DNA of 42,526 bases from Melioribacteraceae bacterium (lineage in GTDB: Bacteria > Bacteroidota > Ignavibacteria > Ignavibacteriales > Melioribacteraceae): contig JAOADJ010000047.1 in the NCBI GenBank assembly GCA_026417375.1, positions 1 through 42,526 on the forward strand. Reading direction: 5' to 3'. Under the pieces are notes generated by a model that worked only from the letters and a program-made list of their open reading frames with translations, had not been told where the DNA came from and searched no databases. The translations under genes and the position numbers were made by a program. Positions 1 through 42,526 of this stretch are shown one piece after another (position 1 is the first letter of the stretch; the number at the start of each line of letters is the position of its first letter).

Positions 1-522
1 AGTTTCTCCGCCACTAAATTGATCTTCAGGTAACATTTCACCAAACCAAACAACATCCGGGCGGATTAATCCGCCACACTTTTTACATTTCGGAACGTTT
101 TTTAATTCATTTGTAAATTCTTCATTGTAAAAAGTGTGACAATTAATGCAATAATTTCTTTCAATATTACCGTGCAGTTCAAATATTTTACTTGAGCCAG
201 CTCTTCGGTGAAGATTATCAATGTTTTGTGTAACAACAGTTACATCGAAAAAATTTTCTAATTCAGCAATTGCAAAATGTCCGGCATTTGGTTTTACATT
301 ATGAATTATATTTCTTCGATATTGATACCATTCCCAAACTAAATCCGGATTTTTCATGAAGCCATTAAAACTAGCAAGTTCTTCCGGTTTCATTTTATTC
401 CAAATTCCATCTGCACCACGAAAAGTTGGTATTCCACTTTCTGCAGAAATTCCTGCTCCAGTGAAAAAAACAATTTTATTTGCTTCTTTTAATTTTTCTA
501 TAAAATTTTCATTAAAAATCAT
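1..522 (-). CDS. NAD-dependent protein deacylase, sirtuin (Sir2/CobB type), 3' end missing
   Basis: Removes acyl groups from protein lysines using NAD+. The reading frame is open from an ATG at 522 to the window edge (174 codons, C-terminus missing). Visible motifs are the NAD-binding GAGISAESGIP (22-32), QNID (99-102), catalytic HG (H117), and zinc-binding Cys pairs C125/C128 and C146/C149. A Y-x-x-R pair (Y66, R69) sits where class III sirtuins such as E. coli CobB and SIRT5 hold the Tyr/Arg that binds acidic acyl groups, so desuccinylase or demalonylase activity is likely (inference). It lies 34 bases behind the TPR gene on the same strand and is probably last in that operon. There is no clear Shine-Dalgarno; the start was chosen because the N-terminus then matches short CobB-type proteins. 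Confidence 0.9.
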   Translation of the reverse strand, partial: MIFNENFIEKLKEANKIVFFTGAGISAESGIPTFRGADGIWNKMKPEELASFNGFMKNPDLVWEWYQYRRNIIHNVKPNAGHFAIAELENFFDVTVVTQNIDNLHRRAGSSKIFELHGNIERNYCINCHTFYNEEFTNELKNVPKCKKCGGLIRPDVVWFGEMLPEDQFSGGET

Positions 523-556
523 AAATGATTTTTGGGTAATTACTTTTAAGAAAAAA

Positions 557-1333
557 TTATTTGTTTTTAATATCGTTTAATAATTGCTTTGCTTCAGCTA
601 ATCTTTTTTCATCATCCTGATGTTGAAATTGACAAGTTAAAGCTTTGTTTAACATTTGTTTAGCTAAATCAAATTCATCTTCACGAATTAAAGAATTAGC
701 ATAATCAACGTAGAACATTAAATAGCCGGGATAAATTTCAATAGCTTTCTTAAATTCTTTTAATGCAATTTGATTATCAGCCCAACCTAAACCTAAAACA
801 GAACGAGCTGGTTTCCATTTTTCACTTGTTTTAGCATGAGTTCTAGCTAAAACATAATGAGCAACACCCTGAACAAAGTTACCACCATTACCAAGTTGAA
901 TTGCTTTTTCTGCATCTGCTTTAACTGAATTTACAACTCCGGCAACAGAAAAAACTCCTTTAAACAAAGCAATTTTTCCATTTGCAATTGCTCTTCTTAA
1001 GTAACGGGCAGATTTAGTTCCATCAACGTTAATTGCTTTATTTGCGTAATCTAAAGCAGTTTCATACATTTTTAATTGAGCTTGTTCTTGCTCAGAAGTG
1101 CTTTTAGGCATTTTATCTGCAATATCAACATAAGTTCTTGAAAGCATCCAAAGTACATCAAAATTTTTGGGATCTATTTTTTCAGCTTTTTTAAGAGCAT
1201 CTAAAATTTTTTCGTTGTTAAATTCTTTGTAATATTTTTCTGCTTCATCAATTAGTGTTGAAACTGATTGAGCAGATAACAGAGAAGTAATTGCAAATAA
1301 TATTGCAAATAATTTTAAAGATGTTTTTTTCAT
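557..1333 (-). CDS. exported TPR-repeat protein resembling the RMDN (regulator of microtubule dynamics) family
   Basis: About 258 aa. A signal peptide of about 21 residues ends ...LLSA before QS, so the mature protein is probably periplasmic. The rest is helical with TPR-like units: one near the N-terminus (EAEKYYKEFNNEKILDALKK), a middle part with ARRx-type helices (YLRRAIANGKIALFKGVFS), and a final pair around EFKKAIEIYPG and LAKQMLNKAL. The layout of conserved segments resembles bacterial relatives of eukaryotic RMDN proteins; this is recalled family resemblance, not a computed match. Two in-frame ATGs lie six bases apart. An AGAGG abuts the first (1339) but sits six bases before the second (1333), so the second is preferred. 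It lies between the YhaM-like gene and the sirtuin. Function unknown. Confidence 0.8.
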   Translation of the reverse strand: MKKTSLKLFAILFAITSLLSAQSVSTLIDEAEKYYKEFNNEKILDALKKAEKIDPKNFDVLWMLSRTYVDIADKMPKSTSEQEQAQLKMYETALDYANKAINVDGTKSARYLRRAIANGKIALFKGVFSVAGVVNSVKADAEKAIQLGNGGNFVQGVAHYVLARTHAKTSEKWKPARSVLGLGWADNQIALKEFKKAIEIYPGYLMFYVDYANSLIREDEFDLAKQMLNKALTCQFQHQDDEKRLAEAKQLLNDIKNK

Positions 1334-1352
1334 TTCCATCCTCTTTTTTTTG

Positions 1353-2312
1353 TTAGTTATTTTCTTTTGAAATATAAAGTGATGTTCCGGCTAAGTTTAA
1401 AAATTTTGTCCAGTTGGAATTTTTATTTTTTTCTTCTTCAATAGCATATTTATAAGCATTTGTTTTGGCACTTAATTCATCAGCCTGATAAAGTACAATT
1501 GCTTCTAATGTTTTTGGAACAATTGGCGAAGCAAATTCTAATTTGCCCTGATGACTTAATATTAAATGTAAGATTTCTACTTTTAAATTTTCCGGAAAAT
1601 CTGGAATTAATGATATATGTTTTTCAACTAATGTTGCTCCAATCATAATATGACCAAGTAGCTTTCCTTGATCGGTGTAATCAAAATTTGATGAGTAAGT
1701 TAATTCTTCTATTTTGCCAATATCATGAAGCAATGCACCAGCGATTAAAACATCACGTTTAATTTCTTTGTGAAATGAAGAAACCAAATCGCAAATTTTT
1801 ACAATTTCAATTGTGTGTTCTAAAAGTCCGTGAAGATAAGAATGATGCCAGTTTTTACCAGCTGGAGTTCTAAAATAGTTGTTTAGAATATCGCCATTAA
1901 AAATATTTTCAAGAAGTTTTTTTATAAAAGGATTTTTAATTGAGTCTATGGCATCAAAAAATTCTTTTTTCATTTCATCAAAATTACGAGATGATTTTGG
2001 TAAAAAATCTTCTGTAGTAATTCCATCATCGGGTGTTGCTAATCTTATTTTTTTAATATTTAACTGTAAAGTATTATTAAATTCTTCAACTATACCGTTA
2101 ATTTTTACTACTGCTCCATCAAAAAGCATTTTGGAATAGTCTTCTATTTTTTCCCAAATCTTTGCTTGAATAGTTCCAGATTGATCTTTTAATTCTAAAT
2201 TAATGAAATCATTTCCTGTTTTTGCAGTTTTAATTTCTACTTTATTGATTAAAAGAAAAAGAGTTACTTCTTCTTTTGAAGTAATTTCATTTAATTTTTT
2301 TTGTTGTAACAT
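1353..2312 (-). CDS. yhaM: YhaM-like 3'-5' exoribonuclease (OB-fold plus HD domain)
   Basis: 319 aa, close to the 314 aa of Bacillus YhaM/Cbf1. Residues 1 to about 95 form an OB-fold nucleic-acid-binding domain (FINLELKDQSGTIQAKIWEK). Residues about 155-285 form an HD hydrolase domain, with LHGLLEHT (H161, H166) and the HD pair H196-D197 in LLHDIGK as metal ligands. The family degrades RNA or ssDNA from the 3' end with a metal cofactor. Only six bases separate it from the NusG-like gene upstream, so the two are almost certainly co-transcribed. RNA turnover is the likely role; the function is a family assignment. Confidence 0.85.
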   Translation of the reverse strand: MLQQKKLNEITSKEEVTLFLLINKVEIKTAKTGNDFINLELKDQSGTIQAKIWEKIEDYSKMLFDGAVVKINGIVEEFNNTLQLNIKKIRLATPDDGITTEDFLPKSSRNFDEMKKEFFDAIDSIKNPFIKKLLENIFNGDILNNYFRTPAGKNWHHSYLHGLLEHTIEIVKICDLVSSFHKEIKRDVLIAGALLHDIGKIEELTYSSNFDYTDQGKLLGHIMIGATLVEKHISLIPDFPENLKVEILHLILSHQGKLEFASPIVPKTLEAIVLYQADELSAKTNAYKYAIEEEKNKNSNWTKFLNLAGTSLYISKENN

Positions 2313-2318
2313 TTTTAT

Positions 2319-2831
2319 CTATTCCATTAATCTATAAACGCAATCTTTTGTTAATTTCACTGAAACAGTGCGTTGTAAAACTTCGATAGAAACATAGAGC
2401 CAATTTTCAGAATTTACATTTAAGACTGTTCCAATAGCATCTTTGAATGGTCCTTCAATAATTTTTACTTTGTTACCTCGTTTAATGTTATCAGTAAGGT
2501 AAACATCTGCTTTGTTTTCGAGTAAAATTTTTATGCTTTCAATTTCATCATTTGGAATTACTGCCGGTTTTCCATTAAAACAAACTGTTTTTACAATTGA
2601 ATCTAAAGCTAAGGCGTATCTTCTTTCAATTTCTGTTGCATGGATAAAAATGTAACTTGTAAATAATGCTGTTTCAACATTTTTTTTTCTGTCTTTCCAT
2701 TTTCTTTTGACATTAATTTTAGGAAGAAAACATTCAATTGATAATTTATTTATTTGTTCTTCAGCTTTAAATTCATGGCGTGGTTTTGTGTATAATGCAA
2801 ACCATTTTTTTTCTTGTTGCTCTGTATTCAT
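2319..2831 (-). CDS. NusG paralogue, UpxY/LoaP-like transcription antiterminator
   Basis: 170 aa. The N-terminal NGN domain (WFALYTKPRHEFKAEEQINK, about residues 10-105) would bind RNA polymerase. A C-terminal KOW motif follows (GNKVKIIEGPFKDAIGTVL, about 120-150). Length and sequence fit the specialised NusG paralogues of the UpxY family, which in Bacteroidota usually sit at the head of polysaccharide operons. Here it instead lies between a hybrid kinase and an exoribonuclease gene, far from the sugar cluster at 11.5-19.5 kb. An AAGGAG lies about 11 bases upstream of the ATG. It could be a locus-specific antiterminator for the downstream genes or act in trans. Confidence 0.85.
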   Translation of the reverse strand: MNTEQQEKKWFALYTKPRHEFKAEEQINKLSIECFLPKINVKRKWKDRKKNVETALFTSYIFIHATEIERRYALALDSIVKTVCFNGKPAVIPNDEIESIKILLENKADVYLTDNIKRGNKVKIIEGPFKDAIGTVLNVNSENWLYVSIEVLQRTVSVKLTKDCVYRLME

Positions 2832-2873
2832 TTTGCAAAATTCTCCTTATTGAACAAAATTAATTTTGCCCTA

Positions 2874-4355
2874 TTAATATAAGCATTCTTTAATGGATGA
2901 AATTAAAATATTCTGATCTACAGGTTTTGAAATAATTTTATCAACACCAAGCCGTGAATATTTTTTAATAATTTCATCATTAAGTTTAGCGGAAATTACA
3001 ATAATAGGTACAGCTTTGTTTGATTCCTTTTTTTGTAAAATTTCAACAAGCTGAATTCCATTCATCAAAGGCATATCATGATCTGTAATTACAATTGTAG
3101 GCAAAATTTGTTTGTAAATATTTATGGCTTCATATCCATTATTAGCAAATTTAACTTCAAAGTTTGATAATGTATTTTCAATATATTTTTTGTAAAGATT
3201 TTTTGTGGCATCATCATCTTCAACCAAAAGAATTAAGTTTTTTGCTTCCTGCAATGTTATATGAAATTCACTTCCTTCTCCAATATTAGAATAGAACCAA
3301 ATTTGACCATTATGTTTGTCAATAATTTCTTTGACCAATGCAAGACCAAATCCACTTCCTTTTTCGCCATTAGTTCCTTGTAAAGAAAATTTCTGGTCTA
3401 TTCTAAAAAGTTTAGATTGATTTTCTTCTGCAATTCCTAATCCTTCATCTCGTACTACAATTTCTATCAATCCTTCTTTAAATCTACTTGCACTGATATG
3501 AACATCTTTTCCTTCCGGTGTAAACTTAATTGCATTACTTACAAGATGATTAATTGCCTGACCAAATAATCTTTCATCTGCATTAACAGCCAGATCAGAA
3601 GGTATATCAATTTTAACATCAATATTTTTTCGAACTGCATCTCCGGTTAAAGGAGCTATAGCATTTGAGATAGTTAATTTAACATTTAATCTAACGGGTT
3701 CAACTTTAATACGACCAGTTTGTAATCTGCTCCAATCTAACAAACAATTAATAAGATTCAATTGATTTTTGGAAGCATCATAAATGTATTTTAAGTATTC
3801 AGTTTTTTCGTCTTCATTTAAGTCGGGTTCATTGAGCATTATCTCAGAAAAACCAAGCAATGTTGTAAAAGGGGAACGTAAATCGTGTGAAATTATCGAA
3901 ATGAATTTATCTTTTTGAGTATTTAAATCTGTTAGTCTTTCATTTTCTTTTATCAGAGCTTCTTCATGTTTTTTAACTTCATTTATGTTTAATAAAACAC
4001 TTTTTCTGCAAGTAATTTTTCCATTTTCTCTTGTGAGAGTTATAAAATCTTTAATCCAAATAATATTTTTGTTTTTATCTATAATTCTGTAAATAAATTC
4101 TTCATAAGTTCTTTCGGGATTTGATTCAAATTCTATTAATTCTTTTTTTATTTTTTCAATGTCATCTTCATGAATTAATGAATAAATATTTTCCGGAAGT
4201 TTTTTAATTTCTTCAATTTCATAACCAGTTAAATTTGTAATTGATTTTGAAATAAAAGTTTCATTAAAAATTCCAAATTTTTTAACTATGAAAGCTAAGT
4301 TATTAAAATGGGTGGAAAATTTATCAAGTTCCTCAAAGGTATTTATTTCGTTCAT
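2874..4355 (-). CDS. PAS hybrid sensor histidine kinase with C-terminal receiver
   Basis: 493 aa with no membrane segment visible, so probably cytoplasmic. Order of domains: PAS (about 12-125), coiled linker, HisKA with phospho-acceptor H157 in ISHDLRSP, HATPase (about 255-368; N-box N274, G1-box DEGLGIAE, G2-box GSGFGLAL), and receiver (373-493; acidic DDD near 380-382, phospho-acceptor D425 in TDHDMPLMNG, K478 in KP). The receiver is fused to the kinase, so signal passes internally or to an unlinked phosphotransfer partner. It is probably the first gene of the minus-strand operon, 42 bases ahead of the NusG-like gene. The signal it senses cannot be told. Confidence 0.92.
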   Translation of the reverse strand: MNEINTFEELDKFSTHFNNLAFIVKKFGIFNETFISKSITNLTGYEIEEIKKLPENIYSLIHEDDIEKIKKELIEFESNPERTYEEFIYRIIDKNKNIIWIKDFITLTRENGKITCRKSVLLNINEVKKHEEALIKENERLTDLNTQKDKFISIISHDLRSPFTTLLGFSEIMLNEPDLNEDEKTEYLKYIYDASKNQLNLINCLLDWSRLQTGRIKVEPVRLNVKLTISNAIAPLTGDAVRKNIDVKIDIPSDLAVNADERLFGQAINHLVSNAIKFTPEGKDVHISASRFKEGLIEIVVRDEGLGIAEENQSKLFRIDQKFSLQGTNGEKGSGFGLALVKEIIDKHNGQIWFYSNIGEGSEFHITLQEAKNLILLVEDDDATKNLYKKYIENTLSNFEVKFANNGYEAINIYKQILPTIVITDHDMPLMNGIQLVEILQKKESNKAVPIIVISAKLNDEIIKKYSRLGVDKIISKPVDQNILISSIKECLY

Positions 4356-4478
4356 AAAAAATTTTGTTTATGATGTTTGCAATATAATAAAATCAAACTA
4401 AAAGGGCATAGCAATTATTTTTTTGGAAACTTAATAATTTATTAAAGTGTTTAGTATATAAAAAGTTTAAGAGGAAAA

Positions 4479-6755
4479 ATGAAAAGGTTAATGTTATTAA
4501 TAATTTTTTTACCTATTGTGATTTTTGGCTTAGAAGCATCAAAGGGAAAAATTTCTGGTAAAGTGATTGATAGTTCGACAAAAGAACCAGTTCCGGGCGT
4601 TAATGTTGTTGTTGTTGGAACTAACTTAGGTGCATCAACGGATTTAGATGGAAATTTTGTTATTAGCGGAATTGATATTGGAACATATCAAATTAGAATT
4701 AGTTCTGTCGGATATGCAACAATGGTAAAAACTGATATTGTAGTAAACTCAGCAAAACCAACTGAATTATTAATTGAATTAATTCAAGAAACAATTGAAT
4801 TCGAAAGTGTTAATGTAAAAGCAAATTATTTTATGAAAGACCCAAATGAAATTGGTAGTATATCAAATTTTAGTTATGAAGAAATTAGAAGAGCACCCGG
4901 AGGATTTGAAGATGTTGTTCGTGCATTAACAGTTTTGCCTGGTGTTGCACAAACAAGTGCCGGAAGAAATGATTTAATTGTTCGTGGTGGTGCCCCCTCT
5001 GAAAATCTTTACATTGTTGATGGTTTTATTGTGCCTAATATAAATCATTTTGGTACTCAAGGTGCAACTGGTGGACCAATAAGTTATATCAATTTGGATT
5101 ATGTACGTGAAACAACATTTTCCACTGGAGGATTTTCATCATTATATGGTGATAAGCTTTCATCAGTTTTATCAATAGAATTACGCGATGGAAGAAAAGA
5201 TAAAATTGGTGGAAAGGGAACAATATCTGCTTCTCAATTTGGTTTTAATTTAGAAGGACCTATTTCTAATAAAGGAAATTTTATTTTTTCTGTCAGAAGA
5301 AGTTATCTGGATTTTATATTCAATGCTGCAGGTTTCAATTTTGTACCTGAATATTATGATGTTCTTTCAAAAATAAATTATGATATTAACCAAAAAGAAA
5401 AATTATCATTTTTGTTTATCAGTGCATTCGATAAAGTGAAGTTTAACAATAAAACTTCAGAAGACAGATATGAAAATTCAAGAATTTTAGGAAGCAATCA
5501 GAATTCATATGTAACCGGAATTTCTTATCGGAAACTAATTCCGAATGGTTTTTACACATTAACATTAGGAAGAAATTTTACAGATTTTGATTCATCACAA
5601 AAAGATTCTTTGCTTAATCCAATTTTTCAAAATATCTCCCGTGAAGGAGAAAATGAATTAAAAGGAGATTTGGTTTATAAACTATCTAAAAATTCAGAAT
5701 TAAATTTTGGTGCTTCAGTTAAAACTGTTAAGTTTAGTGCAGATATAAAACTACCAACTTTTATTACAACATTCGGAGAAAGACTTTCATTATCATCTGT
5801 TAAAACAAAAAATAATTTTGTTAAATCAAATATTTATGGACAGTACAATACCTTATTACTAAATAAACTAAGATTAAATTTAGGTGCAAGGTTAGATTAC
5901 TTCAATGGAATTGAATCAAAATATTATTTCAACCCAAGAATATCTTTTACCTATTTAGTAGGGGAATTAGCTACATTAAATTTAAGTATTGGTCAATACT
6001 CACAAAGTCCTTCTTATATCTGGTTAGCAGCTATTCCATCGAATAAAAATTTAAAAGCCGTTACAGTAAATCAAATAGTACTTGGATATGAAAGAAACCT
6101 AACTGAAGATTTAAAATTAAAATTAGAAGGTTTTTCTAAAAGATATTTTGATTATCCGACAAGTTTGTTAAGACCTTATTTAGTATTGGCAAATACAGGT
6201 GCTGGTTATGTTGGAACAGAAGATAATTTTTCATCATTTGGTTTTGAACCACTTGTTAGTAAAGGAAAAGGAAATGTGAACGGAGTTGAATTATCACTTC
6301 AGAAAAAAGCTTCAGAAATTCCACATTATGGAATAATAAGTATAACTTATAGTAAAGCACGTTTTGCCGCTTTGGATGGAATTGAACGTGATGGTTCTTA
6401 TGATCAAAGATTAATTATTAATGCAACAGGTGGTTATATTTTTAATGAAAGCTGGGAAGCTTCTTTGAAATTTAAGTTTGCAACCGGAAACCCTTACACT
6501 CCATTTAATAATGATGGAACACAAAGTGTAATAAATTATAATACAAAAAGATTTAAATCTTTTCATTCAATTGATTTACGTGTAGATAAAAGATGGGATT
6601 TTGACGGTTGGAATTTGATTACTTATTTAGATATTCAAAATATTTATAACAATAAAAACACAAATATTATTCGTTGGGATTATAGAAAAAACAAAGTAGC
6701 AGAAAATAATTCAATTGGTATTTTGCCATCAATTGGTGTTAGTTTAGAATTTTAA
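4479..6755 (+). CDS. TonB-dependent outer-membrane receptor with CarboxypepD_reg-like domain
   Basis: 758 aa. A signal peptide of about 17 residues (LMLLIIFLPIVIFG) is followed by a CarboxypepD_reg-like beta domain (about 24-105; GKVIDSSTKEPVPGVNV), the plug domain (about 120-235; VLPGVAQTS...LIVRGGAPSENLYIVDG) and a long beta-barrel. The chain ends in ...GVSLEF, the terminal aromatic typical of outer-membrane barrels. An AGAGG lies six bases before the ATG. There is no SusD partner next door, so this is not an obvious Sus-type glycan locus, and the substrate is unknown. It stands alone, divergent from the hybrid kinase and convergent with the NtrC-like regulator. Confidence 0.93.
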   Translation: MKRLMLLIIFLPIVIFGLEASKGKISGKVIDSSTKEPVPGVNVVVVGTNLGASTDLDGNFVISGIDIGTYQIRISSVGYATMVKTDIVVNSAKPTELLIELIQETIEFESVNVKANYFMKDPNEIGSISNFSYEEIRRAPGGFEDVVRALTVLPGVAQTSAGRNDLIVRGGAPSENLYIVDGFIVPNINHFGTQGATGGPISYINLDYVRETTFSTGGFSSLYGDKLSSVLSIELRDGRKDKIGGKGTISASQFGFNLEGPISNKGNFIFSVRRSYLDFIFNAAGFNFVPEYYDVLSKINYDINQKEKLSFLFISAFDKVKFNNKTSEDRYENSRILGSNQNSYVTGISYRKLIPNGFYTLTLGRNFTDFDSSQKDSLLNPIFQNISREGENELKGDLVYKLSKNSELNFGASVKTVKFSADIKLPTFITTFGERLSLSSVKTKNNFVKSNIYGQYNTLLLNKLRLNLGARLDYFNGIESKYYFNPRISFTYLVGELATLNLSIGQYSQSPSYIWLAAIPSNKNLKAVTVNQIVLGYERNLTEDLKLKLEGFSKRYFDYPTSLLRPYLVLANTGAGYVGTEDNFSSFGFEPLVSKGKGNVNGVELSLQKKASEIPHYGIISITYSKARFAALDGIERDGSYDQRLIINATGGYIFNESWEASLKFKFATGNPYTPFNNDGTQSVINYNTKRFKSFHSIDLRVDKRWDFDGWNLITYLDIQNIYNNKNTNIIRWDYRKNKVAENNSIGILPSIGVSLEF

Positions 6756-6766
6756 TAAGTTAAATC

Positions 6767-6788
6767 GAGCGGATTATTTTATCCGCTC
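6767..6788. terminator. bidirectional hairpin terminator
   Basis: A perfect 8-bp stem (GAGCGGAT / ATCCGCTC) with loop TATTTT sits between the convergent ends of the TonB receptor gene and the NtrC-like gene. T/A-rich sequence flanks both sides, so it can end transcription from either direction. Confidence 0.75.
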
Positions 6789-6793
6789 ATTTA

Positions 6794-8164
6794 TTAATTA
6801 TCATCATTAATATTTTTGGTTGGAATACCAAGTTCATCCATTTTTCGATATAAAGATGATAAACCTATTTCCAATGCTTTTGCAGCTTCTTCTTTGTTGT
6901 AGTTATATTTTTTAATTGTTTTTGTAATATGATCCTTTTCAAAATTTCTTAGTGCATCTTTTAATGAATCAACATATCCACCATTTATTGATTCTATGTT
7001 TAAATAATCAGCCAGGTTATTTTTTGTAATAATTTCTTTGTTTGCAAAAATCACTGCACGTTCAATAACGTTTTCCAATTCACGAACACCACCACGCCAT
7101 TCATGAGAAAGAAGTATTTTCATTGTTTCGTTATCAACACCAATTATTTTTTTTCCCATTTCATTACAAAATTTATTTATGAAATGATTTACAAGAAGTG
7201 GAATATCATCTCTTCTTTCATTTAAAGTTGGTAATTTAATTTCTACAACATTTAATCTGTAATATAAATCTTCCCGAAATTCACCTGTTTTAGTTTTTTC
7301 AAATAAATTTTGATTGGTAGCTGCAATTATTCTTGCATCGGTTGAAACAGGTTTTGTTGCCCCGACAGGGAAAAATTCTTTGTCTTCTAAAGCACGTAAT
7401 AGTTTTACCTGTAGATTTAAAGGTAGTTCTCCAATTTCATCTAAAAATAAAGTGCCTCCATCTGCAACTTTAAATAAACCAATTTTATCTTCTGTTGCAC
7501 CAGTGAATGATCCTTTTTTATGTCCAAACAATTCACTTTCAATTAAATTTTCAGAAATAGCACCGCAATTAATTGGAAGAAAAATTTTATCTCTTCTTTT
7601 ACTGTTTTGATGGATTGCTTTTGCAACCATCTCTTTTCCTGTTCCGCTTTTACCTATTATTAATACATTGCTATTTGTTGGTGCAACCTGATTAATAATA
7701 TCAAAAACTTTTTTCATTGGTTCACTATTACCAATGATGTTTACAAATCCAATATCAGAAGAAACTCTTTGTCTTAAAACTTTATTTTCTGTTGCAATTT
7801 TTTTGAATTCAAGTAATCTTTTTACTCTGATAATTAAATCATCAAATTCAACAGGTTTTATAAGATAATCATATGCTCCATTTCTTAAAGCATCAATTGC
7901 TGTTTTAACTGAAGCGTAAGCTGTCATAATAATAAAAAAGGAAGCTGGTGATGTTTTAGATGCACTTTCAAGTAATTGTATTCCATCAAGTTTAGGCATT
8001 TTAATATCAGTAATTACAATGTCAAAGTTGTCTTCATTTATTTTGTTTAAAGCTTCTTCTCCATCAGCAGCAATTTCAGTTTTGTATCCTTCATCTTCTA
8101 AAATCATTTTTAATGAATCACGAATTGGTTTTTCATCATCAACTATTAAAATTTTTGCCGACAT
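6794..8164 (-). CDS. NtrC-family sigma-54-dependent response regulator
   Basis: 456 aa. A receiver domain (1-118; acid pair D9/D10, phospho-acceptor D53 in TDIKMP, K103 in KP) precedes the AAA+ central domain (about 140-375). That domain has Walker A GKSGTGKE (171-178), the sigma-54 contact loop as GSFTGA (218-223, with Ser in place of the usual Ala) and Walker B GGTLFLDEIGE (236-246). A C-terminal Fis-type helix-turn-helix follows (KKYNYNKEEAAKALEIGLSS, about 415-445). It activates transcription from sigma-54 promoters when phosphorylated. The kinase gene lies 130 bases upstream on the same strand, making a natural pair. Target genes are unknown. Confidence 0.93.
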   Translation of the reverse strand: MSAKILIVDDEKPIRDSLKMILEDEGYKTEIAADGEEALNKINEDNFDIVITDIKMPKLDGIQLLESASKTSPASFFIIMTAYASVKTAIDALRNGAYDYLIKPVEFDDLIIRVKRLLEFKKIATENKVLRQRVSSDIGFVNIIGNSEPMKKVFDIINQVAPTNSNVLIIGKSGTGKEMVAKAIHQNSKRRDKIFLPINCGAISENLIESELFGHKKGSFTGATEDKIGLFKVADGGTLFLDEIGELPLNLQVKLLRALEDKEFFPVGATKPVSTDARIIAATNQNLFEKTKTGEFREDLYYRLNVVEIKLPTLNERRDDIPLLVNHFINKFCNEMGKKIIGVDNETMKILLSHEWRGGVRELENVIERAVIFANKEIITKNNLADYLNIESINGGYVDSLKDALRNFEKDHITKTIKKYNYNKEEAAKALEIGLSSLYRKMDELGIPTKNINDDN

Positions 8165-8294
8165 TTTTTCCCTTTTAATTTTTTAATTAACATTAATATT
8201 ATAATGAATTTGAAAGTAATATAATTTTTATTTTGAATAACATGATAAAATCAGGTAAAAATTATTTTTAAAAATATTTTTTGTATTCTTAATT

Positions 8295-9791
8295 TTATAT
8301 TGCTATTGGCAATGTAATAATAAATTTACTGCCTTCAAATAATTTGCTTTTAACTTTTATTTCTCCACCAAATCTATTTATAATTCCATAACTAACAGAA
8401 AGACCTAGACCTGTGCCTTTTCCAACTTCTTTTGTTGTAAAAAATGGATCAAATATTTTTTGCATTGTTTCTTCATCCATACCACAACCATTATCAGAAA
8501 TTTCAACGTAAACTTTATTGAAATCAAAATATGAAGAAACAGAAATTGTACCATTTCCTTCAATTGCATCAAGGGCGTTAATCAATATATTCACAAAAAC
8601 CTGGAGTAACTGATCAGCTGCTACTTTAACATTTGGTAAAGGTTCTTTTAAATCGGTTTCAAATTTTACATTTCTTACTCTTTTATCATATTTAACTATT
8701 CCTAAAGCAGTTTTAATAATATCAGTTATATCTTGTATTGATGTTTCATAACTTGGTGGACGAGAGAAATCAACTAACTCTCTTACAATTCTTGAAATGC
8801 GGTCAATGTTTTCTTTAATGTTTGCAAGTTGTTCACTAATAAATTCATCTTTGCTTCTACGTTGTAAAATTTGAACCAGACTTGAAATTGAAGTTAAAGG
8901 ATTTCCAATCTCATGAGCAACTCCTGCCGCCAATTGACCAATGACGGCTAACTTTTCAGATTGATCAATTTGTGCTTGAAGTTTTTTGTATTCTGTAAAA
9001 TCTTTGATAATAATTAAACGTCCGGCATATTCACCATTTTTACTTGGCAACTTTGATACGCTTAATCGTACTGTTATTAGTTCACCATTTTTTTTCTTTC
9101 TTTGTGTTTCAACAATTGTAGCATGCCCTACATTTTTGGAATCGTTAATAATTTTTTGTAATTCTTTTTCATAATGTTCACCTGGTGGAAATAAAAAATT
9201 AGAAGGTTTACCAAGTATTTCTTTTTCAGTATATCCAAATATTTTTTCTGCACCTTTATTCCATGCAACAAATTTTTCATCTTGATCTATAATCATTATG
9301 GCTTGATCGGTTGAGTGAAGAATATTTTGTAAATATTGTCTATCAAATTCTAACTTTGATGCTAATCGATCCCGATCAAGTTCCAGTTCTTTCATTTTTA
9401 TTTCTTGATGAAGCATTCCATAACGAGCATAAATTTGTTCAGTGATTTCATCAAAAAAGCCAAGAATTATTACAGGGTCTGTTTCTGAAGATATTTCTTT
9501 CTCAATTGTGTTTAACAATGCAAATCTTGCTTGTCCATAAATTTGACTTACTTCTAAAAGATTTAAATTTATTTTGGAAAATAATTTGTATGTTTCAATT
9601 AAATATTGATCAGCAGTTTTATAATCACTGGTTTTAATTATTTCTATTATCGTATTTATACTTTTTTCTACAAAATCTTTTATCTGATCATTCGTTAATT
9701 TTTCTTTAATTAATAAATATATTTTTGCTGACCAATTATCAGAAATTAAATTAAAATATTTTTGTAATAACTCTAATAGTAGTTTTTTCAT
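8295..9791 (-). CDS. PAS sensor histidine kinase, NtrB/AtoS-like, with N-terminal helical domain
   Basis: 498 aa with no membrane segments. Residues 1-130 are all-helical and resemble the RsbR-type N-terminal sensor (globin-like) region, a tentative match. A PAS domain (about 150-268; [24 protein letters not shown]) and a HisKA domain with H293 in [14 protein letters not shown] follow. The HATPase (about 385-498) has DNGCGMDEE and [12 protein letters not shown]. The HEIGNPL form is typical of NtrB-class kinases that partner NtrC regulators, which fits the gene immediately downstream. It likely senses a cytoplasmic cue and phosphorylates that regulator. Confidence 0.92.
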
Positions 9792-9941
9792 ATCTAAAGA
9801 TTGTTGTTATTTTTTTTGCTGTTAAAAGATAATTAAAGTTAGTTTGCTATAAAAATTAATTAACAGTTAAATTAAAAAGTTATATGGAACAAAAGAAAAA
9901 TCGATTGGTTAAAAAATAAATTTTTTTAATTGGAGCTTTAA

Positions 9942-11531
9942 ATGAAAAAAATATTGATTGTTTTAATATTCTCTTTATTAAATAATATTTCTTTTGCAAC
10001 TGAAATTATAGTAAAGCCCGAGTTGCAAAAAGTTAAAGTATTTTTAACATCGGCTGAAATTAAGCAAACAGCAAAAGTTAAACTTGAAAATGGAATTAAC
10101 GAAATTGTGCTGACTGGAATTGCAAATAATATTGATAGAAACAGTATAAATATTTCAGGATTTGGTGATGGAATTATTATTACCATTGTTCAAAGATTTG
10201 ATTATTTAAGAGAAGGATCACAATTACCTGAAATTCAAAAACTGCAAAAAAAGTTAGATGAACTAAATTCTCTTTTAATGAAACAACAAAATGAAGATGA
10301 GGTGTTAAAGTATCAAATAGAATTTTTAATGGGGAATAAAAACATTAAAAATGAAAAGACCGGTTTAAATATTTCTGAACTTCAAAAATTTTCAGATTAC
10401 TTCACAAAAAAATTAACAGAGATAAAAAATAAAATGCTTGAAAATAATTTGGAAATCAAAACAACTCAAAATGAAATCCAAAAAATAAAAAAGCAATTAG
10501 ATGAACTTAATAGTCAATCAAATAAACCAACTAATGAAATTGTTGTTACAGTTTCAGCAAAAAAAGATGGACAATTTCAAATTAATTTAAGTTATATAAT
10601 GTTAAATGCTGGTTGGAGACCTTTTTATAATATTTATACTGATAACATAAACACAAAAGCAAAGTTAAACTATATTGCAAATGTTTGGCAAAATTCCGGT
10701 TTTGATTGGAATGATGTTGAAATTTCTTTATCAACAAGAAATCCCAATAGAAACAATTCCAAACCCGAATTAAATCCATGGTATTTAAATTTTTTTAATC
10801 CAATTTTAGGTAGAGAATTAAAAAGCAGTTTATATAAAGCTGTTACAATGGATCAAAATGCACAAGCATTAGCCGAACCGGAAATGCAAACAATGTCTGA
10901 TTATTTTGAAGTTAATGAAAACCAACTTTCAATTGAATTTACACCAAACATTAAATTTAATATTCCAAGTGATAATAAACCTCACTCTATATCATTAAAA
11001 GATGCTACCTTAAATTCATCTTACCAGTATTATGCAGTTCCTAAATACGATGAAAACGCTTTCCTTGTAATGAAAATTTTTAATTGGGATGAATTAAACC
11101 TTTTACCTGGTGAAGCAAATGTTTTTTTTGAAAATACTTTTGTTGGAAAAACATACTTAAATCCTGTTAATACAAAAGATACCTTGTTTGTTTCATTAGG
11201 TCGCGATGAAAATATTATAGTTAACAGAAAACAACTTAAAGATTTTACCGAAGAAAAATTTTTGAGTAAAGATGTTGAAAGAACATACAGTTATGAAATT
11301 GTAATTAAAAATGTTAAAAAAACACAAATTAATTTAATAGTTGAAGATCAATTTCCAATTTCACAACAGGAAGATATAATAGTTAAATTAAAGGAAAGTG
11401 ACGGTTCAAAAGTTAATTATGAAAATGGTTCGTTAGAATGGAAATTAAATCTTAAACCGAATGATACAATCACTAAAAAATTTTCGTTTAGTGTACGTTA
11501 TCCAAAAGATAAAAACATTCAGGGATTATAA
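9942..11531 (+). CDS. exported DUF4139/DUF4140 (MuiA-like) protein
   Basis: 529 aa with a signal peptide of about 19 residues (ILIVLIFSLLNNISFA). An N-terminal DUF4140-like domain (about 25-95) is followed by a heptad-rich coiled coil (about 75-180, lacking Pro) and a DUF4139-type domain (about 190-525) with the typical LSYIMLNAGWRPFYNIY and VEISLSTRNP segments. The family is widespread, exported and of unknown biochemical role; one member was described as a mucoidy inhibitor. GGAG lies eight bases before the ATG. It is a single gene, convergent with the sugar operon and only 17 bases from its end. Confidence 0.85.
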   Translation: MKKILIVLIFSLLNNISFATEIIVKPELQKVKVFLTSAEIKQTAKVKLENGINEIVLTGIANNIDRNSINISGFGDGIIITIVQRFDYLREGSQLPEIQKLQKKLDELNSLLMKQQNEDEVLKYQIEFLMGNKNIKNEKTGLNISELQKFSDYFTKKLTEIKNKMLENNLEIKTTQNEIQKIKKQLDELNSQSNKPTNEIVVTVSAKKDGQFQINLSYIMLNAGWRPFYNIYTDNINTKAKLNYIANVWQNSGFDWNDVEISLSTRNPNRNNSKPELNPWYLNFFNPILGRELKSSLYKAVTMDQNAQALAEPEMQTMSDYFEVNENQLSIEFTPNIKFNIPSDNKPHSISLKDATLNSSYQYYAVPKYDENAFLVMKIFNWDELNLLPGEANVFFENTFVGKTYLNPVNTKDTLFVSLGRDENIIVNRKQLKDFTEEKFLSKDVERTYSYEIVIKNVKKTQINLIVEDQFPISQQEDIIVKLKESDGSKVNYENGSLEWKLNLKPNDTITKKFSFSVRYPKDKNIQGL

Positions 11532-11548
11532 ATTGAGGTTTGAAAATA

Positions 11549-12313
11549 TTATTTCTTGAAACTTCTAAAAGCAAATAGAAATTGCTTTAAAAAATTTTCC
11601 GGGAAAAATGTTTTCAAACCATAAACTTCAGCTTTTTCGTTTGGTTGAAATGCTGTTTTAAAAAGCCAGTCCCAAATTGCAAGTTTAGTTGCAAAATTTC
11701 TGTTTCTACCTTTTCCTGTAGTGTGATGAATTCTATGCATTTCGGGTCCGTTAATTATTTTTTGAAGCCAACCCGTTTTAACATTTATGTTTGAATGAAT
11801 ATACATTCCCCACACAGCACTGATCACACCTTTATAAGCTATTACTTCAGGTGGTGAACCCAATAATACAATTGGTAAAAATTCAACTGTTTGATTAATT
11901 AATATTTCAAAAGCATGGGAACGAGAACCTGAAAGCCAATCTACTTTTTTTGTAGAATGGTGAGCTTCGTGTAAACGCCATAAATATTTATTGCTGTGCT
12001 GAAAACGATGCATCCAATAAATATAAAAGTCGTGTGTAATTGTAAAAAAAATAAGTTGAATTAATATAGGTAGATCAGAAAATAATTTTAATCTTGATAA
12101 TACGGTTAAGTTATCAATGTAATTAATAATAAATGTGAAAATTATAATACCAAGAATATAGCTTTGGGCTATAGTGTAAAGAGCAAAATCATTAAAAAAA
12201 CCTTCACGAAAAACTTTCTGACCACTGTTGTATGGAAAGATTCTTTCAAGAATAATTAATACAAGTGCAGAAATAGTAATTATTGAATAAGAAATAATTT
12301 CATATTCTTTCAT
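11549..12313 (-). CDS. sterol desaturase / fatty acid hydroxylase superfamily membrane protein
   Basis: 254 aa with about four membrane segments (9-23, 45-65, 82-97, 143-172). The eight-histidine di-iron set is present: H94-DFYIYWM-H102, H102-RFQ-H106, H115-EAHH (H118, H119), then H193-RIHH (H196, H197). The superfamily uses O2 and a di-iron centre to hydroxylate or desaturate lipids and related substrates. Its ATG overlaps the stop of the NeuB-like gene (ATGA), so it is translationally coupled to the sugar operon and is its last gene. It may modify the lipid that carries the glycan, or the glycan itself; both are inference. Confidence 0.88.
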   Translation of the reverse strand: MKEYEIISYSIITISALVLIILERIFPYNSGQKVFREGFFNDFALYTIAQSYILGIIIFTFIINYIDNLTVLSRLKLFSDLPILIQLIFFTITHDFYIYWMHRFQHSNKYLWRLHEAHHSTKKVDWLSGSRSHAFEILINQTVEFLPIVLLGSPPEVIAYKGVISAVWGMYIHSNINVKTGWLQKIINGPEMHRIHHTTGKGRNRNFATKLAIWDWLFKTAFQPNEKAEVYGLKTFFPENFLKQFLFAFRSFKK

Positions 12314-13203
12314 AAATAAATATTTTCAGCTTTAACTCTTCTTAATTTTTTTATACTTGATTTTTCGCTTTCATAAACTTTTTTAATTCCATCTCCTAAA
12401 GCTTTTTCAATATCACGAATATCTTTAACAAGTCTTTGTAAACCTACAATTTCAACTGAAGCAGCTTGATCTGTTCCCCACATTGCTCTGTCCAAAGTAA
12501 TATGTCTTTCCACAAAAGTTGCTCCTAAAGCAACAGCAGCTAAAGTTGGTGCTAATCCAGTTTCGTGTCCGCTGTATCCAATTGGAATTTCCGGAAACAT
12601 TTCTTTATAAGTTTGAATAACTTTTAAATTCAATTCTTCAACAGCACATGGATAAGTAGAAGTAGCCTGAGCGAGAAGTAAATTTTCTTTTCCTAAAAAA
12701 TTAATTGCATCTGTAATTTCTTCCATTGTGGACATTCCGGTTGAAAGCATAATTGGTCTTCCGGTTGATTTAATTTTTTTCAGTAGTTGAAAATCTGTTA
12801 ATGCAGCCGATGGAATTTTATAAGCAATTGGTTTGAATTTTTCTAAAAATTCTACGGCTTCTTCATCCCAGGGAGAAGCAAACCAATCAATACCTCTTTC
12901 TTTGCAGTAAGAATCAATTTCAAAATATTCTTCAAAACCAAATTCAACTTTATGGCGATATTCTAAGTAGGTAATTCTACCCCAGGGAGTATCTCTTTCA
13001 ATATTCCATTGATCTTTTGGAACACAAAGTTCAGGAGTTCTTTTTTGGAATTTTACAGCATCGCAGCCACAAAAAATTGCAGCATCTATTAATTTTTTTG
13101 CAATATCAAGTGAACCGTTATGGTTTATTCCAATTTCTGCAATTATATAAATTGGTTCACCGTCTCCAATATATCTTTTCCCAACTTTAACTTTTGCTTT
13201 CAT
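12310..13203 (-). CDS. NeuB-family PEP-condensing sugar acid synthase lacking the C-terminal SAF domain
   Basis: 297 aa. The NeuB TIM barrel is intact: AEIGINHNGS near residue 22, GCDAVKFQKR, DWFASPWDEEAVEFL, KIPSAAL, IMLSTGMSTMEEI, PIGYSGHETGL, FVERHITLDRAMWGTDQAAS. Canonical NeuB, SpsE and LegI have about 340-350 aa with a C-terminal SAF/antifreeze domain that closes the active site across the dimer. Here the chain stops just after ...KLRRVKAENIYL, where that domain would begin. The family condenses phosphoenolpyruvate with an aldose such as ManNAc or a 6-phosphate. The gene lies one base after the KdsC-like gene, which may dephosphorylate its product. The actual acceptor sugar is unknown. 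Confidence 0.88.
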   Translation of the reverse strand: MKAKVKVGKRYIGDGEPIYIIAEIGINHNGSLDIAKKLIDAAIFCGCDAVKFQKRTPELCVPKDQWNIERDTPWGRITYLEYRHKVEFGFEEYFEIDSYCKERGIDWFASPWDEEAVEFLEKFKPIAYKIPSAALTDFQLLKKIKSTGRPIMLSTGMSTMEEITDAINFLGKENLLLAQATSTYPCAVEELNLKVIQTYKEMFPEIPIGYSGHETGLAPTLAAVALGATFVERHITLDRAMWGTDQAASVEIVGLQRLVKDIRDIEKALGDGIKKVYESEKSSIKKLRRVKAENIYL

Positions 13204-13204
13204 T

Positions 13205-13735
13205 TTATCCTTTCTTCTTTTTTAATTTAGAATCAATAATAATTTCTGCTAATTCTCTGAACGCTCCGTTTCCACCTTTGTTATCTAAAATAATATCACA
13301 AATTTTTTTAACATGTTTCATTGCATCATTAGGACAAGCACTTAATCCAACTTTCTTTATAATTTCAATGTCGTTAGTATCATCGCCAATAAAAGCAACT
13401 TCACTTGCTTTAAGATTTTTTCTTTCAAGAATTTCATCAAGAATTTTTTCCTTTTCAAAAATTCCAAGATATAATTCTTCAATTTTTAATTTCTTAGCAC
13501 GCATAAATACAATGTCAGTATTTTCTCTTGTAACAATTCCGGTTTCAACATCAACAAGTTTTCTTAATCTTTCAACACCCATTCCATCGCGAATTGAAAA
13601 TCTTTTTAACTCTTCACCTTTAGCCGAATAATAAACACCTGTATCAGTTAAAACACCATCAACATCTGTCAAAAGCAACTTTATTTTTGATGCTTTTTTA
13701 AAAATATCTTTTTCTGAAAATTTTTTTGATTTCAT
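13205..13735 (-). CDS. KdsC-like HAD phosphatase (3-deoxy-sugar acid 8/9-phosphatase type)
   Basis: 176 aa, the size of KdsC (about 180 aa) without a cap domain. HAD motif I is DVDGVLTD (nucleophile D24, acid D26), and the family signature KRFSIRDGMGVERLRK follows. Motif II-III includes TRENTDI, and motif IV is FIGDDTNDIEIIKKVG. KdsC releases phosphate from KDO-8-P; relatives act on KDN-9-P and Neu5Ac-9-P. Position between the SDR and NeuB genes (9-base and 1-base gaps) argues for dephosphorylating the product of the NeuB-like enzyme, implying a phosphorylated acceptor sugar. Confidence 0.9.
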   Translation of the reverse strand: MKSKKFSEKDIFKKASKIKLLLTDVDGVLTDTGVYYSAKGEELKRFSIRDGMGVERLRKLVDVETGIVTRENTDIVFMRAKKLKIEELYLGIFEKEKILDEILERKNLKASEVAFIGDDTNDIEIIKKVGLSACPNDAMKHVKKICDIILDNKGGNGAFRELAEIIIDSKLKKKKG

Positions 13736-13744
13736 TTTATTCCT

Positions 13745-14548
13745 TTAAATTGTTGTCCAGCCGCCATCTACAATTAAGTTTGAACCTGTCATGTAAGAAG
13801 AAGCATCGCTTGCAAGAAAAATTAAAGCACCTTTGTAATCGTTTGGTTGAGCCATTCTTCCAAGCAAGGTTTTTGATGAATATTTTTTAACAAAAAAATC
13901 ATCTTGATTATTTTCAACACCACCCGGTGATAGTGAATTTACTCTAACACCATCTTTTCCCCAATATGCAGCAAGGTATTTTGTAAACATTAACACACCA
14001 CCTTTTGTCGCTGAGTATGCAGGTGGTTTATAAAAATTTTGTGTACCATCTTCTTTTTGATATAAAGTTTGATCAGGTGCGACAATTCCATATGTTGATG
14101 CAATATTAATTATACTTCCTTTTTTTTGTTTTGCCATTTCAAAACCAAAAACCTGAGAGCAAAGAAAAACTCCTGTTAAATTAACAGCAACTGATTTTTG
14201 CCATAGTTCTAACGGATAATTTTCAAATTTTGATTGTTCTGTTGCAGCTTTTGGATTCTCGAACATATCATTGATTGCTGCATTATTAACAAGAATATCA
14301 ATGCGTCCAAATTTTTCAATTATTTTGTTTTTAGCATCAATAATTGATTCTTTGTTTGTAACATCTAAATAAATTCCTAATGATTCTGTCTGAAGTGTGT
14401 TTGCATATTCAGTTACTAAAGTTTTATCTAAATCTGCCACAACAACATTTGCACCTGCTTCACTTAATGCTTTGCAATGTTCTTTTCCTATTAATCCCAT
14501 TGCACCAGTTACAATTGCTACTTTATTTTTTAATGAAAATAATTCCAT
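13745..14548 (-). CDS. short-chain dehydrogenase/reductase in the sugar operon
   Basis: 267 aa classical SDR. The cofactor motif is TGAMGLIG (14-21) with D39 after the second strand (VVVADLD), which favours NAD(H). NNAA spans 88-91, and the catalytic set is S151, Y178, K182 (YSATK). An insertion-like stretch between Ser and Tyr (155-175) fits SDRs acting on sugars in nonulosonate-type clusters. C-terminal SPGGVENNQ and YMTGSNLIVDGGWT complete the fold. It probably oxidises or reduces a hydroxyl/keto group of a sugar intermediate in this pathway. The gap to the aminotransferase gene upstream is 27 bases. Confidence 0.9.
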   Translation of the reverse strand: MELFSLKNKVAIVTGAMGLIGKEHCKALSEAGANVVVADLDKTLVTEYANTLQTESLGIYLDVTNKESIIDAKNKIIEKFGRIDILVNNAAINDMFENPKAATEQSKFENYPLELWQKSVAVNLTGVFLCSQVFGFEMAKQKKGSIINIASTYGIVAPDQTLYQKEDGTQNFYKPPAYSATKGGVLMFTKYLAAYWGKDGVRVNSLSPGGVENNQDDFFVKKYSSKTLLGRMAQPNDYKGALIFLASDASSYMTGSNLIVDGGWTTI

Positions 14549-14575
14549 GATTAAATTTTCTTTATAGTTAGCAAA

Positions 14576-15910
14576 TTATTTTTTTACAGGTTTCATATTA
14601 AAATTATCAACTTTTCTAAAAACAGGTTCAACAGGTTTACCTTTTAATGTTTCGTTTAATTTATTTTCATCAATTGCTTTTTTAAGAACAAACATTGATT
14701 CTTCAAGAGCTTGTAATGTATATTCAACATCATTATCGGAATGAGAAAAACTCATATTAAAAAATCCTTGCCAAAGAATTCCACGTTTAATCATTTCTTG
14801 TTGCATAATTGATTTTTGAATTAATGGATCTCCAAACTTTTCATTGAATGTTGCCATTGAACGCCAGTTATAACCAATTGCTTCTGTTGAATTTAGCCCA
14901 ACTGATTTAGCAATATTATTATATCCATCTTTTAATTTTTTCCCTTGAGAAAACAAAAATTGTGGAACATCTTTTTGTTTTAGTTCTTCTATAGTAGCTT
15001 TTGTTGCTGCAAGTGAAAGTGCTTCACCCCCAAATGTTGTAAAGAAGAAAATATCTTCATTTGCAAGTTGCATAATTTCTTTACGACCAGTCAAAACTGA
15101 AATAGGCATTCCATTAGCAATTGCTTTTGAATATGTTGCAAGGTCCGGAGTAATTCCAAAAAATTCTTGTGCGCCGCCTAATGCCATTCTAAACCCAGTC
15201 CACATTTCATCAAAAATCAAAACTATATTTTTTTCATTGCAAAGTTCTGCAACCTTATGAAGAAAATTATCTTTTGGTTCATGAAAAACAACGGGTTCTA
15301 AAATTACTGCAGCTACATCATCATCAATTGAATTTTTTAATGAATCAATATCATTATAATTAAATGTAAAACTAATTGATTGGACTGCTTGCGGAATTCC
15401 GTTATTGCGGGAAGTAACAGCAATATACCAATCGTGCCAACCATGATAACCACAACAAAGAATTTTATTTTTGCCGGTATAAGCTCTTGCTAAACGAACA
15501 GCAGCACTTGTTACATCCGCACCAGTTTTACTATAACGAATCATTTCAGCATTCGGAATAATTTTGTTAATCATTTCAGCAACTTCAACTTCAAGTGGGT
15601 GCATCATTGAAAATGTAATTCCATCTTCAAGTTGTTTTCTAATTGCTTCATCAACTTTATCATAAGCATAGCCAAGAGAAAGAGGACCAACTGCCATCAT
15701 ATAATCTATATATTCATTACCATCAACATCCCAAACGTGTGAACCTTTTCCTTTCAATAAATATTTTGGTGCAATTCCTTTAACCCATTGAGTTGGACCT
15801 TTAGCTAAAGTTTGTGTAACTGAAGGAATTAAGTTCAATGCTTTTTCGTACAATTGATTTGAATTTTCTATAGAAGGAAAATCGTTTTTTAATGAAATTT
15901 TGTTTGGCAT
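14576..15910 (-). CDS. class III PLP aminotransferase, glutamate-1-semialdehyde aminomutase-like
   Basis: 444 aa. The fold-type I class III pattern is clear: IRYSKTGADVTSAAVRLARA (PLP phosphate site, about 125-143), YHGWHDW (155-161), ILEPV, IFDEMWTGFRM (D234) and Schiff-base lysine K262 in YSKAIANGMPIS. The closest named family is HemL, but that makes a tetrapyrrole precursor and is not found in sugar operons. Relatives in polysaccharide loci aminate a keto or aldehyde sugar. Placed between the transketolase halves and the SDR, it most likely installs an amino group on the sugar precursor. Substrate not determinable. Confidence 0.88.
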   Translation of the reverse strand: MPNKISLKNDFPSIENSNQLYEKALNLIPSVTQTLAKGPTQWVKGIAPKYLLKGKGSHVWDVDGNEYIDYMMAVGPLSLGYAYDKVDEAIRKQLEDGITFSMMHPLEVEVAEMINKIIPNAEMIRYSKTGADVTSAAVRLARAYTGKNKILCCGYHGWHDWYIAVTSRNNGIPQAVQSISFTFNYNDIDSLKNSIDDDVAAVILEPVVFHEPKDNFLHKVAELCNEKNIVLIFDEMWTGFRMALGGAQEFFGITPDLATYSKAIANGMPISVLTGRKEIMQLANEDIFFFTTFGGEALSLAATKATIEELKQKDVPQFLFSQGKKLKDGYNNIAKSVGLNSTEAIGYNWRSMATFNEKFGDPLIQKSIMQQEMIKRGILWQGFFNMSFSHSDNDVEYTLQALEESMFVLKKAIDENKLNETLKGKPVEPVFRKVDNFNMKPVKK

Positions 15911-15919
15911 TTATTACAC

Positions 15920-16828
15920 CTAAAAATTTTTTTCTTCAAAATAGTTTTCAATTCTTATTGCTATTTGATTAAATGTAAATCCTTCATATTCAAGAATATC
16001 ATTTAATAAAGCTGGTTTAAACCATTTATTCATTAATGCAAGTGGTAATACATCGGCAGTAATTTTATTCTTTAAAAGTATTTCAGCAAGAATAGAAAAT
16101 AATCCACCGGTAATAAAATGATCTTCTAAAGTTACAATTAATTTACATTGTTTAACTGCTTTCAGTATTTCAGATTCATCAATTGGTTTTAATGTTCTAA
16201 GATTTAAGAGACGAACAGAATAACCTTTCTTTTCCAAAATTTCTTTTGCTTGATAAGCTTGATTAAAAAGCATTCCATAAACTAAAATTGCAATATCATT
16301 TCCATTTCCAAAAACCTCAGATTTACCAATTTCAAATTCATTATGTTCAACTATGTTAGGAAGATTTAAGTAACGAATGTAAAAAGGATTTTCATGTTGA
16401 AGAACTTTTTTAATTCCAATATTAAAATCCTGAATATCAGCAGGGCAGAAAACATTAATGTTTGGAATGCCACGCATGATTGAAACATCTTCTATAGCCT
16501 GATGAGTTGGACCATTTGCTTCGGATAAAAAACCAGCTACAGAACCCATAATTTTTACTGGTAAATTTGCAATTCCAACATCAGTTCTGATAAATTCAAA
16601 AGCTCGCATTGTTAAAAAAGTTGCAAGTGCATGAACAATTGGTATTCTACCTCTTAAAGCTAATCCGGCAGCCATTCCAATCATTGTTTGTTCTGTAATT
16701 CCTGTATCAATAAAATTATTTTTTATTTGATTAGTAATTCCACGCATTGCTGCACGGTTTTCTGCAGTCATTACAAAATATCTATTATCATTTGATATTA
16801 ATTCTATTAATAGTTCTTCGTAATTCAT
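15920..16828 (-). CDS. transketolase C-terminal subunit (split transketolase)
   Basis: 302 aa covering the pyrimidine-binding and C-terminal domains: TGITEQTMIGMAAGLALRG, ALATFLTMRAFEFIRTD, GPTHQAIEDVSIMRGIPN, then the C-terminal domain with VRLLNLRTLKPIDE and TLEDHFITGGLFS. The N half is encoded immediately upstream, with a TAATG overlap (one shared base), so both subunits are made together and should form a heterotetramer. Split transketolases move a two-carbon ketol unit between sugars using thiamine diphosphate. In this operon the pair probably builds or remodels the carbon skeleton of the special sugar rather than serving the pentose phosphate pathway (inference from context). Confidence 0.9.
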   Translation of the reverse strand: MNYEELLIELISNDNRYFVMTAENRAAMRGITNQIKNNFIDTGITEQTMIGMAAGLALRGRIPIVHALATFLTMRAFEFIRTDVGIANLPVKIMGSVAGFLSEANGPTHQAIEDVSIMRGIPNINVFCPADIQDFNIGIKKVLQHENPFYIRYLNLPNIVEHNEFEIGKSEVFGNGNDIAILVYGMLFNQAYQAKEILEKKGYSVRLLNLRTLKPIDESEILKAVKQCKLIVTLEDHFITGGLFSILAEILLKNKITADVLPLALMNKWFKPALLNDILEYEGFTFNQIAIRIENYFEEKNF

Positions 16829-17685
16829 TATCTCACCATTAAAGTTTTTGAAATAAGATTTGCTTTTGCATTACCATGCAATTCATTTATTAATTCTTCA
16901 ATTTCTTTTTGAGTAAAATTAACAAACCAACGGTCGGCTCTTTTTTCTATGCTCGGTAAACCTTTTCCTCTAACAGTTTCTGCAATTATTACACTTATTT
17001 TATTTTGCTCAAACGGGAAAGATTTAAAAGCATCTTCCATTTGTTCAAAATTATGTCCATCAATTTTTTTAACAGCACAATTAAATGATTCAAACTTTTT
17101 ATCAATCGGTTCTAATGGAATTAATTCTTCAGTAGGAAAATTAGCCTGAAACTGATTTCTATCTACAACGACTAAAATGTTATCCAGTTTATAAGCATTT
17201 GCAACTAATAATCCTTCCCACATCGAACCTTCATTAAGTTCGCCATCTCCAACAATTACAACAATTTTGTTATTAATATTTTTAAGTTTGCAATCGAGTG
17301 CTACACCAGCTGCAACAGAAAAATTATGTCCGAGTGAACCAGAATGAAATTCTATTCCCGGAATATTTCTGTTGGGATGCCAATAAATAAAATCATTTGT
17401 TTTTAAGTGATTTTTTAATCTGTCTTTTTCAAGCCAGCCAAGTTCTACAAACGTTCCATATAAAGCTGGTACATCGTGACCTTTAGATAAAAAAAGATAA
17501 TCACGATTTTCATTGTTTAAAGTTTCTTTTGTAATGTTTAAAAATTCATTATAAAGATAGACAGTTAAATCTGCACAGGAAAGTGAAGCTCCGATAAAGC
17601 AACCTCCGTTGCCACTCATATTAATAATATGTTCTCTTACTTTTAAAGCTGTTTGTTGAAGATTAGTAAGTTTTTCTTTTGTCAT
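16828..17685 (-). CDS. transketolase N-terminal subunit (split transketolase)
   Basis: 285 aa, the thiamine-diphosphate diphosphate-binding half. SKGHDVPALY (67-76), SGSLGHNFSVAAGVAL (115-130), and the ThDP motif starting GDGELNEGSMWEG (146-158) and ending at N177 in VVDRNQ are all present. Its ATG overlaps the stop of the cytidylyltransferase gene (ATGA) and its stop overlaps the start of the C half, so it is tightly coupled. Full transketolase is about 650 aa in one chain; the two halves here total 587. It functions only with the neighbouring subunit. Confidence 0.9.
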   Translation of the reverse strand: MTKEKLTNLQQTALKVREHIINMSGNGGCFIGASLSCADLTVYLYNEFLNITKETLNNENRDYLFLSKGHDVPALYGTFVELGWLEKDRLKNHLKTNDFIYWHPNRNIPGIEFHSGSLGHNFSVAAGVALDCKLKNINNKIVVIVGDGELNEGSMWEGLLVANAYKLDNILVVVDRNQFQANFPTEELIPLEPIDKKFESFNCAVKKIDGHNFEQMEDAFKSFPFEQNKISVIIAETVRGKGLPSIEKRADRWFVNFTQKEIEELINELHGNAKANLISKTLMVR

Positions 17686-18473
17686 AATTTTTTTGATTTA
17701 TACTCCTGAATATTTTTAAGTTCATTTAAATGGTTATCATACCAATATGTACCAATAAACTTTTCATTTAGTTTTAATAAATCTGGTTTTTCATTTAACA
17801 AATTTAAAATGTCTTTAAGTAAGAAAAATTTATTTTTTGGATACAATTCTTCAAAAATTTTTTTTATTAAATAATAATCTTCAATATAATCTAAAGTAAA
17901 ACGTAGAGAAGTTGAAAGATCTAAACCTGTTTCCCAAACAACATTTCCAATTTTAAATAAATCACTATTTTCCCAGAAGTATGGAGTAGTGTGTTCACGT
18001 TCATAATTTTTTGTAGCTTCTTTCCATGCTTTTTCTAAAGCATTGAATGAAAAAATTTCAACATCATTTCCATCGGGGTAAGTTGCCGGATGTAAATTAC
18101 TTACATAATCAAAATTAGTTTCTAAATAATAATTTATAACCTTATCAATTATAGTTGGATCAATTAAAGGGCAATCACTTGGAATTTTAACAACTGCTTC
18201 GGCATTATATTTTAAAGCAACCTGATAATGTCGATCGAGCAAATCATTTAAACTTCCCCGAAAGCATTCAATTGAATTTTCTGAACATAATTTTTCTATC
18301 TGATCATCTTCGGGATTAGTTGATGTTGCTATAACAAGGTTACCAATCAATTTAGAACATTTAACTCTTTCAATCATTCTTAATAAAACAGGTTTTTCTA
18401 AAATTGGTAATAAAACTTTCCCTCTTAATCTTGAAGATGAAAGACGTGCCTGAATTACAGTAACAATATGCAT
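17682..18473 (-). CDS. SpsF-type cytidylyltransferase (CMP-sugar acid synthetase-like)
   Basis: 263 aa. The N-terminal nucleotide-binding loop is VIQARLSSSRLRGKVLLPI (6-24). IPSDCPLIDP (metal/nucleotide region) and ATYPDGNDVEIFSF follow, as in SpsF and related NTP-transferases of the CMP-NeuAc synthetase clan. It is expected to activate the 2-keto sugar acid as a CMP conjugate. The C-terminal part (about 190-263) lacks the phosphatase or aminotransferase fusion seen in some homologues. Start and stop both overlap neighbours (TAATG with the first gene, ATGA with transketolase N), so the enzyme is made in step with them. Confidence 0.87.
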   Translation of the reverse strand: MHIVTVIQARLSSSRLRGKVLLPILEKPVLLRMIERVKCSKLIGNLVIATSTNPEDDQIEKLCSENSIECFRGSLNDLLDRHYQVALKYNAEAVVKIPSDCPLIDPTIIDKVINYYLETNFDYVSNLHPATYPDGNDVEIFSFNALEKAWKEATKNYEREHTTPYFWENSDLFKIGNVVWETGLDLSTSLRFTLDYIEDYYLIKKIFEELYPKNKFFLLKDILNLLNEKPDLLKLNEKFIGTYWYDNHLNELKNIQEYKSKKL

Positions 18474-19483
18474 TATGTTGTTCTCAAACTAAATTCATTT
18501 ATAATAAATTCAGAATTAAAGTTGGGATTTTCCAGCAAATATAAACCAACTCTTGCTATTCTTTCAGCAGAAGTTCCATTGTTTTGGATTGGTAATAATT
18601 TTTTTAGTTCATCAACATTAAAGTATGAATATACCTCTTTACCTAAAGCTAATCCAACAAAAGAAGTTGAAGAATATTGTGTAATTAATATATCACAGTT
18701 GGCTATCATTTCATTTGTGTTTCCTTCTGTAAAGACTAAAGAACCGGGTGCATATTTGTTAATTTCCTTAATTGCTCTATCAAATTTTTCATTAGGATGA
18801 AGTTTAAATATTATCTGTTTTCCATTTGCAATTTCGACACATTGTTTAATAAACTTTTTTCTGTTTTCAAATTTAAAAGTTTCTCTTGCGTCTGATGTGC
18901 ATACCAGAACATAATTTTTATGTTGAAAATTATTTATAAAATATTTTTTCAGGTCGTCAAAATTTGGAATACCAGTAACTACAATTTTATTTGGTGAAAC
19001 ATTTTTTCTTTTGATAAAAAAATCTTTATAACCATATGAAGCAACACAAAAGAAGTCATAAAGATTAGACATTCCCATAGTTGATGTGCTTGCTAACCAT
19101 CTTGGTAGTTTAAAATACTTTACCAAATAAAACATCAAATTTTCAGGGTCCGTCATTCCTTCTTGAACAAGTATTACTTTTTTATTTCTAATGTTTTTAG
19201 GATAAATTAAATCAGCGCAGGTATAAACTAAGTCGTAATCATTTTTTTCTCCACGGTAATCAATTTTGAGTTTATTATCGGTTAAATATTTTTCAGTGTT
19301 TTTTCTAAATGCCCCATTTAGTATTGAGAAATTTAAATAACCTTTGCTTACTACATAATTAATTATTCCATCTGCATAATATGGTGTGAAATAACAATCA
19401 TAATTATCAAAAAACTTTGAAATCTGGTGCATCATTGTTGTTTGATTAAGAGAACCACAAATAAATAAAATTTTCTTCTTCAT
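18473..19483 (-). CDS. GT-B-fold glycosyl/glycerophosphotransferase-like protein, first gene of sugar operon
   Basis: 336 aa, no signal peptide. A Rossmann-like N-terminal half starts KKKILFICGS. The C-terminal half has KIVVTGIPNFDDL, IIFKLHPNEKF and CDILITQYSSTSFVGLALGK. That pattern is shared by CDP-glycerol glycerophosphotransferases and by UDP-GlcNAc 2-epimerase-like GT-B proteins. It could therefore transfer the CMP-activated sugar, or be a divergent epimerase standing in for NeuC. I favour a transferase because the Q-YSS-T-S motif matches the former better. It heads the nine-gene operon; no clear Shine-Dalgarno is visible. Functional call uncertain, fold call good. Confidence 0.65.
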   Translation of the reverse strand: MKKKILFICGSLNQTTMMHQISKFFDNYDCYFTPYYADGIINYVVSKGYLNFSILNGAFRKNTEKYLTDNKLKIDYRGEKNDYDLVYTCADLIYPKNIRNKKVILVQEGMTDPENLMFYLVKYFKLPRWLASTSTMGMSNLYDFFCVASYGYKDFFIKRKNVSPNKIVVTGIPNFDDLKKYFINNFQHKNYVLVCTSDARETFKFENRKKFIKQCVEIANGKQIIFKLHPNEKFDRAIKEINKYAPGSLVFTEGNTNEMIANCDILITQYSSTSFVGLALGKEVYSYFNVDELKKLLPIQNNGTSAERIARVGLYLLENPNFNSEFIINEFSLRTT

Positions 19484-19830
19484 ACTATTAAATTTTTTTT
19501 ACAAAACTATTAATTCAAAATTAAGCACTTGTTAAAGCATGATTAATAGATAATTAAGAATAATTTCAATTTCAAATTTAGGGTTTATTAATTCTAAAAT
19601 AAAAATAGGATTTTATTACTTCTAATCTTTTAATTCTCATTAAAAAAATAGATTTATCATTTATTGGAAAATTTTATCAAACAAAAATGAAATTATAAAT
19701 AACAAAACTTTTGGGGATTAAAAACCTAATTTTTAATTCAAAAAACAAATAAAAAATTTAATTATTTATTTAACTATAAACGTTCAATGGCATAATTTCT
19801 GGATTAAAGGGGCAACATTGGAAATGTTAT
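19484..19830. other. 347-base divergent intergenic region between sugar and Rnf operons
   Basis: No gene is visible. It is very A/T-rich and must hold the promoters of both operons. On the minus strand TAGTTTTG (19502-19509) matches the Bacteroidota -7 box TAnnTTTG, about 20 bases before the first sugar-operon gene, but I see no matching -33 box. On the plus side are a sigma-54-like element (19788-19803) and a small hairpin (19814-19828), listed separately. Confidence 0.6.
19788..19803 (+). promoter_or_regulatory. possible sigma-54-like promoter of the Rnf operon
   Basis: TGGCATAATTTCTGGA has TGGCA at the -24 position and TG at -12 with correct spacing. It departs from the TTGC consensus where the final GC reads GG, a key position. 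If used, the transcript would begin near 19814-19816, giving a leader of about 16 bases. Weak evidence. Confidence 0.25.
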
Positions 19831-21174
19831 ATGAATATATCCAAAACATTAAAATCGTTTAAAGGCGGTGTCCATCCAAAAGAATTCAAATTTTTAACCG
19901 AAGAAAAATCGTTCGAAATATTACCAACTCCTAAAGAAATATTCATTCCTATCAATCAGAATCTTGGAAAACCACCTAAAATTTTAGTTAAGAAAGGGGA
20001 TGAAGTAAAATGTGGTGATTTAATTGCAGAAGCAGATGGTTTTATCTCTTCTCCGATTCATAGCTCTGTTTCTGGTAAGGTTATTAAAATTTCTAAAGAA
20101 ATAAATGTAAATGGATTTCCGGTTCAAACTATTATTATCCAATCGAATGAAAATGAAGAAAATAATTTTTTACCGAAATTAAATTTGGAAAATGTTACTG
20201 CTGAAGAAATAATTAATAGAGTAAAAGAAGCTGGAATTGTTGGTTTGGGTGGTGCTTCGTTTCCAACTCATGTAAAAATTACTCCACAAAAAGATAAACC
20301 TATAGATTTAGTTTTAATAAATGCTTGTGAATGTGAACCATATTTAACCAGAGATTATAGATTGATTCTTGAGAAAACAAATGAATTGATTAACGGATTG
20401 AAATTAATAATGAAAGCATTGAATGTAAGAAAAGGAATAATTGGAATTGAAGACAACAAACCACTTGCAATTGAAAAGTTAAATAATGTTATTAAAAATT
20501 TTGAAGAAATAGAAGTAAAAGTTGTTAAAACAAAATATCCTCAGGGTGCCGAAAAAATGCTTATTAAAGCAATTACAGGCAGAGAAGTTCCTCCTAAAAA
20601 ATTACCATTTGATGTTGGAGTAGCAATTCAAAATGTTGCAACTGCTATTTCTATTTATGAAGCTGTAGTTGAAGGTATTCCAATGATTACTTCTACATTA
20701 ACTGTTTCTGGTTTAGGAATTAATGAACCAAAAAATTTAATTGTTAAAAATGGAACACCATTAAAAAACATAATAGAATTTTGTGGAGGAATTCGTGAAG
20801 ATTCTGTAAAGATTGTTGTTGGTGGACCTATGATGGGAGTATCACAATTCGATTTAAATGTACCGGTAATGAAAGCAACTTCTGGAATTTTAGTTTTAAC
20901 TAAAGATGAAGTTAATAGTTTTAATGAGACTAATTGCTTAAGGTGTGGAATGTGTGTTGATGTTTGTCCTCTGAATTTAATACCAACAAGATTAGCAAGA
21001 TTTTCTCAATTAGAACGATATGAAGATGCTAATTTATTTGGTATAACAAATTGTATGGAATGTGGAACTTGTGCTTTTACTTGTCCTGCAAATATTCAAT
21101 TAGTTCAATGGATAAAATTAGGTAAACAGAAAGTAATTCAAATGTTAAATCAAAAATCAGCTCAATTAAATTAG
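19831..21174 (+). CDS. rnfC: RnfC, electron-transfer subunit of Rnf ion-translocating complex
   Basis: 447 aa. The N-terminal RnfC domain opens with FKGGVHPKE and a barrel-sandwich region (KKGDEVKCGDLIAEADGFISS). The NADH/FMN-binding SLBB-like core includes GLGGASFPTHVK and NACECEPYLTRDYRL. Two 4Fe-4S sites follow: C369/C372/C375/C379 and C408/C411/C414/C418. It accepts or donates electrons at NAD(H) on the cytoplasmic side of the complex. First gene of the operon, six bases before rnfD. The G-rich AAAGGGG upstream is 18 bases from the ATG, with a small hairpin between. The start is chosen because it gives the usual N-terminus and no in-frame ATG, GTG or TTG lies upstream. Confidence 0.96.
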   Translation: MNISKTLKSFKGGVHPKEFKFLTEEKSFEILPTPKEIFIPINQNLGKPPKILVKKGDEVKCGDLIAEADGFISSPIHSSVSGKVIKISKEINVNGFPVQTIIIQSNENEENNFLPKLNLENVTAEEIINRVKEAGIVGLGGASFPTHVKITPQKDKPIDLVLINACECEPYLTRDYRLILEKTNELINGLKLIMKALNVRKGIIGIEDNKPLAIEKLNNVIKNFEEIEVKVVKTKYPQGAEKMLIKAITGREVPPKKLPFDVGVAIQNVATAISIYEAVVEGIPMITSTLTVSGLGINEPKNLIVKNGTPLKNIIEFCGGIREDSVKIVVGGPMMGVSQFDLNVPVMKATSGILVLTKDEVNSFNETNCLRCGMCVDVCPLNLIPTRLARFSQLERYEDANLFGITNCMECGTCAFTCPANIQLVQWIKLGKQKVIQMLNQKSAQLN

Positions 21175-21180
21175 AATTTT

Positions 21181-22146
21181 ATGAACAACACAACACCTAT
21201 TAAGAATTACAAGTTAGAATTATCTGCTGCACCACACATTCATTCAAAGTGGTCAACAAAAAAAGCAATGTGGTTGGTTATTCTTTCTCTCGTTCCTGTT
21301 TTGATTTCCTCAATTATATTTTTTGGGTTAAAGCAACTTTCTATAATATCAGTAAGTGTTGCATTTTGCTTGTTAACAGAATTAACAATAAAAAAGTTAA
21401 GGAAAAAAGAAGTTACACTTGATGATGGAAGTGCAATTATAACCGGGCTATTATTAGCTTTTATTTTACCACCTAATTTTTCATTGTTTGCTACAGCTAT
21501 TGGAGCTATTTTCTCAATTGGTATAGCAAAAGAATTATTCGGAGGTTTAGGTTTTAACATTTTTAATCCGGCATTGGCTGGAAGAGCATTTTTGCAAGCT
21601 GCATATCCTGTTTCAATTACAACATGGACTAAACCAAATTATGATGTTGATACAATAACTTCTGCTACTCCATTAGCAGCATATAAATTTGATAAAATAT
21701 CAACAGATCTCTCTAGTTTATTTTGGGGAAATGTAAGTGGTTCGTTAGGTGAAACTTCTGCGTTAGCAATTTTAATAGGAGGGTTATTTTTAATTTTTAT
21801 TGGAGTTGTGAATTATAGAATTCCATTAGCAATGATCTTATCACTTATTTTTTTCTCAGCAATTTTTTGGATTATTGATCCTTTCAAATATCAAAATCCA
21901 ATTTTTCATCTTCTAGCAGGTGGGTTTTTATTTGGAACATTTTTTATGGCAACCGATTGGGTTACTTCTCCAATAACTTCCAAAGGAATGTGGATTTATG
22001 GAATATTGATTTCTTTTTTAATTGTACTAATTAGAAATTTTGGTGGATTGCCTGAAGGTGTAATGTATGCAATATTAATTATGAATTCTTTAGTTCCCGC
22101 GATAAATAGATTTACAGTTCCCAAAATTTTTGGTGAAAAGAAATGA
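21181..22146 (+). CDS. rnfD: RnfD, membrane subunit with covalent FMN
   Basis: 321 aa with about eight to ten membrane segments. The flavinylation motif is SATPL with T163 (in DTITSATPLAAYK), the threonine that carries FMN by phosphoester linkage in this family. GGLGFNIFNPALAGRAFL and ATDWVTSPITSKG are family landmarks shared with NqrB. It is part of the transmembrane electron and ion path. It overlaps rnfG by four bases (ATGA). Confidence 0.96.
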   Translation: MNNTTPIKNYKLELSAAPHIHSKWSTKKAMWLVILSLVPVLISSIIFFGLKQLSIISVSVAFCLLTELTIKKLRKKEVTLDDGSAIITGLLLAFILPPNFSLFATAIGAIFSIGIAKELFGGLGFNIFNPALAGRAFLQAAYPVSITTWTKPNYDVDTITSATPLAAYKFDKISTDLSSLFWGNVSGSLGETSALAILIGGLFLIFIGVVNYRIPLAMILSLIFFSAIFWIIDPFKYQNPIFHLLAGGFLFGTFFMATDWVTSPITSKGMWIYGILISFLIVLIRNFGGLPEGVMYAILIMNSLVPAINRFTVPKIFGEKK

Positions 22147-22703
22147 AAAAAATAATTCATATTATTTCTACTTTGACTTTAATAGGTGTTGTCATAGGAG
22201 CAATTTTATCTTTTGTAAATAATTGGGCAACTCCTTTAATCGAATTAAACAAGAAAAAAGAAACTGAAAAAGCAGTTTATCTTGTAAATCCACTTGGTAA
22301 AAAAAATGAAAAAGTAAAAGCAAACGGAGAAATATTTAAAGTTTTTGATGAAGCAGATAATTTACTTGGTTATTCCTTTGTTTGTGAAGGAAATGGATTC
22401 CAGGGAAAAATAAGAATAATGGTTGGAGTTGATAAGAATTTAGAAAAAATTATTTCTTATGAAGTTCTTGAGCAAAGTGAAACACCCGGATTAGGTACAA
22501 AAATTTTAGATGACCCTTTTAAAAAACAGTTTAACAATTTATTTGCAATACCAAGGATTGAGTGGATTAAAGGAAAAGCTCCTTCAAAACCAAATGAAGT
22601 TCAGACAATAACAGGAGCTACAATTTCTTCTGTTGCATTAGTAAATATTATAAATTCTGGTTTAGAGAATATGAGAAAATTGAAGGAGAAAAATTTATTA
22701 TGA
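22143..22703 (+). CDS. rnfG: RnfG, periplasmic FMN-binding subunit
   Basis: 186 aa. One N-terminal membrane anchor (about 5-26) and a periplasmic FMN-binding domain. LEQSETPGLGT (109-119) and the attachment site TITGATISS (156-163, FMN on T160) match the S/T-G-A-T-x-S motif recognised by ApbE. The apbE gene three genes downstream supplies that enzyme. The gene overlaps rnfE by four bases. Confidence 0.95.
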   Translation: MKKIIHIISTLTLIGVVIGAILSFVNNWATPLIELNKKKETEKAVYLVNPLGKKNEKVKANGEIFKVFDEADNLLGYSFVCEGNGFQGKIRIMVGVDKNLEKIISYEVLEQSETPGLGTKILDDPFKKQFNNLFAIPRIEWIKGKAPSKPNEVQTITGATISSVALVNIINSGLENMRKLKEKNLL

Positions 22704-23377
22704 ATAAAAAATCATATTCTTATGAATTTGTAAAAGGTATTTGGGAAATTAATCCAATCTTTAAACAAATTTTAGGTATGTGTCCAACTTTAGCAGTTAC
22801 AGTTTCAGTAATAAATGGAATTGCTATGGCATTAGCTACAACATTTGTTTTGGTGTTTTCAAGTTTTTTGATTTCTCTTATAAGAAAGCTTATTCCTAAT
22901 CAGGTTAGAATTGCAGCATACATTATAATAATTGCATCGTTTGTTACTATAACCGATTTAGTAATGAAAGCAAAATTTCCTGAAATGTCTAAATCGTTAG
23001 GGCCATTTATTCCACTTATTGTTGTCAACTGTATTATACTTGGTAGAGCAGAAGCTTTTGCTTCAAAAAACAATATATTAAAATCTTTGCTTGATGCTTT
23101 GGGAAACGGATTAGGATTTTTAATTGGATTAATATTAATAAGTTCAATTAGAGAATTATTAGGTTCAAGTTCAATTTTAGGTTTTAAAGTATTACCAAAT
23201 TCTTTTGATCCATTAATTGTAATGATTTTACCAGCCGGAGCTTTTATAACATTTGGTTTGTTAATGGGTTTTTTCAATTCACTATCATTAAGAAAAAAAG
23301 AGTCTGAAAAAGAAAAGTTAATTAAGAAATATTCTGATAAGCTTATAAAGTCTTCCAATGAATTAGTGGAGAATTAG
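22700..23377 (+). CDS. rnfE: RnfE, membrane subunit
   Basis: 225 aa with about six membrane segments. It starts with the family pattern GIWEINPIFKQILGMCPTLAVT and contains PLIVVNCIILGRAEAFA, in which the conserved Cys residues (C28, C111) lie in half-helices that with RnfA bind a membrane iron-sulfur centre. The hydrophilic tail (SLRKKESEKEKLIKKYSDKL) is somewhat long. The stop codon directly abuts the rnfA start. Confidence 0.95.
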   Translation: MNKKSYSYEFVKGIWEINPIFKQILGMCPTLAVTVSVINGIAMALATTFVLVFSSFLISLIRKLIPNQVRIAAYIIIIASFVTITDLVMKAKFPEMSKSLGPFIPLIVVNCIILGRAEAFASKNNILKSLLDALGNGLGFLIGLILISSIRELLGSSSILGFKVLPNSFDPLIVMILPAGAFITFGLLMGFFNSLSLRKKESEKEKLIKKYSDKLIKSSNELVEN

Positions 23378-23950
23378 ATGGAACTATTTATAATATTTTT
23401 TTCTGCTGCTTTGATTAATAATTTTGTGTTGTCATACTTTCTTGGAATTTGTCCATTTATAGGTGTATCAAATAAAACTTCCTCAGCTTTATCAATGGGA
23501 ATGGCAACAACTTTTGTAATGGTTATTACTTCAATAGTTAGTTGGCTTCTTTGGAATTTAATTCTTGTACCATTTCACATAGAATACTTACAAATTCCAT
23601 CTTTTATTCTTGTTATTGCTTCATTGGTACAATTTGTAGAAATGGTTATTAAAAAAGTAAGTCAGCCTCTTTATCGTGCTTTGGGAATTTTTCTTCCTTT
23701 GATTACAACTAACTGTGCAATATTAGGATTAGCATTATTAGCTTCAATGAGAAATTATTCGTTGATTGAAAGCTTAGTATTTGGATTTGGTGCAGGTGTA
23801 GGTTTTACTTTAGCTTTATTTATAATGAGTGGAATCAGAGAAGAGTTAGAATTAACTGATGTTCCTTTACCATTTCGAGGAGCACCAATTACATTAATAA
23901 CTGCAGGGCTATTGGCTTTAGCATTTATGGGTTTTGCAGGAATGATATAA
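23378..23950 (+). CDS. rnfA: RnfA, membrane subunit
   Basis: 190 aa with six membrane segments. Family landmarks are NNFVLSYFLGICPFIGVS near the N-terminus (C25) and LPLITTNCAILG in mid-chain (C112), the Cys pair that with RnfE binds the intramembrane 2Fe-2S centre. GIREELELTDVPLPFRG near the C-terminus is typical. It is one base ahead of apbE. Confidence 0.95.
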   Translation: MELFIIFFSAALINNFVLSYFLGICPFIGVSNKTSSALSMGMATTFVMVITSIVSWLLWNLILVPFHIEYLQIPSFILVIASLVQFVEMVIKKVSQPLYRALGIFLPLITTNCAILGLALLASMRNYSLIESLVFGFGAGVGFTLALFIMSGIREELELTDVPLPFRGAPITLITAGLLALAFMGFAGMI

Positions 23951-23951
23951 T

Positions 23952-24914
23952 ATGAAAAAAATATTTTTCAGTTTAATTATAATTTTATTTTTCTCTTGTA
24001 ATAATCAGGAAGAAGTAATTAAAAGAACTTCTTTTGTTATGGGTTCAACCATTGAAGTGCAAATTAAAACAAAAGATTTGCAGAAAGCTAATCTTGTTAT
24101 TGATTCAGTTTTTAATGAAGCAAAAAGAATTGATACTTTATTTTCAACTTACATTTCTAATAATTCAATGTGGAAAATAAATAATGCTATAAAAGATACT
24201 ATTAAAGTTGATGAAGAAATTTTTTTCATTTTAAAAAAATCTGATGAATTATGGAAAAAAACTGAAGGAGCTTTTGATCCAGCATTAGGAAATTTAATTC
24301 AACTTATTGGGTTCGATAAAAAGAATCCAAAAATTCCACCACAACTTGAAGTTAAAAAAGTATTAAATAATATTGGTTGGAAAAAAATAAAATTGATTGA
24401 ACCAAACATTTTAATTAAACCTAAAAATGTGAAATTAAATTTTAATGCTATTGTGCCAGGTTATGCAGCAGATATTTGTTCTAAAATAATAATTAGAAAT
24501 GGGTTTAATAATTTTTTGGTAAATGTTGGTGGAGAAATTTTTTGCAAAGGTGATAATTGGAAAATTGGAATTCAACATCCAAGATCGAAAAATGAAATTT
24601 TAATGAAAATAAATGTGAATAATTATGGAATATCAACTTCTGGCGATTATGAACAATTTATTATAAAAGGGAAAAAAAGATTTAATCATATTTTCAATCC
24701 AAAAACCGGGTTACCAGCAAATGAGTGTGAATCTGTAACTATTATTGCAAAAGATGCTTTAACATCCGATGTCTTTTCAACTGCTGTTTTTGTTCTTGGT
24801 CCTTCAAAAGGAATTAATTTAATTAACAAAGAAAAAGATATTGAAGGAATTATAGTTGATACAACTGGAAATATTATAAAATCAATTGGCTTTAAAAATT
24901 TTGAATTGAGGTAG
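23952..24914 (+). CDS. apbE: ApbE, FAD:protein FMN transferase (lipoprotein)
   Basis: 320 aa. The N-terminal lipoprotein signal ends FFSC (lipid Cys C16), so it is anchored on the periplasmic face. ApbE landmarks: GSTIEVQI, EGAFDPALGNLI, LNFNAIVPGYAADIC, VNVGGEIFCKG, HIFNPKTGLPAN and DALTSDVFSTAVFVLG (metal-binding acid D and T/S). It transfers FMN from FAD to the Thr of RnfG and RnfD, both encoded in the same operon. Placement between rnfA and rnfB is unusual but functionally sensible. Confidence 0.95.
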   Translation: MKKIFFSLIIILFFSCNNQEEVIKRTSFVMGSTIEVQIKTKDLQKANLVIDSVFNEAKRIDTLFSTYISNNSMWKINNAIKDTIKVDEEIFFILKKSDELWKKTEGAFDPALGNLIQLIGFDKKNPKIPPQLEVKKVLNNIGWKKIKLIEPNILIKPKNVKLNFNAIVPGYAADICSKIIIRNGFNNFLVNVGGEIFCKGDNWKIGIQHPRSKNEILMKINVNNYGISTSGDYEQFIIKGKKRFNHIFNPKTGLPANECESVTIIAKDALTSDVFSTAVFVLGPSKGINLINKEKDIEGIIVDTTGNIIKSIGFKNFELR

Positions 24915-24916
24915 AA

Positions 24917-25717
24917 ATGGAAATTATTATTGCAATATTAACATTAGGTGGTTTAGGATTTATTTTTGCCGGTGGTTTAGCTTTTGCTGATAAAAAATTG
25001 AAAGTCGAAGAAAATCCATTAATAGCAGAAGTAAATCAATATTTGCCAAATGCTAATTGTGGTGGATGTGGAAAAGCGGGTTGTTATGATTTTGCAGTAA
25101 ATGTAGTTGAAGGTAAAATAGAAATTAATAAATGTCCTGTTTGTAATGATGAAGCACGAAATGAAATTGCGAAATTGCTTGGGCAAGAAATTTCGACAAC
25201 CATTAAAAAAATTCCAATAATCCATTGTCAAGGTGGAAACTCAAAAGCAAATAAAAAAGAGGTTGATTATATCGGACCCAAAACCTGTAAAACAATTAAT
25301 TTAATTTCAGGTGGCGAAAATTTGTGTTATTATGGTTGTTTGGGAGCCGGTGATTGTGTTAATGCTTGTCAGTTTGGTGCTTTATTAATTAACAATGATG
25401 GATTGCCACAAGTGATTGAAGAATTATGCACTGGTTGTGGAATTTGTGTAAAATCATGCCCGAGAAATTTAATTGAATTACATCCAATTGATAGAAATAT
25501 TTTTGTTTATTGTAAAAATGAAGATGAACCAAAAAAAGCTAAGGAAGTGTGTGATGTTGCTTGTATTGGTTGTGGTATTTGTGCTAGAAAATCTGATGGT
25601 GGAATAATTATGAAAAATAATTTAGCAATTGTTGTTTATGATTCACTTGATATTTCTAAAATTCCAATTGAAAAATGTTCAACTGGTGCAATAAAGAAAA
25701 AGGAATTATATAATTAA
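24917..25717 (+). CDS. rnfB: RnfB, ferredoxin-like iron-sulfur subunit
   Basis: 266 aa. One N-terminal membrane anchor (about 3-24). A 4Fe-4S domain follows with C48, C51, C56 and C73 (NCGGCGKAGCYDFA). The ferredoxin region carries C137/C141/C147/C151, then C171/C174/C177/C181 (CTGCGICVKSCP), then an extra Cys group C212/C216/C219/C222 (CDVACIGCGIC). It takes electrons from reduced ferredoxin. The last group gives more iron-sulfur sites than short gammaproteobacterial RnfB. It lies last among the rnf genes rather than first. Confidence 0.95.
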   Translation: MEIIIAILTLGGLGFIFAGGLAFADKKLKVEENPLIAEVNQYLPNANCGGCGKAGCYDFAVNVVEGKIEINKCPVCNDEARNEIAKLLGQEISTTIKKIPIIHCQGGNSKANKKEVDYIGPKTCKTINLISGGENLCYYGCLGAGDCVNACQFGALLINNDGLPQVIEELCTGCGICVKSCPRNLIELHPIDRNIFVYCKNEDEPKKAKEVCDVACIGCGICARKSDGGIIMKNNLAIVVYDSLDISKIPIEKCSTGAIKKKELYN

Positions 25718-25719
25718 TT

Positions 25720-26142
25720 ATGAATGAAATAATTTTAGAAAAAGGAAAAGTTATTTCAATTCATAATTCCTATGCCGAAGTATTGATTGAGAATAAAGAT
25801 AATTGCGATGAATGTAGTGCTAAAATATTTTGCAAACCAAAAAGTGAAAAAGATAATCTTTTATTTGCAAATGATTTAATAGGTGTAAAAATTAATGACA
25901 TTGTCGAAGTCGAAATAAAAGGTAATAGTATTTTTAATGCATCATTATTTCTCTATTTCTTTTCACTTATAGTATTGTGTGTTGGTATTTTAGTTGGTCA
26001 ACTTATTTTTGATAAATTAAAAGATCCTCTTTCAGTTTTACTTGGAATAATGTTGATGTCGATTTATTTCCTCATTTTGAAACGAAAGTTTAATATTTTA
26101 AACAAAAATTATTATCCCCAAATAACTAAAAAATTAGAATAG
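25720..26142 (+). CDS. RseC/SoxR-reducing-system-like membrane protein
   Basis: 140 aa. An N-terminal domain has EKGKVISIHNSYAEVLIE and the Cys cluster C29-DE-C32-SAKIF-C38, as in RseC. Two membrane helices follow (about 75-95 and 102-118) and a short basic tail. RseC is commonly found beside rnf genes and, with Rnf, keeps the SoxR iron-sulfur centre reduced in enterobacteria. No soxR is seen here, so it may instead help assemble or regulate the complex. It is two bases after rnfB. Confidence 0.88.
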   Translation: MNEIILEKGKVISIHNSYAEVLIENKDNCDECSAKIFCKPKSEKDNLLFANDLIGVKINDIVEVEIKGNSIFNASLFLYFFSLIVLCVGILVGQLIFDKLKDPLSVLLGIMLMSIYFLILKRKFNILNKNYYPQITKKLE

Positions 26143-27180
26143 ATGAATTCATTACTGATTTATGGAGCAAATGGATATTCTGCAAAATTAATTTTAAATG
26201 AATTACTCAAATTTAATATCAAACCAATTTTAGCAGGAAGAAACAAAAAAGAAATAATCGAAATAGCTGAAAATTACAAACTTGATTATAAAATATTTGA
26301 CTTAGAAAATTTCGAATTGATTGTAGAAAATCTTAAAGGAATTCACACATTAATTAATTGTGCTGGTCCTTTTATTTTTACCGCAAAAGAATTGATTGAA
26401 GCATGTTTAATTACTAAAACCAATTACCTTGATATAACAGGTGAAATACCTGTTTTATCATTAGCATATAAATATTCAGAAAAAGCAAAAGAAAATAATA
26501 TTACAATTTTACCTGCTGTAGGTTTTGATATTATTCCAACAGATTGTTTGGCAAAAAAATTAAAAGAAAAATACCCAAATGCTTATGAGTTGAAATTGTC
26601 ATTGATTACAATAAATAGTAAAATATCAAGAGGAACATTATTAACATCAATTGAATTTCTTTCCGGGAAGAGTAAAATTTTAAAAGATGGTAAAATTATT
26701 GAATCAACTATTGGTGAATATAAAAATGAAGTTATTATTGAAGGGAAAAAATATTATACAATCTCAATTCCCTGGGGAGATGTATTCACTGCAAATATAT
26801 CAACAGAAATAAAAAATGTTTCAGTTTATTTATCTGTTCCATACTTTGTTTATAAAAACATAAAATTAATTTTATGTTTTAATACATTACTTAAAATAAA
26901 GTTCATTAAAAGTATAGTTAAATTATTTGTAAAGAAATTTAAGTATGGTCCAAATGATGCGGAAAGAAAAAAATCTTTTGTAATTATACATGGCAAGGTG
27001 ATAGATGAACAAAAAAATGAATTTGAAGATTTTATAAAAGTAAAAGATGGTTATGAAATTACAGCTTTAGGAGCTTCATTATCTGCAAAAAAAGTTTTAT
27101 CAAATGAAGTTCCTAAAGGTTTTTTAACACCATCTCTTGCTTTTGGAAGTGAATTTGTAAATAATTTTATAGTTGAATAA
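26143..27180 (+). CDS. saccharopine dehydrogenase-like NAD(P)-binding oxidoreductase
   Basis: 345 aa. An N-terminal Rossmann motif (LLIYGANGYSAKLI, 4-17) is followed by GRNKKEI, a cofactor-binding loop, and LINCAGPF (family signature, about 68-75). YLDITGEIP follows. The family includes saccharopine reductase and trans-acting enoyl reductases. Its ATG directly abuts the stop of the rseC-like gene, so it is probably read through from the Rnf operon. Substrate and relation to Rnf are unknown. Confidence 0.85.
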   Translation: MNSLLIYGANGYSAKLILNELLKFNIKPILAGRNKKEIIEIAENYKLDYKIFDLENFELIVENLKGIHTLINCAGPFIFTAKELIEACLITKTNYLDITGEIPVLSLAYKYSEKAKENNITILPAVGFDIIPTDCLAKKLKEKYPNAYELKLSLITINSKISRGTLLTSIEFLSGKSKILKDGKIIESTIGEYKNEVIIEGKKYYTISIPWGDVFTANISTEIKNVSVYLSVPYFVYKNIKLILCFNTLLKIKFIKSIVKLFVKKFKYGPNDAERKKSFVIIHGKVIDEQKNEFEDFIKVKDGYEITALGASLSAKKVLSNEVPKGFLTPSLAFGSEFVNNFIVE

Positions 27181-27182
27181 AC

Positions 27183-27842
27183 TTATTTTATCAAAAGCAT
27201 TTTTCTTGAAAAAGAAAAATTTCCGGCTCTCAAAGTATAAATATAAAAACCACTCGCAAGATTTAAATTTTCTGCATTTAAGTTGTATGAATAAAACCCT
27301 GCTGATTTATATTCATTAATCAAACTGGTTATTTCATTACCAAACATATCATATAACTTTAATGAAACTAATGAAGAATTTGGTATTTCAAAATTTATTT
27401 TAGTTGAAGGATTGAAAGGATTAGGATAGTTTTGTTCTAACTTAAAAGTATAAATTAAATTATATTTTTCAACCGAAGTTCCTGATGGCTTGCTATTTCT
27501 ATCTCCCGGATTGAAAACATTATTAAAATTTCCCGGATTTGGTTGACCTTGTCTCCATACACCATTTGGATCTTGTAGTTCCTGACCATTAGTAAAACCA
27601 TCGCCATCAGCATCTTCTGCTGCAACCGAACTATTCCAAATGACATTTCCGTTTTGGTCAGTATATTTTTGTTCGATTAATCGCCCAAAATCATTTCGTG
27701 CCCCTCCACCCAATGGAGAAACATGACAATTAGCACAACTAAATTTATTTCCATTAGGAAGTTGTGTTACTCTAAAAGAAAAAGCATTAATAAGAGTATA
27801 TGAATAAAAAAGAAGAAAGATTAAAAGTAATTTAGTTTTCAT
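27183..27842 (-). CDS. T9SS-sorted protein with a CXXCH haem motif and calcium-binding loop
   Basis: 219 aa. A signal peptide of about 20 residues is followed by FSCANCHVSPLGGGARNDFG with one CXXCH (C36, C39, H40). A DxDxDG calcium loop (DADGDGFTNGQE, 78-89) comes next, then a linker and a C-terminal type IX secretion sorting domain (139-219; YPNPFNPSTKINFEI start, SFSRKMLLIK end). It should be exported to the surface or released, with one covalent haem c. It lies 13 bases behind the marR-like gene on the same strand and converges on the dehydrogenase gene three bases away. Confidence 0.82.
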   Translation of the reverse strand: MKTKLLLIFLLFYSYTLINAFSFRVTQLPNGNKFSCANCHVSPLGGGARNDFGRLIEQKYTDQNGNVIWNSSVAAEDADGDGFTNGQELQDPNGVWRQGQPNPGNFNNVFNPGDRNSKPSGTSVEKYNLIYTFKLEQNYPNPFNPSTKINFEIPNSSLVSLKLYDMFGNEITSLINEYKSAGFYSYNLNAENLNLASGFYIYTLRAGNFSFSRKMLLIK

Positions 27843-27855
27843 TTTATCCTCTCTT

Positions 27856-28305
27856 TCAACCTCTCATTTTATCGAGAAGGTTATTTAATAATTCAGCTTC
27901 CTTTTCATTTAAATTTTTAAAGAAAGCATCATATTGATTATTTAGTTTATCAATTTCTTTGAGAAGATTTAAACCTTTTTCAGTAATAATTACATCAACA
28001 CGTCTTCTATCAGTTTTACAAATCTCTCTTTTAACAAAACCTTTTGTGCGAAGTCTTTCAACCAAACGTGAAGCGTCAGACATTTTATCAATCATTCGTT
28101 CACGTAATAAATTTATAGTAGCAGGATTTGGATATTGACCACGAAGAATACGCAAAATATTGTATTGATTACTGGTGATTTTATATTTCTTAAAAAGATG
28201 ATTTTGTAAATTCAACAGCCAGCTGTAAGTATAAAATATATTTACAGCCAGCTTATGAAATTCATTTCTAAATTTTGGTTGTTTTATTTCTTCTTCTAAT
28301 TTCAT
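27856..28305 (-). CDS. MarR-family transcriptional regulator
   Basis: 149 aa. A winged helix-turn-helix domain (about 38-110; SNQYNILRILRGQYP, RERMIDKMSDASRLVERLRTKG) is flanked by dimerisation helices. The wing is VKREICKTDRRRVDVIITEKG. Cys residues are few (C93), giving no obvious redox switch. The ATG overlaps the yceI stop by four bases. It probably represses its own operon through the palindrome upstream of yceI (28924-28937). Confidence 0.9.
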   Translation of the reverse strand: MKLEEEIKQPKFRNEFHKLAVNIFYTYSWLLNLQNHLFKKYKITSNQYNILRILRGQYPNPATINLLRERMIDKMSDASRLVERLRTKGFVKREICKTDRRRVDVIITEKGLNLLKEIDKLNNQYDAFFKNLNEKEAELLNNLLDKMRG

Positions 28306-28889
28306 TTTTGTTTTTTCAATTGAAGATCAACTAATAATTCAACATCTTTACCAACAACAGCACCACCAGTTTCCATTAAGTTATTCCATTTTAAATTGTA
28401 ATCGAATCTGTTAACCATTCCTTTTACTTTGAAACCAGCTTTTGTATTTCCCCAAGGATCTTTAACAATTCCTCTGAAACTTACATCAAGAGTAATAGTT
28501 TTTGTAACATCACGAATTGTAAAATCGCCTGTCAATTTGAATTTTCCATCACCAACTTTTTCCATTTTTTTGCCAACAAATTTAATTTGTGGAAATTTTT
28601 CAGCATTAAAAAAATCATCAGATTTTAGATGTTTATCGCGTCCTTCATTATCAGTATCAATTGAATTAACATCAGCTGTGAATTCAATTTTTGCATTGGT
28701 GAAATCATCACCATTTGTTTCAACTTTTACATCATAATTTTTGAATTGACCAACTACATCGGTAATTACAAGGTGAGAAACACTAAATTGAACCTTTGAG
28801 TGAGATTTGTCCAATGTCCATTTGGTTTGAGAAAAAGTTAAAGTTGCTGTAAATAGAAAAATATATGATAATAAAAATAGTTTTTTCAT
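28302..28889 (-). CDS. YceI-family exported protein
   Basis: 195 aa with a signal peptide of about 20 residues (LFLLSYIFLFTATLTFS before QT). The YceI lipocalin-like fold is shown by WTLDKSHSKVQFSVSHLVIT, AEFTADVNSIDT, GRDKHLKSDDFF and KLTGDFTIRDVTK. The family binds isoprenoid-like hydrophobic molecules in the periplasm. A strong AAAGGAG lies about seven bases before the ATG. First gene of a three-gene operon with the marR-like gene and the T9SS haem protein. Confidence 0.93.
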   Translation of the reverse strand: MKKLFLLSYIFLFTATLTFSQTKWTLDKSHSKVQFSVSHLVITDVVGQFKNYDVKVETNGDDFTNAKIEFTADVNSIDTDNEGRDKHLKSDDFFNAEKFPQIKFVGKKMEKVGDGKFKLTGDFTIRDVTKTITLDVSFRGIVKDPWGNTKAGFKVKGMVNRFDYNLKWNNLMETGGAVVGKDVELLVDLQLKKQK

Positions 28890-28914
28890 TTTTTACTCCT
28901 TTTGTTTAGTTAAT

Positions 28915-28920
28915 ATTATA
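28915..28920 (-). promoter_or_regulatory. -10-like box of the yceI operon
   Basis: TATAAT on the minus strand, 26 bases upstream of the yceI start and directly beside the palindrome at 28924-28937. A repressor bound there would block polymerase. Position and sequence only. Confidence 0.4.
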
Positions 28921-28923
28921 AAT

Positions 28924-28937
28924 GATGTTGTAACATC
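28924..28937. promoter_or_regulatory. candidate MarR operator palindrome
   Basis: GATGTTGTAACATC is a perfect inverted repeat (6+2+6) in the spacer upstream of the -10-like box of the yceI-marR operon. A third half-site AACATC lies 15 bases further on (28947-28952). A second inverted repeat, CTATTGT / ACAATAG (28937-28943 and 28956-28962), overlaps it. The layout fits autoregulation by the co-encoded MarR protein (inference). Confidence 0.5.
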
Positions 28938-29036
28938 TATTGTCTTAACATCAAAACAATAGTAATAAGTTCAATTGAAGTAAAAAATTTTGAAGGAAAT
29001 TTATTTATTTTGTAGTAAACAAATTTTGGAGGATAA

Positions 29037-30383
29037 GTGGAAAGAATTAATTCTTTTAAAGCTTATGATATAAGAGGAAAAGTTCCAGCAGAACTTAATG
29101 TTGATTTAGCTTATAAAGTTGGAAGAGCAGTTGCTAATTATTTAAAGGCAAAATTAATTGTAATTGGAAGAGATGTAAGAAAATCTTCACCAGAATTATC
29201 AGAAGCTCTTGCTAATGGGTTAAATGATGCCGGTTGTGATGTAATTGATTTGGGATTGTGTGGTACTGAAATGATTTATTTTGCAACGCCATTTCTAAAT
29301 GCTGATGGAGGCGTAATGATAACAGCAAGCCACAACCCTCCTGAATATAATGGATTGAAATTTGTAAAAAGAGGTTCAGTCCCAATGGGATACGACTCGG
29401 GTTTGGATATAATTGAAAAAATGATTTTGAATAATGAACTTGGAAATGAAGCTGAACAAAAAGGTAAAGTGATTTCTAAAAATATAATGAATGAATTTAT
29501 AGAGAGTTTGAAAAAATTTTATGATCCTGAAAAAATTAAACCATATAAAGTAGTGGTAAATGCTGGTAATGGTTGCGTTGGTCCTGCTCTGGATGAATTA
29601 GAAAAAAACTTACCAATTAAAATGATAAAAGTATTTCATGAACCAGATTCAAATTTCCCTAATGGTGTACCAAATCCATTATTACCAGAAAACAGACATT
29701 CAACTATTGAAGCAATACAAAAAAATAATGCAGATTTAGGTGTTGCTTGGGATGGTGATTATGATAGATGTTTCTTCTTTGATGAAAAAGGAAATTTTAT
29801 AGAAGGATATTATATTGTTGGCATTTTGGCAAAATCAATTTTAAAATTAAATCCTAATGAAAAAATTGTACATGACCCAAGATTAACCTGGAATACAATT
29901 GAGGTTGTTAAAAATTCCGGTGGTGAAGCAGTAGTTTCTAAGAGCGGTCACGCTTTTATAAAACAAAAAATGAGAGAAGTAAACGCAATTTATGGTGGAG
30001 AAATGTCTGCTCATCATTATTTTAGAGATAATTTTTATTCAGATAGTGGATTAATTCCATTTCTTTTAATTCTTCAGTTAATGTCTGAGGAAAATAAACC
30101 ATTTTCAAGTTTAGTTGAAGAAATGGTAAATTCTTATCCATGTTCTGGTGAAATTAATTCTACAATTGAAAACCCTAAAGAGAAATTGGAATTAATCAAA
30201 GCCAAATATGCAAATGGTTTGATTGATGAGTTAGATGGAGTTAGTATAGAATTTCCAAATTGGAGATTTAACGTTCGGTTGAGTAACACTGAGCCATTAA
30301 TCCGCTTAAACGTTGAAAGCAGGGGTGACAAAGCATTAATGGAAGAGAAAACAAAAGAATTATTAGATTTAATTAGACATTAA
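29037..30383 (+). CDS. phosphomannomutase/phosphoglucomutase
   Basis: 448 aa, typical length of the alpha-D-phosphohexomutase family. Phosphoserine S98 in TASHNPPEYNG, the Mg2+ loop DGDYDRC (D239, D241, D243), the sugar-specificity loop GEMSAHHYF and the phosphate-binding tail RLSNTEPLIRLN are all present. The GEMSAHH form fits PMM/PGM enzymes that use glucose and mannose phosphates. It starts with GTG; a strong TGGAGG four bases before it fixes the start. It feeds nucleotide-sugar synthesis. The small gene at 30428 follows by 44 bases. Confidence 0.94.
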   Translation: MERINSFKAYDIRGKVPAELNVDLAYKVGRAVANYLKAKLIVIGRDVRKSSPELSEALANGLNDAGCDVIDLGLCGTEMIYFATPFLNADGGVMITASHNPPEYNGLKFVKRGSVPMGYDSGLDIIEKMILNNELGNEAEQKGKVISKNIMNEFIESLKKFYDPEKIKPYKVVVNAGNGCVGPALDELEKNLPIKMIKVFHEPDSNFPNGVPNPLLPENRHSTIEAIQKNNADLGVAWDGDYDRCFFFDEKGNFIEGYYIVGILAKSILKLNPNEKIVHDPRLTWNTIEVVKNSGGEAVVSKSGHAFIKQKMREVNAIYGGEMSAHHYFRDNFYSDSGLIPFLLILQLMSEENKPFSSLVEEMVNSYPCSGEINSTIENPKEKLELIKAKYANGLIDELDGVSIEFPNWRFNVRLSNTEPLIRLNVESRGDKALMEEKTKELLDLIRH

Positions 30384-30427
30384 TTATAAATTTTTATTAC
30401 ATTTGTATCAGAATTTGAAAAACTTCT

Positions 30428-30646
30428 ATGGCAAACGAGCAAGAAAAAGCAATTGATGTTGATAAACTTTTGCAAAACAAATTAAAATCTGTTAGTATTG
30501 GGTCATTAGAAAACGCAATTGCAAAAGTTGTAAGTGAAATGGTTGGCGAAGATTATAAATGCACAATTAGTGAAGTTAAATATACTTTGTTTAGTGGTGC
30601 AGATTTTCACGTTAAAATTGAATTGACTTACAATCCTGAAAAGTAA
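30428..30646 (+). CDS. small conserved-looking hypothetical protein, 72 aa
   Basis: No family recognised. The chain is soluble, acidic-basic mixed, with an N-terminal helical half (VDKLLQNKLKSVSIGSLENA) and a C-terminal half predicted as beta strands (YKCTISEVKYTLFSGADFHV, VKIELTYNPEK). There is one Cys and no signal peptide. It follows the phosphohexomutase gene by 44 bases and ends before a structured hairpin region. Codon use resembles its neighbours, so it is likely real. Confidence 0.6.
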   Translation: MANEQEKAIDVDKLLQNKLKSVSIGSLENAIAKVVSEMVGEDYKCTISEVKYTLFSGADFHVKIELTYNPEK

Positions 30647-30651
30647 ATTTT

Positions 30652-30714
30652 TGAGGAGACTTCATTCTGGGTCATACGTCTCCCCCAACGTATGATTTGG
30701 ATTGTTTCTCCTCA
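30652..30714. terminator. nested inverted repeat between convergent genes
   Basis: The outer stem TGAGGAGA / TCTCCTCA (30652-30659, 30707-30714) encloses an inner stem TCATACGT / ACGTATGA (30672-30679, 30688-30695). The loop copy GTCTCC (30678-30683) can instead pair with GGAGAC (30655-30660), so two folds compete. It lies between the convergent ends of the 72-aa gene and the class V aminotransferase gene and probably acts as a bidirectional terminator, though the alternative pairing is more than a simple terminator needs. Confidence 0.55.
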
Positions 30715-30716
30715 TT

Positions 30717-31850
30717 TTATTTTAAACAATTTTTTATTTCCTCAACTACTAAATCCATTTCTTCTTTTGTATTGTAAAAATGTGGTGACAAACGAATATA
30801 ACCTTCTCTTAAAGCACACATTACTTTTTTAGAAATCAATTTTTCGTATAAATCTTTGTTGTTTTCATAATTAAAAGTGACAATTCCGGATAAATTATTT
30901 TTATCAACATTTTTTAAAATTGGTACAACTCCAATTTCATTCAGCTTATTAATTAAGTAAAAAGAATTATCCCTTATTTCATTTTCGATATTTTTAATTC
31001 CTGTTTCAATAAATAAATCCAAAGAAGCATCAAAAAGACAAACACCAAGTGTATTTACAGTTCCATTTTGAAATCTTTCAGCTGAATCTTTTAAATCAAG
31101 TTGGTAATTCAAAAAGTTGTTTTCATTTTTTACAGATAACCAACCAACACTTTCTTGTTCTAATTTATTTTGTAATTCTTCAGTTATATAAAAATATGAT
31201 AAGCCTTCAGAGGACATTAACCATTTTTGTGTTCCACCAATTAAAAAATCTATGTTTGATTTTTGAACATCAATTGCTAAAACACCAGTTGCCTGAATTG
31301 CATCAACACAAAAAATTATTTTTTTTCTATTACAAAAATTTCCAAGTTCCTCGATGTTGGCTTTGTAACCAGATAGAAATTGAACATAACTTATTGATAT
31401 TAATTTAGTTTTTGATGTAACAAGTTTTATAATATCATCAAAATCAACTATACCATTTTTTGATTTTGCAAATTTTACTTCAACTCCTTTCTTTTTTAAA
31501 TTTAGAAATGGATAAACATTCGCAGGAAATTCTATATCATTAATTATTATTTCATCACCATGTTTCCAATTGATGCTGTTAACAAGTAAATTGATTCCGT
31601 TCGATACATTATCAATCCATGCAATTCTATCGGGTGTACAATTAATCAATTTTGATAATTTTGATTTTGCACTTTTGCTTTTTTCAACAAAGTATGTGAA
31701 AGGATTTATCATTTCGCCACTTTTTAAATTTTTATACTCTTCAAGTCGGTTTAATATTGGGTAAGTCCATGGACCAATTGCAGCGTGATTAAAATAAATT
31801 TGATTTGTTTTTAAATGAGGAAAAAGAGTACGAATATTTTCTTTGTTCAT
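30717..31850 (-). CDS. class V PLP aminotransferase (cysteine desulfurase/isopenicillin-N-epimerase-like)
   Basis: 377 aa. Fold-type I class V landmarks: YFNHAAIGPW near the start, WIDNVSNGINLLV, DIEFPANVYPF, CVDAIQATG (D183), and Schiff-base K209 in GGTQKWLMSSEG. I see no active-site Cys loop like that of IscS/SufS (C-terminal RxGxxC), so desulfurase activity is doubtful. It resembles the epimerase/kynureninase-like side of the class. It stands alone, divergent from a 52-aa reading frame with a 20-base palindrome between them. Confidence 0.85.
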   Translation of the reverse strand: MNKENIRTLFPHLKTNQIYFNHAAIGPWTYPILNRLEEYKNLKSGEMINPFTYFVEKSKSAKSKLSKLINCTPDRIAWIDNVSNGINLLVNSINWKHGDEIIINDIEFPANVYPFLNLKKKGVEVKFAKSKNGIVDFDDIIKLVTSKTKLISISYVQFLSGYKANIEELGNFCNRKKIIFCVDAIQATGVLAIDVQKSNIDFLIGGTQKWLMSSEGLSYFYITEELQNKLEQESVGWLSVKNENNFLNYQLDLKDSAERFQNGTVNTLGVCLFDASLDLFIETGIKNIENEIRDNSFYLINKLNEIGVVPILKNVDKNNLSGIVTFNYENNKDLYEKLISKKVMCALREGYIRLSPHFYNTKEEMDLVVEEIKNCLK

Positions 31851-31888
31851 TTAGACCTCTTAAATAACACTTTAAAATTAGATAAACT

Positions 31889-31908
31889 TTCCGATAATAT
31901 TATCAGAA
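31889..31908. promoter_or_regulatory. 20-base palindrome in divergent intergenic region
   Basis: TTCCGATAATATTATCAGAA is an inverted repeat with a perfect 12-base core (GATAATATTATC) and TTC/GAA outer arms, broken at one position each side. It lies between the aminotransferase start (31850) and the small gene at 31924, just before that gene's AAGGA. It could be a regulator-binding operator serving both directions. Confidence 0.4.
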
Positions 31909-31923
31909 AAAAGGAATCAGAAA

Positions 31924-32082
31924 ATGGAAAAGATAATTGAGTTGGCAAAATTTTTTTATGGGGTTTTTGTTCCAAAGAAATTTCACAAAAGTTTCTTAGA
32001 AAAAGTACTTAATTATTTGAATGAAAGATATTCAATTGAAACAGCAATTGGATTAGCAATAAAGGAACTTAAACTTCAATAA
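31924..32082 (+). CDS. small hypothetical protein, 52 aa
   Basis: No family recognised. It begins MEKIIELAKFFYG and ends ...GLAIKELKLQ, is basic (10 Lys, 1 Arg), and is predicted mostly helical with amphipathic character. An AAGGA lies eight bases before the ATG, and a 14-bp hairpin follows the stop by 21 bases, giving it a complete gene layout. Codon use is like neighbours. Possibly a small regulatory or membrane-surface peptide; function unknown. Confidence 0.5.
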   Translation: MEKIIELAKFFYGVFVPKKFHKSFLEKVLNYLNERYSIETAIGLAIKELKLQ

Positions 32083-32103
32083 AAATTATGGGGGAAAATA
32101 AAA

Positions 32104-32149
32104 GTCATGCTCAATTCTAAAATAAATTGTTAAATGAATTGAGCATGAC
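32104..32149. terminator. 14-bp perfect inverted repeat, terminator or REP-like unit
   Basis: GTCATGCTCAATTC (32104-32117) pairs perfectly with GAATTGAGCATGAC (32136-32149) across an 18-base loop. It sits between the 52-aa gene and the end of the PepF-like gene. The long stem and GTCATGCT ends resemble dispersed palindromes seen in Bacteroidota intergenic regions (recollection), so it may be a repeat family as well as a terminator. Confidence 0.6.
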
Positions 32150-32155
32150 GATAAA

Positions 32156-34036
32156 TTATTTTTTCTTTTTCAATAATTCTTCAATTTGATCCATTACTTT
32201 ATTCATTTTTGCCATAGTTAAATCAAATGCTTCAGATGATAATGGATCAATTCCGGCTTTCTTAATTAAATCAATTGGATATTCGGAACTTCCACCTTTT
32301 AAGATATGATAAAATTTATCAACAGTACTTTGTCCTTCGTTTATAACTTTTTCAGCAAAAGCTGTTGCATAAATTAATGAAGTGGAATATTGATAAACGT
32401 AATAAGTGTAATTAACAAAATGTGGGATATAAGCCCATTCATAAGCTACATATTCATCAACAGTGCAAACTTTTTCATTATGGCCATAATATTTTCTAAC
32501 AATATCTAAATATATCTTACTTAGTTCTTCACCAGTTAATGGTTCACCTTTTTCAATTCGTTTATGTATTTCCCATTCAAATTCTGCAAAAGATGTTTGT
32601 CTAAAAATTGTTGTTCTTAATAAATCTAAATATGAACCTAATAAATAAAGTTTTTCGTCATTAGATTTAACATTATTAACCATAAAGTTATTTAGAAGAT
32701 TTTCATTCATTGTCGAAGCAATTTCAGCAACAAAAATTGGATATTGTGCATTTACAAATGTTTGATGTTTGTTTGAAAAATAACTGTGCATTGTGTGTCC
32801 AAGTTCATGTGCTAATGTCGAAACTGATTCATAATCATCAGTCCAATTCATAAGGATATATGGATGAAAATCATATTGAGCACCAGATGAATAAGCTCCA
32901 CTTCTTTTTCCATTTGTAGGAATGTAATCTATCCATCTTTCATCAAAAGATTTTTTAACAGTTGTTACATACTCTTCTCCCATTGGTTTAAAAACATCCA
33001 GTAAAAGTTTTTGCCCTTCTTCAACAGTAAATTTTAATTTTACTGATTTCACTAATGGAGTATATAAATCATAATAATGTAAATCTTTAACACCAAGTAA
33101 CTTTGCTTTTAATTTCAAAAACCTGTGTAGCGTAGGTAAGTTTTTATGAATTTGGTTAATTAAATTTTCATAAACTGAAACCGGAATATTATTTGCATTC
33201 AATGAGCTTTCTAATACTGTTTCATATTTTCTGTTTTTAGCATAAAAATAATCGGCTCTTAATTTACCAGCTAAATTAGCTCCAAAAGTATTCTGGAATT
33301 TTTTATAATTCTCAAACATAGATTTCATTACTAATTCGCGATCTTTTCTGTTTGGTACAGTTCTATATTTGGTATAATTAGCTGCATTTAATTCAACAGT
33401 TTCTCCGGTTGAAAGTTTTATTTTTGGATTAGGTTTTTCAGCATTATCAAATATTGAGTGTACTTCACTTGATGTTGATGTAATTAAACCTGCACTTGCA
33501 AGTATTTCTTCCTCACGAGTACTAAGAGTATGAGGACGCAAACGCAAAATATCTTCAACATAAAATTTAAATTCAGAAAGTTCCTTCTTTTCGTTAAAGA
33601 ATTTTTTTATCCTATCATTATCAAGACTTAATATTTCCGGATTAATAAATGAGGATGCTTCCGCTAATTTTGTTCCAATTGTATTTGATATTTGATTTAA
33701 AGATTGATTTGAACTTATTCTTAAATCTTCATCAGCAACTCTAAAAGCATAATCGGAGAACTTGTAATACAACTTATAAATATCAAAATACATTTTAAGA
33801 GTTGTATAAAACAGCTCAGCATTTTTTCCCATTTTGCCTTGAAATGATTTTAACATTTCAATTTGTGCTTCTAATGTTTCTTTGTCTTTATTCCATTCGT
33901 CAATAGATTTATAAATAATTGAATTATCCCATTTATATTTTTCAGGAATATCTTTTCTTTCTTTTAATTGTGCTTTAGAACTTTTTGCCATTGTAAAAAC
34001 CAATAATAGTGTTAAAAAAAATAATGAATATTTCAT
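32156..34036 (-). CDS. pepF: oligoendopeptidase F-like M3 metallopeptidase, exported
   Basis: 626 aa, the usual PepF length. The zinc site HELGH has H410, E411 and H414 (STLAHELGHTMHSYF), with third ligand E438 in VAEIASTMNE. The N-terminal helical domain and the KFYHILKGGSSEYPIDLIKKAG tail match the family. An N-terminal signal peptide (SLFFLTLLLVFTMAKSSKA, cleavage near 22) is unusual, as PepF is normally cytosolic. It would cleave peptides in the periplasm. The OPT transporter gene lies 18 bases upstream on the same strand. Confidence 0.92.
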   Translation of the reverse strand: MKYSLFFLTLLLVFTMAKSSKAQLKERKDIPEKYKWDNSIIYKSIDEWNKDKETLEAQIEMLKSFQGKMGKNAELFYTTLKMYFDIYKLYYKFSDYAFRVADEDLRISSNQSLNQISNTIGTKLAEASSFINPEILSLDNDRIKKFFNEKKELSEFKFYVEDILRLRPHTLSTREEEILASAGLITSTSSEVHSIFDNAEKPNPKIKLSTGETVELNAANYTKYRTVPNRKDRELVMKSMFENYKKFQNTFGANLAGKLRADYFYAKNRKYETVLESSLNANNIPVSVYENLINQIHKNLPTLHRFLKLKAKLLGVKDLHYYDLYTPLVKSVKLKFTVEEGQKLLLDVFKPMGEEYVTTVKKSFDERWIDYIPTNGKRSGAYSSGAQYDFHPYILMNWTDDYESVSTLAHELGHTMHSYFSNKHQTFVNAQYPIFVAEIASTMNENLLNNFMVNNVKSNDEKLYLLGSYLDLLRTTIFRQTSFAEFEWEIHKRIEKGEPLTGEELSKIYLDIVRKYYGHNEKVCTVDEYVAYEWAYIPHFVNYTYYVYQYSTSLIYATAFAEKVINEGQSTVDKFYHILKGGSSEYPIDLIKKAGIDPLSSEAFDLTMAKMNKVMDQIEELLKKKK

Positions 34037-34054
34037 TTTATCTCCGAAGTTGTA

Positions 34055-36028
34055 TTAATCTTTCTTTGCTCTTAATGAATCCCAAATTGTATAAGCACAT
34101 AATAAACAGAACATAACAAAAGCAAGAATTTCAGCTGAGTTAGATTCAGCCCATTCAGTCATAAACCAATCGAATCCAGCAGATTTTAGAATTACACTTA
34201 CAACACCCATCAAAGCTCCACCAGCAATAAATCCGGATGCAATCAAAGTTCCTCTTTCTCTGCGAGCATTGTTTAATGCATCATCTTTACTTCTTGTTGA
34301 AACAAAATGAGCAATTAATCCACCAATTAATAACGGAGTATTTAATTCCATTGGTAAATACATACCTAAAGCAAATGCCAGTACAGGTGCTTTTAATATT
34401 GCAAGAATTATAGAAATAAATGCACCAGAAATATATAAAGCCCAAGGAGTTGGTTGATTAGACATCAATGGTTGAATAACAGCAGCCATTGCATTTGCTT
34501 GTGGTGCAGCTAATCCGCCACTTGCAAAACCATAAGTTTGATCTAATAATGAAATAACCCAAACTACTGTTGCCGCAGAAATTGTTGTTCCAACAAATTT
34601 CCATTTTTCCTGATTTGCTGGTGTTGAACCAAGCCAATATCCAATCTTTAAATCAGTTATAAATGCACCGGCTTGTGATAATGCTGTACATACAACTCCA
34701 CCAATTATTAATGCTGAAACCATTCCAGTTGGTCCACTTAAACCTGCAGAAACCAAAACAATTGAGGATAAAATTAATGTCATTAATGTCATTCCACTTA
34801 CTGGATTATTTCCTGTAATAGCAATTGCATTTGCAGCAACCGTTGTAAATAAAAATGACATAATCATAACTATCAGTAATCCAACAATAGCATGTAATAA
34901 ATTATTTACAACACCAAACAAGAAGAACACAAAAATTATTAATGCTGTAAAAAGAATACCTAAGACAATAATTTTCATTGGTAAATCTTTCTGGGTTCTT
35001 TCAGTTGAATCACTTTCACTTTTTCCACCGGTAATTTCTTTAACAGCTAATGAAACAGCAGACTTAATAACACTTGAAGAGCGAATTATTCCGATAAATC
35101 CCGCCATTGCAATTGCACCAATACCAATTTGACGAACATAATTTCTAAAAATTTGTTCTGCACTCATATCTTTAATTAGTAGTTGAACATTTGCACCAAT
35201 TGTTGTTTGAAGTTCAGCACCGAAAAATGAAATCAAAGGAACTAAAACAAACCATGATAATAATGAACCAGCAACAATAATTAATGAATATTTTAAACCA
35301 ATTATATAACCTAAACCCATTACAGCTGCGCCAATATTTAATCTGAATACTAATTTCATTTTATCTGCAAGCATTTCACCGGCAGGAATTACACGGGTAG
35401 TAAAAACTTCACTCCATGCGCCAAATGTTGCAACCAGAAAATCATAAATTCCTCCAATTAATCCTGCAGATACAAGTACAGTTGCTTGATTTCCACCTTT
35501 TTCTCCGGCAACTAAAACTTCAGTTGTTGCAGTTGCTTCGGGAAAAGGAAGTTTGCCATGCATTTCACTTACAAAATATTTTCTGAATGGAACTAAAAAT
35601 AATATTCCTAAAAAACCACCAAGAAGTGAAGCAAAAAACATTTGGAAAAATGTAGCTTCAAGTTTTAAAATATAAATTGCAGGTAATGTGAAAATTGCTC
35701 CGGCAACAACAGCTCCTGATGTAGCACCTATTGATTGAATAATAATATTTTGTCCAAGTGATTGATTTTTTTTCAATGCAGTTGAAATTCCAACAGCAAG
35801 TATTGCAATTGGAATTGCAGCTTCGAATACCTGACCAATTTTTAATCCTAAATAAGCTGCTGCAGCCGAAAAAATTATTGCCATAATTATACCAGTTATA
35901 ACAGAATAAAAAGTTACTTCGGGATAAATTTTAGAAGGGGACATTATCGGAACATATTTCTCACCATCTTTTAATTCAGTATAAGCATTTGCTGGTAATC
36001 CACTTGTTGTTGGTTTTTCATGAGACAT
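34055..36028 (-). CDS. OPT-family oligopeptide transporter
   Basis: 657 aa with about 14-16 membrane segments. The conserved start YVPIMSPSKIYPEVTFYSVITG precedes AAAAYLGLKIGQVFEAAIP. ELQTTIGANVQL and NPVSGMTLMTLI are family landmarks. It takes up peptides (or metal-chelate peptides) by proton symport in the inner membrane. AAGGAG lies eight bases before the ATG. Grouped with the exported peptidase gene 18 bases downstream, it suggests periplasmic trimming followed by import. Confidence 0.92.
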   Translation of the reverse strand: MSHEKPTTSGLPANAYTELKDGEKYVPIMSPSKIYPEVTFYSVITGIIMAIIFSAAAAYLGLKIGQVFEAAIPIAILAVGISTALKKNQSLGQNIIIQSIGATSGAVVAGAIFTLPAIYILKLEATFFQMFFASLLGGFLGILFLVPFRKYFVSEMHGKLPFPEATATTEVLVAGEKGGNQATVLVSAGLIGGIYDFLVATFGAWSEVFTTRVIPAGEMLADKMKLVFRLNIGAAVMGLGYIIGLKYSLIIVAGSLLSWFVLVPLISFFGAELQTTIGANVQLLIKDMSAEQIFRNYVRQIGIGAIAMAGFIGIIRSSSVIKSAVSLAVKEITGGKSESDSTERTQKDLPMKIIVLGILFTALIIFVFFLFGVVNNLLHAIVGLLIVMIMSFLFTTVAANAIAITGNNPVSGMTLMTLILSSIVLVSAGLSGPTGMVSALIIGGVVCTALSQAGAFITDLKIGYWLGSTPANQEKWKFVGTTISAATVVWVISLLDQTYGFASGGLAAPQANAMAAVIQPLMSNQPTPWALYISGAFISIILAILKAPVLAFALGMYLPMELNTPLLIGGLIAHFVSTRSKDDALNNARRERGTLIASGFIAGGALMGVVSVILKSAGFDWFMTEWAESNSAEILAFVMFCLLCAYTIWDSLRAKKD

Positions 36029-36108
36029 TTTTCTTCTCCTTTACAATTAATTCATAAAAGTGCAATAATTAAGTTGTTCTTAAAATTTATAATTAAATAA
36101 TGTTTTCT

Positions 36109-36870
36109 TTATACACTGTGAGGAATCATATAAACAATAAGCATTAATAGTGCAGCTAAAAAAGTAAACAATTTTGGAGCAATATCTTTTTTAACAAAAT
36201 AATATGCAACTATCCATCCAATAAAAGCCACAAGAGTTTTATTATCTGTAATATCATTTCCAAAAGGAAAACCACCCCACATTTCACCAAAAGCAAACCA
36301 GTTCATTGCAAAACCAAGTGGAAATCCACCAATGAATAAAAATACTAAAGTCCAAATTGTAAGCTTTAAATATTTTGGTGGTTTGTTAAAAAATTCTAAT
36401 GCAGTTCTTGTTGAAAGCATCATAGCACCAAACATAAAAATGATGTGTGGAATTAAAATTATTAATGGAACATCACCTTTAAATCTAATTATTAAAACAT
36501 TTGGACCGGGTAAAGTAACTTCTTCATTTCCTTTATGTAGTTTTACAAAATATTCCCATTTTTCAAGTGGTTTACGTGCTGGCAATTCTGCACTTAATTT
36601 GTTTGTTCCTTTCATTTCAACAAAATTAAATTCACCTTTATTTTGGTAAGGACGCCAATAAAGTTCTCCCTTTATTTCGGGATCGTTAGTTTCTATTTCA
36701 ACCAAGTAATTTGATGATGAAACGTGGCTTCTTTCTAATTTGTATTTTATAGTTTTTCCGGCTAATTCTACTTTTCCGGTTTTAGGATATGTAGGGCCAG
36801 TCATTCTTTGATAAACCGCTGAACCAGCAGTTATTAAAAATGCAATTAACCATAATAATATTTTTTTCAT
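36109..36870 (-). CDS. membrane protein of unknown function with periplasmic beta domain
   Basis: About 253 aa, no family recognised. One N-terminal membrane helix (about 3-18) is followed by a soluble region (about 20-135) rich in beta strands (VELAGKTIKYKLERSH, KGELYWRPYQNKGEF) and then four to five membrane helices (about 133-150, 170-190, 215-228, 232-250). The soluble part probably lies in the periplasm. The ATG at 36870 is preferred over the GTG at 36876 because AAAAGG sits five bases before it. It lies 80 bases upstream of the OPT gene on the same strand. Confidence 0.7.
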   Translation of the reverse strand: MKKILLWLIAFLITAGSAVYQRMTGPTYPKTGKVELAGKTIKYKLERSHVSSSNYLVEIETNDPEIKGELYWRPYQNKGEFNFVEMKGTNKLSAELPARKPLEKWEYFVKLHKGNEEVTLPGPNVLIIRFKGDVPLIILIPHIIFMFGAMMLSTRTALEFFNKPPKYLKLTIWTLVFLFIGGFPLGFAMNWFAFGEMWGGFPFGNDITDNKTLVAFIGWIVAYYFVKKDIAPKLFTFLAALLMLIVYMIPHSV

Positions 36871-37005
36871 AACCACCTTTTGATGTTTAAAATGTTGCTC
36901 AAACTTAGCTAAAGAGAGTTTTCAGAACAATCTTTAATTAATATTTTTTTATAGAAAAAGAATTGGAATCTTTTTTTATTTTTCAATTAAATATTTGAGG
37001 ATAAA

Positions 37006-37590
37006 ATGCTAAACAAAGAAAAATTTATTGAAGAATCATTAAAGGAAAGTTCAGAAGTAAAATTAAAAATTGAAAATGCCTGTAAAAATGAAATTTTAAA
37101 AGCTGTTGAAGCCTTGGTAAATTCTTTCAAAAGTAAAAATAAACTTTTGTTATGTGGAAATGGAGGAAGTGCAGCAGATTGTCAACATATTGCAACTGAA
37201 TTTGTTATAAGGTTAAGTCACAATTTACAAAGACCTGCTTTACCTGCAATTGCATTAACAACTGATACTTCAAATTTAACAGCTGGTGGAAATGATATTG
37301 GTTTCGAAAATGTTTTCGCTCGTTCAATAGAAGGTTTAGGAAATGAGGGGGATGTATTATTTGCAATTTCTACAAGTGGTAATTCAAAAAATATTATTAA
37401 GGCTGTTGAAAAAGCTAAAGAAAAAAATATTTATACAATTGGATTTTTAGGTGGATCTGGAGGAGAGCTTAAAAGTTTAGTCCATTTACCAATTATTATT
37501 CCTTCTTCAAATGTTCAACGAATTCAAGAAGGTCATATAACAGTTGCTCATATAATTTGTGAATTAGTTGAAGATGAACTATTTGGATAA
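37006..37590 (+). CDS. gmhA: GmhA, sedoheptulose-7-phosphate isomerase
   Basis: 194 aa SIS-domain protein. GNGGSAADCQHIATEFV carries H61 and E65, and the C-terminal QEGHITVAH carries Q174 and H182; these match the zinc and catalytic residues H61, E65, Q172 and H180 of E. coli GmhA. SGNSKNI is the phosphate loop. It converts sedoheptulose 7-phosphate to D-glycero-D-manno-heptose 7-phosphate for lipopolysaccharide or glycan heptose. No other heptose gene is in the window. Confidence 0.92.
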   Translation: MLNKEKFIEESLKESSEVKLKIENACKNEILKAVEALVNSFKSKNKLLLCGNGGSAADCQHIATEFVIRLSHNLQRPALPAIALTTDTSNLTAGGNDIGFENVFARSIEGLGNEGDVLFAISTSGNSKNIIKAVEKAKEKNIYTIGFLGGSGGELKSLVHLPIIIPSSNVQRIQEGHITVAHIICELVEDELFG

Positions 37591-37680
37591 AAAATACATA
37601 TGTAAAAATATTTTTATTAATCAAGTGGAAAATAAATTTTCTTTCATTTTGATTTGCACGTCAAAAAATTCCGGAGTTTT

Positions 37681-39849
37681 ATGAATATCAATTCTTTTAT
37701 TGCAAATGAATTAAATCTTGCTGAAAAACAAGTTAATGCTGTAGTTAATTTATTAAATGAAGGTTCAACTATTCCATTTATTGCCCGTTATAGAAAAGAA
37801 CATACTGGTGGATTAAATGAAGATATTCTTAGAAATATTGAAGATAGGTTACAATATTTAACAATTCTTGAGTCAAGAAAAGAAGTTGTTTTAAAGAGTA
37901 TAGAAGAGCAGGGTAAACTAACTGATGAATTAAAAAATAAAATTTTATCGGCAGTAAAACTTCAAGAAGTTGAAGATTTATATCTTCCATACAAACCTAA
38001 AAGGAAAACAAGAGGAAGCGTTGCAAAAGCAAAGGGCTTAGAACCACTTGCAATTTTTATTGTTGAAAATCCAAACTTTGAAGGGAATTTTGATTTAATA
38101 TTAGAAAAATATATAAATAAAGAATTAGGTGTTGAAACCAAAGAAGATGCTTTACAAGGGGCAAAAGATATTATCGCTGAAATGATTAGTGATAATGCTG
38201 ATGTAAGAAAAATTGTAAGAAATTTCCTTTTTGAAGAAGCAACTTTAATATCAGTTAAAGCAGAAGAAAGAAAAGAATCAATTCAACAGAATAAAAAAGA
38301 TGTTTATGATGTTTATCATAATTTTTCATGTCCTGTAAATAAATTAAAACAATACCAAACTTTAGCAATTAATCGTGGAGAGAAAGAAGGTTTTTTAAAA
38401 GTTAATTTATCATTCGAAAAAGAAATTTTGTTAAAGGATGTTTACAAAGAATATTTTCCGTTTCAAAAATCCTTTTTTGATGAAATATTAAATGAAGTAG
38501 TTGAAGATTCATTCACGAGATTAATTTTTCCTTCTATAGAAAGAGAAATCAGAAATCAATTAACTGAAGAAGCCGATTTACATGCAATTGAAATTTTTGC
38601 AGCAAATTTAAAACAACTCTTACTGCAACCACCAATCGCAAATAAAATTATTTTAGGTATCGATCCCGGATATGTCAGTGGTTCTAAAATTGCAGTAATC
38701 GATTCAACAGGAAAATACCTTGAAGGAACAACGATTTATCCACATCCACCACAAAGCAGATTTCAGGAAGCAAAAAAAATATTAGTTGAATTTATTAACA
38801 GATATAAAGTAAATGTTATTGCTATTGGAAATGGAACTGCAAGCAGAGAAACAGAATTACTTGTAGCAGAAACGATAAAAGAAAATAAATTAAAGTGTCA
38901 TTATTTAATTGTAAATGAAGCTGGTGCTTCTGTTTATTCTGCAAGTGAAATTGCAAAAGAAGAATTTCCTGAACTTGAAGCAAGTCAACGTGGTAATATT
39001 TCAATTGCAAGAAGAGTCTTAGATCCACTTGCTGAACTTGTTAAAATTGATCCTAAATCAATTGGTGTAGGTTTATATCAGCACGATGTTGATCAAAAAT
39101 TACTATCAAAAAAATTAGATGATGTGGTTTTAAGTTGTGTTAATTATGTTGGCGTTGATGTTAATACTGCGTCAGCATCATTGTTAAACTATATTTCAGG
39201 ATTGAATAAAAGAATTGCAAAAAATATTGTAAAGCACAGAGAAAAAATTGGAAAGTTTAAAAATCGGTTTCAATTACTTGATGTAACAGGAATGGGAGAA
39301 AAAGCTTTTGAACAATGTGCCGGATTTTTAAGAATTCCAGATGGTGATAATCCTTTAGATAATACATCAATTCATCCTGAATCTTATCAGGCAACAGAAA
39401 AACTTTTAAAACTTTGTGAACTCTCAACTACTCATGTTAATGAAAAAGGAAATCTTGTTGAATTATTTATAAAGACAAAAGGAGTTCAAAAAGTAGCAAA
39501 AGAAATTGGTGTTGGTGAACCAACTTTATTAGATATAATTGAAAATTTAAAAAAACCGGGAAGAGATCCACGTGAAGAATTACCTAAGCCGATATTAAGA
39601 AGTGATGTATTAAAAATTGAAGATTTAAAGGAAGGAATGAAATTAAAAGGTACTGTTAGAAATGTAGTGGACTTTGGTGCATTTGTGGATATAGGAGTTA
39701 AACAAGATGGATTACTTCATATTTCACAAATTGCAAATAAATATGTAAAAAATCCTTTAGAACTTTTAAAAGTTGGAGATATAATAGAAGTAACAATTAT
39801 TGCCATTGATATTCCAAAGCAGAGAATTTCATTAAGCATGATTAAATAA
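37681..39849 (+). CDS. tex: Tex-family RNA-binding protein (S1 domain)
   Basis: 722 aa. Order of domains: Tex N-terminal helix-turn-helix region (1-190; [15 protein letters not shown]), central helical region, YqgF/RNase H-like fold (about 320-450; [18 protein letters not shown]), helix-hairpin-helix repeats (about 485-560; [37 protein letters not shown]) and a C-terminal S1 domain (651-722; [16 protein letters not shown]). The family binds RNA and influences transcription. The ATG at 37681 has CGGAG six bases before it, so the TTG 27 bases upstream is rejected. Confidence 0.94.
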
Positions 39850-39895
39850 TCATCAACATTTTTTATTTTTGCATAAAATAAACAAGAGGAAAATA

Positions 39896-42373
39896 ATGAC
39901 AGCAAATATTGATATGATAAAAAAGGTATATTCAACATTTAAGAAAAAAGTTGACTATGCTAGAAAAGTTGTTGGCAGACCACTTACTTACTCAGAAAAA
40001 ATTCTTTATGCACATTTGTGGGAAAAACCAACAAAGGAATTAACAAGAGGAAAAGATTTTGCTGATTTTGCTCCGGATCGGGTTGCAATGCAAGATGCAA
40101 CAGCTCAAATGGCAATGTTACAATTTATGCATGCCGGAAGAAAAGAATCTGCAGTACCAGCAACTATTCATGCTGATCATTTAATTGTTGCACAAAATGG
40201 AAGTGAAGAAGATTTAAAACGTGCAATCGAAGAAAACAAAGAAGTTTATGAATTCTTATCAACTATAAGTCAAAAATATGGCGTTGGTTTTTGGAAACCG
40301 GGCGCAGGAATAATTCATCAGGTTATTTTAGAAAATTATGCATTCCCAGGTGGAATGATGATTGGTTCTGATTCACATACACCAAACGCAGGTGGATTAG
40401 GAATGATTGCAATTGGTGTTGGAGGCGCTGATGTTGTTGATGTTATGGCTGGTATGCCTTGGGAATTAAAATGGCCTAAATTAATTGGTGTAAAATTGAC
40501 CGGAAAACTTTCCGGTTGGACTTCTCCAAAAGATGTAATTTTAAAATTAACTGGTATTCTAACTGTTAAAGGGGGAACAGGTGCAATTGTTGAATATTTT
40601 GGTGAAGGTACAAAATCAATTTCTTGTACTGGCAAAGCAACTATTTGCAATATGGGTGCAGAAATTGGCGCAACTTGTTCAATTTTTCCTTATGATGAAA
40701 GAATGGCAGCTTATCTAGAAAAAACCGATAGAAAAGATGTAGCTCAACTTGCAAATAAAAACGCAAATGTTTTAAGAGCAGATGATGAAGTTTATTTAAA
40801 TCCTGAAAAATATTATGATCAATTAATAGAAATTAATCTTGATGAACTTGAACCACATTTGAATGGACCCTTTACACCAGATCGTGCTTGGGCTGTTTCC
40901 AAAATGAAAGAAGCTGTAAAAGAAAATGATTTTCCTGATAAAGTTAGTGTAGCTTTAATCGGAAGTTGTACAAATAGTAGTTATGAAGATATTGATCGCT
41001 CTGCTAATATTGCACGTCAGGCATTAGCAAAAGGATTAAAAGCAAAATCAGAATTCAAAATAACTCCAGGTTCTGAACAGGTTCGTGCAACAATTGAAAG
41101 AGATGGACAATTAAAAGTATTAACAGATTTAGGTGGACAAGTCTTAGCAAATGCTTGTGGTCCTTGTATCGGAATGTGGAAAAGAATGGATATTAAAACA
41201 GGTGAAAGAAACACAATTGTAAATTCATTCAATAGAAATTTTGCAAAAAGAAACGATAACAATCCGGAAACTTTATCATTTGTTGCATCACCGGAAATTA
41301 CAACAGCACTTGCAATTGCCGGAAGTTTATCTTTTAATCCTGAAACAGATTTTCTTGTTAATGAAAATGGTGAACAAGTAAAATTAGATCCTCCATATGG
41401 AGAAGAATTACCAAAGAAAAATTTTGAAAAAGATCGTAAAGGATTTCTAGCTCCCAAAAAGAGTGGATTCAAAACAAAAATTGCAATGCCAGAAAATAGC
41501 GATAGATTACAATTCCTTGAAACGTTTCCGGCATGGGATGGAAAAGATTTTATTGATATGCCATTATTATTAAAAGTGAAAGGGAAATGTACTACAGATC
41601 ATATTTCCCCAGCCGGTTCATGGTTGAAATATCGCGGACATCTTGACAATATTTCTAAAAATATGTTCTTAGGTGCAATTAATGCTTTTACTGGAAAAGC
41701 AGGTGAAGCCAAAAACCAATTCACTGAATTTTATCAACAAGTGCATGAAGTTGCACGTGAATACAAAGCCCAAGGAATTGGATGGATTGTTGTTGGTGAT
41801 GAGAATTATGGAGAAGGTTCTTCTCGTGAACATGCAGCAATGGAACCAAGATTTTTAGGTGGAAAAGCTATTATTGCTAAATCATTTGCAAGAATTCATG
41901 AAACAAATTTGAAAAAGCAAGGTATGTTACCATTAACTTTTTCTGATCCAAATGATTATGAAAAAATTCAAGAGGATGATACTTTTAGTTTGGTTGGATT
42001 AAATGAATTTGCACCTGAAAAACAATTAAAATTAATTATAAAACATAAGGATGGTTCAACAGAAGAAATAATGTTAAATCATTCTTTCAATGCAGGACAA
42101 ATTGAATGGTTTAAAGCTGGTGGTGCATTAAATTTAATTGCAGCTAAACAAAAAGCTAAAGCATCTAAGAAAAAAACTGTTAATAAAAAGAAAGTAGTTA
42201 AAAAAGTTCAAAACAATAAAAAAGTTGCAGCAAAAAAAGTTGTTAAAAAATCAAAAGCTACATCTAAAAAATCTTCAAGTAAGAAAAAAGTAGTGAAAGC
42301 TGTAAAGAAAGTGACTACAAAATCGGTTAAAAAAACTTTCAAGAAAACAGTCAAAAAAGCAGGTAAAAAATAA
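39896..42373 (+). CDS. acn: aconitate hydratase, mitochondrial-type, with lysine-rich C-terminal tail
   Basis: 825 aa. The first 754 residues are a complete aconitase interconverting citrate and isocitrate in the TCA cycle. Iron-sulfur ligands fall at C358 (GSCTNSS), C421 and C424 (CGPC), and the active-site loop [17 protein letters not shown] is intact. Residues 755-825 are extra: 33 of 71 are Lys, with Ala, Val, Ser and Thr and no Asp or Glu, resembling histone H1-like tails. AGAGGA lies five bases before the ATG at 39896, which rules out the upstream TTG at 39869. It is 46 bases after tex and could be co-transcribed. The IS edge begins 16 bases after its stop. Confidence 0.95.
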
Positions 42374-42391
42374 TTAAGTCAATTAGTAGAG

Positions 42392-42419
42392 GCCGTCTCA
42401 AAAGTAAATTTGAGACGGC
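42392..42419. repeat. 11-bp palindrome at IS end
   Basis: A perfect 11+6+11 hairpin (GCCGTCTCAAA, loop AGTAAA, TTTGAGACGGC) followed by a T-rich stretch. Seen alone it would pass as the aconitase terminator, and it may serve as one, but its place beside a transposase end makes it part of the insertion sequence terminus. Confidence 0.65.
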
Positions 42420-42453
42420 ATTTCATTTTTACAAAAATATGTACAAATATTTT

Positions 42454-42526
42454 TCATGCCGATATTGTTGCCCATTTTGATAAATTATGAGCCAGTGCAA
42501 CCAACCCGATTTCAACGGTTACTTTT
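42454..42526 (-). CDS. transposase C-terminus, IS1182-like, 5' part missing
   Basis: The last 23 codons are visible. The chain reads VEIGLVALAHNLSKWA before the stop, matching the F/VGLLALAHNLxKWA end of IS1182-family DDE transposases (family recollection). G+C is higher than in the surrounding genes, which fits a transferred element. The catalytic region lies beyond the window, so intactness cannot be judged. Confidence 0.7.
   Translation of the reverse strand, partial: KVTVEIGLVALAHNLSKWATISA

Follow-up and report, generated by a model that had tools for sequence, protein, structure and literature searches.

A conserved operon of Melioribacteraceae predicted to produce a CMP-activated, amine-bearing sugar acid

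The window, a stretch of 42,526 nucleotides from a Melioribacteraceae bacterium (probably of the genus Stygiobacter), a free-living relative of the green sulfur bacteria, contains nine adjacent genes on the minus strand (11549-19483). They raise two questions: which sugar acid is made, and whether its amine is introduced before or after the NeuB step. Our reading, to which we give a probability of roughly 0.6, is that the product is a 2-keto-3-deoxy sugar acid, an unusual relative of sialic acid and Kdo, which carries an amine, is activated with CMP and is then attached to the envelope, perhaps to a lipid.

The initial annotation described nine minus-strand genes with overlaps or gaps of up to 27 bases. 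The ORF coordinates agree with it exactly: the joins from the hydroxylase gene to the glycosyltransferase gene are -4, +1, +9, +27, +9, -1, -4 and -1 bases. A consensus scan found no excess of promoter-like or terminator-like sites in the operon over shuffled sequences, and thus the claim of a single transcript rests on spacing and conservation. The family of each of the nine products is backed by Pfam and NCBIfam, as originally called, the glycosyltransferase being the weakest.

Products of the nine genes

The synthase gene (12310..13203) encodes a NeuB-type protein of 297 aa, matching PF03102 (9.5e-80) at residues 38-274 and having no Pfam match to the SAF domain. Its scores are below the cut-offs of TIGR03569 (Neu5Ac or Leg synthase; 263.3 vs. 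399.65 bits, with the C-terminal part of the model missing) and TIGR03586 (pseudaminic acid synthase; 218.9 vs. 340.25 bits), and DAHP-synthase models give only about 20 bits. The expected catalytic and metal residues are invariant, and by sequence the acceptor is probably a sugar phosphate. FQKR, GxxxY and E87 are shared with a KDN-type synthase (locus L117) adjoining a real KDN-9-P phosphatase (242.7 bits), and are missing from the SAF-type NeuB of the same genus. FQKR and neighbouring residues are only a hint that Man-6-P may be condensed with PEP. The SAF-less NeuB 6ncs from PDB was rejected as an informative match, as the alignment has a gap over the window residues after FQK.

The next gene (13205..13735) encodes a HAD phosphatase. 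It was initially called KdsC-like, and indeed exceeds the cut-off of the broader KdsC subfamily TIGR01670 (152 vs. 107 bits). The call can be sharpened, as the best NCBIfam model is KDN-9-phosphate phosphatase NF058599 (165 bits, under the cut-off of 180). True KdsA was found elsewhere in all 11 genomes tested, in G000 at C8 and over the TIGR01362 cut-off. Thus the operon is not the Kdo pathway of these genomes, and its role as a Kdo replacement was rejected.

The cytidylyltransferase (17682..18473) is of the SpsF type (CTP_transf_3, 4.6e-31) and would be the CMP-ulosonate synthetase. Its nearest solved structure is 6oew, named 'Cytidylyltransferase'. An SpsF taking the place of NeuA in a pseudaminic-type cluster is described in a passage of PMC7371886.

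The GT-B protein (18473..19483) is probably a glycosyltransferase using the CMP-sugar. PF04464 (7.5e-7) covers residues 139-275 only, and TIGR04396 (2.4e-12) is matched under its cut-off. QEG, KLHPNE and S271 are invariant in 24 members, and the invariant KLHP resembles the HP motif known from GT-B enzymes that use CMP or CDP. No front end of the Neu, Leg or Pse type is seen by Pfam among the nine genes, in agreement with the initial annotation. However, the GT-B protein itself structurally resembles NeuC-type epimerases, and could be a NeuC-like 2-epimerase or hydrolase, giving the operon a hidden front end. Its AF2 model (pLDDT 90.3) matches a capsule multienzyme with CMP, NeuC/WecB epimerases (Z up to 18.2), TagF (14.8) and polysialyltransferase (14.3), GT-B families being tied overall; with VIA-align, Z is 17.9 for NeuC 5zlr against 14.8 for TagF. 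Moreover, Epimerase_2 is touched by 21 of the 24 members (best 2.5e-6). On the other hand, the window protein scores 28.9 bits, over the cut-off, with Glyphos_transf (PF04464) and 17.7, under the cut-off, with Epimerase_2. With the family profile, Cps3D, a TagF-like polymerase, was the only PDB match, and the alignment covers an ITRYSS-type stretch. Besides, a front-end hydrolase would leave the need for the phosphatase unexplained. Together with the KLHP motif, this makes an epimerase or hydrolase function the less likely one.

The remaining products are an SDR oxidoreductase (13745..14548; adh_short_C2, 2.8e-50), a class-III, GSA-type aminotransferase, below AT3 (14576..15910; Aminotran_3, 5.5e-50), the two subunits of a split transketolase, and a di-iron membrane protein of the fatty-acid-hydroxylase family. 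The SDR is predicted to oxidise the sugar acid ahead of amination by AT3. The best NCBIfam model of AT3 is PRK06209 (399.5 of 486 bits), and its score with glutamate-1-semialdehyde aminomutase HemL (TIGR00713) is well under the cut-off (252.8 vs. 527.3 bits). The PLP-lysine position is invariant in 17 members; from the family motif we take it to be K262. An apparent AT3-SDR fusion of 940 aa at locus L063 was discarded, as an assembly gap of Ns had been read through. The transketolase subunits are TK-N (16828..17685; Transketolase_N, 1.2e-23) and TK-C (15920..16828; Transket_pyr and Transketolase_C). At four loci (L172, L180, L185, L186) their slot is occupied by one single transketolase of 656-673 aa. 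The hydroxylase-family protein (11549..12313; PF04116, 6.6e-31), a candidate lipid hydroxylase, has intact His-rich motifs in 18 members. Its best NCBIfam model is the ornithine lipid hydroxylase OlsE (NF052566), whose cut-off it misses (118.5 vs. 475 bits). Its presence hints at a lipid acceptor for the sugar.

Recurrence in the genus and in the phylum

The search for the same gene set in other genomes, suggested in the initial annotation, was successful. Four of the five other genomes of the genus have it in the same order, with the hydroxylase gene missing from G003 and the glycosyltransferase gene cut by a contig end in G005. It was not found on the contigs of G004. Since the order is kept within the genus and the set recurs across the phylum, the recurrence is far beyond chance, and the set is a widely conserved pathway. 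A separate Pse-looking cluster was seen by eye in the genus (L028).

Orthologs were counted in 296 sampled genomes of the phylum after dropping low-identity matches: 14 of 58 matching genomes for AT3 (identity at most 41%), one of 112 for NeuB (G111, 44%), 21 of 56 for TK-N (at most 39%), one of 63 for the KdnA-like aminotransferase described below (G135, 41%), and none of 110 for the glycosyltransferase. The glycosyltransferase is present in 110 genomes and NeuB in 111, the only NeuB genome without the glycosyltransferase being G223. By the survey list, the 110 genomes with both span 14 families. The hypergeometric P of this co-occurrence is 3.5e-82, although it ignores relatedness and hence is not a real probability. 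The proposed common back end of NeuB, the HAD phosphatase, SpsF and the glycosyltransferase is supported. AT3 is present in 44 genomes, all of them with the glycosyltransferase and NeuB, and in 38 it lies within 10 kb of NeuB. TK-N is present in 35 genomes, every one an AT3 genome. Thus the transketolase is an optional part: the split pair accompanies AT3 in 35 of 44 genomes.

Similar results were obtained at the level of loci. Among 42 AT3 loci, SpsF was found in 37, NeuB in 36, the SDR and the glycosyltransferase in 35 each, the hydroxylase in 32, TK-C in 30, TK-N in 29 and the HAD phosphatase in 27, with an ORF caller that skips genes overlapped by longer spurious frames. In a wider scan, the best 80 of 533 confirmed relatives were considered, and the 46 of these 80 loci that are at least 18 kb long were tallied; 34 contain the HAD phosphatase and 31 the hydroxylase. 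Some loci of this set are on the same contigs as those of the 42. In a mirror-tree analysis of the loci of the best 80 of 533 relatives, operon pairs had r from 0.50 to 0.85 (0 of 200 permutations), and RnfC was uncorrelated (r from -0.13 to 0.41, 9-11 loci). However, the neighbouring MuiA correlates with the operon genes too (r from 0.44 to 0.89). Thus the correlations may reflect species history as much as co-inheritance, and the mirror-tree was rejected as evidence of the latter.

The Chlorobiaceae version and the position of the amine

In the predicted pathway (predicted in every reaction, in step order, chain length and acceptor), NeuB would join PEP and an aldose phosphate, and the HAD phosphatase would remove the phosphate. 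The tailoring slot would be here, before CMP activation: on the free sugar acid, the SDR would oxidise a hydroxyl close to the tail, and AT3 would convert the carbonyl to an amine. The cytidylyltransferase would then make the CMP-sugar, whose residue the glycosyltransferase would pass to the envelope acceptor. The transketolase, as an optional part of the tailoring, may serve sugar phosphate supply or tail editing, and in the presence of oxygen the hydroxylase may modify the partner lipid.

The initial annotation had proposed the opposite order, in which an amino-aldose phosphate arises first, through the transketolase, SDR and AT3, and is the substrate that NeuB extends. This order has precedents. 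Amination precedes NeuB in the Neu, Leg and Pse pathways, and in ansamycin AHBA clusters a split transketolase, an aminotransferase and an oxidoreductase act ahead of a PEP-condensing synthase. Moreover, the transketolase adjoins AT3 in most operons. However, 66 of the 110 genomes with the glycosyltransferase and NeuB have no AT3 ortholog, 64 of them being Chlorobiaceae, and there is no AT3 genome without NeuB. Comparison of six Chlorobiaceae NeuB with 44 others revealed six consistently different columns, all outside the expected active-site positions. Finally, at the ortholog level the split transketolase is missing from 9 of the 44 AT3 genomes, and so it is not the general source of the NeuB acceptor.

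In all six Chlorobiaceae loci read, the gene order around the glycosyltransferase is LPG_synthase_TM, glycosyltransferase, a NeuA/PseF-like enzyme in place of SpsF, an iron-dependent alcohol dehydrogenase (Fe-ADH), and a KdnA-like aminotransferase. The last two replace AT3 and the SDR. The best PDB match of the KdnA-like protein is the Kdo8N transaminase 5k8b (277 bits, the next match having 165). For the Fe-ADH, KdnB (5k8c) is only the 25th of 27 PDB matches (61.9 bits, the best having 97). The KdnA-like gene is within 6 kb of the glycosyltransferase in 58 of 62 genomes. No genome has both AT3 (44 genomes) and the KdnA-like aminotransferase (62), and 106 of the 110 genomes have one or the other. 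The replacement was probably one evolutionary event, and thus the 62 genomes should not be counted as independent. All eight genomes tested from families f37 and f22 have an SDR ortholog. None was found in the 12 Chlorobiaceae tested, a relative with 46% identity being present in one of them. The FMO protein was found in all seven genomes tested of family f24, and a Prevotella identity of this family was therefore rejected.

Characterised KdnA acts after ulosonate synthesis. A KdnA-like aminotransferase and an Fe-ADH in the place of AT3 and the SDR thus suggest that the ulosonic acid is completed before it is aminated, and make the amine-first order unlikely. However, although the HAD phosphatase adjoins NeuB in all six loci, this pair is unlinked from the glycosyltransferase and the KdnA-like gene, and thus the KdnA-like enzyme might there use Kdo as its substrate.

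Still less likely is a known sugar acid, such as plain KDN, as the product, with the SDR, AT3 and transketolase serving a separate substituent or precursor: the phosphatase is closest to the KDN-9-P model, NeuB has residues in common with the KDN-type synthase, and a passage of PMC6200933 describes KDN pathways as running through phosphorylated intermediates, but the six scored members of the phosphatase group reach only 141-165 bits, and in its 44 genomes AT3 never occurs apart from NeuB and the glycosyltransferase.

If amination after NeuB and the phosphatase is correct, two unrelated enzyme pairs achieve the same result, the amination of an ulosonic acid. The sugar specified by the operon would then be a surface component conserved in the Chlorobi-Ignavibacteria lineage, and in other phyla too if the record names are right. 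In green sulfur bacteria the same core is combined with a swapped amination module containing a relative of a characterised enzyme, which makes the pathway testable. A specific amino acid-sugar would be predicted in culturable organisms, where a glycolipid of that general kind was named decades ago: an aminoglycosphingolipid was reportedly found in Chlorobium limicola in 1991. An improbable extension is that Ignavibacteria, Chlorobi and their gene-transfer partners carry an undescribed, terminally aminated aldulosonic acid directly on a membrane lipid, this glycolipid being the Chlorobi counterpart. In lineages with the transketolase, the tail would be shortened: the SDR would form a ketone adjacent to the CH2OH terminus, the transketolase would cut off the last two carbons, and AT3 would aminate the new terminal aldehyde.

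Comparison with known systems

No description of the gene set was found in the open-access text of PMC, in line with the initial annotation. The AHBA clusters resemble the operon in combining the four enzyme types named above, but their PEP-condensing synthase is a DAHP synthase, whereas that of the operon is NeuB. The Neu, Leg and Pse pathways share the NeuB family, a cytidylyltransferase and a GT-B transferase. However, no epimerase, dehydratase or N-acetyltransferase family is seen by Pfam in the operon, and its NeuB misses both equivalog cut-offs.

The KDN pathway of Bacteroides thetaiotaomicron (BT1713-1715), starting from Man-6-P and PEP, is a phosphorylated route with a synthase, a HAD phosphatase and a cytidylyltransferase. 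FQKR is shared by the operon NeuB with a synthase of the KDN type, that of L117 beside an over-cut-off phosphatase. The window differs in the sub-threshold NF058599 score, the SAF-less NeuB, and the additional aminotransferase, SDR, transketolase and hydroxylase.

In the Kdo8N pathway of Shewanella, the oxidase KdnB and the transaminase KdnA act on an ulosonic acid before CMP activation. This is the logic predicted here, with the SDR and AT3 standing in for KdnB and KdnA. The enzyme families are unrelated: AT3 belongs to Aminotran_3, whereas KdnA is of the DegT type, and no KdnA-like match was found in G000 at E 1e-80. The window also has NeuB instead of KdsA, SpsF instead of KdsB, and the transketolase and hydroxylase in addition. 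In the Chlorobiaceae versions, the likeness extends to the KdnA relative itself.

Structure and distribution of the operon

The region 11549-19483 is occupied by nine genes, all on the minus strand, whose neighbours overlap by up to 4 bases or lie up to 27 bases apart. They encode a GT-B protein (GT), an SpsF cytidylyltransferase, a split transketolase (TK-N, TK-C), an aminotransferase (AT3), an SDR oxidoreductase, a HAD phosphatase, a NeuB synthase and an FA_hydroxylase (FAH). The coordinates, joins and domain families of the initial annotation were confirmed, its domain calls being borne out, with refinements, by profile searches. NeuB (297 aa) has no SAF domain. The model nearest to HAD is the KDN-9-phosphate phosphatase, with a score under that model's cut-off. 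AT3 is a GSA-type class III enzyme (PRK06209, 399.5 of 486 bits). FAH is nearest to OlsE, far under the OlsE cut-off. A convergent MuiA-family gene (DUF4139/DUF4140; 9942-11531) flanks one side, and is found in the same position at the operon end in many relatives. On the other side, 347 bases away, a divergent gene similar to rnfC starts at 19831; it and the subsequent genes extend to 23950, and the RnfC neighbour recurs in several related genera.

The operon set is present in four of the five other genomes of the host genus. Among 296 sampled genomes of the phylum, orthologs were found in 111 for NeuB (at least 62% identity), 110 for GT (at least 49%), 44 for AT3 (at least 55%; next match 41%) and 35 for TK-N (at least 57%). 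The distribution is nested: all GT genomes have NeuB, all AT3 genomes have GT and NeuB, and all TK-N genomes have AT3. AT3 and NeuB are at most 10 kb apart in 38 of the 44 AT3 genomes; in the other six, five of them from family f37, the operon genes are present yet scattered. The 46 long loci (at least 18 kb) among the best 80 of 533 AT3 relatives in named genomes contain NeuB (43), SpsF (41), GT (41), SDR (39), HAD (34), TK-C (33), TK-N (31) and FAH (31). Some AT3-relative records bear titles from outside Bacteroidota, namely KSB1, Desulfobulbaceae, Nitrospirae, Myxococcota, Methylobacter and Methyloglobulus morosus KoM1, although misbinning is possible, as these are mostly MAGs; the title of the Methyloglobulus record carries no MAG label.

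The slot between SpsF and AT3 contains the split transketolase, a single transketolase (656-673 aa in loci L172, L180, L185 and L186) or nothing. The occurrence of both forms in one slot suggests that the activity matters there, while the empty slots suggest that it is dispensable or supplied from elsewhere. Broken-up operons tend to divide into GT-SpsF-TK-AT3 and SDR-HAD-NeuB-FAH (L076/L106, L084). In 12 of the examined loci, e.g. L071:5092-5424, NeuB or FAH is followed by a small membrane protein of about 110 aa that looks SMR-like by eye.

The sole NeuB genome without GT is G223 (L116:6273-10214). There NeuB adjoins a 407 aa protein matching HAD (31%); the neighbours include an SDR (45%), a GFO/IDH/MocA oxidoreductase and, close to NeuB, a NeuA-like match (31%).

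The 2.8 Mb host genome has a second NeuB, split between the end of contig C19 and the start of C53, with its own SpsF. The host genus has a separate cluster with SAF-type NeuB and SpsF (L028:9039-14483), and the version in genus mate G001, read by eye, looks like a pseudaminic acid pathway. Second SAF-less NeuB copies outside the operon occur in G002, G003 and G051, and the copy found in G004 is of this kind (L023:8810-9706, L025:8622-9524, L027:513-1433, L121:8179-9078). They adjoin a metallophosphoesterase, and in G002 and G003 also an OlsF-like acyltransferase.

The GT-B protein and its possible acceptor

The AlphaFold2 model of GT has a confident GT-B fold, and its top Foldseek match is a capsule multienzyme with CMP. 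The sequence leans towards a transferase: GT is over the PF04464 cut-off and under that of Epimerase_2, the sole PDB match of the family profile is a TagF-like polymerase (E 0.00056), and a KLHP motif is invariant in the family. An epimerase is kept as a rival, as VIA-align ranks NeuC/WecB epimerases first (Z to 18.2), ahead of TagF (14.8) and polysialyltransferase (14.3).

For the preferred transferase, a lipid would be at most a reasonable candidate acceptor. FA_hydroxylase (PF04116) enzymes act on lipids. An LPG_synthase_TM protein adjoins GT in all six Chlorobiaceae loci and five f37 loci. It also does so in six AT3 loci, of which one contig accounts for two. An OlsF-like double acyltransferase (Pfam) was found in 19 loci (three pairs being the same contigs), a proximity biased by the fetching of loci around AT3 or NeuB. 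Reading six NeuB loci of Chlorobiaceae revealed no FAH. Published papers mention an aminoglycosphingolipid of Chlorobium limicola reported in 1991 (cited in PMC11762602), a Kdn-linked sphingolipid in an alga (PMC6200933), sphingolipid potential in Ignavibacter (PMC10667739), and LOS and Kdo production by C. tepidum (PMC12285230).

The Chlorobiaceae version and the order of amination

Family f24, taken to be Chlorobiaceae from the FMO protein (7/7 genomes tested), accounts for 64 of the 110 GT genomes. Within the 296-genome sample it has GT and NeuB and no AT3 or TK-N ortholog; no SpsF ortholog was found in seven genomes tested (one 35% relative), and no SDR ortholog in twelve (one 46% relative). 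HAD adjoins NeuB in all six NeuB loci read. The six GT loci read share the order LPG_synthase_TM, GT, NeuA/PseF-like cytidylyltransferase, Fe-ADH, DegT aminotransferase. The top PDB match of the latter is the Kdo8N transaminase KdnA (5k8b, 277 bits; next 165). This KdnA-like gene lies at most 6 kb from GT in 58 of 62 genomes; G118 and G161 gave no match, GT being near a contig end in both. Since the sister family f37 retains the AT3 version, the entire tailoring module appears to have been exchanged in Chlorobiaceae, probably in a single event.

Chlorobiaceae NeuB (n=6) differs consistently from the others (n=44) at six columns. None of these is E23, K51, Q53, K54, R55, K129, S154, Y184, H213, H234 or D245, positions assigned by alignment of the Neisseria enzyme with the window NeuB, and whose roles we take to be those in the Neisseria enzyme. 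This likeness suggests that both modules rely on one NeuB. The simplest case is a shared substrate, and amination would then follow the NeuB step. Hence the initially proposed order, amination before NeuB, is probably wrong, and later amination fits the comparison better. The KdnA relative might instead act on ordinary Kdo, as NeuB-HAD and GT-KdnA lie at separate, unlinked places in Chlorobiaceae; that GT and NeuB occur one to one counts against this.

For the NeuB of the preferred late-amination order, shared residues are taken to favour a phosphorylated acceptor, for which a hexose 6-phosphate is one candidate. FQKR, Y79, R83 and E87 are common to the window NeuB and the synthase of locus L117, which adjoins a KDN-9-P phosphatase scoring over cut-off, and are missing from the SAF-type NeuB of the host genus. 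L117 (7869-11529) is likely a true KDN locus within the phylum; its 581 aa NeuB has an N-terminal cytidylyltransferase-like stretch (by eye), and the phosphatase cut-off is that of NF058599.

The initial idea that the product is a CMP-activated 2-keto sugar acid outside the assigned ones has good support. The Chlorobiaceae Fe-ADH is only distantly similar to KdnB of the Kdo8N pathway (5k8c; 61.9 bits, 25th of 27 matches). We rate the operon among the CMP-ulosonate pathways, as one differing from those described.
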